This document shows positions 1 through 59,569 of a stretch of 59,569 bases of DNA, one piece after another. Each line of letters opens with the position of its first letter. The stretch's first letter is position 1. The notes beneath the pieces are model-generated. The model worked only from the letters and a program-made list of their open reading frames with translations. It ran no database searches and was not told the origin of the DNA. Origin of the DNA: an uncultured Clostridium sp. (lineage in GTDB: Bacteria; Bacillota_I; Bacilli_A; Acholeplasmatales; Anaeroplasmataceae); assembly GCA_946540005.1 (NCBI GenBank), contig CAMNHY010000005.1, forward strand, positions 1 to 59,569, read 5' to 3'. The position numbers were made by a program, and so were the translations under genes.

Positions 1-657
1 GTAGATAAAAATAAATGGTCTATTAAAGAAAATATAACATTAATTGTATTAGGTGTTGAGTTTATCATTCTACTTTTAAATATTTTATTGATTAATATTA
101 CATATAAAAAAATATATATTAGATGTAATAAAATAATAAATCCTGATTTATTTTTATTACAAGGAAAAGATTCATATAAAATTGTGAATGAATCTAATTA
201 TAAAACTAGTAGTGCACTTTTGTTCTCAAATGAAATTCATCATAAAGATGAAATGTTTAATGTTACTATAAGCGATATCACTTTAGTTAAAGATGAATTT
301 AATAGAAGCTATGCTAAATTATATAAATTTGAGACTAATAATAAATTTGTTAAACATTTTTTATTATCACGTTCTTTAAATATTTCAGGCTTTGATAAAT
401 ATATTAAAGAATCAATGGGAAATACTAACATTTATTATTCTGAAAATGATAGTATTGATATTGAAAAGATGAATGTAACATTTACATCAAATTTCTTTAT
501 TTCATTCATTGATTCAAATATTTATTTTATTGATTTCAATAAAAAGATATTTGAATTTGAAAAAGAAAAGCTTAACGATGAAAGATTTAAGTATTATATT
601 GATAAAGAAATAGAAGTTAGTAAAGATATATTTGAAAAATTAATTAAATTAAGTTAA
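1..657 (+). CDS. Unknown membrane-anchored protein, 5' end cut by window
   Basis: The reading frame is open from the first base, so the gene starts outside the window; the TTG near position 88 would fall inside a membrane helix and is unlikely to be the start. A hydrophobic helix lies at about residues 11-33 of the visible part (IVLGVEFIILLLNIL). It is followed by a roughly 185-residue soluble domain rich in Lys, Asn, Ile and Phe, with no motif I recognise. The topology suggests a single-pass or multi-pass membrane protein with a cytoplasmic or surface C-terminal domain. It ends with TAA, and a strong terminator follows at once, so it closes its own transcription unit and is not part of the iron operon downstream. 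Function unknown. Confidence 0.6.
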   Translation, partial: VDKNKWSIKENITLIVLGVEFIILLLNILLINITYKKIYIRCNKIINPDLFLLQGKDSYKIVNESNYKTSSALLFSNEIHHKDEMFNVTISDITLVKDEFNRSYAKLYKFETNNKFVKHFLLSRSLNISGFDKYIKESMGNTNIYYSENDSIDIEKMNVTFTSNFFISFIDSNIYFIDFNKKIFEFEKEKLNDERFKYYIDKEIEVSKDIFEKLIKLS

Positions 658-663
658 TATTAA

Positions 664-695
664 GCGTTCCAAGTTTATAGGAACGCGATTTTTTA
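664..695 (+). terminator. Rho-independent terminator
   Basis: A 7-bp stem GCGTTCC/GGAACGC (664-670 with 680-686), a 9-nt loop and a following T-rich run. It ends the unit of the preceding gene and isolates the feo promoter. Confidence 0.85.
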
Positions 696-716
696 TTATA
701 AAAAGAAAAAAATTAG

Positions 717-745
717 TTGAAACTAACTATATAAAGTAATATAAT
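717..745 (+). promoter_or_regulatory. Promoter of the feo operon
   Basis: A -35 box TTGAAA (717-722) and a -10 box TATAAT (740-745) are separated by exactly 17 bp. The expected transcription start is near 752, about 36 bp before the first feoA start codon. The -35 box sits inside a short palindrome TTAGTT-GA-AACTAA (713-726), which suggests regulator binding. Confidence 0.75.
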
Positions 746-749
746 CATA

Positions 750-775
750 TTAGAGTTAGTGCAGGCTAACCTTAA
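750..775 (+). promoter_or_regulatory. Inverted repeat at the feo start site, possible metalloregulator operator
   Basis: Imperfect arms TTAGAGTTAG (750-759) and CTAACCTTAA (766-775) flank a 6-bp centre; the inner GTTAG/CTAAC match exactly. The arms resemble half-sites of DtxR/IdeR-type boxes (TTAGGTTAG...CTAACCTAA), but the spacer is longer than the usual one base. The repeat covers the predicted transcription start and touches the ribosome binding site AAGGAGG (774-780), so it could be an operator or a leader hairpin. The iron-dependent role is inferred from the gene it precedes. Confidence 0.4.
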
Positions 776-787
776 GGAGGTAAAAGA

Positions 788-997
788 ATGCCACTAATTA
801 TTGCACCGCTAAATCAACCAGTTAAGGTTATAAAGATTTTAGCAGATGATAAAACAAAAAAACATTTAGAGTCATTAGGTATCACAATTAATAGTTTATT
901 AACTGTTGTGCAAAATAGTTCTAGCATTGTTGTAAAAGTTAAAGATGGACGTTTAGCTTTAGATGCTGGTTTAGCAACTAAAATTGTAGTTGCCTAA
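788..997 (+). CDS. feoA: FeoA-domain protein (first of two)
   Basis: A 69-residue SH3-like FeoA domain. FeoA proteins are small cytoplasmic partners of the ferrous iron transporter FeoB and are needed for or modulate uptake of Fe(II). The protein begins with PLIIAPLNQPVKVIKI and carries the typical KHLESLGI and a late hydrophobic strand, close to the whole length of the family. The ATG is preceded by a strong AAGGAGG (774-780) with 7-bp spacing. It is the first gene of an operon with a second feoA (13-bp gap), feoB and a Cys-rich membrane protein. Two FeoA proteins in tandem are common in Firmicutes; this one lacks the GxxRRRL segment seen in its neighbour, so the two have probably diverged in role. 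Confidence 0.8.
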   Translation: MPLIIAPLNQPVKVIKILADDKTKKHLESLGITINSLLTVVQNSSSIVVKVKDGRLALDAGLATKIVVA

Positions 998-1010
998 TTA
1001 GGAGGAAGTT

Positions 1011-1256
1011 ATGGAAATTAATTTAGATGAATTTTCGATTGGAACTGAAGGAACTATTGTAAAAGTATTAGGTGAAGGTAGAGTACGTAGAAGATTATTC
1101 GATATGGGTGTTACTCCAGGTGCTCAAGTATTACTTAAGAAAAAAGCTCCATTAGGTGATCCAATTGAGATTACAATTAGAGGTTATGAACTTACACTTA
1201 GAAAAGATGAAGCTCAACTTGTAATTTGTAATGTTAAAGAAGGGAGCGAGAAATAA
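1011..1256 (+). CDS. feoA: FeoA-domain protein (second)
   Basis: An 81-residue FeoA domain with the classic pattern GEGRVRRRLFDMGVTPGAQV followed by the strand pair DPIEITIRGYELTLRK. This is the more canonical of the two FeoA copies. It is a cytoplasmic SH3-fold protein expected to bind FeoB and support Fe(II) transport. It has its own RBS (AGGAGG about 1001-1006), and its stop codon overlaps the feoB start by one base (TAATG at 1254-1258), indicating translational coupling. Regulation is through the promoter and inverted repeat upstream of the first feoA. Confidence 0.9.
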   Translation: MEINLDEFSIGTEGTIVKVLGEGRVRRRLFDMGVTPGAQVLLKKKAPLGDPIEITIRGYELTLRKDEAQLVICNVKEGSEK

Positions 1257-3805
1257 TGAAACATTTTGCGTTAGCAGGTAACCCTAACTGTGGTAAAACC
1301 ACATTATTCAACGCTCTAACAGGTTCAACAGCACATGTAGGTAACTGGCCTGGTGTTACTGTTGATAAAAGAGAAGGACATTATAAGAAACTAGAAGAAG
1401 ATGCGTATATCGTTGACTTACCTGGTATTTATAGCTTATCACCATATACACCAGAAGAAGTAATTTCAAGAAACTATATTTTAGATGAACACCCAGACTG
1501 TGTTATTAATATTGTAGATGCTACAAATCTTGAGCGTAACTTATATTTAACTACTCAATTACTTGAAATGGATGTTCCTGTAGTAATTGCAGTAAATATG
1601 ATGGACGTTCTTGAGAAAAAAGGAGAAAAAATAGACGCAGAATCATTATCTAAAAAAGCTGGTGTTCCTGTTGTATTAATCTCAGCAGTTAAGGAAGACG
1701 GTATTGAAGAACTTATGAAAGTTGCTTATCAAGCAAGTCTTACAAAAAGAGAAGGTAAGACAGTGCTTGAAGGAACTGCATTAGTTCATTTAATAAAAGA
1801 TGTAAAAGCCGCATTTACAGGAATTGGTGTAGCACATCCTCTATTCCATGCATTAAAACTTATTGAAAATGATGAACTAGAAGTTGCTGCACATCCTGAC
1901 TTAGTAAATATAGTATCTGAATTTAAAAAAGGATATAAAGATGAAGTTTTTGGAGATGATTTAGAAGCTGTTACAGCTGATAGTAGATATAAATATATTT
2001 CTAAGAATTTCTCTAATGCTAAAACAAATAATAAAGAGAATGCAAGCGATGAAGTTGTGCTTACAAAGTCAGATAAAGCTGATAGAATATTAACAAATAG
2101 ATGGTTAGGTATTCCTATTTTCATTTTAATTCTATTCTTAATGTTCCATTTTACATTCTCAGAGAATTTCTTATTCTTTAAGCCATTGTTTGAAAAGAAT
2201 GGAGTTGCACCATTTGCTTCAGGAACAATGTTTGAAGGATTGTTCTATACAGATGCAGGTATTAATTCACCTGGTGTAATTTTACAAAGCTTTGTTGTAA
2301 ACATTACAGATAAGTTAACAGATTTATGTCGTTCAGGATTGAGTAGTGCTCCAAGCTGGTTATCTGGATTTATTTGTGATGGATGTTTAGCAGGTATTTT
2401 CTCAGTATTATCATTCGTACCACAAATATTATTACTATTTGCATTCTTCTCAATTCTAGAAGACAGTGGTTATATGGCACGTGTAGCCTTTATCCTAGAT
2501 AGAATATTTAGAAAGTTTGGTTTATCTGGTCGCGCATTTATGCCAATGATTATGGGATTTGGATGTTCTGTTCCTGCGATGATTAATACTCGTACATTAT
2601 CAGATGATAATGAGAGAACTGCAACTATTCGTGTAATTCCTTTCTTCTCATGTGGTGCTAAATTACCAATTCTAACTGCTATTGCGGGTGGTATTGTATC
2701 ATATTTTAATTTTGGTAATGCCACATTAATTACATTAAGTATGTATTTACTTGGTATGATCACTGCAATTGTTGCAGTAATTCTTATGAGACATACTACT
2801 ATGCGTGGTAAGGTCGCTCCATTTATTATGGAATTACCTGCTTATCATAGACCTGGTATTAAGCCTCTATTATTACATGTATGGGATAAAGGAAAACATT
2901 TCATTAAAAAGGCATTTACTATTATCTTAGCTTCAACAATTCTTATTTGGTTCTTACAATCATTCACATGGAGCTGGCAATACATTGAACAAGTTGATAT
3001 TCAAGGTATAATTGATGAACTTGCTGCTTCAGATAAATGGAGTCAATATGTAGAATTAACTGATGATGCTGTTACATTAAGTGAAATTATTGTTGATGGT
3101 GAAGCTTATAATGTAATTAATGGCCTATCTCTTGAACAAAATCAAGAATTCTTTGCCGAGGCATATGATGAGTATTTAGCAATTGTTAATGCTCCTGGTT
3201 ATTTATCAACACAAGATTCAATTCTTGCTGGAATTGGTCAATTAGTTCAACCATTTGTTACTCCACTTGGATTTGGTTCACAACTAGGTAGAGAAGCTGG
3301 TTGGGTATTTGTTGTTGCTGCAGTAACAGGTTTAATCGCAAAAGAAAATGTTATTGCTACATTTGCTGTTTTAGCTGCAACTGTTGGTAAGACAATTCTT
3401 GCTAAAAATGTTACAGATGCATCTTCAATTAGTGAAATTTCATCTGCATTCCAAGAATTATATGAAGCTTCAATTGACACAGAAGAAGGTATTTCTGCTG
3501 CTAGTCAAATGATTAAAGCTACTGGTATTACAATTCCTGGATTAATCGCATTTATTGCATTCAACATGACTACTATTCCATGTTTTGCTGCTGTAGGTAC
3601 TGCTAAGGCTGAATCTAGCAAAGGCAAATTTGCAGGAACTCTTATTTTCTGGGTTGCTTGCTCATATGTTGTATCAATGTTAGTATACCTAATTGGTTCA
3701 TGGGCATGGACATTAGCTATAATTATTCCATTAATTGTTGCTGCATGCTTTGGTATTCATTTCTTTAATAAATATTTAGATAATAAGAAAGTAGCACAAG
3801 CATAA
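1256..3805 (+). CDS. feoB: Ferrous iron transport protein B
   Basis: FeoB, 849 residues, imports Fe(II) across the cytoplasmic membrane. The N-terminal G domain shows G1 GNPNCGKTT (8-16), G3 DLPG (54-57), G4 NMMD (114-117) and G5 SA (143-144). A helical GDI region follows to about 280. The membrane domain carries the two Gate-type regions, including GFGCSVPAMINTRTL and FFSCGAKLPI, with conserved Cys residues. An acidic stretch of roughly 65-70 residues (about 580-650, around DKWSQYVELTDDAV) interrupts the helices where shorter FeoB proteins have a brief loop; it probably faces outside. The gene overlaps feoA before it and the Cys-rich gene after it by one base each. Confidence 0.97.
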   Translation: MKHFALAGNPNCGKTTLFNALTGSTAHVGNWPGVTVDKREGHYKKLEEDAYIVDLPGIYSLSPYTPEEVISRNYILDEHPDCVINIVDATNLERNLYLTTQLLEMDVPVVIAVNMMDVLEKKGEKIDAESLSKKAGVPVVLISAVKEDGIEELMKVAYQASLTKREGKTVLEGTALVHLIKDVKAAFTGIGVAHPLFHALKLIENDELEVAAHPDLVNIVSEFKKGYKDEVFGDDLEAVTADSRYKYISKNFSNAKTNNKENASDEVVLTKSDKADRILTNRWLGIPIFILILFLMFHFTFSENFLFFKPLFEKNGVAPFASGTMFEGLFYTDAGINSPGVILQSFVVNITDKLTDLCRSGLSSAPSWLSGFICDGCLAGIFSVLSFVPQILLLFAFFSILEDSGYMARVAFILDRIFRKFGLSGRAFMPMIMGFGCSVPAMINTRTLSDDNERTATIRVIPFFSCGAKLPILTAIAGGIVSYFNFGNATLITLSMYLLGMITAIVAVILMRHTTMRGKVAPFIMELPAYHRPGIKPLLLHVWDKGKHFIKKAFTIILASTILIWFLQSFTWSWQYIEQVDIQGIIDELAASDKWSQYVELTDDAVTLSEIIVDGEAYNVINGLSLEQNQEFFAEAYDEYLAIVNAPGYLSTQDSILAGIGQLVQPFVTPLGFGSQLGREAGWVFVVAAVTGLIAKENVIATFAVLAATVGKTILAKNVTDASSISEISSAFQELYEASIDTEEGISAASQMIKATGITIPGLIAFIAFNMTTIPCFAAVGTAKAESSKGKFAGTLIFWVACSYVVSMLVYLIGSWAWTLAIIIPLIVAACFGIHFFNKYLDNKKVAQA

Positions 3806-4005
3806 TGAGTCCAATTGAAATAATTGTTATAATTTTAGCAGTTGTATTTGTTGGGTCTATATTTGGAATTAGAATATATAAATTAGTTACACATAAGCTT
3901 TCTGATGAATGCGATGATTGTAGATATCGTATGAAAAGGGCTGTAAAGAAATTTAAACGTGAACAAATGAAAAAGAAAAAAGAAGAATTAAAGGCTTCAA
4001 AATAA
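3805..4005 (+). CDS. FeoB-associated Cys-rich membrane protein
   Basis: A 66-residue protein with one N-terminal transmembrane helix (about 3-25), a CDDC motif at 36-39 and a very basic C-terminal tail rich in Lys. This matches the small Cys-rich membrane proteins that follow feoB in many Firmicutes, thought to help FeoB as a FeoC-like accessory, though their mechanism is not settled. It overlaps the feoB stop by one base (TAATG), so it is translationally coupled. The two cysteines could bind iron or another metal; that is inference. A terminator directly after it ends the operon. Confidence 0.8.
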   Translation: MSPIEIIVIILAVVFVGSIFGIRIYKLVTHKLSDECDDCRYRMKRAVKKFKREQMKKKKEELKASK

Positions 4006-4015
4006 TAAATATAAT

Positions 4016-4045
4016 CGACATTTTAAAATGTCGGTTTTATTTTTT
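4016..4045 (+). terminator. Terminator of the feo operon
   Basis: Perfect self-complementary stem CGACATTTTAAAATGTCG (4016-4033) followed by a T-rich run. Closes the feo transcription unit. Confidence 0.85.
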
Positions 4046-4060
4046 ATAGGTAAAGCTTTG

Positions 4061-4089
4061 TTGTTATATTTTTTGAACTAAGTTATAAT
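4061..4089 (+). promoter_or_regulatory. Promoter of the 4110 gene
   Basis: -35 TTGTTA (4061-4066) and -10 TATAAT (4084-4089), 17-bp spacing, just ahead of a GAGGAG ribosome binding site. Confidence 0.6.
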
Positions 4090-4109
4090 AAAAACGAGGA
4101 GACTAAATT

Positions 4110-5288
4110 ATGGATATTAAGGAACTTGAATTAGAAAATGAAAAATTAAAAAATATCATAAAAGGTCTAGATTTATATCGCGAACAAAAATTAAGAAGAG
4201 CTTTTGGTGAAATTCCTAATGAAGAATTGATTCAAGCTGTTAGAGAAAAACTATTCAGCGATCCTAATAGTGCTAGTCTAATTATAAATGCTTGTGGAAC
4301 TTCTTTTTTTAATGATGATTATGCATCAAGCATTTTAGTTCATGGTTCTATAATTGAAAACTATAGATTTAATCTAGCGCTTTTAAATGAAATGGTTGAC
4401 ATAAATAGTTTGGCTGAAAGTGAAGTCTTTGTATCAACTATTACAAAGCATAGTTTGATGCAAATAATCTCAATGTCAGAATGTTATGAATTTATGCCAT
4501 TCTCTCATTTTTATTATTGCCCTGTAGTAGGTAATATGTTTAGCTTAGCTTCTATTATAGAAAATAGAATAGAAAAACATTTAGATGATGAAAATATAAT
4601 TAAAGAACATAATTACCCACTTTTAAATACTTTATTACCATATATTAGTGAAGCATGTAATTCGTTATTATCCACTATATTATTATTTAGTCATAAATCA
4701 TATTCTCAGGCTGCGGTATCAATGAGAGGCTTTATTGAACAATTTATAATTATTGCCACTCTTGCTCATTATCCTAATACTATTTCTAAATTTATGCTAC
4801 ATAATGAACTAAAAGTAAAAGAAGAATTAGGTAAAGGTAAATATAAAAAAGAAATAGATGATTATTTAATAAGTCAAGATATAAACCCAACTAATATGAC
4901 CTTAAGAAGTAAATATATTGATTATGGTTGGATGGATTCTATCGATGAATTTAATTCTGACAAATCTAAAAAAATGTATAAACCAAAGACAATGGCTAAG
5001 TTAATTGGTTTAGAAAATTATTATGAATGGTATGCTGACTTATCTAATTATGTTCATTCTAATTTTTTATATATTAAAACTGATTGGAATAAATTTGTAA
5101 ATTTACAAATAGCTAGATTGTTAAATGTATTTGAAAAATTAGTAGATTTATATAAATGGTTAACAGGTTATAATTTTATCTATAAAGGAATTGATATGAT
5201 TAAATACATTACAGATTTAGATAAAATGTATACAGGTATAGAAAATAAGACATTGTTTAATTATGATTTTATGCTAGAAAAGAAATAA
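4110..5288 (+). CDS. Uncharacterised helical protein, weakly DUF5677/HEPN-like
   Basis: A 392-residue, mainly helical soluble protein with no signal peptide or clear membrane helix. An N-terminal coiled coil (LELENEKLKNIIKG) precedes an AFGEIPNEELIQAV segment. In the second half the pattern RGFIEQF, then later LSNYVHSNF, recalls the R...E and Y..YVHS helices of DUF5677-type or HEPN-related proteins, but the match is weak and I cannot confirm a catalytic site. It has its own promoter, a GAGGAG ribosome binding site and a terminator, so it is a single-gene unit. The convergent gene downstream shares the terminator. Role unknown; a stress or RNA-related function would be a guess. Confidence 0.55.
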   Translation: MDIKELELENEKLKNIIKGLDLYREQKLRRAFGEIPNEELIQAVREKLFSDPNSASLIINACGTSFFNDDYASSILVHGSIIENYRFNLALLNEMVDINSLAESEVFVSTITKHSLMQIISMSECYEFMPFSHFYYCPVVGNMFSLASIIENRIEKHLDDENIIKEHNYPLLNTLLPYISEACNSLLSTILLFSHKSYSQAAVSMRGFIEQFIIIATLAHYPNTISKFMLHNELKVKEELGKGKYKKEIDDYLISQDINPTNMTLRSKYIDYGWMDSIDEFNSDKSKKMYKPKTMAKLIGLENYYEWYADLSNYVHSNFLYIKTDWNKFVNLQIARLLNVFEKLVDLYKWLTGYNFIYKGIDMIKYITDLDKMYTGIENKTLFNYDFMLEKK

Positions 5289-5318
5289 ACGAAGGAAATT
5301 ATTATCCTTCGTTTTTTA
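5288..5318. terminator. Bidirectional terminator between convergent genes
   Basis: Stem AACGAAGGA/TCCTTCGTT (5288-5296 with 5305-5313), 8-nt loop, T-run on the forward side and T-rich sequence on the reverse side. It serves both the 4110 gene and the reverse-strand gene ending at 5302. Confidence 0.8.
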
Positions 5319-5733
5319 CTTTATGATTAAATTTATAACCTACTTCTTTTGGATCATATTCAAAAAGACCAGCCATAGCTTTTTCATCTTCACTCATATC
5401 ACATTTATCTATGTAGGAATGAATAAATGAAATATCATCTTCGGTTAAATCAATGTATGTATTATTTTCATTTTTTAAGAATAATACATTACCAAATAAA
5501 ATACGCTCACAAGGAATTGGATTATCCTCATTTACTACAAATATATTTGGCTCTAAACCTGATTCAAATGAAAGAGGATTAGATAAGACAACTATATTTC
5601 TTTTACTAAATTCATTATTCATTACTATTGGCTCAAATTTAGTGCCAAGAAAAGAAATAAAAGAATTTTCTATTGGTTCAATTTGAGAAGAATATTCTTT
5701 TGAACCTGTTTTTTTAATTACTGCTAAAACCAT
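5302..5733 (-). CDS. Uncharacterised protein, possibly DUF3846-like
   Basis: About 143 residues, soluble, acidic. I chose the ATG at 5733 because the ribosome binding site AGAAGG lies 8 bp before it; a GTG three codons earlier would abut that site. The middle (FVVNEDNPIPCERILFGNVLFL) loosely resembles DUF3846 proteins, where a nucleotide- or signal-like beta domain has the order hydrophobic-strand, N-E, short loop, N-R, G. The C-terminus carries a DLTEDDISFIHSYI helix. The resemblance is weak and function is unknown. It is a single gene convergent with the 4110 gene. Confidence 0.5.
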   Translation of the reverse strand: MVLAVIKKTGSKEYSSQIEPIENSFISFLGTKFEPIVMNNEFSKRNIVVLSNPLSFESGLEPNIFVVNEDNPIPCERILFGNVLFLKNENNTYIDLTEDDISFIHSYIDKCDMSEDEKAMAGLFEYDPKEVGYKFNHKVKNEG

Positions 5734-5800
5734 ATAAAACACCTTCTAAAACTATTGTATCATAAATAAAAAATAATGTAATAAGATATTGAAAATAATA

Positions 5801-5835
5801 TGAAAACACTATCATTTTAATTGAAAACACTTTCA
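5801..5835 (+). promoter_or_regulatory. Two tandem cre-like operators
   Basis: TGAAAACACTATCA (5801-5814) and TGAAAACACTTTCA (5822-5835) are near-identical 14-mers, 21 bp apart (two helical turns). Each fits the CcpA catabolite-response consensus TGWAANCGNTNWCA at all positions except the central G. They end 12 bp upstream of a -35 box, the placement expected for activation. Another LacI-family regulator could equally bind them. Confidence 0.45.
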
Positions 5836-5847
5836 AGCAATTTTTTG

Positions 5848-5875
5848 TTGAACTTTACATTATTATGAGTAAAAT
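5848..5875 (+). promoter_or_regulatory. Promoter of the 31-residue peptide gene
   Basis: -35 TTGAAC (5848-5853) and -10 TAAAAT (5870-5875), 16-bp spacing. A perfect 6-6-6 inverted repeat GTTGAT...ATCAAC (5883-5900) sits on the predicted start of the transcript, as a repressor site or a 5' hairpin. Confidence 0.55.
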
Positions 5876-5929
5876 AATTAATGTTGATAAAGTAATCAAC
5901 AAAAAAATATATATAAAAGGAGGAATTTA

Positions 5930-6025
5930 ATGGAGTCAAAAAAGACAGTAAAGGCTACAAAGGGATTTTCATCTTGGTTAGAGTCATTAATCGAAGCTCT
6001 AGTATATCCTAGAATTGATGAATAA
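5930..6025 (+). CDS. 31-residue small peptide gene
   Basis: A short open frame encoding MESKKTVKATKG followed by FSSWLESLIEALVYPRIDE. It has an ideal ribosome binding site AAGGAGG (5917-5923) six bases before the ATG, its own promoter, tandem operator-like repeats upstream and a terminator downstream at 6153-6178. The N-terminal third is basic; the rest forms a potential amphipathic helix with Trp16 and ends acidic. No known family is recognised. The combination of a perfect Shine-Dalgarno and dense regulation argues that it is a real small protein or leader peptide, but coding by such a short frame cannot be proved from one sequence. Confidence 0.5.
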   Translation: MESKKTVKATKGFSSWLESLIEALVYPRIDE

Positions 6026-6152
6026 TTCAAAATTGAAATAAAAATGAAAAAGTCGGAACAAAAAAGTAAGCCTAACGTAAGATAAAATACTCGAGTTATC
6101 TTGCACATGTTATGTAATCGAGCGAAATAAAAATTTGAACAATATATCAAGG
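6026..6152 (+). other. Transcribed spacer with possible RNA structure
   Basis: Lies between the small peptide gene and its terminator. GTAAGATAA (6077-6085) can pair with TTATCTTGC (6096-6104). The hairpin loop holds CTCGA (6090-6094), which is complementary to TCGAG (6118-6122), so an H-type pseudoknot is possible. No known RNA family is recognised. There is no open frame with a ribosome binding site here. Confidence 0.25.
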
Positions 6153-6178
6153 AAGTTATGGTTTTCATAACTTTTTTT
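6153..6178 (+). terminator. Terminator of the small peptide transcript
   Basis: Perfect stem AAGTTATG/CATAACTT (6153-6160 with 6166-6173), 5-nt loop, run of seven T. Confidence 0.9.
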
Positions 6179-6205
6179 GTTTATATAGGAATTTAATGAT
6201 ATAAT
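6177..6205 (+). promoter_or_regulatory. Promoter of the GGDEF-phosphatase pair
   Basis: -35 TTGTTT (6177-6182) and -10 TATAAT (6200-6205), 17-bp spacing; it begins in the T-run of the preceding terminator. Confidence 0.55.
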
Positions 6206-6250
6206 AAATATGAAAAGAAGTTTACATTGAAAAAGAAAAGAGATGATTTT

Positions 6251-7204
6251 ATGAATTTTCCAAAGGGTTTTCCAAAAGAAGTTTTTTTAGAAATGATTTG
6301 TAATGAACTCGCCACATTAATGGGATATAGTGATTTTGATTCTTTAAATAAAAATGCAGATTTTATTTGTGTTAATTTAAATAATAATAAAATTTTACAG
6401 ACATATATTGAACTAAATAGCCCAGTTAGAAAATTATCATTAACTCATGAAAAGAATTTTGATAGTATGATAAAGGCTATTGCCTACGCAAGAATTATAC
6501 CATCTGATGTTGATGTGTTTATTGAATATTTTAATAGAGATAACTTAATTAATAAATTTGAACAAGGAATTAATTATGGTAATTTAGCTTTTATGGCTAT
6601 TAAAAATGAAAAATATGTTTGGGTTCATGCTACTTATGTGATTCATAAAGTTGATGATATATATGTTTTATATTGTTATTTTTATGAATTTGATAACTAT
6701 CAAAAGAGAATGGATAAAATTAAAAATATGGCAGAAGTTGATCAATTAACTAATGTCTATAATAGATATATGTTAGAAAAGGTTCTTGATAAATTTATAA
6801 ATCAAGATCTAAATACTTCTGGTGCTATAGCGTTAATGGATATAGATGATTTTAAATATGTTAATGATACATTTGGCCATGTTAAAGGCGATGATGTATT
6901 AAAAAAGACTGCAAATAAATTATTAAAGATATTTAATCATGATTATGAATATGTATTTAGATTTGGTGGAGATGAATTTGTTGTATTATCAACATCTCCA
7001 TCTGAAAGTTTTTTAGATAAATTAAAATTATTTATAAAAGATCCAATTTTTATAAATGATCATAAAATTACTAATTCTATTGGATATTTAAAAATACATT
7101 CAAAGAAATGTGATAAAAATGCTATAATTAGTAAGGCTGATGAAGCTTTATATAAATCAAAAAGAAATGGAAAAAATAGAATTAGTGAATATTTAGGTTG
7201 TTAA
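6251..7204 (+). CDS. Diguanylate cyclase (GGDEF domain protein)
   Basis: About 317 residues. The C-terminal half is a GGDEF domain: DQLTNVYNR start, DIDDFKYVNDTFGH metal-binding strand, and the intact active site RFGGDEFVVLS. Such enzymes make cyclic di-GMP from two GTP. The usual inhibitory I-site RxxD five residues before GGDEF is absent (HDYE there), so product inhibition at that site is unlikely. The N-terminal 150 residues look like a single PAS-type sensor with no membrane helix, so the enzyme should be cytoplasmic. Start: the ATG at 6251 is preferred; a TTG at 6227 is also possible. The phosphatase gene follows after one base, so the two are co-transcribed. Confidence 0.85.
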   Translation: MNFPKGFPKEVFLEMICNELATLMGYSDFDSLNKNADFICVNLNNNKILQTYIELNSPVRKLSLTHEKNFDSMIKAIAYARIIPSDVDVFIEYFNRDNLINKFEQGINYGNLAFMAIKNEKYVWVHATYVIHKVDDIYVLYCYFYEFDNYQKRMDKIKNMAEVDQLTNVYNRYMLEKVLDKFINQDLNTSGAIALMDIDDFKYVNDTFGHVKGDDVLKKTANKLLKIFNHDYEYVFRFGGDEFVVLSTSPSESFLDKLKLFIKDPIFINDHKITNSIGYLKIHSKKCDKNAIISKADEALYKSKRNGKNRISEYLGC

Positions 7205-7205
7205 A

Positions 7206-7631
7206 ATGAAAAAAATTGCGTTTATATGTCATGGAAATATTTGTAGAAGCGTAATGGCTGAATATATCTTTAAGGATTTATTAAAAAGACATAATATAAA
7301 TGATATTTATGTTGATTCATTTGCGGTATCAAATGAAGAAATAGGAAATCCTATTTATCCTTATGCAAAGGATTGCCTTCTTAAACATAATATAACCATT
7401 GGCAATCATAGAGCAAAAAAATTAAGTGTTTTAGATTATAATTCATTTGATGAATTTTATTATATGGATGATTCAAATAGAAGATATTTAGAAAATATAA
7501 AAAAAGATGATTCAAATAAATATCATAAGCTATTAGATAGAGATGTATCAGATCCTTGGTATACTAGAGATTTTGAAAAATGTTATCAAGATATAGTAGA
7601 AGGATTAAATAATATTATTAATAAATTATAA
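7206..7631 (+). CDS. Low-molecular-weight protein tyrosine phosphatase
   Basis: 141 residues, the full length of the family. The P-loop C-x5-R-S is present as CHGNICRS (Cys8 nucleophile, Arg14), and the general acid loop DPWY is at 116-119. The enzyme removes phosphate from Tyr (or phospho-Arg in some Bacilli, as in YwlE) through a phospho-cysteine intermediate. The canonical loop is C-x-G-N-[IV]-C-R-S; here a His follows the nucleophile. It is coupled to the diguanylate cyclase with a one-base gap. A shared role in signalling is plausible but not shown. No tyrosine kinase gene is seen in the window. Confidence 0.9.
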   Translation: MKKIAFICHGNICRSVMAEYIFKDLLKRHNINDIYVDSFAVSNEEIGNPIYPYAKDCLLKHNITIGNHRAKKLSVLDYNSFDEFYYMDDSNRRYLENIKKDDSNKYHKLLDRDVSDPWYTRDFEKCYQDIVEGLNNIINKL

Positions 7632-7665
7632 AAAAAGTTGTTAAGTGCATTGCACTTAGCAACTT
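7631..7665. terminator. Bidirectional terminator
   Basis: Long stem AAGTTGTTAAGTGCA/TGCACTTAGCAACTT (7635-7649 with 7651-7665, one wobble pair). A run of A before it gives a clean T-run on the reverse strand; the forward T-run is weaker. Confidence 0.75.
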
Positions 7666-8117
7666 TATCTATTTTCTTCTTCTAATGCTGAAATATTTTT
7701 TAAGAATAATTTATAAGGAATTTTCTTTGAATATTCTTTACCCATTTTATCCTTACCAGAAACTCCACCATTTCTAACAATTTCATATTCTTGGCTTTGT
7801 CCATCTTCAGTAGTACATAAAACCTTGAAATGGTGAATGTAATAAATTTCATATGCACCATCTTTATGGCTCTTTGTTTCTTCAGTAGTATTTACATATT
7901 CATATTTTCTTATCCATTTTTTACCATTTGGCGCATATATATGTTTACTAGGCTTTAACATATATATAATATATGTAATAATCATACCTAAAAGAAGTAT
8001 TACAAATACTGTTGAAGAATCAGCTTTTAAAACAGTCGCAACGATAATCCCTGTTAGAAATCCTAATAATGAAACTATCCATAAATACTTTCTTAATATA
8101 TAAATAAATTTTGTCAT
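7665..8117 (-). CDS. Uncharacterised membrane protein, two N-terminal helices
   Basis: 150 residues. Two hydrophobic segments (about 11-30 and 36-53) with a short loop form a membrane hairpin; a cytoplasmic-looking C-terminal domain of about 95 residues follows with alternating strands (YEIYYIHHFKVLCTT, QEYEIVRNGG). The ATG is preceded by AGAGGTGG. No family recognised; the shape resembles small accessory membrane proteins. It stands alone, convergent with the phosphatase gene and divergent from xpt. Confidence 0.55.
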   Translation of the reverse strand: MTKFIYILRKYLWIVSLLGFLTGIIVATVLKADSSTVFVILLLGMIITYIIYMLKPSKHIYAPNGKKWIRKYEYVNTTEETKSHKDGAYEIYYIHHFKVLCTTEDGQSQEYEIVRNGGVSGKDKMGKEYSKKIPYKLFLKNISALEEENR

Positions 8118-8359
8118 AATTCCACCTCTTAAACTTTATTTTTCATATAGAAAAAACATATTAATGTTAGATATAAAAAAGATAATTAATTTATATCATA
8201 AAGGGATTAAAAATTCAAGTTAAGTGATAAGTGTAAGATGGTAATAGGTTTATAATTTAAAAAAATATAAAGTTTTAAAAAATTTAGTGTTCAATATTTA
8301 TTTTTTTATTTTCATTATGTTATAATGATATTAGAAAAAATGAAGGACTTGGTGTAATT

Positions 8360-8932
8360 ATGAAAGAACTTGAAGAACGTATTCAAAAAGATGCATATGT
8401 TGATCTTGCAAATGAAGTAAATGTTGACTCTATTTTTTCACAATATGTAGATGTTAACTTATTAAACATGATGGCATTAGAATGGGCTAATAGATTCAAA
8501 AATTTAAAAGTTACAAAGCTTGTTACAATTGAATCAAGTGGTATTGCATTAGCTACTTTATTAGCCGAAAAATTAAATGTTCCTGTAATAATAGTTAAGA
8601 AAACTCCTGAATTTGATGTTGATGATGCATATACAACACGTATTTATTCTCACCAATATCACCAATCTATTACTGCATATATTAAGAAAGAAAACTTATG
8701 TAGAGATGATAAAGTAGTAATTATTGATGATTTCTTATCTAATGGTTGGGCTGCTGAAGGTATGATTTCAATGATTGAGGAAAGCGGTGCTAAGGTATTA
8801 GGTATGGGTGTTGCAGTTGAAAAAGGTACTAAAGCCGGTGGTGCTAAAATTAAAGGTAAAGGAATTCAACTTGAGAGTTTAGCCATTATTGATGGCGTTG
8901 ATGAAGATGGTAAAATTACATTTAGGCATTAA
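8360..8932 (+). CDS. xpt: Xanthine phosphoribosyltransferase
   Basis: 190 residues, matching Bacillus Xpt (about 194) along its full length. It converts xanthine and PRPP to XMP in purine salvage. The PRPP loop VVIIDDFLSNGWAA is at about 121-134; TIESSGIALATLLAEKL near residue 55-75 is the other diagnostic block (TIESSGIAPA in Bacillus). Cytoplasmic enzyme. An extended -10 box TATAAT (8321-8326, preceded by TG) lies upstream. No purine riboswitch aptamer can be recognised in the 240-bp leader, although xpt often has one in Firmicutes. Single gene; the acpP promoter starts right after its stop codon. Confidence 0.92.
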   Translation: MKELEERIQKDAYVDLANEVNVDSIFSQYVDVNLLNMMALEWANRFKNLKVTKLVTIESSGIALATLLAEKLNVPVIIVKKTPEFDVDDAYTTRIYSHQYHQSITAYIKKENLCRDDKVVIIDDFLSNGWAAEGMISMIEESGAKVLGMGVAVEKGTKAGGAKIKGKGIQLESLAIIDGVDEDGKITFRH

Positions 8933-8961
8933 TTGACAAGAATTTAAAAAATAGATATAAT
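8933..8961 (+). promoter_or_regulatory. Strong promoter of acpP
   Basis: -35 consensus TTGACA (8933-8938) and -10 consensus TATAAT (8956-8961) with 17-bp spacing: a perfect consensus promoter, as expected for an abundant carrier protein. It begins immediately after the xpt stop. Confidence 0.9.
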
Positions 8962-8989
8962 ATCAATAGTTACCTAGGAGGGTATAATT

Positions 8990-9220
8990 ATGGTATTTGA
9001 TGAAGTTAAAAAGATTATTGTTGATGAACTTAATGTTGATCCAGACAAAATTACTTTAGAGGCTACACTAGGAGAAGACCTAGGTGCTGACAGTCTTGAT
9101 GCTGTTGAAGTTATTATGGACCTTGAAGATAAGTTTGGCATCACTATTGATGATGAAACTGCTAAATCTTTTAAAACAGTTAAAGATGTAGTTGATTATA
9201 TCGAAGCACATCAAAATTAA
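8990..9220 (+). CDS. acpP: Acyl carrier protein
   Basis: 76 residues, acidic, four-helix carrier protein. The phosphopantetheine site is Ser35 in the motif LGADSLDAVE. It carries growing acyl chains in fatty acid synthesis in the cytoplasm. AGGAGGG (8977-8983) is a strong ribosome binding site, and the promoter is full consensus. It is monocistronic and far from fab genes in this window, unlike the common fabD-fabG-acpP order. Confidence 0.96.
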   Translation: MVFDEVKKIIVDELNVDPDKITLEATLGEDLGADSLDAVEVIMDLEDKFGITIDDETAKSFKTVKDVVDYIEAHQN

Positions 9221-9233
9221 TACATCGAATAAA

Positions 9234-9265
9234 AAAGGCTAGGTAACATCTAGCCTTTATTTTTA
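9234..9265 (+). terminator. Terminator after acpP
   Basis: Stem AAAGGCTAG/CTAGCCTTT (9234-9242 with 9250-9258) followed by T-rich sequence. Confidence 0.9.
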
Positions 9266-9284
9266 TAAGTTAGGGGGTGAAGTT

Positions 9285-11282
9285 ATGGATAATTCTCAAT
9301 TTGATTTAAAATTTATTAAAGAAACCAATACTAAGCATTTTTTTGATGCGGAAAATGATAGATATAAGAAAAAGAAATTATTATATAATTCTTTTGCTAA
9401 ACCAAATTCTTTTGAATTTGATTCTCAAACAATTTATCCATATATTTTAGCTGACACTTATAATAGATATTATAAGATGAATGGATATAATGTTTTATAT
9501 ATGACAGGACTTAATAATTTAAGTTTTTCATCTTATCAATTTTCAAAAAATCATAATATTGATTATTTAGAAAGTGGAAAGAAATATAGAGAGGCTATTG
9601 ATAATTTAAATATAGGATATGATTCTCATTATTTCTTTAATTTATCAGATAAAAAAATTGTATCTTTAATGGATGATTTTTTTAAGAGACATTATAAAAA
9701 AGATATTTTTTATGATAATATTGATGTCTATTCAACATCAATTAAGGATAGATATTATAATCATTTTGAAATAAAAGAAGAGAATAATAGATTTTATTCT
9801 AAATATACAAATGAAGAATTATTTAAGACTAAAGCTAAAGTATTTTATTTAGATATAAAAAAATATGAAGATAAAATAAGAGAAGAAATTAATAATTTAG
9901 ATTTAGATTTAAAATATAAAAATGAAATATTATCACTTCTTGGAGACTATCAAAATATAGTTGTACCATTTAATATATCTAAAGATTTAAAATTAGATAT
10001 AGAATTATCTCATCCTGAATATATGGCAGGTATTTCATTTATTGCGCTTAACCCAAAATATATGGATGTATTACCTTTTGTATCTGAAGAAGAATATAAT
10101 TTAGTATATAAGTTCATGCAAAATGGTTATGAAGATGGAAAATTTTCAGGACTTTTTTGCAAGAATCCATTAAATTATAATGACATATGCATTATGATTA
10201 GCTACAATTTTGAAGAAGCTATTCATGTAGGAATTCCTGAAATAAGTGATATAGATAAGGAGTTTTGTAATAAATTTGGATTAGAGTATTTATTAATAAC
10301 TTCTAATAATCATTTAATACATAGTGATTTTTTAGATGGCCTTACTCCTATTGATGCTCGTAAGACAATTATTGATGCTTTTTCAAATGAAGGTGCATGT
10401 GAAGTAATTAATCATTTTAGACAGGATAAAATTATTATTTCATCAACTGATGAAACAGGAGCTCCTATTCCTTTTGAAATTACAAAAGATGGATTCGATT
10501 ATTCTGTATTAGAAAGTCAATATTATCCATTATTATACAATCGTTTTGGAAAAGTAATATATGGTAAGACTCCTTCATATCCTGTTGAATTGGTTAATTT
10601 AACTTTTAATAATTTATATCAAACTTCAATTTTAAGAATGTTCTTACAAAATAAAGATAATTATTATAGTTTTCAAGATTTTTTAAATTATGAAGAAGAT
10701 TTTATATATGAATCTGAACTTGCTAATGAAATATTATTTCCTTTAATATTTAATATAATTGATTCTAACGAAATTAGAAAAATTAAATATCATATTATGT
10801 TAGAAGAATATCCTGATTATCAATTAATTAATGAAAATAATAATTTAAATATTCATTTTGTATCAGATGTATTAACTAGATGTAGTAGAGATGCGTTAAG
10901 ATTTTATATTTTACAACATCCAAATGATACAAATTTTGAAGAATCAATTTTAAAAATTAATAAAATAGATAAATTTTTAGAAGATGTATATACTAAATAT
11001 TATGAAGGTTTTTCAGATGTTAATATGGAACTTGATAATACAATTTATGATCTTGTAAATGATTTAACTAATGATATTAATAATCTTAGAATAGATTTAT
11101 ATGTTTCTAAACTTGAATATGTATTTAATAATAAAATTAGAAATAAAAAATGGACAGAAGATGAAGCTCTTATATATTTAAAGCTTTTATCTATTGTCTG
11201 TCCATTTATTACAGAATTCTTATTTGAAAATGTATTTAATCAGCATAATTATATAATATTTGAAGAATGGCCTAAATATTAG
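9285..11282 (+). CDS. Degenerate leucyl-tRNA synthetase-like protein lacking catalytic motifs
   Basis: 665 residues; co-linear with bacterial LeuRS (about 805). Matches seen: DTYNRYYKMNGYNVL (57-71) to the helix and strand after HIGH; FSGLFCKNPLNYNDICIM to the FTGAYAINP editing-domain segment; HSDFLDGLTPIDARKTIIDAF to the block before RLRDW; DALRFYILQHPNDTNFE to the region after KMSKS; and CPFITEFLFENVF...WP at the anticodon-binding end. Yet HIGH is replaced by DSQT (46-49), KMSKS is absent, NWCP becomes VYSTS, the editing TTRPDT and its catalytic Asp region are lost. So it keeps the scaffold without the aminoacylation or editing chemistry. It cannot be a normal synthetase; a regulatory or tRNA-binding role is inference. 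It overlaps the convergent gene by four bases. Confidence 0.75.
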   Translation: MDNSQFDLKFIKETNTKHFFDAENDRYKKKKLLYNSFAKPNSFEFDSQTIYPYILADTYNRYYKMNGYNVLYMTGLNNLSFSSYQFSKNHNIDYLESGKKYREAIDNLNIGYDSHYFFNLSDKKIVSLMDDFFKRHYKKDIFYDNIDVYSTSIKDRYYNHFEIKEENNRFYSKYTNEELFKTKAKVFYLDIKKYEDKIREEINNLDLDLKYKNEILSLLGDYQNIVVPFNISKDLKLDIELSHPEYMAGISFIALNPKYMDVLPFVSEEEYNLVYKFMQNGYEDGKFSGLFCKNPLNYNDICIMISYNFEEAIHVGIPEISDIDKEFCNKFGLEYLLITSNNHLIHSDFLDGLTPIDARKTIIDAFSNEGACEVINHFRQDKIIISSTDETGAPIPFEITKDGFDYSVLESQYYPLLYNRFGKVIYGKTPSYPVELVNLTFNNLYQTSILRMFLQNKDNYYSFQDFLNYEEDFIYESELANEILFPLIFNIIDSNEIRKIKYHIMLEEYPDYQLINENNNLNIHFVSDVLTRCSRDALRFYILQHPNDTNFEESILKINKIDKFLEDVYTKYYEGFSDVNMELDNTIYDLVNDLTNDINNLRIDLYVSKLEYVFNNKIRNKKWTEDEALIYLKLLSIVCPFITEFLFENVFNQHNYIIFEEWPKY

Positions 11283-12211
11283 TCATTAAAATGGTCGCCT
11301 TGAAATACATTAAGTTTTCTCATTTGCTTATCTATTTCATTCATTACGACCATTTTTTTTATTGTCCATTTAGGTTCAATTAAATCTTCAATAGGTGCGT
11401 CAGCACAAAGTCTATGAACTATTACATTTGGATCTAAAATTTGTAATTGTTCAATTACAATATCTCTATATTCTAAAAGTGTTGGCAAATGCCATGGGTT
11501 AGCTAAATAATCATGAGCCATTTTAGTTCCTTTTATAATGCATAATTCATGGATTTTTATACCATCTATATGTAATTTATTTAAAAAATGAATGGTATTT
11601 AACATATCTTCTTTAGTTTCACCAGGAAGACCATTCATAATATGTACAACAACTTCAATATTATTTTCTTTAAGTTTTTTTACAGCCTCAATAAATTCTA
11701 AATTAGTATGGCATCTATTTAATAGTTCACCTGTTTTTTCATTAGATGTCTGCAAACCTAATTCAATTTGTACATGACATTTTTTATTTAAGTTTGCTAA
11801 AAATTCTATTTTATCATCTTCAAGGCAATCACATCTTGTACCAATTGATATTTCTTTTACTAAAGGATCAAGCCTTATAGCTTTTTCGAATAATTCTTTA
11901 AGTATAGGAAGAGGTGCATATGTGTTTGTATTTGCCTGAAAATATGGTATATAATAAGCGTCAGGCCATTTTTTATCAATTATTTCCTTTACAGAATTAA
12001 ATTGTTTTTCAATAGGATCAAATCTATTTCCTGCAAAATCACCTGAACCAAGGCGTGAACAATATGTACATCCGCCATATCCTTTTTTACCATCCTTATT
12101 TGGACAAGTAAAATTCATATTAAGGCTTATTTTAACCATTTTTTTACCATATTTTTGTTTATAATAATTACTTAAAGTGTTATAGTGTTTTTCTGATGTA
12201 AAAAAATTCAT
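11279..12211 (-). CDS. Radical SAM protein, YtqA/TIGR01212 family
   Basis: 310 residues. The cluster-binding cysteines are Cys36, Cys48 and Cys51 in FTCPNKDG...GGCTYCS, the spaced C-x11-C-x2-C pattern of the TIGR01212/YtqA family rather than the usual CxxxCxxC. It then shows GTRCDC, QIELGLQTSN and HIMNGLPGET blocks typical of the family. It should bind a 4Fe-4S cluster and SAM in the cytoplasm; in the Bacillus family members a role in tRNA modification has been suggested, so the substrate is uncertain. The ATG is preceded by GGTGAT. It is convergent with the LeuRS-like gene (four-base overlap) and divergent from the 12326 gene. Confidence 0.88.
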   Translation of the reverse strand: MNFFTSEKHYNTLSNYYKQKYGKKMVKISLNMNFTCPNKDGKKGYGGCTYCSRLGSGDFAGNRFDPIEKQFNSVKEIIDKKWPDAYYIPYFQANTNTYAPLPILKELFEKAIRLDPLVKEISIGTRCDCLEDDKIEFLANLNKKCHVQIELGLQTSNEKTGELLNRCHTNLEFIEAVKKLKENNIEVVVHIMNGLPGETKEDMLNTIHFLNKLHIDGIKIHELCIIKGTKMAHDYLANPWHLPTLLEYRDIVIEQLQILDPNVIVHRLCADAPIEDLIEPKWTIKKMVVMNEIDKQMRKLNVFQGDHFND

Positions 12212-12325
12212 TTAATATCACCAAGATTACTATACCATAAAATTTAAAAAAATAGTTTTAATAATTATAAACTGGCATTAATTATGCTATAATAATAAAG
12301 ACTAGCGAAAGGAGATATAAATAAA

Positions 12326-13111
12326 ATGATTAGAAGATTATACAATTCATTATTTAGACCAAAATATATTGCATTATATTTAAAGGATAAATTATGGCTA
12401 TCTTTTTTATATTTAATAATTTTATTTTTAGTATCTTTATCTCCTGCAATTGTTAAATATAGTGTTACACAAAATAATATTTCTTTTACAGATTTAAACA
12501 ACGCAGTTGATTTGATTCCAGAAAATTCAAATGCTAAAGTTGTTGATTATGTATTTAGTACTGATAATGCATTTCAAATTAAAGTAGATACAGTTACATA
12601 TAATTTTGGTACAAAGGATTTATATGTACCAAATAAGGGAGTAACATTTGTATATTCTGGTGAAAATATTATTGTTTATCAAGACGGAGTGAAATTAATT
12701 ACTGATTCATTTAAAAATATTGGTGTCAAAGATATTAATTTCTATAAAGTTAAAACTGACAGCAAAGAATATGCAAATTATTATGTAATGATGAATACAA
12801 TTTATAATAAATATTTTAGATTATCTAATCTTAATTATGGAGTTGAGGTTGTTAGAAGTGGTTTAGTTGAAACTATTTTAATTGTAGTTGTATTATATTT
12901 TGCAGTATCTATGATGGCACCATTCTTAAAAGGAAATCATAAATTAAATATTGTAATATATTCTCTAACTTGGTATTTTGTATTGATGTTTATATCAAAT
13001 GCTACAGTTTTAACATATCTTTATTTTGTAGGTTTAGTGATTGCGTTTATATTTATAAGAAAAGCTTTATCTAGTATAAAGATTATACAAATTCCAAAGG
13101 GAAGTAAATAA
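12326..13111 (+). CDS. DUF1189-like membrane protein
   Basis: 261 residues. One helix near the N-terminus (about 24-45), a roughly 130-residue extracytoplasmic domain with repeated strands, then three helices (about 183-205, 213-231, 233-250). An N-terminal LFRPKYIALYL segment and this layout fit DUF1189 membrane proteins of Firmicutes, whose role is unknown. An extended -10 promoter (TGC then TATAAT at 12288-12293) and a GAAAGGAG ribosome binding site precede it. The polC gene follows after one base, so it probably shares the polC transcript. Confidence 0.55.
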   Translation: MIRRLYNSLFRPKYIALYLKDKLWLSFLYLIILFLVSLSPAIVKYSVTQNNISFTDLNNAVDLIPENSNAKVVDYVFSTDNAFQIKVDTVTYNFGTKDLYVPNKGVTFVYSGENIIVYQDGVKLITDSFKNIGVKDINFYKVKTDSKEYANYYVMMNTIYNKYFRLSNLNYGVEVVRSGLVETILIVVVLYFAVSMMAPFLKGNHKLNIVIYSLTWYFVLMFISNATVLTYLYFVGLVIAFIFIRKALSSIKIIQIPKGSK

Positions 13112-13112
13112 T

Positions 13113-16100
13113 ATGAGTAGTAAATATGAGGAATTTTTAAAGAAAAATCTTAAGATTAATTTTGAACAAAACGAGATTATTTCATCTCAAGTTCTTCAAA
13201 ATGAAGCGAGAGAAGCGTTAATTACTCTTAAATTAAAAAAGCCATTAAAGCTTGAAGAATATAACGAACTAAAAGAATTAAATCATCAATTATTTGTAGT
13301 TAAAGCTAATAGACCTAGTGTTTGTACAAATTTATCTTATGAAGAATTAGATTTAGAAAGTAGTGAAGCGCTAAAATATATTAATCAAGCTATATTAGAT
13401 TTAGCTAATGAAAAGCCAAGATTTAAATGTTTAGAGGGCTTAACTATTAATGTTAAAAATAATACTTTTGTTTTTTCTGTTGATAAAGATTCAATGTTCT
13501 TACAACAAAATTCAAAATATATTAGTGAAAAATTAAAGCCATGTGGTATTAATTATAATATCGAATTTGTTGTTGATCCAAATTTAAAATCTCTTCGTCA
13601 ACAAACTATTGAACAGGTTCAACAAGACATTAAAAAACTTGAAGATAATCAACCTAAAATTATTGTTAATAAGGAAGAAAATGAACAAAAGAAAACAAAA
13701 TACTATAACAGTAAAAGGATTAATGTTGAAGAAATTTCAAAGATATCAGAAATTCCTTATGATCAACAAGGCTTATTAACATATAGTGAACAAATTGGTG
13801 AATTATTCTTTAGAGTTCAAGGTGCTATTTTTAAAAAAGATATTTCTAAGAAAAAAATTTCATGGTTATGTAAATTATCTATTTATGATGGTACAGATTC
13901 TATTAATGTATCTAAATGGGTAAAAGAAGGAGAGGAACTTAACGCTGTAAATGAATGGAAAATTGGTTCTGTTATTGATGTTGTAGGTAGAGCTGAATAT
14001 TCTCAATATGAGCGTGATGTAACAATCCAATGTGACCATTGGTCACTTATTGGTCAAACTGAGACTAAAGAAATAATTGATGATGCACCTGTTAAACGTG
14101 TTGAACTTCAAGTACACACTAAGATGACTAATCTTGATGGTATTTCAGATGCATCTGATTATGTAAAAACCGCAGTTAAGTGGGGAATGCATTCAATGGC
14201 ATTTACTGATACATCAGGTATTTATGAAATTCCTGATATTTTACATAATATGCCTCGTGATTTTGATTTTAAACCTATTTATGGAGTTGAATTACCATAT
14301 ATAGATTACAATAAATATAAAATAGCTTTAACTGATGAAGATATTGAGTTAAAGAATGCTACTTATACTGTATTTGACTTAGAAACTACGGGTTTATCTC
14401 AAACATATGACAATATCATTGAAATATCTTGTATGAAGGTTAAACAAGGTGCAATTATTGAAAAATTAGATACATTTGTTAACCCGGGATATCATATTGA
14501 TGAACGTATAACAGAATTAACTTCTATTACAGATGAAATGGTTAAAAATGCTCCTTATATTGAAGAGGCATTACCTATGTTTTTAGAGTTTGCAAAAGGT
14601 ACTATTTTAGTAGGTCATAATGTACAATTTGACACTGGTATGATTTATGCTAAAGAAAGACAAATTGGCATGAAAGACATTATTACTTTCCCTGCAATAG
14701 ACACTGCAAACTTATTTAGAGCTTATTGTAACCCTGATGTTGATCCTGATAGAGGTGTTAAGAAATTTAATCTTGAAGTATTAGCTAAATATTTTAAGGT
14801 CCGTGAAGACCAACACCATAGAGCTAATGATGACACAAGAGTTACACAAGAATGCTTCGTACAAATGCTTGGAGATTTATATAAGAGAGGAATTTATAAT
14901 TATAAAGATATTAATTCTATTATTGATGAATCTAATTTCTTTAAATATTTAATTCCTTCAACTATAAATATTTTAGTTAAAAACCAAGTCGGATTTAAAA
15001 ACTTATATAAATTACTTTCAGATTCTCTTACAATACACTGTGCTCAAGATGCTAGACTTATGTCTAATATTCTTGCACGCTTCAGAGAAGGTTTAATTGT
15101 ATTTGAAGGTGGATATAGATCTAATGTATTCGAATGGGCATTAAGAAGAAGTGAAGATGAAGTTAAAGAAGAAATGTCTCACTTAGACTTTGTAGCTGTT
15201 CAACCTCCTTTAGCTTATCAACATTTAATAAGTGATATGCCTAATGGAGAAGAAAGAATTAAAGATACTATTAAGAAAATTATTAGATTAGCTAAAGAAA
15301 TGGGTAAACCAGTTTGTGCTACATCTAATTGTTACTACATTGACCCTAATGATAAAAAATATCGTGAAATATTAATTGCTGCACCTCAAGTTGGGGGTGG
15401 ATTTAATGATTTAAATAAATATCTAAATCATTATAATGTTTCACCTGATGCACATTTACGTACTACAAAAGAAATGTGTGAGGAATTTAGTTTCTTAGGA
15501 GATAAGGATTTAATTGAAGAAATCGTTATCACAAACACTAATAAGATTGCAGATATGATTGAGCATATTCAAGTCTTCCCTGAAGATAATAAAGAAACAG
15601 GAGAAGAAGCTATGAAGGCTCCTCGTGATGACCAATTTAGTGAATCTTTAGGTATTCCATCTCTTGTTGAAGACATGAAACGTATTGTTAATATGAATCT
15701 TGATCGATTATATGGACATGAGAAGATTCATCCAATTGTTCAAAAGAGACTTGATAGAGAATTAAATTCGATCATTGGCGCTGGTTATGCATCTACATAT
15801 TATATGTCATATTTAATGGTACATAAATCTGTTGAAGATGGATATATGGTTGGTTCACGTGGTTCTGTAGGTTCATCATTTGTTGCGACACTTATGGATA
15901 TCACAGAAATTAACCCTCTTCCACCTCATTATAGGTGCCCTAAATGTAAGTTCCATGTCTTTAAAATGACTGAGGAACAAAAGAAAGAATATGGCGTAAG
16001 TGATAAAGAAGCACCATTTATGAAAGATTTGGATAATATCTTATCGGGATATGATTTACCAGATGCAAATTGTCCATGTTGTGGAACAAGAATGGTTAAA

Positions 16101-17645
16101 GATGGTCATGATATTCCATTTGAAACATTCTTAGGTTTCAATGGTGATAAAGTACCTGACATTGACTTAAACTTTTCATCTGAATATCAATCAAGAGCGC
16201 ACGCATTTATTAAAGAGGTATTTGGTGTAACACATTCATTTAGAGCTGGTACATTGGCTACTATTGCTGATAAGAACGCAATAGGTTATGTAAAAGGTTA
16301 TGCAGAAAAGAAGAATTTACGTCTTAGATCTTGTGAAATAGAAAGATTAAGCACAAAAATTATTGGTGTAAAGAGATCAACAGGTCAACACCCTGGTGGT
16401 ATTGTTGTTGTACCTAAATATTTTGATATTTTCTCAGTTACTCCAATTCAATATGCATCTAATAATACTGAAAACGAATGGATGACTACACATTATGATT
16501 ATCACTCATTTGAATCAAATTTATTAAAGCTTGACTGTCTAGGTCATGACGATCCTACTATGATTCGTTATTTCATGGATTATGTAGCACTTCATCCCGA
16601 GAAATATCCATTTAGTAGAGCTCAAGATATTCCAATTGATGATCATAATGTATATCAAATGTTTGGTGGTACTGATATTTTACATTTAAAGCCTGAACAA
16701 ATTGATTCAAATGTTGCGTCATTTGCCGTTCCTGAATTTGGTACAAATTTCGTTAGACAAATGTTAAATGACACATTACCTAATACATTTGCTCAACTAG
16801 TTAAAATATCTGGTTTATCACATGGTACAAATGTATGGTTAAATAATGCACAAGCATTAGTTTTAGGTACATCAGTTAATGGAAAGATTCCTTTTGCTGA
16901 CGTAATAGGATGTCGTGATGACGTTATGCTTGACTTAATTAATATGGGTTGTGATCCTTCAACTTCATTTAAGATAATGGAGTTCGTTCGTAAGAATAAA
17001 AAGGTAAAAGATCCTAAAAAGTGGGAAGAATTTAAAGCTTATATGAGAGAAAAAAAGGTACCTGAGTGGTATATTTGGTCATGTGAGCGAATTGAATATC
17101 TATTCCCTAAAGCTCACGCTACAGCTTATGTATTAATGGCATTGCGTATTGCATGGTTTAAGATGTATTCACCAGCCTTATTCTATTCAGGATGGTTCTC
17201 AAAACGTGCAAAAGCTTGGGATATAGAAACATTCCCTAAATCAATAGATTTAATTAAACAAAAAATAAGAATTTTAAATGAAAATCCAAAGAAGACTGCA
17301 AAAGATGATGATCAAATAACTGCCTTACAAGTTGCGTGTGAAGCACGTGCTAGAGGTATTAAGTTCTTACCTATTGATATTAATTTATCAAAAGGATTAA
17401 TATTTGATGTTGTTGATGATGAAACTCTTCGTATGCCATTTGTGGCTGTAGATGGACTTGGTGAAGCTGCCGCTTTATCTATAGAAGAGGCTAGAAAAGA
17501 AAAAGCCTTTACTTCCATTGAAGATGTAATGGAACGTACTAAATTATCTAAAACACTTTGTGATTATTTCAAAAAGATTGGTGCGTTTGGAGATCTTCCT
17601 GAAAAGGATGAGGCTAAATTAAAAGGTTTATTTAATTTCTTATAA
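13113..17645 (+). CDS. polC: DNA polymerase III alpha subunit, PolC type
   Basis: 1510 residues, the replicative polymerase of low-GC Gram-positives. Order seen: N-terminal domain, OB domain (about 230-320), split PHP domain (about 328-400 and 620-780), inserted DnaQ-like 3'-5' exonuclease (DLETTG near 421, HNVQFDTG, HHRANDDTR), zinc module (CPKC...CPCC near 945-990) and polymerase core (GSRGSVGSS near 915, PDIDLNFS near 1014). The proofreading motifs are intact. The PHP metal ligands are not: the usual HLHT is QVHT, TDH is TDT, and NVHYL is NCYYI. So the PHP part is probably structural. A terminator follows. Confidence 0.97.
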   Translation: MSSKYEEFLKKNLKINFEQNEIISSQVLQNEAREALITLKLKKPLKLEEYNELKELNHQLFVVKANRPSVCTNLSYEELDLESSEALKYINQAILDLANEKPRFKCLEGLTINVKNNTFVFSVDKDSMFLQQNSKYISEKLKPCGINYNIEFVVDPNLKSLRQQTIEQVQQDIKKLEDNQPKIIVNKEENEQKKTKYYNSKRINVEEISKISEIPYDQQGLLTYSEQIGELFFRVQGAIFKKDISKKKISWLCKLSIYDGTDSINVSKWVKEGEELNAVNEWKIGSVIDVVGRAEYSQYERDVTIQCDHWSLIGQTETKEIIDDAPVKRVELQVHTKMTNLDGISDASDYVKTAVKWGMHSMAFTDTSGIYEIPDILHNMPRDFDFKPIYGVELPYIDYNKYKIALTDEDIELKNATYTVFDLETTGLSQTYDNIIEISCMKVKQGAIIEKLDTFVNPGYHIDERITELTSITDEMVKNAPYIEEALPMFLEFAKGTILVGHNVQFDTGMIYAKERQIGMKDIITFPAIDTANLFRAYCNPDVDPDRGVKKFNLEVLAKYFKVREDQHHRANDDTRVTQECFVQMLGDLYKRGIYNYKDINSIIDESNFFKYLIPSTINILVKNQVGFKNLYKLLSDSLTIHCAQDARLMSNILARFREGLIVFEGGYRSNVFEWALRRSEDEVKEEMSHLDFVAVQPPLAYQHLISDMPNGEERIKDTIKKIIRLAKEMGKPVCATSNCYYIDPNDKKYREILIAAPQVGGGFNDLNKYLNHYNVSPDAHLRTTKEMCEEFSFLGDKDLIEEIVITNTNKIADMIEHIQVFPEDNKETGEEAMKAPRDDQFSESLGIPSLVEDMKRIVNMNLDRLYGHEKIHPIVQKRLDRELNSIIGAGYASTYYMSYLMVHKSVEDGYMVGSRGSVGSSFVATLMDITEINPLPPHYRCPKCKFHVFKMTEEQKKEYGVSDKEAPFMKDLDNILSGYDLPDANCPCCGTRMVKDGHDIPFETFLGFNGDKVPDIDLNFSSEYQSRAHAFIKEVFGVTHSFRAGTLATIADKNAIGYVKGYAEKKNLRLRSCEIERLSTKIIGVKRSTGQHPGGIVVVPKYFDIFSVTPIQYASNNTENEWMTTHYDYHSFESNLLKLDCLGHDDPTMIRYFMDYVALHPEKYPFSRAQDIPIDDHNVYQMFGGTDILHLKPEQIDSNVASFAVPEFGTNFVRQMLNDTLPNTFAQLVKISGLSHGTNVWLNNAQALVLGTSVNGKIPFADVIGCRDDVMLDLINMGCDPSTSFKIMEFVRKNKKVKDPKKWEEFKAYMREKKVPEWYIWSCERIEYLFPKAHATAYVLMALRIAWFKMYSPALFYSGWFSKRAKAWDIETFPKSIDLIKQKIRILNENPKKTAKDDDQITALQVACEARARGIKFLPIDINLSKGLIFDVVDDETLRMPFVAVDGLGEAAALSIEEARKEKAFTSIEDVMERTKLSKTLCDYFKKIGAFGDLPEKDEAKLKGLFNFL

Positions 17646-17652
17646 TAAAATA

Positions 17653-17689
17653 GATGCTTAAACTGGAATATGGTTTAGGCATCTTTTTT
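17653..17689 (+). terminator. Terminator after polC
   Basis: Stem GATGCTTAAAC/GTTTAGGCATC (17653-17663 with 17673-17683, one wobble) followed by seven T. Confidence 0.9.
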
Positions 17690-17802
17690 AAAAAAATCGA
17701 TTACTTTATAATTGGTAATAAATATGCTATAATATTCATAAGGTTTATACAACTTTAAATATTTAAAGGTATATAATCAAAAGAGAAGGAAGGAGTGGAT
17801 TT

Positions 17803-18600
17803 ATGCAAATTAATAATCCGTTTATCAATCAAGCTAAAAGTAATACTTCTAGTACAACTTTTACACAAGTAGCTGAAGGTGCTACAAGAAAAGGAATATC
17901 ACTTAAGACATTATTCTTATTAATAGTAGGAATTGCTGCAGGTGCTATTGTTGGATTTATGTTTAGAAGACAAATTCAAACATATATTGATGGTGGTCTT
18001 TCAGACAATCAAATGGCAGAATTCTTAAGAAAATTATTAATATTTGCCATTGTAGCTTCAGTTGCGCAATTCATTGGTTATTTAATTGGTAGATTATCGC
18101 TAAGACTTGCAGCCTTTGGTGCAGTAGTATATGCAGTAGGTGAAGGTTCATTAATCGGTATCTTATGTGGAGCTGGTGAAATATATGTTCCAGGTGTTAC
18201 AGTAGTTGCAGGTGGTGCTACAATCGCAATTGTAGGTTTAACTTATTTAGCTTATGCATTAAATTTAAGAAAGCATATGTCTAAGATTGGTATATTTGCA
18301 CTAGTATACGCCCTAGGATTAATTTTAACTGTTATAGGTTTATCACTTTATTCAGTTTTAGGACATGTTTCTTGGAATACTTATTTTACAATTGAAATGG
18401 TTATTGCTGCATTATATATTGGTTGGGGAATTTTAATGCTTCTTATGACATTCTGGGAAGCTGAAATTGCTACTGAAAATGGTCTAGATAAGAGAAATGA
18501 ATGGAGTATCGCATTAGGTATTTTATATGCTGTATTCTTAATTTTCGTTTATGTATTTAGAATTATTATTTTAATTGCAGCTAATTCTGAAAAGAGATAG
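17803..18600 (+). CDS. Bax inhibitor-1 / YccA-like membrane protein
   Basis: 265 residues with seven predicted membrane helices. The N-terminus begins with NNPFINQAK, a polar stretch and a KGISLKTLFLL helix; then YAVGEGSLIGILCG and YVPGVTVVAGGATIAIVGLTY. These resemble the BaxI_1 (Bax inhibitor 1 like) proteins of Firmicutes and Actinobacteria, where an NP start, KTGxLL helix and YxVxEG loop recur. The family is thought to form membrane channels or to help membrane homeostasis; a calcium leak activity is known only for related BI-1 proteins. Promoter: extended -10 TGC-TATAAT (17728-17733). Single-gene unit closed by a strong terminator. Confidence 0.6.
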   Translation: MQINNPFINQAKSNTSSTTFTQVAEGATRKGISLKTLFLLIVGIAAGAIVGFMFRRQIQTYIDGGLSDNQMAEFLRKLLIFAIVASVAQFIGYLIGRLSLRLAAFGAVVYAVGEGSLIGILCGAGEIYVPGVTVVAGGATIAIVGLTYLAYALNLRKHMSKIGIFALVYALGLILTVIGLSLYSVLGHVSWNTYFTIEMVIAALYIGWGILMLLMTFWEAEIATENGLDKRNEWSIALGILYAVFLIFVYVFRIIILIAANSEKR

Positions 18601-18608
18601 TTTATAAG

Positions 18609-18653
18609 ACGATTCAGTTTTGTTTAGTTCAAATATACTGAATCGTTTTTTTT
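18609..18653 (+). terminator. Terminator
   Basis: Stem ACGATTCAGT/ACTGAATCGT (18609-18618 with 18637-18646), 18-nt loop, run of eight T. Confidence 0.9.
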
Positions 18654-18712
18654 CTTTATTTCAATTTTATGATATAATTAACTTAAAGTTTCATATTTGG
18701 GAAGGATTTAAT

Positions 18713-20287
18713 ATGAAGGAAGATAAAATTAAAACTTTAAGAAGAACTAATCATAAATTTTTAAGAGCCTTTATAAAAACTATATTTGCGATAGTTGTAT
18801 TAAGTATACAACTTACAATGTATGTTATTTTATATTTTGGAATAAACGTTTTAAGAGGCCCACATCCTATTGTATTTAGAATAGTTTATGAAATAATAAG
18901 ATGGATTGGTATCATATGCGTATTGTTAAATTATAAGAAACCAATTAATAGTGGATATAAATTATCTTGGACTATTTTTATATTATTATGTCCAATACTT
19001 GGTACTGTATCTTATTTATTATTTGGTAATGGAAGAGTTTTATCAAAGAAGAAAAGACTTAAACTTAATAATTATTTAAATTCATATGAGATAAAGACAA
19101 AAGAAATTCAAAATTTAGAAATTGAAAAGCCTAATTTTTCTTTAATAGTAAAAGCTTTAAGAAAAGATAGTGGTTTTCCACTTTATAAAAATACTAAATT
19201 AGAATTTTTTAATGATGCATATTTGAAACATTGTGATATGTTGGAAAAATTAAAGGGTGCAAAAAAATATATCTTCATGGAATTTTTCATTTTTGGAAAA
19301 GGAAAAATCATGGAAGATATAATTCCTATTCTTGAAGAAAAAGGAAAAGAAGGAGTAGAAATTAAAATTATTGCCGATGACATTGGATCTATTTTTAATA
19401 GAGATAAGACAATATTTGCACGTCTTCAAGCTATTAAAACTCTAAGCTTTAAAGCTTGGGAACCACTTGGATTAAATATAAATCCTAAAGTAAATTATAG
19501 AGATCATAGAAAGATAGTAATAATAGATGGTCAATATGCATATACTGGTGGAGATAATATTGCAGATGAATATGTTCATTATATTGACAGATTTGGATAT
19601 TGGAGAGATACAGCAATAAGAGTAGAAGGTGAAGCTGTATTATCATTTATCGCAATGTTTATTTCAATGTGGTATATGTGTACAAATCAAAAATTAGATT
19701 TTGAAAAATATACAAAATATATATCACATAATACTTACAGCAATTCTTATGTAATGCCATTTGGTGATGGTCCTATGAATAAGAATGATCCAATATATCA
19801 CTTATTTTTAAATATGATCAATAGCGCAACTAAATCTATTTTAATTTCTACACCATATTTTATAATCGATAATACTATTACAAATGCAATTTGTGAGAAG
19901 GCTAAACAAGGAGTTGAAGTTAAAATTTTAATTCCTGGTAATTATGATAAATTTATTGCCTATACACTTACAAAAACTCATGTAGGTTATTTAATACCTC
20001 ATGGTGTTAAAGTGCTATTTTTTAAAGGATTTAATCACGCAAAAGAAATTATTATTGATAATAAATACGCATTTATTGGCACAGCAAATATGGATTATAG
20101 ATCTTTAATACTACATTTTGAAGATGGAGTATTTTTCTCTGATACATATGCAGTAAATCAAATGTATGTTGATTTTGAAAATGTATGCGCAAAGTCAACA
20201 CTTATGGACTATGATAAATTTATGAAAAGAAATATATTTGTACGTCTATTTGAATTTATCATACAAATAATTTCACCACTTTTCTAA
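18713..20287 (+). CDS. cls: Cardiolipin synthase
   Basis: About 524 residues; the ATG at 18713 follows GGGAAGG at 18699-18705 and a -10 box TATAAT (18673-18678). An upstream in-frame TTG falls inside the previous terminator and is rejected. Three N-terminal membrane helices (a PLDc_N-type segment at about 20-120) precede two phospholipase D domains. The catalytic HKD motifs are YRDHRKIVIID near 265 and NHAKEIIID near 445. The enzyme joins two phosphatidylglycerol molecules to form cardiolipin at the membrane. The HKD pair and length are standard. Single-gene unit. Confidence 0.93.
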   Translation: MKEDKIKTLRRTNHKFLRAFIKTIFAIVVLSIQLTMYVILYFGINVLRGPHPIVFRIVYEIIRWIGIICVLLNYKKPINSGYKLSWTIFILLCPILGTVSYLLFGNGRVLSKKKRLKLNNYLNSYEIKTKEIQNLEIEKPNFSLIVKALRKDSGFPLYKNTKLEFFNDAYLKHCDMLEKLKGAKKYIFMEFFIFGKGKIMEDIIPILEEKGKEGVEIKIIADDIGSIFNRDKTIFARLQAIKTLSFKAWEPLGLNINPKVNYRDHRKIVIIDGQYAYTGGDNIADEYVHYIDRFGYWRDTAIRVEGEAVLSFIAMFISMWYMCTNQKLDFEKYTKYISHNTYSNSYVMPFGDGPMNKNDPIYHLFLNMINSATKSILISTPYFIIDNTITNAICEKAKQGVEVKILIPGNYDKFIAYTLTKTHVGYLIPHGVKVLFFKGFNHAKEIIIDNKYAFIGTANMDYRSLILHFEDGVFFSDTYAVNQMYVDFENVCAKSTLMDYDKFMKRNIFVRLFEFIIQIISPLF

Positions 20288-20292
20288 ATCAT

Positions 20293-20327
20293 AAAGATGG
20301 ATACGTCGTATTCATCTTTATTTTTTT
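20293..20327 (+). terminator. Terminator after cls
   Basis: Stem AAAGATGGATAC/GTATTCATCTTT (20293-20304 with 20308-20319, one wobble) with a T-run. Confidence 0.85.
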
Positions 20328-20369
20328 AAAAAAATATATAAAATATATTTATAGGTGTTGGAGGATTAT

Positions 20370-21053
20370 ATGTTAAGACTTGATTATATACCAAAACATG
20401 AAGATTTAAAGATATGGCAAGATACGGATATGTTTTTGATTAATTCTGATACAGAAGCCTTAGGTGAATTTATCAAATGTTATAAAAATGATTCAGTGTT
20501 AGATATGGGAACTAATACAGGTGGATTACTTTTATATGCATCTTTATTTAATCCTAAAAAATTAACAGGACTTGATATAAATGAAAAAGCGCTAGAATTA
20601 TGTAAGAAGAATTTAGATTACAACAACATTTCAAATTATGAACTAATTTGTGATAATATTGTTACATTTAATCATGAACCATTTGATGTAATCATATGTA
20701 ATCCTCCATATTTTTTCACAAAAGAAGATAATAAAGCTAAAAATAATTATAAGAATTTAGCTAAACATGAATCAATTTTAGAACTAAAAACTTTAATAAT
20801 GTCTATTGAGAGAAATCTAAAATATAATGGAACGCTTTATTTCTTATTTCTAACATCACGCCTTGAAGAGGTTATTAGTTTATTAAATAAATATCATTTA
20901 ACTATAAAAGAAATGAAATTTGTATATGATGATAATAAAGAATATTCAAATGTATTTATGGTAAGATGTGTAAAAAATGCTAAATTAGGTTTAGTATGTG
21001 ATAAACCACATATTTTTAAAAGAAAAGGAAATAATAATGAAAAACACGCTTAA
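20370..21053 (+). CDS. TrmN6-like tRNA adenine-N6 methyltransferase
   Basis: 227 residues from the ATG at 20370, which lies 5 bp after GGAGG (20360-20364); GTG and TTG codons upstream lack that spacing. Class I SAM-dependent methyltransferase: VLDMGTNTGGLLLYAS binds SAM, LTGLDINEKALELCKKN the second strand, and IICNPPYFF is the NPPY adenine-N6 catalytic motif. This fits the YfiC/YabB group that methylates A37 of tRNA1(Val). In Bacillus yabB sits beside a GIY-YIG nuclease and rsmI; here it sits beside a GH28 gene instead. Substrate by family only. Confidence 0.82.
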   Translation: MLRLDYIPKHEDLKIWQDTDMFLINSDTEALGEFIKCYKNDSVLDMGTNTGGLLLYASLFNPKKLTGLDINEKALELCKKNLDYNNISNYELICDNIVTFNHEPFDVIICNPPYFFTKEDNKAKNNYKNLAKHESILELKTLIMSIERNLKYNGTLYFLFLTSRLEEVISLLNKYHLTIKEMKFVYDDNKEYSNVFMVRCVKNAKLGLVCDKPHIFKRKGNNNEKHA

Positions 21054-22326
21054 ATTTGTTGATAAAGATTATGATGTTACTTCTGATATTCAAAATTTAA
21101 TAGATTCATTAAACGTTAATGAAACATTAAAGTTTAATAAGGGAGTTTACAATATTAGAAATATATTTTTAAAATCAAATATTAATATTATATTTGAAGA
21201 AGGTTGTATTTTAAATGAAATTGTAGAAGGTGAAAATTTTAAAATTATTGATACTAGAGTTGCAGGTATCAATATGAAATTTTATGCCGGTTTAGTTAAC
21301 TTAATTGATGTTAAAAATGTTTCAATTAAAGGTAAGGCTATCATTTGTGGTAATGGAGAATATTGGTGGGAAAAATATTGGGGAAAAGATCAAAAAGGTG
21401 GAATGAGATATGAATATGATAAAGAAAATATTCGTTTCTTATGTGACTACGATTGCTTAAGGGTTAGAAATTTATTAATTCAAAATTCAAGTAATATTAA
21501 AATATCAGATATTACATCTAAAGATTCAGGTTTTTGGAATATACATATCTTATATTCACATGATGTAGAACTTGATAATGTAGTAATTGATTCAAAGGCC
21601 TTATGGGCACCTTCAACAGATGGTATAGATATTGATTCATCTTATAATGTGGTTGTTAAAAATTCAACTACATACACAAACGATGATTCAATTTGTATAA
21701 AATCAGGAAGAGATAAAGATGGTCTTGATACGGCAATACCTAGCCATGATATTTTGATTGAAAATTGTACAATTAATCAAGGATTTGGTATAACACTTGG
21801 TTCAGAATTAAGTGGTGGTATTTACAATGTTAAAATAAATAATATAAAATTTAGAAATACTGATTGTGGATTTAGAATTAAATCTAGTGAAAAAAGAAAG
21901 GGATATATTAAAAATATAGAAGTATCAAATTTAGATTTAGTGAATGTAATGTATCCAATTCATATAGCACTTAATTGGAATCCTAATTACTCTAACACAA
22001 CATTACCAAAATCTTTTAATAGAGAAATGAAAGAACATTATTATAAATTAATAAGCGATGTAGGTAATTTAAAAAATACTCAAATTGAAAATATTACTAT
22101 TAATAATCTTAATTCTATTATTGATAATGATATGAAGGTTTCAAGAGCTTTTGAAATTAATGGATTTAGTGATTCTCATATTAAGAATTTTACAATAAGT
22201 AATTCTAATTTTACATCATTTGAATTTGGTCGTATATCAAATGTTGATAATTTAAAATTCTTAAATACTACTGTTTCTATATTAAAAGAGAATGACAATA
22301 AAAATGATGAATATGACAATAGATAG
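21037..22326 (+). CDS. Glycoside hydrolase family 28 (polygalacturonase-like)
   Basis: About 429 residues, right-handed beta-helix. The start at 21037 has AAGGA upstream; the frame overlaps the methylase gene by 17 bases. GH28 motifs: STDGIDIDSS near 194 (usual NTD), NDDSICIKSG near 215 (DD catalytic pair kept), GFGITLGSELSGG near 248 (usual GHG; the catalytic-region His is Phe) and GFRIKSS near 279 (RIK kept). The family hydrolyses galacturonic-acid or related linkages in pectin. There is no signal peptide, so it is intracellular and probably acts on short imported oligosaccharides. The His-to-Phe change may alter activity. No transporter or other pectin gene lies nearby. Confidence 0.85.
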   Translation: MKNTLKFVDKDYDVTSDIQNLIDSLNVNETLKFNKGVYNIRNIFLKSNINIIFEEGCILNEIVEGENFKIIDTRVAGINMKFYAGLVNLIDVKNVSIKGKAIICGNGEYWWEKYWGKDQKGGMRYEYDKENIRFLCDYDCLRVRNLLIQNSSNIKISDITSKDSGFWNIHILYSHDVELDNVVIDSKALWAPSTDGIDIDSSYNVVVKNSTTYTNDDSICIKSGRDKDGLDTAIPSHDILIENCTINQGFGITLGSELSGGIYNVKINNIKFRNTDCGFRIKSSEKRKGYIKNIEVSNLDLVNVMYPIHIALNWNPNYSNTTLPKSFNREMKEHYYKLISDVGNLKNTQIENITINNLNSIIDNDMKVSRAFEINGFSDSHIKNFTISNSNFTSFEFGRISNVDNLKFLNTTVSILKENDNKNDEYDNR

Positions 22327-22377
22327 TAAATTAATTTTACTTTCTAAAAGTTTGTGATATAATTAATAAGTATTTAC

Positions 22378-22407
22378 GAGGGGCTTGAATATTATCAAGC
22401 TCTTTTC
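22378..22407 (+). promoter_or_regulatory. Stem-loop in the nadA leader
   Basis: Arms 22378-22388 and 22395-22405 pair over 11 positions, with three G-U pairs (GGGCTTGA with TCAAGCTC at the core). A -10 box TATAAT (22358-22363) lies just upstream, so the hairpin is in the first 40 bases of the nadA transcript. It could be an attenuator or the terminator of the GH28 gene. The T-run after it is short. Confidence 0.4.
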
Positions 22408-22427
22408 TATGTGAGAAGGATGAAATT

Positions 22428-23336
22428 ATGGATTTAGTGAATGAGATTTTAAGACTTAAAAAAGAAAAAAATGCGATTATTTTAGCGCACTTTTATCAAC
22501 CAGATGAAATTCAAGATATCGCAGATTACCTTGGAGACTCTTTAAAATTAAGTCAAATAGCTAAAGAATCAGATGCTGATGTAATTATTTTTTGCGGTGT
22601 ATCATTTATGGCAGAGACTGCAAAAATATTAGCTCCTAATAAACATGTCTATCTTCCTGCGAAAAATGCTGGATGCAGAATGACAAGATTTATTAACGCA
22701 AAATCTCTAAAAAAATATAAGGATGAAAATCCTGATACTAAAATTTTAATGTATGTAAATAGTGAAGCTGATGTAAAAGCTTTAGCTGATTGTTGTGTAA
22801 CAAGCACAAATGCTATGTCTATTATTAAACATTATTTAGATAATGGTGATAAAATTATGTATGCACCAGATCAAAATTTAGCTAAATATGCGATGAAAAA
22901 AATGGGTAAAGAATTTGAGTGCTGGCAAGGATGCTGTATAACACATCATAGTCTTTTAAAGGCAGATATTTTAAAACTTAAAAATGAGCATAAGGAAGCT
23001 CTTGTATTAGCTCATCCTGAATGTAATTTAGAAGTTCTTGAAACTGCTGATTATGTAGGTTCTACAAAAGGTATTATAAATTTTGCAAAGGAATCTGACG
23101 CAAATGAATTCATTATTGCGACAGAAGCTGGTATAATTCACCAATTAGAAAAAGATAGTCCTAATAAAAAGTTCTATCTAGCTAGCAAAAAACTTGTATG
23201 TCCTAACATGAAGCTTACAACACTTGAACAAGTTTATGATTGTTTAAAAAATGGAGTTAATGAAGTATTTGTTGATGAAAAGATAGCTCTAGATGCAAAA
23301 CGTAGTCTAGATAAGATGATGGAATTAAGTAAGTAA
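22428..23336 (+). CDS. nadA: Quinolinate synthase
   Basis: 302 residues, standard for the family. It condenses iminoaspartate and dihydroxyacetone phosphate to quinolinate in de novo NAD synthesis, with an oxygen-sensitive 4Fe-4S cluster. Diagnostic blocks: AHFYQPDEIQDIADYLGDSL, CGVSFMAETAKIL, WQGCCITHH, HPECNLEVL and KLVCPNMKLTTLE. Cluster cysteines are those in CGVSF, in WQGCC and in LVCPN. The usual partners nadB and nadC are not adjacent; mnmA follows after ten bases with a GGAG ribosome binding site, a different pairing from most genomes. An early leader hairpin may regulate it. Confidence 0.95.
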   Translation: MDLVNEILRLKKEKNAIILAHFYQPDEIQDIADYLGDSLKLSQIAKESDADVIIFCGVSFMAETAKILAPNKHVYLPAKNAGCRMTRFINAKSLKKYKDENPDTKILMYVNSEADVKALADCCVTSTNAMSIIKHYLDNGDKIMYAPDQNLAKYAMKKMGKEFECWQGCCITHHSLLKADILKLKNEHKEALVLAHPECNLEVLETADYVGSTKGIINFAKESDANEFIIATEAGIIHQLEKDSPNKKFYLASKKLVCPNMKLTTLEQVYDCLKNGVNEVFVDEKIALDAKRSLDKMMELSK

Positions 23337-23346
23337 AGGAGTAACT

Positions 23347-24492
23347 ATGGATAAGAAGAAGGTAATTTTAGGATTATCTGGTGGTGTAGATTCATCTGTT
23401 GCAGCAATTCGTCTTAAGAATGATGGATATGATGTAGTTGGTGTATTTATGAGAAACTGGGACTCTACTCTTAATAATGATAGATTAGGTAATCCAACTG
23501 TAAATGATGATGTTTGTCCACAAGAAATAGATTATCAAGATGCTGTTGATGTTGCAAATAAGCTTGGTATTAAGATGGATAGAGTTGATTTTATTGAAGA
23601 ATATTGGCAATATGTATTTAAATATTTCTTAGATGAATATAAAAAAGGAAGAACTCCAAATCCAGATGTAATGTGTAATAAAGAAATTAAATTTAAGGCT
23701 TTTTTAAATTACGCATTTAATCATGATGCTGACTATATCGCAATGGGTCATTATGCTCAAGTTAAAAGAGAAGAAAATGGTAAAACTCATTTAATGAGAG
23801 CTGTTGATCAAAATAAAGACCAAACTTATTTCTTATGTTTGTTAAGCCAAAATCAAATTAAAAAAGCTTTATTTCCAATTGGTGATATGGTAAAGCCTGA
23901 TGTTAGAAAATTAGCTCAAGAATATAATCTAGAAACAGCTAAGAAGAAGGATTCAACTGGAATTTGTTTCATAGGTGAAAGAAACTTCCACCAATTCTTA
24001 AAGAATTATTTACCAGCTCAACCTGGTAATATTGAGACTGTTGATCATCAAATTGTTGGTAAACATGATGGATTAATGTATTACACAATTGGTCAAAGAA
24101 AAGGACTTAATTTAGGTGGTATGCATGGCTTTAAGAATGAACCTTGGTTTGTTCTTGGTAAAAATATGAAGAGAAACGTTTTAGTAGTAGGTCAAGGTGA
24201 AGATAATATCTTATTAAAGAGTAATAGATTAATCGCATCAAATGTAAATTGGATTTGTGATGAACCTACATATGATAAAGATTATCAAGCTAAATTTAGA
24301 TATAGACAAAAAGATACTACTGTAAGAATTAAGAAATTAGATAATAATCAAATTGAAGTTACTTATTTATCTTCATTAGGAGTAACACCAGGTCAAGTTG
24401 TATGTTTATATGATAATGATGAATGTATTGGTGGAGCAATTATTGAAGAGGTTTATTTAGATAACGAAATAAGAACAGTGTTTAATGATTAA
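23347..24492 (+). CDS. mnmA: tRNA-specific 2-thiouridylase
   Basis: 381 residues. The PP-loop GLSGGVDSSVAA activates U34 of Lys, Glu and Gln tRNAs with ATP, and sulfur is then inserted to make 2-thiouridine. The catalytic cysteines are in MCNKEIKF near residue 100 and STGICFIGER near 200. Cytoplasmic. It is the second gene of a pair with nadA; both depend on cysteine-desulfurase sulfur or Fe-S supply, which may explain the pairing, though no desulfurase gene is seen here. Followed by a terminator. Confidence 0.96.
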   Translation: MDKKKVILGLSGGVDSSVAAIRLKNDGYDVVGVFMRNWDSTLNNDRLGNPTVNDDVCPQEIDYQDAVDVANKLGIKMDRVDFIEEYWQYVFKYFLDEYKKGRTPNPDVMCNKEIKFKAFLNYAFNHDADYIAMGHYAQVKREENGKTHLMRAVDQNKDQTYFLCLLSQNQIKKALFPIGDMVKPDVRKLAQEYNLETAKKKDSTGICFIGERNFHQFLKNYLPAQPGNIETVDHQIVGKHDGLMYYTIGQRKGLNLGGMHGFKNEPWFVLGKNMKRNVLVVGQGEDNILLKSNRLIASNVNWICDEPTYDKDYQAKFRYRQKDTTVRIKKLDNNQIEVTYLSSLGVTPGQVVCLYDNDECIGGAIIEEVYLDNEIRTVFND

Positions 24493-24496
24493 GTAT

Positions 24497-24523
24497 AAGA
24501 GTGATTTTTATCACTCTTTTTCT
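24497..24523 (+). terminator. Terminator of nadA-mnmA
   Basis: Stem AAGAGTGAT/ATCACTCTT (24497-24505 with 24510-24518) with a TTTT loop and a T-run. Confidence 0.9.
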
Positions 24524-24568
24524 TTAATAATATGTTAATATTTTGTATAATTAAATTGGTGATAAATG

Positions 24569-25312
24569 ATGAAAATTATAAGTTGGAATGTTAATGGTCT
24601 TAGAGCTTGTAAGACTAAAGGTTTTGATGCATATTTTGATAAAGAAAATGCTGATATATTCTGTATTCAAGAGACTAAGATGCAAGAAGGTCAAGCTGAT
24701 TTAGAAAAAGAAGGATATTATAGATATATGTCTAGCGCTATAAAGAAAGGTTATTCTGGTACATTAGTCTATACAAAAGAAAAGCCTTTAAGCGTAGTTT
24801 ATGGTGTTAATGGATTATATAATGATGAAGGTAGAGTAATCACATTAGAATATAATGATTTTTATTTAGTTAATGTATATGTACCAAATTCAAAAGAAGA
24901 ATTATTAAGATTAGATTATAGAATGGAATTTGAAGATAATTTTAGAAATTATTTAACTAATCTTAAAAAGAATAAATCAGTTATTTTATGTGGTGATTTA
25001 AATGTAGCACATGAAGAAATTGATATAAAGAATCCAAAAGCTAATCTTAGAAAAGCTGGATTTACTATTGAAGAGAGAAATAAATTTAGTTTACTTTTAG
25101 AAGAAGGTTTTAAAGATACATTTAGAACACTTTATAAAGATACTGTTACATACTCATGGTGGAGTTATAGATTCCATGCTAGAGAGAATAATGCAGGTTG
25201 GCGTATTGATTATTTTGTAGTAAGTGATGATTTTATGCCACGTGTAAAAGATTCTATAATTGATACACAAATTCTTGGAAGCGACCACTGTCCGGTAAAA
25301 CTAGTATTTTAA
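24569..25312 (+). CDS. exoA: Exodeoxyribonuclease III / AP endonuclease
   Basis: About 247 residues. An endonuclease/exonuclease/phosphatase fold enzyme that cuts at abasic sites and trims 3' ends in base-excision repair. Motifs: IISWNVNGLRA, IFCIQETKMQ, GDLNVAHEEID, YSWWSYR, NNAGWRIDYF and GSDHCPVKL (catalytic His). Two ATGs lie in tandem at 24566 and 24569; the second gives better spacing from GGTGAT. A -10 box TATAAT (24546-24551) precedes it. Single-gene unit. Confidence 0.95.
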   Translation: MKIISWNVNGLRACKTKGFDAYFDKENADIFCIQETKMQEGQADLEKEGYYRYMSSAIKKGYSGTLVYTKEKPLSVVYGVNGLYNDEGRVITLEYNDFYLVNVYVPNSKEELLRLDYRMEFEDNFRNYLTNLKKNKSVILCGDLNVAHEEIDIKNPKANLRKAGFTIEERNKFSLLLEEGFKDTFRTLYKDTVTYSWWSYRFHARENNAGWRIDYFVVSDDFMPRVKDSIIDTQILGSDHCPVKLVF

Positions 25313-25358
25313 TTAAAATTTTGTTATAATTAATAGTAGAGAAAAATAGTTTGTTAAT

Positions 25359-25388
25359 AATGGTGGGAAACCACCATTTTATTATTAT
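25359..25388 (+). terminator. Terminator after exoA
   Basis: Stem AATGGTGG/CCACCATT (25359-25366 with 25371-25378) capped by a GAAA tetraloop, followed by T-rich sequence. Confidence 0.8.
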
Positions 25389-25434
25389 TTTTGTATAAAT
25401 TTATTAAAATTAGATTAAATTATGTGATAAATTT

Positions 25435-25475
25435 GTTATACCTAAAAAGTATTTAAAAGGTTATACCACTTTTTA
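25435..25475 (+). promoter_or_regulatory. Repeat-rich control region of the M6-like lipoprotein gene
   Basis: The 8-mer GTTATACC occurs twice in direct orientation (25435-25442 and 25460-25467). Each copy is followed by one arm of a perfect inverted repeat TAAAAAGT (25443-25450) / ACTTTTTA (25468-25475). The block lies just upstream of the -10 box TATAAT (25496-25501) and covers the -35 area, so it is likely an operator. The regulator is unknown. Confidence 0.4.
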
Positions 25476-25524
25476 AAAATTTAAAAAAATTATTCTATAA
25501 TACATATGAAAGGAGATTGATATA

Positions 25525-28500
25525 ATGAAAAAAAGATTATTGATTATACCAGTTATAATTGCAATATTTATATCTTTTCTTTTATTATCATGTGGTTCAA
25601 GTCAAATTATAGCTACATTTTCTAATGTAACATATGATAGTGAAAATATGAGTGTAAACTTTGAACTTGAAATTAGTGATTCAAAAAATGCCGGCTCTAA
25701 TTACATGCTAAATATAGAAAAAATCTCTAATACAAATTCTTCTACATATTCAGCAAAAAAATCAATTGAAACATTAGAAAAAACATCTTATTCTTTTGAT
25801 AATTTAGAGGCCAGTTGTTCATACACAATATTTGTCACATGTGATAAAGATGGTAGTAATGTTCAAATAAAAAACTCACATACATTTACAACATCAGCTA
25901 GTTCTAATTCATCTGTTTCGGAAATACTTGGGTTAACATATCAAGAAACAACTTTATTATATGATGGAAATAGTCATATTACGTACGCAACAATTTTGTT
26001 TAATAATAGAACACTTACAATTTCTTCTAATTATAGAATAACTTATAAAGGAGTTTCATATTTATTAGAATATGATTCAAATAATAGACAAAAAAATGTT
26101 GGTACATATAATCAATATTTATATATTTATTCATACCCTGATAAAAAATTATTAGAAACTGTTACAACAACTTTAACTATCGCTAAAGCTAAAACTTTAT
26201 ATGAATTTAGTGATTTAGAAGAAGAATACGATGGTAAAGCTAAAGTTATGCCTTTTAGCTATGAAGGCTTAACTTATGCATATTACGATTCAAATAATAA
26301 TATCTTATCTGAAATTATAAATCCTGGTACTTATACAGTAAAATATAATTTCCCTGGTGATGATTTCTTTGAACCAATTCATGGTACATTTACTTATACA
26401 ATCGAAAAAGCTCAGTTATCTACTGATCTTTCAAGCCAAACTACTGTATTAGATGAATTTGGTAAGGCAACTTATAAAATAAGTGATGAAGATTTTAATA
26501 TTTCAAATGTTAAATACACAATTAAATATTATAATAGTTCAAATGTATTAATAGATACTTCATATATTACAAATGTAGGAACATATACTGTTGTAATAAA
26601 TATAGATGAAACAGACTTTTATGAAAAATTCACATTAACTGTAAAATTATATGTAGTTAATGAAATGGAAGAAAATGATTTATTAGTTTCAAATGTTGAG
26701 TATTTTTCAATAAATGCCTCTGGTAAAACTAATAATTATATTTATTTTAGTATTTACAATGCTTCTGTAAATGAAATAGATTTATCTTCAGTAGTTATTA
26801 AAATTAATGGTGAAGAAATAAAATTATCAGGTGTAATTTCTCCATTTGATAATTATAAAGTTTTAGCATATTCAAATGTCGCTGCAATTACAACATTTAA
26901 TTTAGGTGGAAGTGTAGTTTATGATTTTAGAACTTATGCGAAAGAAAGTTATAAATTTGATTTCCAAGAATTAAATAAAATTGAAATTGAATATGGAAAT
27001 ATCAAAAATGAATATTTGATTGAATATTCATATGCAGATTTCTATGCAAATCTATCTAATAGAGAAAATAATACATTTACATATCATAGCTTATATTCAA
27101 TTAAGGAAAGTGTAGATGCGGTTAATAGTTTTGGATATAGTATTGTGGCACCTACTGTTAATTATGATTTTACAGATACAATATCTATTTCAAGAATTAA
27201 TACTTTATATGAAAATATAAATGCGGTAGACGCACTTAATAACTATATTGAAATTAGTGATGATATGGTTGATACATCTCAAATTAATTTAGATAATATG
27301 AACAAGAATGTTACTGTTACATATAATATATATGATATTTATGGTAACGTTAATAATTTCAAGTTATCATTCTTATTAGTAGATGAAGAAGCTCCTAATA
27401 TCGAGTTAGCTAGTGATGTTAAAACTCATATTTTAATTAATGATAATATTGATCTTACAAAATATTTCAATGTTTATGATGATGTAGATGGTGTTATTGA
27501 AGTTACTAAAGAAATGATTGATGATGGTGGCGCTGGTGATTTTAGTGTATCAGGTAAATATTTAATTAAGTTAAATGTATCTGATAAAGCGGGAAATGAA
27601 GCAACTTATACATTCTCTTTATATGTAAATGTTGATAATACATATCTATCTTCATATGTTTCAAGCGAAACTATTAAGACAAATGATACAGGTGAAGGAA
27701 ATGCAATGCCTTCAACAGGAAATGTAAAAGTATTAGTTGTACCTATTTTCTTTAATGAAGCTAACGCAACCCAAACATTTATTGATACATTAAATACTGT
27801 ATTTAATGATACAACTGATAAATTAACATTTGGTTCAGTTAAGAGCTACTATAATGAATCTAGTTATGGTAAATTAAATTTATCATTTGATATTTTTGAC
27901 AATGAATACTTTATTCCATCAAAATCATATAAATATTATGATACTAATATGACTTCATTAATTAGTAGCGCCTTACAAACTGTTGATAAATATTATAATT
28001 TAGCAGATTATGATTCTGATAATGATGGATATATAGATGCAATATGGTTTATTTATGATATGGACTATATTAGTGGTTCTAATTATTATTGGGCATGGAC
28101 ATCTGATTTTTCAGGTAATATTACACAAAAATATGATGATGTAAATGTAGGCAAAATAGCATTTGCGTCATATGAGTTTGCAGATGCAAATGATAGCTAC
28201 TATGATGCATATCCTGATAAAGAATCAGATTCTGGTTTAACAGCTAGAACATATATTCATGAGACAGGACACTTAATGGGATTATCTGATTATTATGACT
28301 ATGATTATGATAAAACTGTAGGATATCACCATACAATGTTTGGTATGTCTTTAATGGATTCAAACTATGGTGATTTAGATAGTGCATCTAAATTATTGTT
28401 AGGTTGGATTGATCCTGTTGTAATATGTCAAGATGATGTTGTTAATATTAAATCATTATCTACAACAGGAGATTGTGTATTAATCGCTAAAGAATCTAAT

Positions 28501-28941
28501 ATTGGTGAAACAATTTTTAATGAATATATATTATTAGAGTTCTGGAATGGCGATGGATTAAATGAAGCTGATGCAAGTTATACATTTGGTGGAAATAAAT
28601 ATGGTATTAGAGTCATTCATTATGATGCAACTATCAACTATGTAAATGGTGTTGCAACACTAACTAATGGTGAAAGACCTTCATATTTTAAATATAATAA
28701 TACTGATGATGATTCTCATAATAGTGTAGAGACTCTTGCGTCTAACCCAGATGCTGTTTATGATACTAAGACTCATACTTACAATGTAGTTGACAATGTC
28801 TTATTCTCTGATACAAATATTGTATTTGGTAAAGATATATGGCAAGATTTTGTATATAACAATGGAAATGAATTAGATTTCACATTTACTATTAATGAAA
28901 TTAATAAAGATAGTGCTACTATTTCTATTAGTTTTCAATAA
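25525..28941 (+). CDS. Secreted lipoprotein with Ig-like domains and M6-like metalloprotease domain
   Basis: 1138 residues. The signal peptide (1-22) ends in a lipobox LLSC with Cys23 as the lipid anchor, so it should be attached to the outer face of the membrane. After it come a fibronectin-type region (about 30-125) and several Ig-like or Big-type beta domains to about 710. The C-terminal domain has the zinc motif HETGHLMGLSD (His912, Glu913, His916) and a Met-turn-like FGMSLMDS. A DYDSDNDGYID segment before it looks like a calcium loop. This fits the M6 (immune inhibitor A-type) metallopeptidases. The substrate is unknown; protein breakdown or cell-surface adhesion are likely. Confidence 0.82.
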   Translation: MKKRLLIIPVIIAIFISFLLLSCGSSQIIATFSNVTYDSENMSVNFELEISDSKNAGSNYMLNIEKISNTNSSTYSAKKSIETLEKTSYSFDNLEASCSYTIFVTCDKDGSNVQIKNSHTFTTSASSNSSVSEILGLTYQETTLLYDGNSHITYATILFNNRTLTISSNYRITYKGVSYLLEYDSNNRQKNVGTYNQYLYIYSYPDKKLLETVTTTLTIAKAKTLYEFSDLEEEYDGKAKVMPFSYEGLTYAYYDSNNNILSEIINPGTYTVKYNFPGDDFFEPIHGTFTYTIEKAQLSTDLSSQTTVLDEFGKATYKISDEDFNISNVKYTIKYYNSSNVLIDTSYITNVGTYTVVINIDETDFYEKFTLTVKLYVVNEMEENDLLVSNVEYFSINASGKTNNYIYFSIYNASVNEIDLSSVVIKINGEEIKLSGVISPFDNYKVLAYSNVAAITTFNLGGSVVYDFRTYAKESYKFDFQELNKIEIEYGNIKNEYLIEYSYADFYANLSNRENNTFTYHSLYSIKESVDAVNSFGYSIVAPTVNYDFTDTISISRINTLYENINAVDALNNYIEISDDMVDTSQINLDNMNKNVTVTYNIYDIYGNVNNFKLSFLLVDEEAPNIELASDVKTHILINDNIDLTKYFNVYDDVDGVIEVTKEMIDDGGAGDFSVSGKYLIKLNVSDKAGNEATYTFSLYVNVDNTYLSSYVSSETIKTNDTGEGNAMPSTGNVKVLVVPIFFNEANATQTFIDTLNTVFNDTTDKLTFGSVKSYYNESSYGKLNLSFDIFDNEYFIPSKSYKYYDTNMTSLISSALQTVDKYYNLADYDSDNDGYIDAIWFIYDMDYISGSNYYWAWTSDFSGNITQKYDDVNVGKIAFASYEFADANDSYYDAYPDKESDSGLTARTYIHETGHLMGLSDYYDYDYDKTVGYHHTMFGMSLMDSNYGDLDSASKLLLGWIDPVVICQDDVVNIKSLSTTGDCVLIAKESNIGETIFNEYILLEFWNGDGLNEADASYTFGGNKYGIRVIHYDATINYVNGVATLTNGERPSYFKYNNTDDDSHNSVETLASNPDAVYDTKTHTYNVVDNVLFSDTNIVFGKDIWQDFVYNNGNELDFTFTINEINKDSATISISFQ

Positions 28942-28955
28942 GTGACAAATAACTT

Positions 28956-28984
28956 GACGCCCATTTAAATGGGTGTCTTTTTTT
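28956..28984 (+). terminator. Terminator of the lipoprotein gene
   Basis: Stem GACGCCCATTT/AAATGGGTGTC (28956-28966 with 28967-28977), one wobble, followed by seven T. Confidence 0.9.
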
Positions 28985-29040
28985 GTTGAAAAATAAAAGT
29001 ATTTAAATTATAATTAAGATTAGAATAGGATGTGATTTAT

Positions 29041-29799
29041 ATGGTTAAAAATCCAATGAAAAATTATAAATTCTGGTTTAAATTAATTGGCGGAGTTATT
29101 TTATTAATATTTGCGATTGCAATGATCTTTAACCGTTCTTTTGGTGAAAAGATGGTTGTTGGTGTATTTGGAGGTATAATATTCTTATATGGTTTATATA
29201 GAATATATCCTTTAATTAAAACTCTTGAAAATAAGTGGAGTAAGATTTTATGTTCAGTAGAAATACTTGCAGATATAATTGTTGGTATTATGATGTTAGT
29301 CGGAGGATTTAATTTTGCAAATGAAGCTAATAAATTCTCTGATTTTATGAATAAGAATTTTAGATTCTTTCTTGGTGGAGTTGTATATTTAAGAGGATTA
29401 GTTTATTGCACAAGTTCAATCTTATTTTCAGAAAAATCAGATTGGAAACAATTTGTTGCAAATATTATTTGCTTAACATTTGGTGTAATGATTGTTTGTC
29501 TTGAGCAATTTAATGTTGGTAATCTAGTTTGGGTAATGATTGTATTAGCATTTGGTTCTGGTGCATATATTGCTGGTGAAGGTGGAATTGATTACTTTAA
29601 CTATAGAAAGAATTTCAAGGATATAAGAGATAATAAAGAAACTTCTAAAGAAAAAGAAGATACATTAGAAAATGGTGTTGAAAAAGGCGAAGCTAAAATA
29701 GATGAAGAAATTGATCAAAAGCCATTAGATGATGAAATTGAAAAAGGTATAGTTATTCCTGAAGAAAACAATAATGACCAAATAAATCCTGTTAACTAA
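29041..29799 (+). CDS. DUF308/HdeD-like membrane protein with acidic tail
   Basis: About 252 residues from the ATG at 29041 (AGGA upstream; a GTG three codons earlier is too close). Six hydrophobic helices come in pairs up to about 185, followed by a highly charged, Glu-rich tail of about 60 residues (KEKEDTLENGVEKGEAK). The helix pairs with a conserved GG or GL pattern resemble the DUF308/HdeD membrane family, of unknown function in Firmicutes. A terminator follows; no partner gene. The family call is a resemblance, not a firm hit. Confidence 0.5.
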   Translation: MVKNPMKNYKFWFKLIGGVILLIFAIAMIFNRSFGEKMVVGVFGGIIFLYGLYRIYPLIKTLENKWSKILCSVEILADIIVGIMMLVGGFNFANEANKFSDFMNKNFRFFLGGVVYLRGLVYCTSSILFSEKSDWKQFVANIICLTFGVMIVCLEQFNVGNLVWVMIVLAFGSGAYIAGEGGIDYFNYRKNFKDIRDNKETSKEKEDTLENGVEKGEAKIDEEIDQKPLDDEIEKGIVIPEENNNDQINPVN

Positions 29800-29806
29800 T
29801 AAAATG

Positions 29807-29845
29807 ACTTATAAAGTTTTATTTAAGACTTTATAAGTTTTTTTA
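29807..29845 (+). terminator. Terminator
   Basis: Stem ACTTATAAAG/CTTTATAAGT (29807-29816 with 29829-29838) with a run of T. Confidence 0.88.
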
Positions 29846-29901
29846 TTTTATTTAGCATAAATAATATTTTTGAAAACAAGTTTTATTTAATTTCATTACT
29901 C

Positions 29902-29930
29902 TTTACTTTTTTATATAAGTTTGTTATAAT
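29902..29930 (+). promoter_or_regulatory. Promoter of tig
   Basis: -35 TTTACT (29902-29907) and -10 TATAAT (29925-29930), 17-bp spacing. Confidence 0.6.
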
Positions 29931-29947
29931 TTAGCAGTATGAAAACG

Positions 29948-29967
29948 ATTAATACTTTTGTATTAAT
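29948..29967 (+). other. Leader hairpin of tig
   Basis: A perfect 8-bp stem ATTAATAC/GTATTAAT with a TTTT loop starts about 11 bases into the predicted transcript, ahead of the ribosome binding site. Such a 5' stem often protects an abundant mRNA. No CIRCE or other heat-shock element is present. Confidence 0.45.
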
Positions 29968-29993
29968 TATGTGATAAAGGAGCATTAGATTAT

Positions 29994-31280
29994 ATGAATA
30001 CTGAATTTATTGCAGGTAGTAAAGCAAAAGTAACTTTTGATGTTACTCCTGAAAAATTTAAAGAAACATTAGACGCTGCCTTTGAAAAGGTAGGTAAGAA
30101 CGTATCAGTTCCTGGATTTAGAAAGGGACACGTTAGCCGTGAAATGTTTAATAAGCAATTTGGTGAGGCTTCATTATATGAAACAGCTTTAGATCTTTTA
30201 TGTGATGAATTCTCAAAAGAAATTTTTGCAAATAAAGAAATTGCTAACAAAGTAGTTTCTCAATTAATTCCATCTGTAGATGGTAACTTAGATGCTAAAG
30301 AAGGATTTAAGTTAGTATTTACATTCGATGTATTCCCAACTGAATTTGAAGTAGGTCAATACAAGGGTGTTGAAGTTGCGAAGAAGAATACTGAAGTAAC
30401 TGATGAAGAAGTTGAATCAAACATCAAGTCAATTCTTTCTAGCAAGGCTACAATTTCTGAAAAGGCTGAACAAGTTATCGCTAAAGGTGATACAGCTAAT
30501 TTCGATTTCGAAGGTTCTGTTGACGGTAAGCTATTTGATGGTGGTTCTGCAAAGGGTTATGAAATGGAAATTGGTTCTGGTCAATTCATTCCAGGATTTG
30601 AGGATCAAATGATTGGTATGAAGGCTGGAGAAACTAAGGATGTTAATGTTACATTCCCAACTCCATATGCTGCAAAGGAATTAGAAGGTAAGGCTGCTGT
30701 ATTCAAAGTTACTGTTAACTCAGTAAAGGAAACAAAGCTTCCTGAATTAACTGATGAATTCGTTCTTTCTTTAAAGAGAGATGATGCTAAGACTGTTGAA
30801 GAATTAAAGTCAGCAATTAAGGCTCAATTAACTGCTTCTAAGGAAGAAAGCGAAAAGAATCGTCAAATCGATGAAGTTGTTAATAAGATTCTTGATGCAA
30901 CTAAGGTTGAATTACCTCAATCTATGATTGACAATTTCACAAACGACTATAAGAGCCGTTATGAACAACAAGCTAAGACATATAACATTCCACTTGAAAC
31001 ATTACTTCAATTAAGCGGTATGGATATGAAGACATTCGAAGAGAATGCTAAGAAGATTGGTGAGCGTCAAGCATTATTCCAAGTAGTTCTTGATAAGGTT
31101 GCTACAATCGAAAAGTTACAACCATCTCAAGAAGAAATTGAAGCTCGTGCTGAAGAATTAGCTAAGCAACTTAACCAAAAGGCTTCTGATGTTCTAAAGA
31201 ATCGTTTCAATGCTATTTTCTCTGAGTTCATTTACAACAAGTTCATTGACCTTGTTATGTCAAATGCTAAAGAAATCTAG
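29994..31280 (+). CDS. tig: Trigger factor
   Basis: 428 residues, the ribosome-associated chaperone and prolyl isomerase that meets nascent chains at the exit tunnel. The ribosome-docking signature GFRKG is at 41-45. An FKBP-type isomerase domain follows (about 150-235, FIPGFEDQMIGMKAGE near the end of it), then the helical C-terminal arms. Codon use differs from neighbours: Lys is mainly AAG and CGT is used for Arg, a sign of high expression. It is a single gene next to lon, so protein folding and quality control are side by side. Confidence 0.96.
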   Translation: MNTEFIAGSKAKVTFDVTPEKFKETLDAAFEKVGKNVSVPGFRKGHVSREMFNKQFGEASLYETALDLLCDEFSKEIFANKEIANKVVSQLIPSVDGNLDAKEGFKLVFTFDVFPTEFEVGQYKGVEVAKKNTEVTDEEVESNIKSILSSKATISEKAEQVIAKGDTANFDFEGSVDGKLFDGGSAKGYEMEIGSGQFIPGFEDQMIGMKAGETKDVNVTFPTPYAAKELEGKAAVFKVTVNSVKETKLPELTDEFVLSLKRDDAKTVEELKSAIKAQLTASKEESEKNRQIDEVVNKILDATKVELPQSMIDNFTNDYKSRYEQQAKTYNIPLETLLQLSGMDMKTFEENAKKIGERQALFQVVLDKVATIEKLQPSQEEIEARAEELAKQLNQKASDVLKNRFNAIFSEFIYNKFIDLVMSNAKEI

Positions 31281-31298
31281 TAATTTTTAAAGAATTTT

Positions 31299-31325
31299 GC
31301 CTATCCTTTATGGATAGGTTTTTCT
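31299..31325 (+). terminator. Terminator of tig
   Basis: Stem GCCTATCC/GGATAGGT (31299-31306 with 31312-31319) with loop TTTAT and a short T-run. Confidence 0.85.
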
Positions 31326-31330
31326 TATTT

Positions 31331-31414
31331 ATTTGAACTTTTCAAATAAATTGGCAAATTGGTTGCAATAGTGCCAAAAATGTTGTAATATATAATTACT
31401 AATCTTTGATTAGT
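31331..31414 (+). promoter_or_regulatory. lon promoter with three inverted repeats
   Basis: Three perfect repeats: ATTTGAA-CTT-TTCAAAT (31331-31347), TTGGCA-N15-TGCCAA (31351-31377) and ACTAATC-TTT-GATTAGT (31398-31414). A -35 TTGCAA (31363-31368) and -10 TAATAT (31386-31391), 17 bp apart, lie inside the second repeat; the third covers the start of the transcript. None matches CIRCE or the CtsR heptamer, so lon is probably under another regulator. Confidence 0.45.
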
Positions 31415-31445
31415 GTTAATTTCTTTTTAAAAGAGGTGAATATTT

Positions 31446-33761
31446 ATGGCTGATTTAGAGTCAAAAAAAGCCTACCCTGCTCTTGCATTAAGAGGACTTG
31501 TACCACTACCTCATAATGAGTTAAGAACAGAAGTTGGTAGAAAAAATTCTGTTAAAGCTTTAGAAGAATCTGAACAAAATTACGATAGTGATATTGTTTT
31601 AATCATTCAAAAAGATCCTAAAAATATAGAAGTCACAAAAGATGATATTGAAAAAGTGGCTGTTCTTGCCCATATAGATTCAAGACTTACATTACCTAAT
31701 GGTAATTTACGTGTTAAATTTAGTGTACGTGAAAGAATAGTATTAGAAGATATATCTGATCCTAATCCTTGCTTTATGGTAACATATACTCCTATGGTAC
31801 CTGTTACTGAAACATTAGATGAACAAGCAGCTTTAGTTAGAACTGTAGTTAATGAAATTACAAATAATAGACAATTATTAAATGCTCCTGAAGAAGTAAT
31901 GCGTCAAATTTCATCAGGATTAACAAGTGAAGATTGTGTAGATGTTATTGCTGGTCATTTAAAAACTACAACTAATAAATATCGTTATTTAGCTGAACCT
32001 TCACTATCAAAGAGAATGCAATTCATATTAGAAGATATTAACCATGAGAAATCAATTTCTCAATGGGAAGATAAGATTAATCAAGAAGTTAAGAAATCTA
32101 TTGATGAATCTCAAAAAGAATATTATCTTCGTGAAAAGATGAAAGCTATTCAATCTGAATTAGGTGAAAAAGCTAGAACTGAAGAAGAAATTGAAGAATT
32201 TAGAAAACGTATTGAAGAAGCCGGAATGCCTAAGGCTATTCATGATAAAGCTGTTAAAGAACTTCAAAGATATCAAATGTCTTCAAGTCAAATGGCAGAA
32301 ACTGGAATCATTAGACAATATCTAGATTTCATGTTATCTCTTCCATGGAAAGAGGAATCTAAGGATTGTGATGACTTAAAGAAAGTTCAAGAATCATTAG
32401 ATAAGACACACTTTGGTTTAAATAAAGTAAAGGATAGAATTCTTGAATACTTAGCTGTTAAAGTATTAACAGGTAAGAATCCACAAACAATTCTATGCTT
32501 ATTCGGACCTCCAGGTGTTGGTAAAACTTCATTAGCTAAGTCTATTGCAGATGCATTAGGTAGAAAGTTTGTTAAAGTTTCTTTAGGTGGAGTTTCTGAT
32601 GAATCAGAAATTAGAGGACATAGAAGAACATATATTGGTGCTCTTCCTGGTCGTATCTTAAAAGGTATGAAGGATGCTGGCACAGTTAACCCTGTATTCT
32701 TACTAGATGAAATTGATAAGATGAGTTCAAATTATAGAGGAGATCCTGCAAGCGCAATGCTTGAAGTATTAGACCCTGAACAAAATACTCATTTTAGTGA
32801 TAATTATTTAGAAGAAGAATATGATTTATCTAAAGTATTATTTATAACTACAGCTAACTCATTAGATTCAATTCCTGCACCATTATTTGACCGTATGGAA
32901 ATTATTGAATTATCAAGTTATACTGAATATGAAAAGAGCCAAATTGGATTCAATTATTTAATACCAAAGGTACTTGACCAAAACGGTTTATCTAAAGATA
33001 AATTTAGTATTACTAATGAAGCTATGCATCAAATAATTGAAGGATATACTCGTGAGGCTGGTGTACGTTCATTACAACGTCAAATTGGTACTTTAGTAAG
33101 AAAAGCTATTAGAGACATATTAATTGATAAAGTTGATATGGTAGAAATTAATAAAGAAAACTTACATAAATATTTAGGTAAGCAAATATTCTTCAACAAT
33201 GAAGGTAGAGATAAACCTCAAGTTGGTATTGTAACTGGTCTTGCATATACACAATTTGGTGGAGACACTCTTGACATTGAAGTAGCATTATATCCTGGTA
33301 AAGGTCAATTAACTTTAACTGGTAAGCTTGGTGATGTAATGAAGGAAAGTGCTATGGCTGCCCTTACTTACGTTAAATCACATGCTGAAGAATTAGGTAT
33401 TGATCCTAAGAAGTTCACTGAAAATGATATTCATATCCATGTACCTGAAGGTGCTGTTCCTAAAGATGGTCCAAGTGCAGGTGTTACACTTACAACTGCA
33501 ATTGCATCAGCCTTAACTGGTCGTATGGTTGATCAAAGACTTGGTATGACAGGTGAAGTAACATTAAGAGGTACTGTACTTCCTATTGGTGGATTAAGAG
33601 AAAAGTCAATTGCTGCAGTTCGTACAGGCTTAAAGACTATCTTAATTCCAAAGGAAAATGAACGTGATCTAGATGATGTACCACAAGAAGTTAAAGATGT
33701 ATTAACTATTATTCCAGTTCATAATGTATCTGAAGTATTAGATAAAGCTTTAATGAAATAA
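31446..33761 (+). CDS. lon: ATP-dependent Lon protease
   Basis: 771 residues, the usual bacterial LonA length. Order: N-terminal substrate-binding domain (LALRGLVPLPHNE start), coiled coil, AAA+ domain with Walker A GPPGVGKTS (354-362) and Walker B VFLLDEID, and the C-terminal protease domain. The Ser-Lys dyad is Ser677 in PKDGPSAGVT and Lys720 in EKSIAAV. It degrades misfolded and regulatory proteins in the cytoplasm using ATP. The ribosome binding site is AGAGGTG. The promoter region holds three inverted repeats, suggesting stress regulation. Single gene with its own terminator. Confidence 0.97.
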   Translation: MADLESKKAYPALALRGLVPLPHNELRTEVGRKNSVKALEESEQNYDSDIVLIIQKDPKNIEVTKDDIEKVAVLAHIDSRLTLPNGNLRVKFSVRERIVLEDISDPNPCFMVTYTPMVPVTETLDEQAALVRTVVNEITNNRQLLNAPEEVMRQISSGLTSEDCVDVIAGHLKTTTNKYRYLAEPSLSKRMQFILEDINHEKSISQWEDKINQEVKKSIDESQKEYYLREKMKAIQSELGEKARTEEEIEEFRKRIEEAGMPKAIHDKAVKELQRYQMSSSQMAETGIIRQYLDFMLSLPWKEESKDCDDLKKVQESLDKTHFGLNKVKDRILEYLAVKVLTGKNPQTILCLFGPPGVGKTSLAKSIADALGRKFVKVSLGGVSDESEIRGHRRTYIGALPGRILKGMKDAGTVNPVFLLDEIDKMSSNYRGDPASAMLEVLDPEQNTHFSDNYLEEEYDLSKVLFITTANSLDSIPAPLFDRMEIIELSSYTEYEKSQIGFNYLIPKVLDQNGLSKDKFSITNEAMHQIIEGYTREAGVRSLQRQIGTLVRKAIRDILIDKVDMVEINKENLHKYLGKQIFFNNEGRDKPQVGIVTGLAYTQFGGDTLDIEVALYPGKGQLTLTGKLGDVMKESAMAALTYVKSHAEELGIDPKKFTENDIHIHVPEGAVPKDGPSAGVTLTTAIASALTGRMVDQRLGMTGEVTLRGTVLPIGGLREKSIAAVRTGLKTILIPKENERDLDDVPQEVKDVLTIIPVHNVSEVLDKALMK

Positions 33762-33769
33762 AAAAATTA

Positions 33770-33799
33770 GATTAACCACTTTTGTTGGTTAATCTTTTT
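33770..33799 (+). terminator. Terminator of lon
   Basis: Stem GATTAACCA/TGGTTAATC (33770-33778 with 33786-33794), followed by five T. Confidence 0.9.
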
Positions 33800-33834
33800 C
33801 TTTATAGTATAATAAATTTGAAAGGGTGATTCAA

Positions 33835-34659
33835 TTGAAATTCATTCATTATTTAGACAATAATATTTCTCGTATTGGAGTAATTAAAAATAATAAGATT
33901 TTTAGAACAAATTATAATGATTTAGAAGAATTATTTGATATTGATCTTAAAAATATTAAATTATTAGATGAAGAAACAAATAATATCAAATTTCTTCCTA
34001 TAATAGAAAAGCCTAAACAAGATATTTTATGTTTAGGAATGAATTATTATAAGCATAAAAATGAATGTTTAAATGCTGGATTTGATAATGATCCACATGC
34101 AAACACTGTTTATTTTTCTAAAAGATGTAATAAGGCTATTACTTCAAATGATTATATAAATCTACATAAAGATATAACTAAAGAAGTAGATTATGAAGGA
34201 GAACTTGGCCTTATTTTAAAGAAAGATTCATATAAATTAGAAACAGATGAAGATATTTATAATTCAATATTTGGTTATTGTATTATAAATGATGTATCTG
34301 CGCGTGATTTACAAAAAGAACATCAACAATTCTTATTTGGTAAATCACTAGATACATTTACATCAATTTCTGAAGTATTAGTTACTGTTGATGAATTAGG
34401 AATAAAGCCTGAACTTGATATTAAAACTTATGTAAACGATGAGTTACGTCAAGATGATAATACTAGAAATATGATGTTTAATATACCTTATTTTTTAAAA
34501 GAATTAACAAAAGGTATAACACTTGAAAAAGGTACAATAATAGCTACAGGTACACCTAGTGGTATAGGTAAGTCTATGTCTAAGTTTTTAAAAGATAAAG
34601 ATGTAGTAAGAATTGAAATTGAAAAAATTGGAACACTTATAAATAAGTGTATGGAGTAA
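33835..34659 (+). CDS. Fumarylacetoacetate hydrolase family protein
   Basis: About 274 residues. I place the start at TTG 33835, four bases after AAAGGGTGAT; a GTG at 33826 would lie within that ribosome binding site. The FAH fold shows CLGMNYYKH, VDYEGELGLIL (metal-binding Glu pair), YCIINDVSARDLQ (metal-binding Asp) and IIATGTPSGIG. Family members such as YisK or FAHD1 cleave acylpyruvates or decarboxylate oxaloacetate, using Mg2+ or Mn2+; the true substrate is not visible. It leads an operon with pncA (three-base gap) and a pseudouridine synthase. Confidence 0.87.
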   Translation: MKFIHYLDNNISRIGVIKNNKIFRTNYNDLEELFDIDLKNIKLLDEETNNIKFLPIIEKPKQDILCLGMNYYKHKNECLNAGFDNDPHANTVYFSKRCNKAITSNDYINLHKDITKEVDYEGELGLILKKDSYKLETDEDIYNSIFGYCIINDVSARDLQKEHQQFLFGKSLDTFTSISEVLVTVDELGIKPELDIKTYVNDELRQDDNTRNMMFNIPYFLKELTKGITLEKGTIIATGTPSGIGKSMSKFLKDKDVVRIEIEKIGTLINKCME

Positions 34660-34662
34660 ATT

Positions 34663-35172
34663 ATGGATTATACAATAATAATTGATTATCAAAAAGATTT
34701 TATAGATGGCTCTCTTTATAATAAAGAGGCTATAGAAATAAGAGATAATGTAATAAAAAGAATTGATGAAGGTATTAAAAAGAATCATAAGATAATATTC
34801 ACCAGAGATACTCATGACACAAATTATTTATCTAGTAGTGAAGGAAAGAAATTACCTGTAGTTCATTGTGTAAAAAACACTGAAGGTTGGAAGATTGATT
34901 CTAAAGTTAGTGAATTTGTAAAAGATATAGATTATAAGATTATTGATAAACCTACATTTGGTTATAAAGATTGGGCGTTAGAAAATCCTAAAAATATTTA
35001 TGTGCTTGGAGTATGTACAGATATTTGTGTCATTAGCAATGTATTAATTCTAAAGGCTCTTTATCCTGACGCAAATATTTATGTATATAAAGATGCAGTT
35101 GCAGGTTTAACTAAAGAGAAGAATTTATATGCGTTAAGTGTTATGGAAAGCTGTCAGGTGAATATAATATAA
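34663..35172 (+). CDS. pncA: Nicotinamidase / isochorismatase family protein
   Basis: 169 residues. Catalytic triad Asp8 (IIDYQKDF), Lys96 (DKPTFG) and Cys122 (TDICVISN). Metal ligands Asp49, His51 (RDTHD) and His68 (VHC) are those of nicotinamidase rather than isochorismatase. It converts nicotinamide to nicotinate for NAD salvage. It is short (E. coli PncA about 213) but close to other Firmicutes members. Its stop shares one base with the pseudouridine synthase start. With nadA elsewhere in the window the cell may hold both de novo and salvage NAD routes. Confidence 0.82.
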   Translation: MDYTIIIDYQKDFIDGSLYNKEAIEIRDNVIKRIDEGIKKNHKIIFTRDTHDTNYLSSSEGKKLPVVHCVKNTEGWKIDSKVSEFVKDIDYKIIDKPTFGYKDWALENPKNIYVLGVCTDICVISNVLILKALYPDANIYVYKDAVAGLTKEKNLYALSVMESCQVNII

Positions 35173-35879
35173 TGGATATACTTTATGAAGATAATCATAT
35201 AATTGTTTGTTATAAACCTGAAGGATTATTATCTCAAGCAGATATATCTAATGATAAAGACATTTTAAGTATTCTAAAGGATTATATAAAAGTTAAATAT
35301 AATAAAGAAGGAAATGTATATTTAGGTCTTGTCCATAGATTAGATAGAAATACCTCAGGCTTAATGGTATTCGCAAGAACTAGTAAAGCGGCATCTAGAT
35401 TATCAAAAGATATAAAAGATAGGAATGGATTTAATAAAAAATATTTAGCTGTCGTTGAAGGTAAGATGAAGATTGGAGAAAAGAAGACTTTAATAAATAA
35501 TTTATTAAAAGATGAAAAAGAAAATAAGAGTTATGTATCTAATAAAAAAGATGCAAAAGAAGCTATATTAGATTATGAAGTCTTAGATTCTAAAACATTT
35601 AATAATCAAGAATATTCATTATTAAATATAACACTTCATACTGGAAGACATCATCAAATTAGATGTCAATTAGCCTATATAGGACACCCTATTGCTGGTG
35701 ATATGAAATATGGCGCAAAAAGAAATGGTGGCAATTCTTATAATCTATCAAGCTATCATTTAAGCTTCATGCATCCTACATTAAAAGAAGAAATGAATTT
35801 TAATTTCTTTAAGCCTACACATCTATTTCAAAGATTTTGTGATAAGAAAAATTTCTTGGAAATATATAAATTAATTTAA
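35172..35879 (+). CDS. RluA-family pseudouridine synthase
   Basis: 235 residues. Core motif HRLDRNTSGLMVFART carries the catalytic Asp, and HTGRHHQIR is the second family block. The enzyme isomerises uridine to pseudouridine in rRNA or tRNA. There is no N-terminal S4 domain, unlike RluD, so it resembles shorter members of the family such as YjbO/TruC-type proteins; the site modified cannot be deduced. It overlaps pncA by one base and ends in a bidirectional terminator shared with the reverse-strand oxidase gene. Confidence 0.9.
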   Translation: MDILYEDNHIIVCYKPEGLLSQADISNDKDILSILKDYIKVKYNKEGNVYLGLVHRLDRNTSGLMVFARTSKAASRLSKDIKDRNGFNKKYLAVVEGKMKIGEKKTLINNLLKDEKENKSYVSNKKDAKEAILDYEVLDSKTFNNQEYSLLNITLHTGRHHQIRCQLAYIGHPIAGDMKYGAKRNGGNSYNLSSYHLSFMHPTLKEEMNFNFFKPTHLFQRFCDKKNFLEIYKLI

Positions 35880-35880
35880 A

Positions 35881-35908
35881 AAAAGAGAAACAGTTTTGTT
35901 TCTCTTTT
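35881..35908. terminator. Bidirectional terminator
   Basis: Stem AAAAGAGAAAC/GTTTCTCTTTT (35881-35891 with 35898-35908). A-run before and T-run after serve both convergent genes. Confidence 0.88.
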
Positions 35909-36932
35909 ATAGTATTTCTTTCTTAATCATTGATTTATCAATTTCTTTTAAATTATGTGCACCACACATAAGCATTGCATCTTTAAGTTCTTCAGTAATT
36001 TTATTTGTTAAAAGAGAAATTCCTTCCTCTTTACCACCATATACAGATACAACAAATGGTCTAGCAATTAATACTAAATCAGCACCTAGAGCTAAAGCTT
36101 TAAATACATCTGCTCCACTTCTAATTCCACCATCAACAATCAATATTAATTTGTTTTTCATAACTGGTGCAATTTCTTCTAATGCTGATAAAGTAGATAA
36201 AGAACTATCTAATACTCTACCACCATGGTTTGATATAACTATTGCACTAGCACCTGCTTCATAAGCTTTTTTTGCAGAAGCTAGTGACATAATACCTTTA
36301 ATAATAAATGGCTTTTTAGCATAATTAATTATTTCTTTTAATTCATCTACAGTTTTAACACCAGCAGGTGGATTTTGATTTTTTAAAAAAGGTAAACCAC
36401 CAGCATCTATATCCATCGCAATAGCTTTAGGATTTGCAGATTTAACTAAATCTAATTTTTCAAAAATAGTATTCATATCCCAAGGCTTAATAGTTGGTAC
36501 ACCAATACCATCTAAAGAAGAGATAGCTTTACAAGCTCCTTCTAATACAGCTTTATTTTTACCATCACCAGTAAAACCAATAATACCAGCATCTTTACAG
36601 CCTTTTAAAAGAATTTGATTATATTCTAAATCATCATATAAAGTTCCATAATGCGATTTAACAGCTCCAACAGGGCCAGCAATAATTGGACTTTTTAACT
36701 TATATCCAAAAAAGTCAGAAGAAGTATCGATTTCCTTTACATCAGATATAGGGTCTTGAACTAATCTATAATTTTGCCATGCCTTATAATTTCTTATTGC
36801 GTTATCTCCACTACCTTTAGCTCCTGGTCCTGGTATTTGATTCTTACATGCTAATCCGTTACAAACCGGACAAGCTTTACAGTATGGTCCGATATTTTTT
36901 CTTGCGTTTTCTAATAATTCAACGTAGTTCAT
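35907..36932 (-). CDS. FMN-dependent alpha-hydroxy-acid oxidase family protein with N-terminal Cys cluster
   Basis: 341 residues. A TIM-barrel flavoprotein of the lactate/glycolate oxidase group: SNHGGRVLD carries the catalytic His, VDGGIRSGADVFKALALGAD and the ARPF end bind FMN. It may oxidise L-lactate or another 2-hydroxy acid. An N-terminal block C-x2-C-x2-C-x4-C (Cys18, 21, 24, 29, CKACPVCNGLAC) is not part of the classical enzymes and could hold an iron-sulfur centre; this is inference. Such Cys-rich starts occur in anaerobic Firmicutes members of the family. It follows the DUF1836 gene with a one-base overlap (TAATG). Confidence 0.82.
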   Translation of the reverse strand: MNYVELLENARKNIGPYCKACPVCNGLACKNQIPGPGAKGSGDNAIRNYKAWQNYRLVQDPISDVKEIDTSSDFFGYKLKSPIIAGPVGAVKSHYGTLYDDLEYNQILLKGCKDAGIIGFTGDGKNKAVLEGACKAISSLDGIGVPTIKPWDMNTIFEKLDLVKSANPKAIAMDIDAGGLPFLKNQNPPAGVKTVDELKEIINYAKKPFIIKGIMSLASAKKAYEAGASAIVISNHGGRVLDSSLSTLSALEEIAPVMKNKLILIVDGGIRSGADVFKALALGADLVLIARPFVVSVYGGKEEGISLLTNKITEELKDAMLMCGAHNLKEIDKSMIKKEIL

Positions 36933-37519
36933 TAAATTTCCTCAGATTTATTATCATTTTCATCATTTACATAATTTAAAATATTTAATAAGTAAATGAT
37001 ACGTTTAGATATAGTAGCGTAAGCATTAGCTTTTGTAGCTAAATCTAACGCTAGAGATGTTAAGTCTTTTTCTGAATTAATCTCACATTGACTTAATTTA
37101 TTTCTTGTATCAGCTAAAGCTTTTTTGTTAGCTTCTTTCTTTAAATCTAAATATTTAGTATAAGCTTCTTCAGCTGAATTTTCATATTCAATATTTAATA
37201 TTTGTTTAATTTCAGGTAAAGACATTACTTGCTTTAAATAAATAATTTCGATTAAAGCTGAAATTTGTTCTTTTGTATATTTTTTTGATCTAGGAGCTTT
37301 AATTATATGAGCCTTTACATAATTATTAATCATAGAAGAAGTAATTTGTGTATCAACAGAATTCTTCTCAAGAATATGAGCTTGACGCTCAAGATAATTA
37401 ATCATTTGTTCCATATATAAATCAAAATCTGGTAATTTTTCATAACTAGGAAGTTGATTTTCTTCAAGTTCTTTAAGCCAATTAGCTAGAATTTGATTAA
37501 CATTTACTGACATTGCCAT
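36932..37519 (-). CDS. DUF1836 helix-turn-helix protein
   Basis: 195 residues. LPDFDLYMEQMINYLER, then SSMINNYVKAHIIKAPRSKKYTKEQ and LKQVMSLPEIKQIL, are the DUF1836 domain, which looks like a MerR-like winged helix (the MINNYVK...KPxxKKYT part). The C-terminal third is helical. Probably a transcription factor; a likely target is its own operon with the FMN oxidase, to which it is coupled. The ATG follows AGAGGT with 7-bp spacing. Conserved in Firmicutes, function unproven. Confidence 0.8.
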   Translation of the reverse strand: MAMSVNVNQILANWLKELEENQLPSYEKLPDFDLYMEQMINYLERQAHILEKNSVDTQITSSMINNYVKAHIIKAPRSKKYTKEQISALIEIIYLKQVMSLPEIKQILNIEYENSAEEAYTKYLDLKKEANKKALADTRNKLSQCEINSEKDLTSLALDLATKANAYATISKRIIYLLNILNYVNDENDNKSEEI

Positions 37520-37558
37520 AGTTGTAACCTCTCAATATTTCTTTCTTTTTCTAATCTA

Positions 37559-37587
37559 ATTATAGCATTGTAAAATAGCTATTTCAA
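37559..37587 (-). promoter_or_regulatory. Promoter of the DUF1836-oxidase operon
   Basis: On the reverse strand: -35 TTGAAA (37582-37587) and -10 TATAAT (37559-37564), 17-bp spacing. Confidence 0.7.
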
Positions 37588-37654
37588 TTAAATAAACCAA
37601 AAAAATATATGACATAGTTTTAATAAACATGTATCATATATTTCATTATATTGC

Positions 37655-37683
37655 TTGAATAAGGTTAAAGATTTAATTATAAT
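37655..37683 (+). promoter_or_regulatory. Promoter of the EIIB-like/HPr-like/popT gene set
   Basis: -35 TTGAAT (37655-37660) and -10 TATAAT (37678-37683), 17-bp spacing; a second TATAAT overlaps at 37683-37688. Followed by GAGAGG ahead of the first ATG. Confidence 0.7.
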
Positions 37684-37710
37684 ATAATTGATATGATTGA
37701 GAGGTAAACT

Positions 37711-38073
37711 ATGATCTTATTGAGTGGTGTATATTTAGCATTAACCATTTGCTTAATTATTTTATTTTTCGTTTTGTTAGCAATCTTAGTGGTTGTATTA
37801 TTAAAAAAGAATAAAGGAAGAGTTAAAGTTAAAGTAGATGATGAACTTATTTCTAATCTAATTAATTATTTAGGTGGAAGTGATAATATTAGTTCATATA
37901 ATAATGATGGTTCTAGAGTTAAATTTGAACTAAAAGACTTAGATAAGGCTAATTTAGATGAATTAAAGACTATTTCATCTGGTGGAGTATTTGTAACAGG
38001 TAATTTTGTAAAGGTGCCTTTTGCATATGCTTCTGAAGATGTTATAAAGATACTTAATAAGGTTTTAAAATAG
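37711..38073 (+). CDS. Membrane-anchored PTS EIIB-like domain without phospho-Cys
   Basis: 120 residues. A long N-terminal membrane helix (about 7-31) is followed by a small domain that matches glucose-type EIIB: ELISNLINYLGGSDNI corresponds to the LGGxxNI block, then SSYNNDGSRVKF where EIIB has xxCxTRLR, then LKDLDKANLDELK. The phosphorylatable Cys aligns with Asp66, Thr becomes Ser68, while Arg69 is kept. It thus cannot take phosphate on Cys; Asp could mimic a charged state. No EIIC or EIIA gene is present. The next gene, 14 bases on, is an HPr-like protein, so a partner role is likely. The family assignment is by pattern. Confidence 0.65.
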   Translation: MILLSGVYLALTICLIILFFVLLAILVVVLLKKNKGRVKVKVDDELISNLINYLGGSDNISSYNNDGSRVKFELKDLDKANLDELKTISSGGVFVTGNFVKVPFAYASEDVIKILNKVLK

Positions 38074-38087
38074 GAGGGCTATATATA

Positions 38088-38360
38088 ATGATAGAAAAAA
38101 GCTATAAAATTACTTCTGAGACTGGTATTCATGCACAAAGTGCAGTTCACCTTGTGAATGAGGCTATTAAGTATAATTCAAATATTATTCTTGAAGTTGA
38201 AGGTAAAAAGATTAATATGAAATCAATTATGGGTGTTATGAGTCTTGGTGTATATCAAGGTGCTATTATAACTATTCATTGTGAAGGAACAGATGAAGGA
38301 CAAGCTTTATCTGGATTAGAAAATCAAATTTATCAATTAAAGATAGGTAAAGAATACTAA
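38088..38360 (+). CDS. HPr-like protein with altered active-site loop
   Basis: 90 residues, full length of HPr (about 88). His15 is retained in GIHAQSAV, but the canonical HARPA becomes HAQSA (Arg17 to Gln, Pro18 to Ser). Ser46 in MKSIMGVMSLGV, the HPr kinase site, is kept, as are most core residues. Canonical HPr relays phosphate from Enzyme I to EIIA; the loss of Arg17 should weaken this. It may instead be a Crh-like regulator (Crh has Gln at position 15, a different change). It sits beside an EIIB-like protein and upstream of popT. Its ribosome binding site is AGGAGGGC. Confidence 0.85.
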   Translation: MIEKSYKITSETGIHAQSAVHLVNEAIKYNSNIILEVEGKKINMKSIMGVMSLGVYQGAIITIHCEGTDEGQALSGLENQIYQLKIGKEY

Positions 38361-38361
38361 T

Positions 38362-39297
38362 ATGAAATGGTTAATGGATATCCTAAAAGGATTAGCCATT
38401 GGACTTGCAAATGTTGTAGCCGGTTTATCTGGTGGTACAATTGCTGTAATTGTTAATGCGTATGAAGATTTAATAGATTTCTTTTCAAATATCGCAACTC
38501 ATTTAATTACAGCTTTAAAGAAACATTATAAGCTTTTAATAGGAATAGTATTTGGTATTATAATCGGTGCTGTTTGCTTAAAGAAGCTTTATGGAATTGC
38601 ACCACTACCAATAACTGGCTTTTTTGCAGGTCTTGTATTTATTTCTTTATTTCCTTTATCTAAAAGCTTGTCATTTAAAAAAGGAAAGAAATTAAATATT
38701 ATTAATGTAATTTTAATGATTATATCTTTAGCATTATTAATTACACTTGCACTTTTATCAAGTGGAGAAGAAAAAGTATTAACACTTGATTTTAAACATG
38801 TATTAATAATGTTTGGACTAGGTATTATAGCTGCGATAGCTATGGTTTTACCTGGTGTTTCTGGTTCAATGATTTTACTTGTATTAGGTTATTACACACC
38901 GGTATTAGGTTTAATTTCAATTCATGCACTAAAAAATGATTTCTTAACTACTTTTGTAATGCTTCTAAGTCTTGCAGTAGGCGCAATACTTGGAGTAGTG
39001 CTTGGTTCTAAGATTATTAAACAATTATTAATCAAATGCAGAATTTCAACTAATTTTGTTATTTATGGATTAATTATTGGTTCATTAGTTGGTATGCTTA
39101 TTACAGGTGTAAAAGCTAATAATGAATTATTAGAAAATAATAATTTTTTGCCAAATGGTAAAGAAGATATAATTATGCATGTATTATGCATTGTATTATT
39201 TATAGTTGGATCTTTATGTGGTTATTTGGTAAATTATTTTAATAAGAAAAAGCTAAAGAGTGATTTAAAAGAGGAAATATCAACAGATAAGGAGTAA
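38362..39297 (+). CDS. popT: Undecaprenyl phosphate translocase, DUF368/PopT family
   Basis: 311 residues with about nine membrane helices. DUF368 markers are GLANVVAGLSGGTIAV near 14-29 and the second half-site IAMVLPGVSGSMILL near 155-169, an inverted-repeat-like pair. DUF368 proteins flip undecaprenyl phosphate back across the cytoplasmic membrane for cell-wall synthesis. This is an important drug-tolerance factor in some species. Here it begins one base after the HPr-like gene and is followed three bases on by a dipeptidase. The wall-recycling function suggests the organism makes a peptidoglycan cell wall. Confidence 0.85.
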   Translation: MKWLMDILKGLAIGLANVVAGLSGGTIAVIVNAYEDLIDFFSNIATHLITALKKHYKLLIGIVFGIIIGAVCLKKLYGIAPLPITGFFAGLVFISLFPLSKSLSFKKGKKLNIINVILMIISLALLITLALLSSGEEKVLTLDFKHVLIMFGLGIIAAIAMVLPGVSGSMILLVLGYYTPVLGLISIHALKNDFLTTFVMLLSLAVGAILGVVLGSKIIKQLLIKCRISTNFVIYGLIIGSLVGMLITGVKANNELLENNNFLPNGKEDIIMHVLCIVLFIVGSLCGYLVNYFNKKKLKSDLKEEISTDKE

Positions 39298-39300
39298 CTT

Positions 39301-40674
39301 ATGGAAGAATTAAAAATGGAAGACTTCTTAAAAATGGCTGAAGAAGTTTGGCCTCAATTTAAGAAGAGTTTAACTGAATTAGTAAAAATTCCTTCAGTAT
39401 TAGATGAATATAAAGAAGGTGCTGATGCACCATTTGGTATACATAATAAAGAAGCTTTATTATATATGCTAGAATTAGGAAAAAAAGAAGGATTTAAAGC
39501 TTATAATTGTGACAATTATGCTGGCCATCTACAATTTGGTGATGCACAAGAAACTTTAGGTTTACTTGCACATCTTGATGTTGTACCTGTTACAGGACAA
39601 AAATGGGATAATGATCCTTTTACTGTTGTTGAAAAAGATGGAAAGCTTATTGGACGTGGTGTTAATGATGATAAAGGTCCTTTACTTGCATCTTATTATG
39701 CAATGAAGATTTTAAAAGATAAAGGATTTAAGCCTAATAAGAATATTAAACTTATTATGGGATGTGATGAGGAAACAGGTTCACGTTGCTTAGAACATTA
39801 TTTTAAGAAAAATCCTATGCCTGAATTAGGATTTTCACCTGATGCATGCTTTCCATGCATTAATGGAGAAAAGGCTCATGCTAACATTGATGTTGTAGGT
39901 AAAACTGATGATGCATGTCCTATTGTTACATTCTATGCTGGAGAAAGATATAATATTGTACCAGAAGAAGCTCATATGACCTTAAATAAGAATTTGTCTA
40001 AACAATATAAACAATTCTTAGAAGAAAAAGGCTATAAGGGAGCTTATAAGAAAGGTACATATTATGCATATGGTACTGCAGCTCATGCAATGACTCCCGA
40101 AAAAGGATTTAATGCTGCATTCATTTTATTTGAATTCCTTGAGGAATATGCTCCATCAAATATTTCTAACTTTATGACTAAATATATCACATATGATCCA
40201 TTTGGTAAGAAGCTTGGCATAGACAAAGAATATCCTGAAATGGGTTCATTAACTGAAAATGTTGGTGTTGTAAGAATTGATGAACGCCATATTAAAGTAG
40301 GATTTGATTTAAGAGTTCCTGCTGATGAAATGGAAAATTTAATTCGTCAAAAATTCTTTGATGCATTAAAAGATTATGAAGGCTTAACATTTGATATGCC
40401 AGCTATGACTCCAGTTCATTATGTTCCATCAGATTCATTCTTAGTTGAAGCTCTTGTAAAGAGTTATCAAGAGGCTACTGGTGATTATGAACATAAAGCT
40501 TATTGCATAGGTGGTGGAACATATGCAAAGTTTATGGACAAAGCTGTTGCATTTGGACCACAATTTGTAGGTAGGGAAGATGTAGACCATCAAGCAAATG
40601 AATATATTTATGAAAGTGACTATAAAAAGATTATAGCTATTTATGCTAAATCTATTTATGATTTAACAAGATAA
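39301..40674 (+). CDS. pepV: PepV-like dipeptidase (M20)
   Basis: 457 residues. A dizinc M20 peptidase. Zn ligands by family: His91 and Asp93 region (HLDVVP), Asp in GRGVNDDKGP (about 118-127), Glu pair in DEETG (about 156-160), and a C-terminal His near the VDHQANEYI segment. PepV of lactic-acid bacteria hydrolyses dipeptides with an N-terminal beta-Ala or hydrophobic residue. Cytoplasmic; no signal peptide. Gap to popT is three bases and the stop overlaps trmB by one base, so it is part of a run of tightly packed genes. Confidence 0.88.
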   Translation: MEELKMEDFLKMAEEVWPQFKKSLTELVKIPSVLDEYKEGADAPFGIHNKEALLYMLELGKKEGFKAYNCDNYAGHLQFGDAQETLGLLAHLDVVPVTGQKWDNDPFTVVEKDGKLIGRGVNDDKGPLLASYYAMKILKDKGFKPNKNIKLIMGCDEETGSRCLEHYFKKNPMPELGFSPDACFPCINGEKAHANIDVVGKTDDACPIVTFYAGERYNIVPEEAHMTLNKNLSKQYKQFLEEKGYKGAYKKGTYYAYGTAAHAMTPEKGFNAAFILFEFLEEYAPSNISNFMTKYITYDPFGKKLGIDKEYPEMGSLTENVGVVRIDERHIKVGFDLRVPADEMENLIRQKFFDALKDYEGLTFDMPAMTPVHYVPSDSFLVEALVKSYQEATGDYEHKAYCIGGGTYAKFMDKAVAFGPQFVGREDVDHQANEYIYESDYKKIIAIYAKSIYDLTR

Positions 40675-41339
40675 TGAGATTACGTAAAGTTAAAAATGCA
40701 TTTGAAGATTTATCAAAAGATACAAAATATTTCGTTTTAAATCCAAAAGATTATTATGGTAAATGGAATGAATTAGTATTTAAGAATAATAACCCTATCC
40801 ATATTGAAGTTGGATGTGGAAAAGGTCAATTCATGATGGGATTGGCTCAAAAGTTTCCAGACATCAATTTTATTGCAATTGAAAAATATGATTCGGTATT
40901 AATTAGAACTTTAGAAAAAGCTCTAACTTACGATATTCCAAATTTAAGATTAGTATTACTTGATGCTAATATGCTTCATGAAGTATTTGCACCAAATGAA
41001 GTAAAAAGAATTTATCTTAATTTCTCAGACCCATGGCCTAAGAAACGTCATGCAAAAAGAAGATTAACAAGTTCTGTATATCTTGATGTTTATAAAAAGA
41101 TTTTACCAATAGATGGAGAAATTTTTCAAAAGACTGATAATAGAGGTTTATTTGAATCAAGTCTTGAATCATTCTCACAAAATGGATGGTATTTATCAAA
41201 TATTAGTCTAGATCTTCATAAAACAGATATATTTAATATTATGACTGAGTATGAAGAAAAGTGGAGTCCTAAAGGTCCTATTTATAGACTTGAAGCTAGA
41301 CAAATTAAAGAAGATTATAATAAAAATAATGAAGAATAA
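40674..41339 (+). CDS. trmB: tRNA (guanine-N7)-methyltransferase
   Basis: 221 residues. IHIEVGCGKGQFMMGLA binds SAM; IYLNFSDPWPKKRHAKRRL is the signature loop with the key Asp. It makes m7G46 in the tRNA variable loop. Family length is normal. It overlaps pepV by one base and ends with a terminator. Confidence 0.96.
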   Translation: MRLRKVKNAFEDLSKDTKYFVLNPKDYYGKWNELVFKNNNPIHIEVGCGKGQFMMGLAQKFPDINFIAIEKYDSVLIRTLEKALTYDIPNLRLVLLDANMLHEVFAPNEVKRIYLNFSDPWPKKRHAKRRLTSSVYLDVYKKILPIDGEIFQKTDNRGLFESSLESFSQNGWYLSNISLDLHKTDIFNIMTEYEEKWSPKGPIYRLEARQIKEDYNKNNEE

Positions 41340-41346
41340 TAAAATG

Positions 41347-41379
41347 CTGAGTGTATTATAAAATACATTCAGTTTTTTT
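41347..41379 (+). terminator. Terminator after trmB
   Basis: Stem CTGAGTGTATT/AATACATTCAG (41347-41357 with 41362-41372, one wobble), ATAA loop, seven T. Confidence 0.9.
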
Positions 41380-41451
41380 ATCACTCTGATAATTTTCACT
41401 TTAATTTCACATTTAAATGTTATATAATTTAAATATGATTAGGAGAAGATT

Positions 41452-42111
41452 ATGAGAGTTTTAATTGCAGATGATGATATAGATTTTTTAAATAATTTTA
41501 GTGTGTATTTAAAAGAAAAATATAGTTTTAATGTTGATATTGCAAAAAACGGTATTGAAGCTAAAGAATTATATCAGAATAATAGATATGACTATGTCAT
41601 CTTATATGATAATTTAAATTTAATCCCTGGTTTTAGTTTAATAAAAGAATTTAGAAAAATTTATAATTGTTTTATAACTATTACATCTAAAAGAGATGAT
41701 GCATTCTATGAAAAATATGTTTATTCAAATGGTGCTAATGACTTTTTAATTAAACCAGTAGATTATGAAAAGATTGGATATAAGATTTCAAATTATTTCA
41801 GTTTAAGTGATATAAAAGTTATTGATATTGGTGGAATATCAATAGATAGTGATGGTAGATATTTATATGTTGATGGAGTTTGTAAAACATTAACATTAAA
41901 AGAATTCGAATTATTAACATATTTAATTAAAAATAGAGGTAAAGCTGTTAGTAGGGAACAAATTTTTAAAGATGTTTGGAATTTTACAGGTTTATCAATA
42001 GACGATAGAACTATTGATACACATATTAAAATGTTAAGAAATCAGCTTGGTGTTTATAAAAATTATATTGAAACATATCGAGGATATGGATATAAATTTG
42101 AGGTAAAGTAG
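41452..42111 (+). CDS. OmpR-family response regulator with atypical receiver
   Basis: 219 residues. The C-terminal winged helix is typical (LTLKEFELLTYLIKNRGKAVSREQIF, then DDRTIDTHIKMLRNQLG, GYGYKFEV). The receiver keeps the acidic pair (Asp7, Asp8), the Thr/Ser near 78-79 and Lys101-Pro. However, the aligned phospho-acceptor is Tyr52, with Asp53 one place later (YDYVILYDNL). It may be phosphorylation-independent, or phosphorylated at the shifted Asp. No histidine kinase gene is adjacent. Its stop abuts the ATG of the S51-prephenate dehydratase fusion, so the two are co-expressed. Confidence 0.88.
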   Translation: MRVLIADDDIDFLNNFSVYLKEKYSFNVDIAKNGIEAKELYQNNRYDYVILYDNLNLIPGFSLIKEFRKIYNCFITITSKRDDAFYEKYVYSNGANDFLIKPVDYEKIGYKISNYFSLSDIKVIDIGGISIDSDGRYLYVDGVCKTLTLKEFELLTYLIKNRGKAVSREQIFKDVWNFTGLSIDDRTIDTHIKMLRNQLGVYKNYIETYRGYGYKFEVK

Positions 42112-43626
42112 ATGGCAAAATATTTTCTTGTAGGTGGGAAAGATGATGATCTTAAAAGTAATTATTTAGAAAAAACTCTACTTTCATTAACTAAAAAAAT
42201 TAGACCAAGGATTTTATTCTTTCCTACAGCTATGCGAGATAGTCAAAATACAATTAATCATTTTATTAAGACATTTAATAACTTATTAGTTGATATTGAA
42301 GTAATAACTTTATATAAAAAAGAATATTCTTTTAAAAATTTAGATGAATTATTTGAAAATAGCGATATAATATATTTCTCAGGTGGTAATACTGCTACTT
42401 TGGTTGAGAAAGTTAAGGAACTTAAAATTGATATATTATTAAAAAAATATGAATCAACAAATAAAATATATGCAGGTATATCTGCAGGGGCTATTTTATA
42501 TACTATAAGTGGTATGGGAGATTCTTATTCTTACATGGACCATGGAAAAGTATATAATTATAAAATGGTAGATGGACTTGGTATGTTAAATTTTTATATT
42601 TGTCCACATTATCAAAAAGAAGATTTATATATTTTTAATGATGAAATAAAAGATAAAGATTTAGCATATGGAATCGAAGATGATACAGCACTTTTTATTG
42701 ATGATAATAAAAAAAGCTGCTATAAAGCTTTTAAAAGACATTCAATTTATGAATTTAGAAAAGGCTTAATGTCTCCTTTATATGAAGATTATAAGATTCA
42801 TATATTAGGACCCATTTATACTTATTCATATGTTGCAGCACTTAAATATATGAATAGATTTAATTTAAATCAAGGACTTGTAGAACATAATAATTTTAGA
42901 AGTGTAATAGAGTCTTTAAAGGATGATGATTTAGCAATTGTACCTATTGAAAATAGTTTATCTGGATATTTAGGCGAAGTTATTGATTTATTATTTGAAA
43001 ATAATCTAAAAATAATATATGATTTTAGTGTACGTATTTCATTTAGCATTGCAAGTTTTACTAATTTAGATAAAATAAAAGATGTATATGTTCAATTTAA
43101 AGCTAAAGAACAATGCATAAATTATTTAGATAAATTAGATAAAAATTTAATTGAAACTAAAAGCAACATTGCATCTTTAAATCTTTTATTAGAAAATAAA
43201 GATTTAAGTGCTGCCATCATACCTGATCATATAATAGATAAATATAAATTCAAGTATGTTGAATCAAATGTTTGTGATAAGACAAATAATTATACAAGAT
43301 TTGTGGTTTTAGGAAAGAAAAAGATAGAGAATATAAAATTAAATAATTTTAAGTGCTCATTATTGATAATACCTACTAAAGATGAATCTGGTTTATTATA
43401 TAATATACTTAAGTTATTTAATGATTTAAAAATTAATTTAAATGCGATTATGTCTCGTCCGACTAAAGAAGGATTAGGTAAATATTATTTTTATGTAGAA
43501 TTCTTTAGTAATAAGGATAATTTAGAAAATATAATAAAGCTATTTGAAGAAACTAAACTTAGAAATGATTTTAAAATTAAAGACCTAGGATTATATCTAG
43601 GAGAAGGAGTCGAGAAATTATGTTAA
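42112..43626 (+). CDS. Fusion of S51 peptidase-like domain with prephenate dehydratase-ACT module
   Basis: 504 residues. Domain 1 (about 1-225) is S51 dipeptidase E-like: FSGGNTATLV near 89-98, nucleophile Ser124 in AGISAGAIL and His166 in CPHYQKED. Domain 2 (about 229-415) is like prephenate dehydratase: GPIYTYSYVAAL, LAIVPIENSLSGYLGEVIDLL, AAIIPDHIIDKYKF and YTRFVVLG, with TRF kept. The usual SHPQALxQC becomes VQFKAKEQC. Domain 3 (about 420-495) is an ACT domain with SRP for SRPxR. The dehydratase makes phenylpyruvate from prephenate; here the missing histidine makes activity uncertain. The fusion is unusual. The last bases overlap pdp. Confidence 0.75.
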   Translation: MAKYFLVGGKDDDLKSNYLEKTLLSLTKKIRPRILFFPTAMRDSQNTINHFIKTFNNLLVDIEVITLYKKEYSFKNLDELFENSDIIYFSGGNTATLVEKVKELKIDILLKKYESTNKIYAGISAGAILYTISGMGDSYSYMDHGKVYNYKMVDGLGMLNFYICPHYQKEDLYIFNDEIKDKDLAYGIEDDTALFIDDNKKSCYKAFKRHSIYEFRKGLMSPLYEDYKIHILGPIYTYSYVAALKYMNRFNLNQGLVEHNNFRSVIESLKDDDLAIVPIENSLSGYLGEVIDLLFENNLKIIYDFSVRISFSIASFTNLDKIKDVYVQFKAKEQCINYLDKLDKNLIETKSNIASLNLLLENKDLSAAIIPDHIIDKYKFKYVESNVCDKTNNYTRFVVLGKKKIENIKLNNFKCSLLIIPTKDESGLLYNILKLFNDLKINLNAIMSRPTKEGLGKYYFYVEFFSNKDNLENIIKLFEETKLRNDFKIKDLGLYLGEGVEKLC

Positions 43627-44918
43627 TGACAGAAATCATTGAGAAGAAGAGGGACGGATTTAAACTTACAAAGGAAGAAATCGAATTCTTTGTAAAGGGA
43701 TATACTTGTGGAGACATTCCTGATTATCAAGCAAGCGCATTATGTATGGCTATTTATTTAAAGGGAATGGATGATGAGGAAGCTACTTTCTTAGCAATGG
43801 CTATGAGAGATAGTGGAGATAAGATGGATTTATCTTCAATTCCTGGTAAAAAGGTTGATAAGCACTCAACAGGTGGTGTTGGTGATAAGACAAGCTTAGT
43901 TTTAGCACCACTTGTAGCTTCATTTGGATTAAAGTTTGCAAAAATGTCTGGTCGTGGATTAGGACATACTGGTGGTACACTAGACAAGCTTGAATCAATT
44001 AAAGGATTTAATATTGCAGTTGAACCTGAAAACTTCATTAAACAAGTAAAAAATGTAGGTATGGCTATTGTAGGTCAAACTGGTAATTTAACTCCAGCAG
44101 ATAAGAAACTTTATGCATTACGTGATGTTACCGCAACAGTTTCATCAATTCCACTTATCGCATCTTCAATTATGTCAAAGAAGCTTGCAGCTGGTTCTGA
44201 TATTATTGTACTAGATGTTAAAGTAGGTGCTGGTGCATTCATGAAGACATTAGATGATGCTAGACACTTAGCTAAATTAATGGTTCAAATTGGTCAAAAC
44301 TGTGGACGTGATATGACTGCTGTATTAACTAATATGGAAGAGCCTTTAGGTTTAGCTGTTGGTAACGCACTTGAAGTAATTGAAGCTATTAATACTTTAA
44401 AAGGACATGGTCCAAAAGATTTATTAGATTTATGTCTTGAAATTGGTAGCTATCAATTAACTGATGCAAATATCTTTAAGACTCGTGATGAAGCTAAGAA
44501 GGCTATGCTTGAACATATTGAAAATGGTATGGCTTTAGCTAAATTTAAAGAATTTGTTGCTGCACAAGGTGGAGATGCATCATTTGCTGATGACACTTCT
44601 AAATTTGCACAAGCTAAAGAAATTAAAGAAATTTTATCTACAAAAGATGGATTCGTATCTCATATTGATGCCCTAGCTATCGGACATGCAGGTATGTTAC
44701 TTGGTGCAGGTCGTGAAACTATGGCTGATAAGATTGATCCAGCAGTTGGTATTGTATTAAATAAGAAGGTTGGAGATAGTGTAAAGAAAGGCGAAGTTCT
44801 TGCATATGTTTATACAAATGGAAAGAACACAGAAGAGTCTATGACAAGAGCCTTCAACGCATTTGAAATTGGTACAAACCCTGTTGAACCACAATTAATT
44901 TTAGATGTTGTAAGATAA
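43620..44918 (+). CDS. pdp: Pyrimidine-nucleoside phosphorylase
   Basis: 432 residues. Signature KHSTGGVGDKTSLVLAPL and SGRGLGHTGGTLDKLESI bind phosphate and the pyrimidine nucleoside; it phosphorolyses uridine, deoxyuridine and thymidine. It is a homodimer in the cytoplasm. Two ATGs exist, 43620 and 43626; AAGGAG at 43604-43609 favours the first. It overlaps the fusion gene by seven bases. Codons are somewhat enriched for AAG, suggesting good expression. Confidence 0.96.
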   Translation: MLMTEIIEKKRDGFKLTKEEIEFFVKGYTCGDIPDYQASALCMAIYLKGMDDEEATFLAMAMRDSGDKMDLSSIPGKKVDKHSTGGVGDKTSLVLAPLVASFGLKFAKMSGRGLGHTGGTLDKLESIKGFNIAVEPENFIKQVKNVGMAIVGQTGNLTPADKKLYALRDVTATVSSIPLIASSIMSKKLAAGSDIIVLDVKVGAGAFMKTLDDARHLAKLMVQIGQNCGRDMTAVLTNMEEPLGLAVGNALEVIEAINTLKGHGPKDLLDLCLEIGSYQLTDANIFKTRDEAKKAMLEHIENGMALAKFKEFVAAQGGDASFADDTSKFAQAKEIKEILSTKDGFVSHIDALAIGHAGMLLGAGRETMADKIDPAVGIVLNKKVGDSVKKGEVLAYVYTNGKNTEESMTRAFNAFEIGTNPVEPQLILDVVR

Positions 44919-44919
44919 T

Positions 44920-45153
44920 ATGAAAATTTTAACATATGATGAAGGCTTAGAGAGAGCTAGTAATAAAGATTGGTTTAAAAACTTCTATAAAAGAGAAGAT
45001 TATTGTTCAGATTTAGAAGTTAAGACTATCAATGAAATGGTAAGTAAAATGGATGTAAATACACTAAGCGAGTATTTTGAAATGGATGAAGATATTATGC
45101 TTCAAAAAGAATATTATGATGACTTACTAGCTTATTTAAGTGAAATGGAATAA
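44920..45153 (+). CDS. Small uncharacterised acidic protein
   Basis: 77 residues, very acidic, with helices (EGLERASNKDW, KTINEMVSKMDVNTLSEYF, YYDDLLAYLSEME). It starts one base after pdp and shares its transcript. No family recognised; not a membrane protein. It is probably translated by coupling, since no clear ribosome binding site precedes it. Function unknown. Confidence 0.55.
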   Translation: MKILTYDEGLERASNKDWFKNFYKREDYCSDLEVKTINEMVSKMDVNTLSEYFEMDEDIMLQKEYYDDLLAYLSEME

Positions 45154-45154
45154 G

Positions 45155-45192
45155 AAAAATGGTATTATTGGGGTCCCAATAATACCATTTTT
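45155..45192. terminator. Strong bidirectional terminator
   Basis: A perfect 18-bp inverted repeat: arms 45155-45172 and 45175-45192 around a two-base centre, GC-rich near the loop (TTGGG/CCCAA). A-run and T-run at the ends serve both the pdp operon and the reverse-strand TetR gene. Confidence 0.92.
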
Positions 45193-45784
45193 ACTTTTTA
45201 TAGATAACATTTCCTTGTAATATATCTAAGAATAAATTTTTAGCGTCATAGAATAATTTTTCAAAATTATTATATTTACCTTGTTTAACACCAGATACAA
45301 TAAAATTCATTACTCCGCCTGATACAAATGAAATAGTTTGATTCATATCATATTTAAGTGCTCTTGATATTCCACTAGATTGAATCATTTCTTTAAATCT
45401 TATTTCAAAGAAATTTGCAAATGCGAAATAAATATATCCTGCATAATGTTTTGAAATAGATATAACTAAATTGATTCTTTTAGATAAAGCTTCAACGAAA
45501 TAATATAGATAATTAGATACAGTTTTATAAGGATCCTTTTCTAAATTATTTTCTTTTTCTCTAATAGGTAAATTCTTAACAGCTTCATCTTGCATATCTT
45601 TAAATATATCATTTAACAATTCATATTTATCCTTATAATGCTGGTAAAATGTAATTCTATTTATATTAGCTTCCTTACAAAGGTTAAGTACTGTAATTTC
45701 ATCAAAGTCTTGTTTAACAATAATATTTAAAAAAGCTTCTTTAAGCTTTTGTTCAGATCTTATAAATCTTAAATCTTTTGACAT
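45191..45784 (-). CDS. TetR family transcription regulator
   Basis: About 197 residues. The helix-turn-helix is DEITVLNLCKEANINRITFYQHYKDKYELL, the TetR N-terminal DNA-binding domain. The C-terminal part is the usual ligand-binding helical region. I choose the ATG at 45784; the earlier ATG at 45793 is only two bases after the GGAG. It is divergent from degV across about 110 bp that contains a long inverted repeat. By analogy with other TetR-degV pairs it may sense fatty acids and control degV, but that is inference. Confidence 0.85.
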   Translation of the reverse strand: MSKDLRFIRSEQKLKEAFLNIIVKQDFDEITVLNLCKEANINRITFYQHYKDKYELLNDIFKDMQDEAVKNLPIREKENNLEKDPYKTVSNYLYYFVEALSKRINLVISISKHYAGYIYFAFANFFEIRFKEMIQSSGISRALKYDMNQTISFVSGGVMNFIVSGVKQGKYNNFEKLFYDAKNLFLDILQGNVIYKK

Positions 45785-45803
45785 AACATACATTTCTCCT
45801 TTG

Positions 45804-45839
45804 ATTGTATTATTATTTTAGTTTTAATAAAAATACAAT
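45804..45839. promoter_or_regulatory. Possible TetR operator
   Basis: ATTGTATT (45804-45811) and AATACAAT (45832-45839) are a perfect inverted repeat of 8 bp arms with a 20-bp centre. It lies between the divergent TetR and degV genes, where an autoregulatory site would be expected. Confidence 0.4.
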
Positions 45840-45897
45840 TTGAATATAATTATACTATAAATAAATTACATTGTGTAGTTTATTTTAGAGGTATAAT

Positions 45898-46785
45898 ATG
45901 AAAATTGCAGTTGTTACAGATAGTTCAGCAGGATTTAGTAATGAAGAGATTAATAAATATTCAAATTTATTTGTCTTAGATATTCCTTTTTTTGTGAACA
46001 ATAAAGAATATGTAGAAAATAAAGATATGACTCGTGAAGAGTTCTTTAATCTATTAGATGATTCTAATACAGAAGTACACACATCACAACCTTCAATATC
46101 AAGTGTTACAAATATGTGGACAAAAATACTTAAAGAATATGATTATATTATTCATATTCCTATATCTAGTGGTTTATCTAGTTCGTATAATACAAGTCAA
46201 ATGTTATCTAATGAAGATGAATTTATAGGTAAAGTTTTTCCTATAGATTTACAACGAATTTCTTTTTCATTAAAGATAGCTTGTCAAGAAGCTCTTGTCA
46301 TGATAAAAGAAGGATTTAATGTCAGAGAGATTATTGATTATTTAATTAAAAATAAATTTAATTCTTCAATTTATATAAATGTTCCTGATTTAAAGTATTT
46401 AAAAAAAGGCGGAAGATTAACTAAAAGTGTGGCATTAATTGCGTCTTTATTAAAAATAAAACCAGTACTTCAAATTCAAGGCGAAAAGCTTGACTTATAT
46501 AAGAAAGCTCATTCTATTAAACAATGTACAAATATTCAAGTAAATGCGATTAAAGATGATTTAAACAATAGATTTAAAGAATATTTAGATAATAATGAAA
46601 TGGTATTAGCAATAGCTTATACAAATAATTTTGATGAAGCAAAGAAGATGAAAGAATTATTAACTTGTGAATTTCCTAATTTAAAAATTTATTTAATTGA
46701 CCCACTATGCTTAACTATATCTTGCCATATAGGTAAGAATTGTCTTGGAGTTGGATTATCTCGAATTAGAAAAGAATTATTGTAA
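45898..46785 (+). CDS. DegV-family fatty acid binding protein
   Basis: 295 residues. DegV fold: VVTDSSAGFS at the start, HTSQPSISSV, IPISSGLSSSYNTSQM and KGGRLTKSVALIASLLKIKPVL. DegV (FakB-type) proteins hold a fatty acid for the FakA kinase. Which fatty acid it binds is unknown, and no fakA gene is seen in the window. It is divergent from a TetR regulator, and the promoter area holds a large inverted repeat. Length is normal for the family. Confidence 0.9.
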   Translation: MKIAVVTDSSAGFSNEEINKYSNLFVLDIPFFVNNKEYVENKDMTREEFFNLLDDSNTEVHTSQPSISSVTNMWTKILKEYDYIIHIPISSGLSSSYNTSQMLSNEDEFIGKVFPIDLQRISFSLKIACQEALVMIKEGFNVREIIDYLIKNKFNSSIYINVPDLKYLKKGGRLTKSVALIASLLKIKPVLQIQGEKLDLYKKAHSIKQCTNIQVNAIKDDLNNRFKEYLDNNEMVLAIAYTNNFDEAKKMKELLTCEFPNLKIYLIDPLCLTISCHIGKNCLGVGLSRIRKELL

Positions 46786-46794
46786 GATGAAATA

Positions 46795-46823
46795 TTGATA
46801 TTAAATGACTTATTTTGTATAAT
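46795..46823 (+). promoter_or_regulatory. Promoter of the 46845 gene
   Basis: -35 TTGATA (46795-46800) and -10 TATAAT (46818-46823), 17-bp spacing; predicted start near 46830 excludes any earlier start codon and fixes the ATG at 46845. Confidence 0.7.
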
Positions 46824-46844
46824 TTATTTAAGGAGTTGATTTCA

Positions 46845-47492
46845 ATGGAAAGACTTACAAAAGCTAAATATAATAGAGAAACAAAGACAAAATATAGTTC
46901 AGAAGATAATATCAAATCTATTGAAAAACTTGGATTATTAGAAGATTTATTAGATAAACATTCTATTTCAAATATTACAGAATTAGAAAGACTTATTATT
47001 GTTGGTAAGGCTGGTTATGCAAGAATTAAACTTGCGATGGGACATAGAATTTATTTTGTATCTGGTAAGAAGATACGTAAAGCTCATTTGGTAGGATATG
47101 CGGATAATGGTATGTCATTAGATCAATTAGTAATTGAAAAAAATGGACAAACCGCAACTATTCCATATAACCATATTTATATTTCTAAACATGAAGCTAA
47201 GAGAGCTAGAAAAGGTAGACAATTGTATTCATTAAATAAGAAACAATTCGCCTTAATATTTGGAACTACACCATTTAAGAAAAACTCTTATTTACTTGAA
47301 GTAGGTAGAGGTACTGATAGTTTTGTAGTTGTACAAAAAGTATTTAAGACATATTTTAAGAGTTTAACCGCAAAAGAAATTTCTATAGAAGAATTAAAAG
47401 ATAAATATAATTTTGATATTTTACAAGAATTCCCTAAGGAAAGAAAAGAATATGAAGAAAGAGTTAAACATCTAAAAGATAAGTGGATTTAA
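46845..47492 (+). CDS. Uncharacterised basic protein
   Basis: About 215 residues from the ATG at 46845, with AAGGAG at 46830-46835; an upstream in-frame start lies before the transcription start. Very basic and without membrane helices. A core segment of beta character (YARIKLAMGHRIYFVSGKKIRKAHLVG) suggests a small beta-barrel fold, followed by a helix-rich C-terminus. No known family is recognised. Nucleic-acid binding is plausible from charge only. Its end overlaps a terminator-like hairpin. Confidence 0.55.
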   Translation: MERLTKAKYNRETKTKYSSEDNIKSIEKLGLLEDLLDKHSISNITELERLIIVGKAGYARIKLAMGHRIYFVSGKKIRKAHLVGYADNGMSLDQLVIEKNGQTATIPYNHIYISKHEAKRARKGRQLYSLNKKQFALIFGTTPFKKNSYLLEVGRGTDSFVVVQKVFKTYFKSLTAKEISIEELKDKYNFDILQEFPKERKEYEERVKHLKDKWI

Positions 47493-47505
47493 TATCCACT
47501 TTTTA
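47481..47505 (+). terminator. Hairpin overlapping the 46845 stop codon
   Basis: Stem AAGTGGAT/ATCCACTT (47481-47488 with 47494-47501) with a T-run. It covers the stop codon; partial termination would reduce expression of the next gene. Confidence 0.7.
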
Positions 47506-47512
47506 AATAAAA

Positions 47513-47914
47513 ATGAAGAATAAATTTTTATTTATTAAAACTATATCTTTAACTTTTCTTTTCTTACTTGGCTCTTTATTTTTAAGTATAAATTATAGAG
47601 GAATAAAAAAAGATAATTTAATCAATAATGGATTTACATATATTCCATTTGTCGCTATCACTTTATTAGTTTTTTTATTTTATCTTGTCTATGATTTAAT
47701 TAAAAATAAAAAATATTTAACTATAATTATTTATCTTATATTATTTTTGATTATTACTATTTTAACTATTGTGGCAAATTATCTAAAAAGTTTAAATATT
47801 AATTATTCATTTAGATTATTTTATTCATTAATTCTTTTATTACTTTTCTTCTATACTTTATTTACAATTAAAGAATATGCGAAAAGTTTTGATTCTAATT
47901 TTTTTGAAGAGTAA
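47513..47914 (+). CDS. Small hydrophobic membrane protein
   Basis: 133 residues with four hydrophobic helices (about 5-25, 43-63, 68-88, 100-120) and few charged loops. No family recognised. It has no visible Shine-Dalgarno before the ATG and begins just after a terminator-like hairpin, so expression may be low or the start could lie elsewhere. The reading frame is open and hydrophobic throughout, as for real membrane proteins. Confidence 0.45.
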   Translation: MKNKFLFIKTISLTFLFLLGSLFLSINYRGIKKDNLINNGFTYIPFVAITLLVFLFYLVYDLIKNKKYLTIIIYLILFLIITILTIVANYLKSLNINYSFRLFYSLILLLLFFYTLFTIKEYAKSFDSNFFEE

Positions 47915-47978
47915 GATATTTAAATAATTTGTTATCTAATATAATTTATGATAAAATATCTTACGAAAGGATGATTAT

Positions 47979-48470
47979 ATGATTCTTGGATCCTATTTAA
48001 CATATGTGTGGGTATTCTTCGCTATATTAGCAGGTTTATATGCCCTATTATTATTTTCAGATTATCAAAGTATTATTCCTGATTCTTTTAAAAAGAATAA
48101 AAACCATTCATTTTATGATATATGGCGTAATTTTACTGGATCATTTTGGTTATTTGTTTGTGCAGGATTTGTGTTACTAACATTTGCTGATAATAATTAT
48201 GATGAAAATAATATATCAACATATATTATATATTTGTCATTTGGTCTACTTTCTATTTTAATAGGCTTTACTGCAATGTTCTTTGTGAATAGAAAAGCTC
48301 TTCATTTATTTGACCCAGACTTTTATGTAAGAAATAATTTAGTACGTAAAACTAAAGAAGAGAAAGCACAAGAAAGGGCACAAAAGAAAGCTTCTAAAGC
48401 TAGAATTAAAGCTTATAAAAAAGATATGGAAGAGAGAAGAAAAGCCTTTATGGAGAAAGAAGGAAAATAA
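47979..48470 (+). CDS. Membrane protein with charged C-terminal coiled coil
   Basis: 163 residues. Three helices (about 6-26, 52-70, 82-101) are followed by a very basic Ala/Lys/Glu-rich tail (EKAQERAQKKASKARIKAYKK) that is likely a coiled coil. The ribosome binding site is AAAGGATG. Two bases separate it from the next gene, which has a similar three-helix layout. No family recognised; the pair could form a small membrane complex. Confidence 0.5.
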   Translation: MILGSYLTYVWVFFAILAGLYALLLFSDYQSIIPDSFKKNKNHSFYDIWRNFTGSFWLFVCAGFVLLTFADNNYDENNISTYIIYLSFGLLSILIGFTAMFFVNRKALHLFDPDFYVRNNLVRKTKEEKAQERAQKKASKARIKAYKKDMEERRKAFMEKEGK

Positions 48471-48472
48471 AT

Positions 48473-48886
48473 ATGGTTGTATATTTTATACTTGCATCTA
48501 TATTAATTATAGTTTCAGTATTATTCGGATTAGATAAATGGTTTGCATCAGATTATAAAAATAATAAATGCCAAGATGCTAAATCATTCCATAGAATTGC
48601 AGGATGTGTTTTATCAGCATTATTTGCATTTTCATTCATATTTTTAGGTTTTTATGATCTTAGTAAAAATTTAAATAATAGAATTATTGCGCTTGAAGGT
48701 GTTGGATTATTTTCATTATTATTTGCTATTTTAGGATTTATATTTGCCGTCTTTATTTATCACAACAAAATGATTGAATATTCTAAAACTGTTAATGATG
48801 ATAAAGAAAGTGCCAAAAAGATAAGCGAGGATGCAAAAAAATTAGAAGAATCTGATTCTCAACTAAATGAACCAGAACAAAAATAA
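48473..48886 (+). CDS. Three-helix membrane protein
   Basis: 137 residues: helices at about 2-19, 43-62 and 75-96, then an acidic tail with Lys/Glu repeats. It is co-transcribed with the preceding gene (two-base gap) and with the YhbY gene after it (nine-base gap). The tail is acidic where the tail of the previous protein is basic, so the two could pair by charge. No family recognised. Confidence 0.5.
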   Translation: MVVYFILASILIIVSVLFGLDKWFASDYKNNKCQDAKSFHRIAGCVLSALFAFSFIFLGFYDLSKNLNNRIIALEGVGLFSLLFAILGFIFAVFIYHNKMIEYSKTVNDDKESAKKISEDAKKLEESDSQLNEPEQK

Positions 48887-48895
48887 GGAGATATT

Positions 48896-49204
48896 ATGTT
48901 AACAGGCAAACAAAAAAGTTTTTTAAGAGGACTTGCAAATACAATAAAGCCAGTTATGCAAATTGGTAAAGAAGGACTAAATAAAGAAGGAGTTATTGAG
49001 GTTCTTAATTATCTTGAGAAACATGAATTAATGAAGATTTCTATTAATCAAAATTCAGATACAACTTTAGAAGAATTAGAAGCTGCATTTGAATCTTTAG
49101 ATATTGAAGTTGTTCAAAAAATTGGTAGAACTTTAGTATTATATCAACACTCAGATAAAGTTGATGATCCCATTAAATTACCAGTTAAAAAAGTTCAAAA
49201 ATAA
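48896..49204 (+). CDS. yhbY: YhbY-type CRM-domain RNA-binding protein
   Basis: 102 residues. LTGKQKSFLRGLAN, IGKEGLNKEGVIEVL and a GRTLVLYQ end are the CRM domain, found on pre-50S ribosomal particles; it helps large-subunit assembly. It is the last gene of an operon with three-helix membrane proteins, unlike the usual yqeH-aroE-yhbY-nadD cluster of Bacillus. The ribosome binding site is AAGGAG. Followed by a terminator. Confidence 0.93.
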   Translation: MLTGKQKSFLRGLANTIKPVMQIGKEGLNKEGVIEVLNYLEKHELMKISINQNSDTTLEELEAAFESLDIEVVQKIGRTLVLYQHSDKVDDPIKLPVKKVQK

Positions 49205-49211
49205 ATGATTA

Positions 49212-49237
49212 AAGCTATTTTAAAAATAGCTTTTTTT
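49212..49237 (+). terminator. Terminator after yhbY
   Basis: Stem AAGCTATTTT/AAAATAGCTT (49212-49221 with 49223-49232) with seven T. Confidence 0.85.
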
Positions 49238-49304
49238 CTTCGTTTATTTTTTTTAAGTATTATTTATGATAAAATATATTTAGAAATTTGAGGATGTGTA
49301 GAAT

Positions 49305-51938
49305 ATGAAAAGACTAATTTTAGTAGATGGTAATTCGTTAATGTATAGAGCTTATTATGGATTAGGTGATCCAACAAAAATGAGACCTAATTCAAAAGGT
49401 ATTTATACAAATGCTATAAACGCTTTTGCGCGTATGATTAATCATTTATTAAAGGACGAACCTTATGATAATGTCTTAGTAGCATTTGATGCAGGTAAAC
49501 ATACATTTAGACATAATATTCAACCAGATTATAAAGCCGGACGTGCTCATATGCCTGATGAAATGCGTATGCAAATTGCTTATTTAAAAGATTTTTTAAC
49601 TAGAAGTAATATCGCACAATTTGAAATAGCAGAATATGAAGCTGATGATATTGTTGGTACTCTTGCAAAAATGGCTGAAAATGAAGGATATCATGTTGAT
49701 GTTTATTCATCAGATAGAGACTTATTACAATTAATTTCAGATAATACTACAGTTCATATGACTATTAAAGGTATGTCAGAACTTGAAGATTATACTCCTG
49801 CTCATTTTGAAGAAGTATATAATATTAAAGCTAGTCAATTTATTGACTTAAAGGCTTTAATGGGTGACAAGTCTGACAATATTTCAGGTGTTCCTGGTAT
49901 TGGTCCTAAGAAGGGTGAAAAATTACTTCAACAATATGGAAGTGTTGAAGGTATTTTAGAAAATGTTGAAAATATTAAAGGCGCAGATAAACAAAAATTT
50001 ATTGATAACCATGATTTAGTTCTTCAATGTAAGAAAATGGTAACTATATTACGTGATGCGCCTATTGGTATAGATTTATCATATACAGAAAAGAAAGAAC
50101 CTGATTTAGATAAATTAAAAGAATTATACGAATATCTTGAATTAAATGGTTTATTAAAAGAATTAGCTTCAAATGAAGCTAAAAATGAAGTTTATAATAC
50201 AGATTATAAAATTATTGATAATCCAATTGATTTAAAGAATATATTATTACCTAAGTCTAGTTTAATATTTGAAACATTTGAATCTAATTATCATAAAGCT
50301 AACATTTTATGCATTGGTATTAAAAATCAAAGTGGAACATATATTATTAAGCCTGAATTATTAGATATGTCTATTGATTTACAATTATTCTTATCAGATA
50401 AAGAAAATTTAAAAGCGGTTTTTGATTATAAAAAGGCATATTCTTTACTTAAGAAAAATAATATTGAATTAAATGGTATTGATTTTGATCTCTTACTTGC
50501 TACTTATGTAATAAACCCAAGTAACGCAAGCCATGAATTTAAATCAATTGCGTCAAGCTTTGATTATTATGATGTTTTATTTGATGAACAAGTTTATGGT
50601 AAGGGTAGTAAAAGAACTATTCCTCTTGATTTAAATATAGTTTATCAAAATGTAAGTAAGAAAGTTACATGTCTATATTTAATTAAAAATAAAGTTAAGG
50701 AAATTGTTAAAAATCAAGAAGTTGATAATTTATTATATAATGTTGAAATTCCTTTAGCTAAGGTTTTAGCTAATATGGAATATGAAGGTGTAAGTATAGA
50801 TTTAGAAGAATTAGAGAATCAAAAAGCTGATTTAAAGAAACGTATTGATTTCATTGAAACAGAAATTTATAGATTAACTGGTGAAGAATTCAATATTCAA
50901 TCTCCTAAACAATTAGGTGAAGTATTATTTGAACATCTAAATCTTCCTTTTGGGAAAAAGACTAAGACTGGTTATTCAACAAGCCAAGAAGTATTAGATA
51001 AACTTCGTAATGCTCACCCTTCTATTGAATATATTTTAGCTTATAGACAATTAACTAAATTATATCAAACATATATTGAAGGCTTAAGACCACAAATTTA
51101 TCCTGATGGTAGAGTTCATACAATATATGAACAAGCATTAACAGAAACAGGTAGACTTTCTTCAATTGAACCTAATTTACAAAATATTCCTACAAGAAGT
51201 GAAGAAGGTAAGAATATCCGTAAAATGTTTAAGCCAAATTATGAGGGTTATGAATTCTTATCTTGTGACTATTCTCAAGTTGAATTAAGAGTTTTAGCAC
51301 ATGTAGCTAATGTTACAAAATTAATTAATTCATTTAACAATGGTGAAGATATTCACGCGCGTACTGCAGCTGAAATATTTAATAAAGATATTAGTGATAT
51401 TAGTGATGATTTAAGAAGAAAAGCTAAAGCGGTAAATTTCGGTATTATATATGGTTTATCAGCATTTGGACTTGCTCAAGAAATTGGTATGTCTAATAAG
51501 GAAGCTCAAAACTTCATTGATATGTATTATAAACTATATCCAGAAATTAAAACTTATATGGATGATACAATTAAGTTCTGTCAAGAAAATGGATATGTTA
51601 AGACTATCCTAAATCGTAGAAGATATATTCCTGATATTAATTCAAATAATTATATGTTACGTGAATTTGGAAAACGTACAGCTATGAATGCGCCTATTCA
51701 AGGTAGCGCAGCTGATATTATAAAAATGGCTATGGTTAAAATTTCTAAAATTTTAGAAGATAAGAAAATGAAGAGTAAGATGGTTTTACAAATTCATGAC
51801 GAATTAATATTTGAAGTATGTCCTTTGGAAAAAGAAGAATTAGAAAAAATAGTTGTTGATACTATGGAAAATATTATTTCTTTAAAAGTTAAATTAAAAG
51901 TTTCAAAAGACTTTGGTCATACTTGGTATGAGGTGTAA
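49305..51938 (+). CDS. polA: DNA polymerase I
   Basis: 877 residues. Order: 5'-3' exonuclease (LILVDGNSLMYRAYYG, YEADDIVGTLA, GDKSDNISGVPGIGPKKG), a degenerate 3'-5' exonuclease region (SSLIFETFESN, with the catalytic acids missing, as in Bacillus PolA) and the polymerase domain with DYSQVELRVLAH near 655 and QIHDELIFEV near 829. It removes RNA primers and fills gaps. Proofreading is thus likely absent. It leads the tightly packed cluster polA-mutM-coaE-unknown-dnaB-dnaI. An AT-rich -10 TAAAAT at 49273-49278 precedes it. Confidence 0.97.
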   Translation: MKRLILVDGNSLMYRAYYGLGDPTKMRPNSKGIYTNAINAFARMINHLLKDEPYDNVLVAFDAGKHTFRHNIQPDYKAGRAHMPDEMRMQIAYLKDFLTRSNIAQFEIAEYEADDIVGTLAKMAENEGYHVDVYSSDRDLLQLISDNTTVHMTIKGMSELEDYTPAHFEEVYNIKASQFIDLKALMGDKSDNISGVPGIGPKKGEKLLQQYGSVEGILENVENIKGADKQKFIDNHDLVLQCKKMVTILRDAPIGIDLSYTEKKEPDLDKLKELYEYLELNGLLKELASNEAKNEVYNTDYKIIDNPIDLKNILLPKSSLIFETFESNYHKANILCIGIKNQSGTYIIKPELLDMSIDLQLFLSDKENLKAVFDYKKAYSLLKKNNIELNGIDFDLLLATYVINPSNASHEFKSIASSFDYYDVLFDEQVYGKGSKRTIPLDLNIVYQNVSKKVTCLYLIKNKVKEIVKNQEVDNLLYNVEIPLAKVLANMEYEGVSIDLEELENQKADLKKRIDFIETEIYRLTGEEFNIQSPKQLGEVLFEHLNLPFGKKTKTGYSTSQEVLDKLRNAHPSIEYILAYRQLTKLYQTYIEGLRPQIYPDGRVHTIYEQALTETGRLSSIEPNLQNIPTRSEEGKNIRKMFKPNYEGYEFLSCDYSQVELRVLAHVANVTKLINSFNNGEDIHARTAAEIFNKDISDISDDLRRKAKAVNFGIIYGLSAFGLAQEIGMSNKEAQNFIDMYYKLYPEIKTYMDDTIKFCQENGYVKTILNRRRYIPDINSNNYMLREFGKRTAMNAPIQGSAADIIKMAMVKISKILEDKKMKSKMVLQIHDELIFEVCPLEKEELEKIVVDTMENIISLKVKLKVSKDFGHTWYEV

Positions 51939-51941
51939 TTT

Positions 51942-52754
51942 ATGCCAGAATTACCTGAGGTAGAAAGTGTTATAAGAACACTTAAGAAAGATATAATTGG
52001 ACAAAAAATAATAGATTTAGAAATTAGATATTCCAAAATGATTTTAGAAGATATAACATCTTTTAAAAATCATTTAATAAATGCTACATTTATAGATATA
52101 TTAAGAAAAGGTAAATTTATTATTTTTAAATTAGATAATGGATATTTTCTAATATCTCATTTAAGAATGGAAGGAAAATATTTCTTAGAAAAAAAGAATT
52201 CTCTTGATAATAAACATATTCATGTAATATTTCACTTAAGTGATTATGACCTTTATTATCAAGATGTTAGAAAATTTGGAATAATGGTTACTAAAGATAA
52301 AAACTCATTATTTAATACTCCTCCTTTAGATAAAGTCGCAAATGATCCTTTAGAAGGAATAAATGAAGTTGATTTATTTAATAAATTAAAGAAGAAAAAG
52401 AATACAATTAAAGAAGCTTTATTAGATCAATCAATAATTTCAGGACTAGGTAATATTTATGTAGATGAAGTGTTATTCTTATCTCATATTAATCCTAAAA
52501 GATGTGCTAATTTAGTAGATTTAACTGATTGTAAAAATATTATTAATTATTCTAAAGATATATTTTTAAAAAGTATTGAACTTGGTGGAACTACTATTAA
52601 AAGTTTTACAAGTTCAAAAAATCATATTGGACAATTCCAAAATAATTTGTTAGTCCATACAAAAGAAATTTGCCCAATATGTAAGAATAAATTAGAAATA
52701 ATAAAGATAGGAGGAAGAAGTACTTATTATTGTAAGATATGCCAAAGTAAATAA
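51942..52754 (+). CDS. mutM: Formamidopyrimidine-DNA glycosylase
   Basis: 270 residues. The MPELPEVES start holds the Pro2 nucleophile and Glu3. The C-terminal zinc finger is CPICKNK...YYCKICQ, and the helix-two-turn-helix is QSIISGLGNIYVDEVL. It removes 8-oxoguanine and formamidopyrimidines. Three-base gap to polA. Family length and motifs are intact. Confidence 0.97.
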   Translation: MPELPEVESVIRTLKKDIIGQKIIDLEIRYSKMILEDITSFKNHLINATFIDILRKGKFIIFKLDNGYFLISHLRMEGKYFLEKKNSLDNKHIHVIFHLSDYDLYYQDVRKFGIMVTKDKNSLFNTPPLDKVANDPLEGINEVDLFNKLKKKKNTIKEALLDQSIISGLGNIYVDEVLFLSHINPKRCANLVDLTDCKNIINYSKDIFLKSIELGGTTIKSFTSSKNHIGQFQNNLLVHTKEICPICKNKLEIIKIGGRSTYYCKICQSK

Positions 52755-52766
52755 TAAGAATTTATT

Positions 52767-53363
52767 ATGAAATTAGTTGTTGGGTTAACTGGTGGAATAG
52801 CTTCTGGTAAAAGTTATGTTTCCTCATATCTTTTGCGTCAAGGATATAAAATTATTGATACAGATAAAATAAGTAAAGAATTATATTCTGATAAAGAATA
52901 TATTGAAAAAATTAATGCCTCTTTTCCGATGTGTGTTAAGGATAATATAATTGATAAAAAATTATTAAAAGAATTAGTTTTTTCTGACAGTGAAAAACTT
53001 AATTTATTAAATAATATTGCACATCCATTAATTTTTGAAAAAACTAAAAAAGAAATTGAGGCTTCTTGTGGTATAATTTTTATAGACGCACCACTTTTAT
53101 TTGAAGCATCTTTTGATAAAATTTGTGATTTAGTTGTCTGTGTTTATACAACTAAAGAAATTCAATTAGAAAGATTAATTAAAAGAGACAATATTTCTAA
53201 AGAATTTGCACAAGAAATTATTGATAATCAAATGGATGTTGAAATAAAGAAAAAGAAGAGTGATTTATTAGTTAAAAGCGAGGAAGATTTTAATTTAACT
53301 GATAAGAATATTGATGAAATGTTAGAAAGGATTAAAGAATATGGCAAAAACATACGAAACTAA
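52767..53363 (+). CDS. coaE: Dephospho-CoA kinase
   Basis: 198 residues. P-loop GLTGGIASGKS near the start; DTDKISKELY, and IFIDAPLLFEAS, are CoaE blocks. It phosphorylates dephospho-CoA in the final step of CoA synthesis. Twelve-base gap to mutM; overlaps the next gene by 23 bases. Together with panE downstream it marks a route to CoA. Confidence 0.95.
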   Translation: MKLVVGLTGGIASGKSYVSSYLLRQGYKIIDTDKISKELYSDKEYIEKINASFPMCVKDNIIDKKLLKELVFSDSEKLNLLNNIAHPLIFEKTKKEIEASCGIIFIDAPLLFEASFDKICDLVVCVYTTKEIQLERLIKRDNISKEFAQEIIDNQMDVEIKKKKSDLLVKSEEDFNLTDKNIDEMLERIKEYGKNIRN

Positions 53364-53694
53364 AGAAAACAGTAATAAAGAGTTTTTACAAACTCATTAT
53401 TATAAATGCGTTATTGATCAAATGATTAAGGTGGTTCCTGAAATATTAACTGAAATGCACTGTGATATTTTAAGCGTTAATGAGGATTATAACGAAATAT
53501 CTGCATATTGTGATAATTATGATATTACAATTAAACTTGTAATGGTTGAAATAGGTAAAACTGCAGTTGATATTTTTATCTCATCTAGATTCTTATTTGA
53601 TTTTAATAAAACTAAGAAAGTTATGCTTGAAGTTTTCAATCGTATTTCAAAGAGATTTGAATTTATTGGCCTTTCTTTAAATATGGATAAATAA
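53341..53694 (+). CDS. Uncharacterised protein in the NrdR position
   Basis: 117 residues, soluble, no zinc ribbon and no ATP-cone, so it is not NrdR, the usual occupant between coaE and dnaB in Bacillus. It has an alpha/beta look (ISAYCDNYDITIKLVMVEIGKTAVDIFISSRF, then FNRISKRFEFIGLSLNM). It overlaps coaE by 23 bases at its start and shares one base with dnaB at its end, so it is translated with both. No family recognised. The tight overlap suggests a linked role in replication or its control. Confidence 0.55.
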   Translation: MAKTYETKENSNKEFLQTHYYKCVIDQMIKVVPEILTEMHCDILSVNEDYNEISAYCDNYDITIKLVMVEIGKTAVDIFISSRFLFDFNKTKKVMLEVFNRISKRFEFIGLSLNMDK

Positions 53695-54902
53695 TGCAAA
53701 CTATTAAGAATAAAAGAGCATTAATTTATGCATCTAGCGGTTTATCAATAGATGATATAAATGTATTAAGCTTATTATATGAACCTTTAATTGGTCCTGA
53801 AGCTTTAACACTTTATTTAAATTTTATGTCTCTTGTAAGAAAAAATAAATTTAATAACCTTGATATGAATCATCAAGATATATTTGATATATTAAATTTT
53901 TCTGAACAAAAATTTCTAAATTCTCGCTATAAGCTTGAAGGTATGGGTTTACTTTCTACATATCAAAATGAAGACGCAATAGCTTATGTAATATATTTAC
54001 CTCTTCCTCCTGATCAATTTGTAAAATCATCAAGCTTTGGGATTTATTTAAATCATCAAGTAGGAGAAGAAAATTTAAAAAAAATTATTGATTTATTTAA
54101 AGTTGATAAATTAAATAAATCAAGCTTTGAAAATGTTACAAAACAATTTGATGATGTCTTTACTATTGCAAGTTTAGATAGAAATGAAAATATTGATTCA
54201 TATTTAGATGGTGTTAAGAGAGCTAAATCTTTCACACCTATATCTACATCATTTAGCTTTGATAAGTTTGTATCATTAATTGATTTATCTTATCTTCCTC
54301 AAGGCCCTAATAAGACATTTGAAAATAATATAATGTCTTATGCGACAGCTTATAATCTTGATTTAGAGGATTGTATAAAAGCTTATACTCAAAGTATAGG
54401 CGCAAATAAAGAATTCAATATGCGTCTATTTAAGGTTAAAGCTGAGACTATTTATAATATGAAAAATAATGAGGATACTATTCCTACTTTAGTTGATAAG
54501 ACAAATTTAGCTGAAAAAGAAGATATATATCAAAGAATTAATAATTTATCTATTGATGAATTAATTCAAGAAGCTCAAATATTAGATACAGCTACTAATA
54601 GAGGAAGAATTGCTGAAGTTTATAATTCTATTAAATTAAATCGTACTATTTTAAATATGATGATTATTAGCGCTTGTAAGGATAAGAGTAGTGTTCCTAC
54701 TATTACTTATTTTGAAAAAATGTATAATACAATGTCTGAAAAGAATGTATTAGATATTAGAAGTGCTGAAAAATATTTATTTGGTTCTAAAGAAGAAATT
54801 AAGAATAATACAAATAAAAAGGTTAAAAATAATAATAAAAATGATGAACCAGAATGGTTAAGTGGTTCAATTGAAAAATTATTGAAAGGATTAAGCGAAT
54901 AA
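53694..54902 (+). CDS. dnaB: Replication initiation protein DnaB (Firmicutes primosome)
   Basis: 402 residues. Not the helicase DnaB of E. coli but the DnaB/DnaD-family protein that helps load the helicase with DnaD and DnaI at the origin. The N-terminal half is winged-helix-like (DDINVLSLLYEPLIGPEALTLYL is the signature), and the C-terminal part has the DnaD/DnaB-type helical domain, with a Lys/Asn-rich linker and an EWLSGSIEKLLKG tail. One base overlaps the previous stop, and dnaI follows after two bases. Confidence 0.87.
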   Translation: MQTIKNKRALIYASSGLSIDDINVLSLLYEPLIGPEALTLYLNFMSLVRKNKFNNLDMNHQDIFDILNFSEQKFLNSRYKLEGMGLLSTYQNEDAIAYVIYLPLPPDQFVKSSSFGIYLNHQVGEENLKKIIDLFKVDKLNKSSFENVTKQFDDVFTIASLDRNENIDSYLDGVKRAKSFTPISTSFSFDKFVSLIDLSYLPQGPNKTFENNIMSYATAYNLDLEDCIKAYTQSIGANKEFNMRLFKVKAETIYNMKNNEDTIPTLVDKTNLAEKEDIYQRINNLSIDELIQEAQILDTATNRGRIAEVYNSIKLNRTILNMMIISACKDKSSVPTITYFEKMYNTMSEKNVLDIRSAEKYLFGSKEEIKNNTNKKVKNNNKNDEPEWLSGSIEKLLKGLSE

Positions 54903-54904
54903 TT

Positions 54905-55753
54905 ATGCAAAAGGCTAATATTAAAATTGATAGAAAAGCTATCGATAGTTATTTAGAATCTTTAAGAAAAGATCCTAGGCTTAAAAATTATTTAATTGAT
55001 GAACATAACGCAAACTTATATGAACAAATGATTAATAGTATGTCTCATTGTGATAAATGTAAGTCTTTATCTGAATGTCCTAACAACATTAAAGGTTATA
55101 AAAAAGTTGTTGAAAATAATTCTTTAAAGATGTGCGCTTGTAAATATTTAAAATCTTCAATTGAATTAGAAAATGCTAATCTAAAATTTAAAACATTATT
55201 TTTACCTGAAAATGTAATTAATGCTACACTTGATAATTATTATTTAACAAGTGAATCAAGAAAAAAAGCTTATCAAGACGCTACAAATTTTATTTCAAAT
55301 ATTGATTCTAATCCAAGAGGATTATATTTATATGGTGAATTTGGTGTTGGTAAAACTTTCTTACTTGCAGCTATCGCAAATGAATTAACTAAAAAAGGTA
55401 AGAATGTAATTCTTGCGTATTTCCCTGATTTAGTTAGAACTATTAAGAACGCATTTGAAACTCCAAGTAAATTAGAAGAAATAATTAATGAATTAAAAAC
55501 AGTTGATGTGTTAATGTTAGATGATGTTGGTAGCGAAAACTTAACACCATGGCTAAGAGATGAAATATTAGGTCCTATTCTAAATTATAGATATATGGCT
55601 CATAATACTTTATGTGTATCATCCAATTTAAGTCCTCAACAATATATTTCACATCTATCACATACAAGTCAAGGTGATGATACGGTGAAGGGCACAAGAA
55701 TTGCACAAAGACTTTTAAAATTAACTGATAAAGCAATTCAAGTTAAAGATTAA
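54905..55753 (+). CDS. dnaI: Primosomal protein DnaI (helicase loader)
   Basis: 282 residues. N-terminal zinc-type domain: HCDKCKSLSECPN and a later CACKYL supply Cys ligands. AAA+ core: Walker A GEFGVGKT near 143-150, Walker B VLMLDDVGSE, sensor CVSSNL and Arg finger region TRIAQRLL. It loads the replicative helicase with ATP. It closes the cluster with dnaB. A promoter for panE lies right after its stop. Confidence 0.93.
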   Translation: MQKANIKIDRKAIDSYLESLRKDPRLKNYLIDEHNANLYEQMINSMSHCDKCKSLSECPNNIKGYKKVVENNSLKMCACKYLKSSIELENANLKFKTLFLPENVINATLDNYYLTSESRKKAYQDATNFISNIDSNPRGLYLYGEFGVGKTFLLAAIANELTKKGKNVILAYFPDLVRTIKNAFETPSKLEEIINELKTVDVLMLDDVGSENLTPWLRDEILGPILNYRYMAHNTLCVSSNLSPQQYISHLSHTSQGDDTVKGTRIAQRLLKLTDKAIQVKD

Positions 55754-55760
55754 ATAGATG

Positions 55761-55789
55761 TTGAAAAAAGTCGAAAAATATTGTATTAT
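55761..55789 (+). promoter_or_regulatory. Promoter of panE
   Basis: -35 TTGAAA (55761-55766) and -10 TATTAT (55784-55789), 17-bp spacing; the following ribosome binding site is GCGGAGGT. Confidence 0.65.
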
Positions 55790-55822
55790 AGTACATATAA
55801 GAGAAAGCGGAGGTAATATAAT

Positions 55823-56731
55823 ATGAAAATTGCGGTAATTGGAATCGGAGCTATGGGCTCATTTTATGCAGCAAAATTGTCAAAGCATAATGATGTAATA
55901 GCTTTTGAACATTTAGATAGTAAGATTGAAGCTGTAAATAGAGATGGTATTAATCTTATTGAAGACGGTGAAACAAATAATTATCGTTTCAAAGTGTTCA
56001 AAGATGGAACATATAAAGAAGTGGTTGACGTTGTATTAGTTCTTGTAAAAGCTACTCAAACTCAAGAAGCTTTAAAAGCTAATCTTGATATTATTGGTGA
56101 AAATACAATTATTTTGACTTTACAAAATGGTTTAGGTAATGTTAAAGACATTTCTAAATTTGTTGATCCTTCAAATATTGTTGTTGGTTCATCTAGAGTA
56201 AATGTAACAAATGAAGATATTAATACAGTTAAAGTATCAGGTAATGGTCTAACTTATATTGGTTCTGTTACAAATGATATGAAGGATGTATTAACATTAA
56301 AGGTTGTATTTGATAAAGCTGGATTTGAATGTGAAACAACTAATGATATAAAAACATTAGTTTGGGATAAACTTATTATGAACTCAGTATTAAATCCTTT
56401 ATGTGCAATCTTTAAATGTAAAATTAAAGTCTTATATGAAAATAAATATATTTATGACATCGTTCAAGCTTTAGTTGAAGAAGATGTTTGTGTTGCAAAA
56501 GCAAATGGAATAGATTTAAAAGAAGAAGATATTTTAAACGAAATTCGTGCACTTGCATATAACATTGGTAATAGCTATGCATCTATGTATTATGATGTAA
56601 AGAATTCACGTATCACTGAAATTGATAAATTAAATGGTGCTATCGTACTTGATGCATATAAGAATAAGATTCAAACTCCATATAATACATTCTTATTAAA
56701 TGCTATTAAAGGTATGGAAAAATTATATTAA
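55823..56731 (+). CDS. panE: Ketopantoate reductase
   Basis: 302 residues. Rossmann motif GIGAMGSFYAAKL binds NADPH; LQNGLGNV and WDKLIMNSVLNPLCA contain the catalytic Lys and the Asn pair of the ApbA/PanE family. It reduces 2-dehydropantoate to pantoate for pantothenate and CoA. Other members of the family act on other 2-oxo acids, so the symbol is by family. No panB or panC is adjacent. Single gene. Confidence 0.88.
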   Translation: MKIAVIGIGAMGSFYAAKLSKHNDVIAFEHLDSKIEAVNRDGINLIEDGETNNYRFKVFKDGTYKEVVDVVLVLVKATQTQEALKANLDIIGENTIILTLQNGLGNVKDISKFVDPSNIVVGSSRVNVTNEDINTVKVSGNGLTYIGSVTNDMKDVLTLKVVFDKAGFECETTNDIKTLVWDKLIMNSVLNPLCAIFKCKIKVLYENKYIYDIVQALVEEDVCVAKANGIDLKEEDILNEIRALAYNIGNSYASMYYDVKNSRITEIDKLNGAIVLDAYKNKIQTPYNTFLLNAIKGMEKLY

Positions 56732-56743
56732 TAAATTAATATT

Positions 56744-56800
56744 AAGAATATTCATTTTTAAAACACAAACAAACACAAAATGAATATTCTTTTATTTTTT
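56744..56800 (+). terminator. Terminator of panE with A/C-only loop
   Basis: A perfect 15-bp stem AAGAATATTCATTTT/AAAATGAATATTCTT (56744-56758 with 56777-56791) encloses an 18-base loop almost free of G and T. A T-rich run follows. Confidence 0.88.
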
Positions 56801-56801
56801 A

Positions 56802-56830
56802 TTGAGAGAAATTAAAAAAAATGATAAAAT
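56802..56830 (+). promoter_or_regulatory. Promoter of nusB-xseA-xseB
   Basis: -35 TTGAGA (56802-56807) and -10 TAAAAT (56825-56830), 17-bp spacing. Confidence 0.65.
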
Positions 56831-56858
56831 AGTATAGTATTTTAAGTGAGGTTCAATT

Positions 56859-57260
56859 ATGAAATATACTAGACATCAATCAAGACAATTTGCTATTCAG
56901 ATTTTATATACATATGAACAAAATAATATTTCTTTACAAAATGCTATAGATCAAGTATTTGCAAATTATGAACTTTCAACTGATGCAGTTGAATTTGCAA
57001 ATTATGCTATTTTGAATCAAGAAAAAATTGATGAATTAATTTCATCTAATTTAACAAATTATAGATTAGATAGACTTAATTCAGTTGATAGAGCTATTTT
57101 AAGACTTGCTACTTCTGAATTATTATATGGTAGTCCTGCTACTGTAGTTATTAATGAAGCTCTAGATTTAACTAGAGAATTCTCTGATACAGGTGATAAT
57201 AAGGCAGTTCATTTCAATAATGCTTTATTAGATAATATTAATAAATCACTAAAGAAATAA
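56859..57260 (+). CDS. nusB: Transcription antitermination protein NusB
   Basis: 133 residues, all helical. RHQSRQFAIQILYTYEQ at the N-terminus, then NYRLDRLNSVDRAILRLATSELL and PATVVINEALDLTREFSD, are the diagnostic blocks. NusB with NusE binds boxA RNA to promote rRNA antitermination. It leads an operon with xseA (one-base gap) and xseB, as in many Firmicutes, though folD is missing. Confidence 0.95.
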   Translation: MKYTRHQSRQFAIQILYTYEQNNISLQNAIDQVFANYELSTDAVEFANYAILNQEKIDELISSNLTNYRLDRLNSVDRAILRLATSELLYGSPATVVINEALDLTREFSDTGDNKAVHFNNALLDNINKSLKK

Positions 57261-57261
57261 T

Positions 57262-58605
57262 ATGAATGAAGAAAAATATTTAACTGTTAGTGCACTTAAC
57301 AGATATATTAAATATAAATTTCAATATGATGATAATTTAAAAAATATTTTATTAAGTGGAGAAATCTCAAATTTTAAAAGACATTCTAGAGGTCATTTCT
57401 ATTTCACACTTAAAGATGAATATTCACAAATTAGTGCTATTATGTTTAAAACTAGTGCTGATAAAGTTTTATTTGAGCCTAAAGATGGGGATAAAGTATA
57501 TGTTAAAGGTAGTATACAATCTTATGAACAAGGTGGTACATATCAAATATATGTATCTGAAATGAAACTTAGTGGTATTGGTGATTTATATTTAAAATTT
57601 GAAAAATTAAAGAAAGAACTTGAAGAGGCTGGTCTTTTTAATCCAGAATACAAAAAGCCTATTCCAAAATATCCTAATGTTATAGGTGTTATAACATCTC
57701 CTACAGGTGCTGCAATACATGATATCATTACTACAACTAGTAGAAGATATCCTTTAGCTAAATTGGTTTTATATCCTGCACTTGTTCAGGGCGAAAATGC
57801 TAAAGAAAGTATTGCAAATCAAATTAGAAAAGCTAATATGGATTCTATATGCGATGTGCTTATCGTTGGTCGTGGTGGTGGATCTTTAGAAGATTTGTGG
57901 GCATTCAATGAAAAGATTGTAGCTATGGCTATATTTGATTCTAAGATTCCAATTATATCTGCAGTAGGTCATGAAGTTGATTTCTCTATTTCAGACTTTG
58001 TAGCAGATAAAAGAGCTGCAACTCCTACCGCAGCAGCTGAAATTGCTACACCTAACGTGATTGATATTAGAAATAATATATTAGAATTTATTAGACTTAT
58101 GTCTAAAAATATTAATAATTTACTAACTGATAAAAAAGTTAAATTAATTAATTTAGACGATAGATTAGAAAAAGCTAGTCCTATACAAAGAATTACTGAT
58201 AATAAAAATAATTTAAATATATTAGATAAAAGATTAAATTTAGCGTTCAATAACATTATTGAAAAGAATAAGAAAAATATATTTAATTTATATTCTAAAT
58301 TAAACCCTAATTTAGAATTGATTATAAAAGATAAATTAAATCATTTAAATCTTTTAAATTCTAAGCTAAATCCTTCTATTAAATCAATTTTAGATAATAA
58401 AGAAAACAGATATAAGGTTTCTTTATCTCATTTAGAGGCTATAAATCCTATTAAAATTATGGATAGAGGCTTCTCTGTTGTAAGTAATAAAGAAAAAATT
58501 GTTAAAAAGGTTTCTGATGTTAAAAAGAATGATTTAATTTCTATTAGAGTTAATGATGGTAATATAAGTGCAAATGTAGTGGAGGTTTATAAGAATGGAG
58601 AATAA
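57262..58605 (+). CDS. xseA: Exodeoxyribonuclease VII large subunit
   Basis: 447 residues. The N-terminal OB fold is LSGEISNFKRHSRGHFYFTLKD; the catalytic domain has GVITSPTGAAIHDII, GRGGGSLEDLWAFNEK and SAVGHEVDFSISDFVAD; the C-terminal part is a long coiled coil with Asn/Lys repeats, ending in MDRGFSVV. It degrades single-stranded DNA with XseB. Overlaps xseB by 11 bases. Confidence 0.95.
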   Translation: MNEEKYLTVSALNRYIKYKFQYDDNLKNILLSGEISNFKRHSRGHFYFTLKDEYSQISAIMFKTSADKVLFEPKDGDKVYVKGSIQSYEQGGTYQIYVSEMKLSGIGDLYLKFEKLKKELEEAGLFNPEYKKPIPKYPNVIGVITSPTGAAIHDIITTTSRRYPLAKLVLYPALVQGENAKESIANQIRKANMDSICDVLIVGRGGGSLEDLWAFNEKIVAMAIFDSKIPIISAVGHEVDFSISDFVADKRAATPTAAAEIATPNVIDIRNNILEFIRLMSKNINNLLTDKKVKLINLDDRLEKASPIQRITDNKNNLNILDKRLNLAFNNIIEKNKKNIFNLYSKLNPNLELIIKDKLNHLNLLNSKLNPSIKSILDNKENRYKVSLSHLEAINPIKIMDRGFSVVSNKEKIVKKVSDVKKNDLISIRVNDGNISANVVEVYKNGE

Positions 58606-58819
58606 AGAAAAAAATTTTGAAGAGTTAATGACTGAATTAGAAGAAACAGTTAAAAAACTTGAAAATAGGGAAATATCTTTAGATGACGCAATTAAAGCTT
58701 ATAGTAAAGGTTTAGAATTATCTAAAGAATGTTATGAAATCTTAGATAAAAATCAAAAACTTGTAACTAAAAAAATGACTGAACAAGGTTTAGAAGATTT
58801 TAGTGAAGAAAATAAATAA
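58595..58819 (+). CDS. xseB: Exodeoxyribonuclease VII small subunit
   Basis: 74 residues. FEELMTELEETVKKLENREISLDDAIKAY is the XseB signature; helical hairpin that binds XseA. Its start overlaps the xseA end by 11 bases, so the two are translationally coupled. A terminator follows. Confidence 0.93.
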   Translation: MENKEKNFEELMTELEETVKKLENREISLDDAIKAYSKGLELSKECYEILDKNQKLVTKKMTEQGLEDFSEENK

Positions 58820-58837
58820 TAATCACAAGTTTTTATT

Positions 58838-58871
58838 AATGATGGGTTCATTTTGATTCCATCATTTTTTT
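58838..58871 (+). terminator. Terminator of nusB-xseA-xseB
   Basis: Stem AATGATGG/CCATCATT (58838-58845 with 58859-58866), 13-base loop and seven T. Confidence 0.85.
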
Positions 58872-59277
58872 AAAAAGCATTTAATTTAGAAAGAACAAAA
58901 AATGAGAAAATGACGTTTGTTTTTAGACAAATATAAAATATGCTGTAACGCTTTGTATTCTATATGATAAATATATAATAGAGAATTAACTAATATTTAA
59001 AATGTCTTTTGTAAAAAAATATAGATATAATTCATTATGTCATTCGAATACCAAAATGATGATGTTGTTGTAGATAGTAAAAAGAAATTTATAATTATTA
59101 TACATATTGATTTGTTTCTTATAGAATCAAGGCCAAAATAATTGGGCTAATCTTGATACGGTATCATTGCTTTCGCTGAAAAATTTTGAAAAATAAGTCT
59201 AGTAAATAATTATGTAATTAAGTGTCTTTGTATTAGCATGGCTGCTTTTTTAATCTCTTATAACTATAAAGAGATTT
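58872..59277. other. Noncoding stretch with several inverted repeats
   Basis: About 400 bp without a supported gene. Structure seen: ATCAAG (59126-59131) with CTTGAT (59152-59157), enclosing GCC/GGC (59132-59134 with 59145-59147); GATAC-G-GTATC (59155-59165); and AATCTCTT-N9-AAGAGATT (59252-59276). No tRNA, rRNA or named RNA family is recognised. A 34-codon frame at 59037-59141 lacks a ribosome binding site. It could hold an untranslated RNA or a decayed gene. Confidence 0.35.
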
Positions 59278-59423
59278 TGCGCATTAGATTAAAATATCTT
59301 ATCAAAAATATTACAAAATTATAAGATAAAAATGCGCCAATTCTTAAAATATATGTGCAAATATAACGCCACAAAAGAATATATTGCGTAAATATTGCGC
59401 ACTTTTATTTGACAAAATGCGCA
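59278..59423 (+). promoter_or_regulatory. TGCGCA repeat cluster ahead of the XRE gene
   Basis: The self-complementary hexamer TGCGCA occurs at 59278-59283, 59396-59401 and 59418-59423, with variants TGCGCC (59333-59338) and TGCGTA (59385-59390). The last three sites begin at 59385, 59396 and 59418, that is 11 and 22 bp apart, on one helix face around the promoter. A further inverted repeat TATCTTAT-N18-ATAAGATA lies at 59295-59328. Likely autoregulation by the XRE protein. Confidence 0.5.
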
Positions 59424-59437
59424 ATTATTGCTATTAT
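59409..59437 (+). promoter_or_regulatory. Promoter of the XRE gene
   Basis: -35 TTGACA (59409-59414) and an extended -10 TGC-TATTAT (59432-59437), 17-bp spacing, placed between phased TGCGCA boxes. Confidence 0.7.
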
Positions 59438-59452
59438 ATTAATGGTGATATT

Positions 59453-59569
59453 ATGAATGAATTGAAAAAAATAAGAACATCTTTGAATATGAATCAAGTA
59501 GATGCTGCTAAAACTTTAGGAATATCTAGAAGAACGTATCAAAAATACGAAGCACTTGAAGATGAATCT
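59453..59569 (+). CDS. XRE-family helix-turn-helix protein, 3' end cut by window
   Basis: The first 39 residues are visible: IRTSLNMNQVDAAKTLGISRRTYQKYE is an XRE (Cro/C1-type) helix-turn-helix, with the Gln of NQ and the RRTYQKYE recognition helix. The gene runs off the right edge, so the length and any fused domain are unknown; XRE starts like this are found in antitoxins, phage repressors and in proteins with a C-terminal effector. It has a good promoter set within a phased repeat cluster. This could be the start of an accessory or toxin-antitoxin locus. Confidence 0.8.
   Translation, partial: MNELKKIRTSLNMNQVDAAKTLGISRRTYQKYEALEDES

Follow-up and report, generated by a model that had tools for sequence, protein, structure and literature searches.

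A leucyl-tRNA synthetase gene probably retired in place and kept as a non-catalytic protein

What keeps a reading frame intact when it resembles a leucyl-tRNA synthetase (LeuRS) over nearly its whole length and yet has lost that enzyme's catalytic motifs? The question is raised by positions 9285-11282 of the window, by which we mean the whole stretch of 59,569 nucleotides that was analysed; features lie on the forward strand unless stated otherwise. The frame there starts with ATG, is intact, and encodes a protein of 665 aa, referred to here as pseudo-LeuRS, a designation that draws on profile matches, orthologues and purifying selection. An initial annotation, made from the letters alone, had proposed a LeuRS relationship that is co-linear as far as the anticodon-binding end, and profile searches bear this out. 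The TIGR00396 profile (leuS_bact) matches residues 5-411 at 66.7 bits (E = 1.2e-18), below its equivalog cut-off of 548 bits, the LeuRS of PDB entry 5ah5 is matched with an E value of 4e-9, and a profile built from 39 orthologues matches E. coli LeuRS chains at 3e-45. When the pseudo-LeuRS profile was aligned with hhalign to native LeuRS, the enzyme of related families, the probability was 100% over 662 columns (E = 1.3e-67), with the alignment co-linear from the N-terminus and extending as far as the final residues of the anticodon-binding domain, whose fold is still detectable. The deficit in length corresponds to a C-terminal domain of 71 residues together with short deletions at the Zn module, in CP1 and in the region after CP1. 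A scan of viral contigs gave two weak matches only, at 20-23% identity, and Rfam searched at gathering thresholds across the window returned no match, with no T-box or known riboswitch. An AlphaFold2 model computed from a two-sequence alignment had a pLDDT of 31 and was discarded.

We counted the synthetase motifs over 39 aligned full-length orthologues, and by every motif examined the protein is dead, as had been claimed from the window sequence. The HIGH equivalent is DSQT, which aligns exactly to D46-S47-Q48-T49 (9420-9431), and neither of the two HIGH histidines is found in any orthologue (0/39 and 0/39). The adenylate-binding GGxEHA motif corresponds to IYESE (residues 474-478; 10704-10718), with both glycines and the histidine absent throughout (0/39), while KMSKS aligns with INENN (residues 515-519; 10827-10841), its first lysine being present in 5/39 and its second lysine position held by K or R in 31/39. 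The NWC Zn motif is absent. In the equivalent of the CP1 editing domain (residues 218-375; 9936-10409), TTRPDT has become LSHPEY (residues 241-246; 10005-10022), so that its threonines, Arg and Asp are lost and its Pro is kept in 39/39; the T252 equivalent is present in 0/39, and the GTG segment is lost too. As far as motif loss can tell, charging, adenylation and canonical editing would thus be excluded. The blocks DTYNRYYKMNGYNVL (residues 57-71) and DALRFYILQ (536-544), which the initial annotation had singled out as retained, are found at these places, and Asp324 (10254-10256), aligned with the editing-pocket D345 of E. coli LeuRS, is conserved in 39/39 orthologues. Conservation relative to native LeuRS is highest in CP1 (0.58) and in the N-terminal half (0.51), and lowest (0.38-0.41) in the linker/Zn region, the second catalytic half and the anticodon-binding domain (0.41). 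The protein is also more acidic, with a mean pI of 4.9 vs 6.0 for native LeuRS, and falls into two subtypes, in which native Glu61 is replaced by Arg (32 sequences) or, in the window's branch (g1, g3, g6), by Tyr or Phe.

These motif losses are family-wide and not a local oddity. A clear orthologue, with 27% identity or more and a length of 645-690 aa, was found in 51 of the 55 genomes of the window's own family, bacteria with small genomes (f1); in one genome (G001) it is divided between two contigs. Of the four genomes without it, three fall short of 90% completeness; the remaining one (G054) is near-complete, and its contig ends just past the radical SAM gene, beside the locus. Across the class, 395 genomes were scanned at a threshold of 1e-75, which would miss weaker degenerate copies, and, intact LeuRS aside, strong matches were confined to f1. 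A degenerate LeuRS of 703 aa, less eroded than the f1 copies, stands at the native locus of G143 (L095:6535-8646), a genome of f3, another family of the same order. Its HIGH reads ILGD, it has no KMSKS, it retains the D345-equivalent Asp, and it ends at the same C-terminal point as the f1 copies; a fragment of a copy of this type lies at a contig end in G144. The G143 copy is a possible evolutionary intermediate.

Where this gene came from is told by its surroundings. In f1, the order is acpP, pseudo-leuS, a convergent radical SAM gene, a DUF1189 gene and polC. In the window, these are an acyl carrier protein of 76 aa immediately upstream (8990-9220; PF00550, 3e-16), the radical SAM protein on the reverse strand (11279-12211), a weak DUF1189 match (12326-13111) and polC, identified from its sequence and encoding 1510 aa (13113-17645), the last three serving as syntenic markers of the ancestral leuS locus. 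In f2 and f4, two other families of the same order, the same locus holds an intact leuS of about 800-811 aa between acpP and the same three markers, from which we take the window gene to be the native leuS, retired where it stood; in gene identity, although not in activity, it is an ortholog of native leuS at the same locus. The profile comparison points the same way, with hhalign scoring the f1 pseudo-LeuRS profile at 535 against native f2/f4 LeuRS (E 1.3e-67) and at 417 against the working LeuRS of f1 (E 8e-53). Pseudo-LeuRS and native LeuRS also have in common an ungapped ENDxxK stretch and a VFN/WP region near the C-terminal end. The best tree places pseudo-LeuRS with native LeuRS, but its branches are long and a grouping with the working f1 LeuRS is not rejected (AU p 0.28), so that the argument for native origin rests on synteny. 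Upstream of acpP the neighbourhood is otherwise variable; in g2 loci only (L065, L070, L072, L076, L078 and others), threonine synthase-, homoserine kinase- and ACT-domain-like frames precede it.

The family's charging enzyme is encoded elsewhere. The f1 genomes that carry the orthologue usually also encode, away from the pseudo-leuS locus, a LeuRS of about 800-810 aa (the working enzyme, ~805 aa) that keeps TTRxDT and a CP1 of its own. This protein has 70-71% identity to the LeuRS of families f17 and f14 and 57% to that of f2/f4, and trees place it with LeuRS of other orders with a support of 100, apart from f2/f4; the working LeuRS of f3 nests among those of f1. In one genome (G002, L169:2067-9728), the acquired leuS heads an aromatic-pathway gene run, tyrA-aroB-aroA-aroE-aroC. 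The second, true leuS that the initial annotation proposed to look for is present in the relatives; in the window's own MAG (G000), a working leuS was not found in the assembly. In a sister genome, leuS lies between tyrA and a 477-aa uronate-isomerase-like frame. The places concerned in G000 are the end of contig C6 (57338; L171), which cuts that frame there, and C9:39569-40393 (L170); tyrA adjoins a P-type ATPase in G000. Because the leuS neighbour is cut by the contig end at exactly this point, the absence is likely an assembly gap. The simplest history is that a second LeuRS was acquired and the first retired in place: the f1 ancestor would have taken up a LeuRS of the type found in other orders, which would now charge tRNALeu, while the old leuS would have stayed between acpP and polC, losing HIGH, GGxEHA and KMSKS (ATP binding) as well as TTRPDT (editing), and along with them its C-terminal domain and its own promoter.

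The loss of the promoter can be followed at the nucleotide level. Of 14 native leuS genes, 13 have a TATAAT no more than 70 nt upstream of the start, vs 3 of 40 pseudo-leuS genes (Fisher p 7e-9); the leuS promoter has therefore been lost, and pseudo-leuS probably depends on read-through from acpP. In the window, a sigma-70 promoter-like site matching the consensus at 12/12 positions (TTGACA-17-TATAAT) stands upstream of acpP (8933-8961), an intrinsic terminator-like hairpin of 11 bp followed by a T-rich tail lies between acpP and pseudo-leuS (9234-9258), and a Shine-Dalgarno-like AGGGGGTG of pseudo-leuS comes directly behind it (9272-9279). Such a hairpin with a T-rich tail precedes 33 of 41 pseudo-leuS genes, against 0.46 expected in shuffles. 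These signals suggest that pseudo-leuS is expressed weakly, by transcription that passes the terminator of acpP; a promoter inside the acpP coding sequence is conceivable, too. In the g3 genomes (L057, L058), the upstream neighbour is not acpP, and pseudo-leuS keeps a TATAAT there, unlike in the rest of the family.

Is the gene simply decaying, a native leuS that became superfluous on replacement and has been eroding since with no function left? Its promoter and catalytic motifs are gone, and it evolves faster than its neighbours, with a mean pairwise identity over 19 genomes of 32.5% for pseudo-LeuRS, vs 58.7% for PolC and 70.3% for LeuRS. However, full-length frames of near-constant length are intact in about 50 species, and dN/dS in the closest unsaturated orthologue pairs is 0.06-0.15 (dN 0.036 and dS 0.39 for G040/G039; dN 0.094 and dS 0.64 for G052/G053), about 1.4 to 3 times that of LeuRS or PolC in the same pairs. 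Because of these ratios, the protein is seen to be fast-evolving yet under purifying selection. Neutral sequence would break many times over such divergence, and the dN/dS values largely refute decay, which we regard as highly improbable. The marks of a pseudogene, relaxed selection and a broken frame, are both missing, in line with what had been claimed from the intact frame of the window, and a synthetase sequence with lost catalytic residues and maintained selection is what characterizes a non-catalytic aaRS paralogue. At the other extreme, a functional LeuRS with an altered signature, such as an antibiotic-resistant second copy, would have a parallel in IleRS2, where altered HXGH motifs such as GXHH can work, the histidines being rearranged rather than lost (PMC10485003). 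Active IleRS2 variants thus keep their histidines, whereas both are lost here in all 39 orthologues, GGxEHA and most of KMSKS are missing in all or nearly all of them, and the C-terminal domain is gone, which leaves this reading barely credible. A free-standing editing factor, with CP1 hydrolysing mis-acylated tRNALeu in trans, would suit the relatively good conservation of that domain and the invariant D345-equivalent Asp, but the erasure of the TTRPDT threonines, Arg and Asp, of the T252 equivalent and of the GTG segment, in a family whose working LeuRS retains TTRxDT and its own CP1, makes it very unlikely.

Binding without catalysis brings two further candidates. Pseudo-LeuRS could bind tRNALeu or Leu-tRNALeu, whether to chaperone, to sense or to sequester it. 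The detectable anticodon-binding fold would allow this, and archaeal LeuRS-I and LeuRS2 retain tRNALeu binding despite impaired charging, according to the account of them in PMC9437257. With the C-terminal domain absent, the anticodon-binding domain as heavily eroded as almost any part, and a pI lower than that of native LeuRS, tRNA binding is the less likely role, and we hold this candidate to be unlikely. Alternatively, the ACP of the upstream gene could carry something that pseudo-LeuRS loads or senses, which would tie lipid synthesis to leucine status. In at least 33 of some 39 loci, acpP is the adjacent upstream gene and has the same orientation, at a distance of 64 nt in the window; its product is the only ACP found in the window assembly and the only or best-scoring one in most genomes checked, and class II aaRS-derived ACP ligases exist (PMC9437257). 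Yet the same linkage occurs with intact leuS in f4 and in some f2 genomes, and the adjacency therefore predates degeneration. An ACP ligase, which adjacency had suggested, is weakened as a candidate by this ancestry. With the class I ATP and adenylate motifs gone, the protein lacks the intact aminoacyl-adenylate site of an amino acid:carrier-protein ligase, which leaves no route for class I ligase chemistry, and in g3 the gene has a neighbour other than ACP and its own TATAAT. An ACP partnership is accordingly quite unlikely.

The frame was kept intact by selection after catalytic loss, and should therefore have another job. We consider it probable, though by no means certain, that the native leuS was retired in place and is kept as a non-catalytic pseudoenzyme that binds a ligand or partner and is expressed at a low level by read-through. 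Because the N-terminal half and CP1 are the best-kept parts, the favoured role, judged from sequence conservation, is a binding or regulatory one placed on them, while tRNA charging, editing and ACP-specific ligase roles appear disfavoured. In this reading the N-terminal Rossmann half and CP1, both preserved, would make the contact with a ligand or partner, and pseudo-LeuRS would have a regulatory or scaffolding role comparable to that of HisZ instead of charging or editing tRNA. Of the initial annotation's proposal of a retained non-catalytic function, the core is upheld by the dead motifs and the low dN/dS, while tRNA binding, the first example it gave, becomes a less likely role with the C-terminal domain gone. 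A bolder and speculative version, to which we give a low probability, is that of a regulatory subunit, co-transcribed with acpP, that would sense a leucine-derived or ACP-bound ligand in a remodelled Rossmann/CP1 cleft and couple amino-acid supply to lipid synthesis; if it were true, horizontal replacement would have turned an essential translation enzyme, in place, into a signalling protein.

Non-catalytic synthetase paralogues are already known as a kind. HisZ is a HisRS paralogue that serves as a regulatory subunit of HisG. Like pseudo-LeuRS, it keeps an aaRS fold without adenylation activity and thus gives a precedent for a non-catalytic regulatory role (PMC9437257 describes it as a non-catalytic regulator); it differs in that it belongs to class II and its enzyme partner is known. 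SerRS-type amino acid:carrier-protein ligases are likewise aaRS-derived proteins encoded near an ACP, but they are class II and active, while for pseudo-LeuRS the linkage to ACP goes back to the ancestral locus and no active site is left. Closer in descent is LeuRS-I of the Sulfolobaceae (Weitzel 2020, cited in PMC9437257), which, as summarized there, makes leucyl-adenylate and binds tRNALeu but cannot aminoacylate. In that summary it resembles pseudo-LeuRS as a second LeuRS besides a working one, with a disrupted CP1, a divergent C-terminus and no aminoacylation, and it is wanted for optimal growth. LeuRS-I is archaeal and has kept adenylation, whereas pseudo-LeuRS is bacterial, represents the native copy, displaced by another LeuRS but still at its old locus, and has its adenylation motifs erased and its C-terminal domain missing. 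LeuRS2 of the Halobacteria (Fang 2014, cited in PMC9437257) is also presented as a divergent second LeuRS of unknown role, but one that retains weak charging and tRNA affinity. In the LeuRS row of that 2022 review of duplicated synthetases, the archaeal LeuRS-I and LeuRS2 are the only auxiliary forms, and the row names no function for a LeuRS-derived paralogue (PMC9437257). Judged by its motifs, pseudo-LeuRS appears to be a case of further loss than these archaeal ones, and a bacterial one.

Horizontal acquisition of an analogue that takes over from an essential gene normally ends with the loss of the old copy. In this case, the native leuS appears to have been kept at its original place, under selection and family-wide, after the loss of its essential activity. 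The locus would thus offer a syntenically anchored natural experiment in the passage from a translation enzyme to a non-catalytic protein, in which the gene can be compared with the active relatives that the sister families have at this locus and with a possible intermediate, the 703-aa copy of G143.
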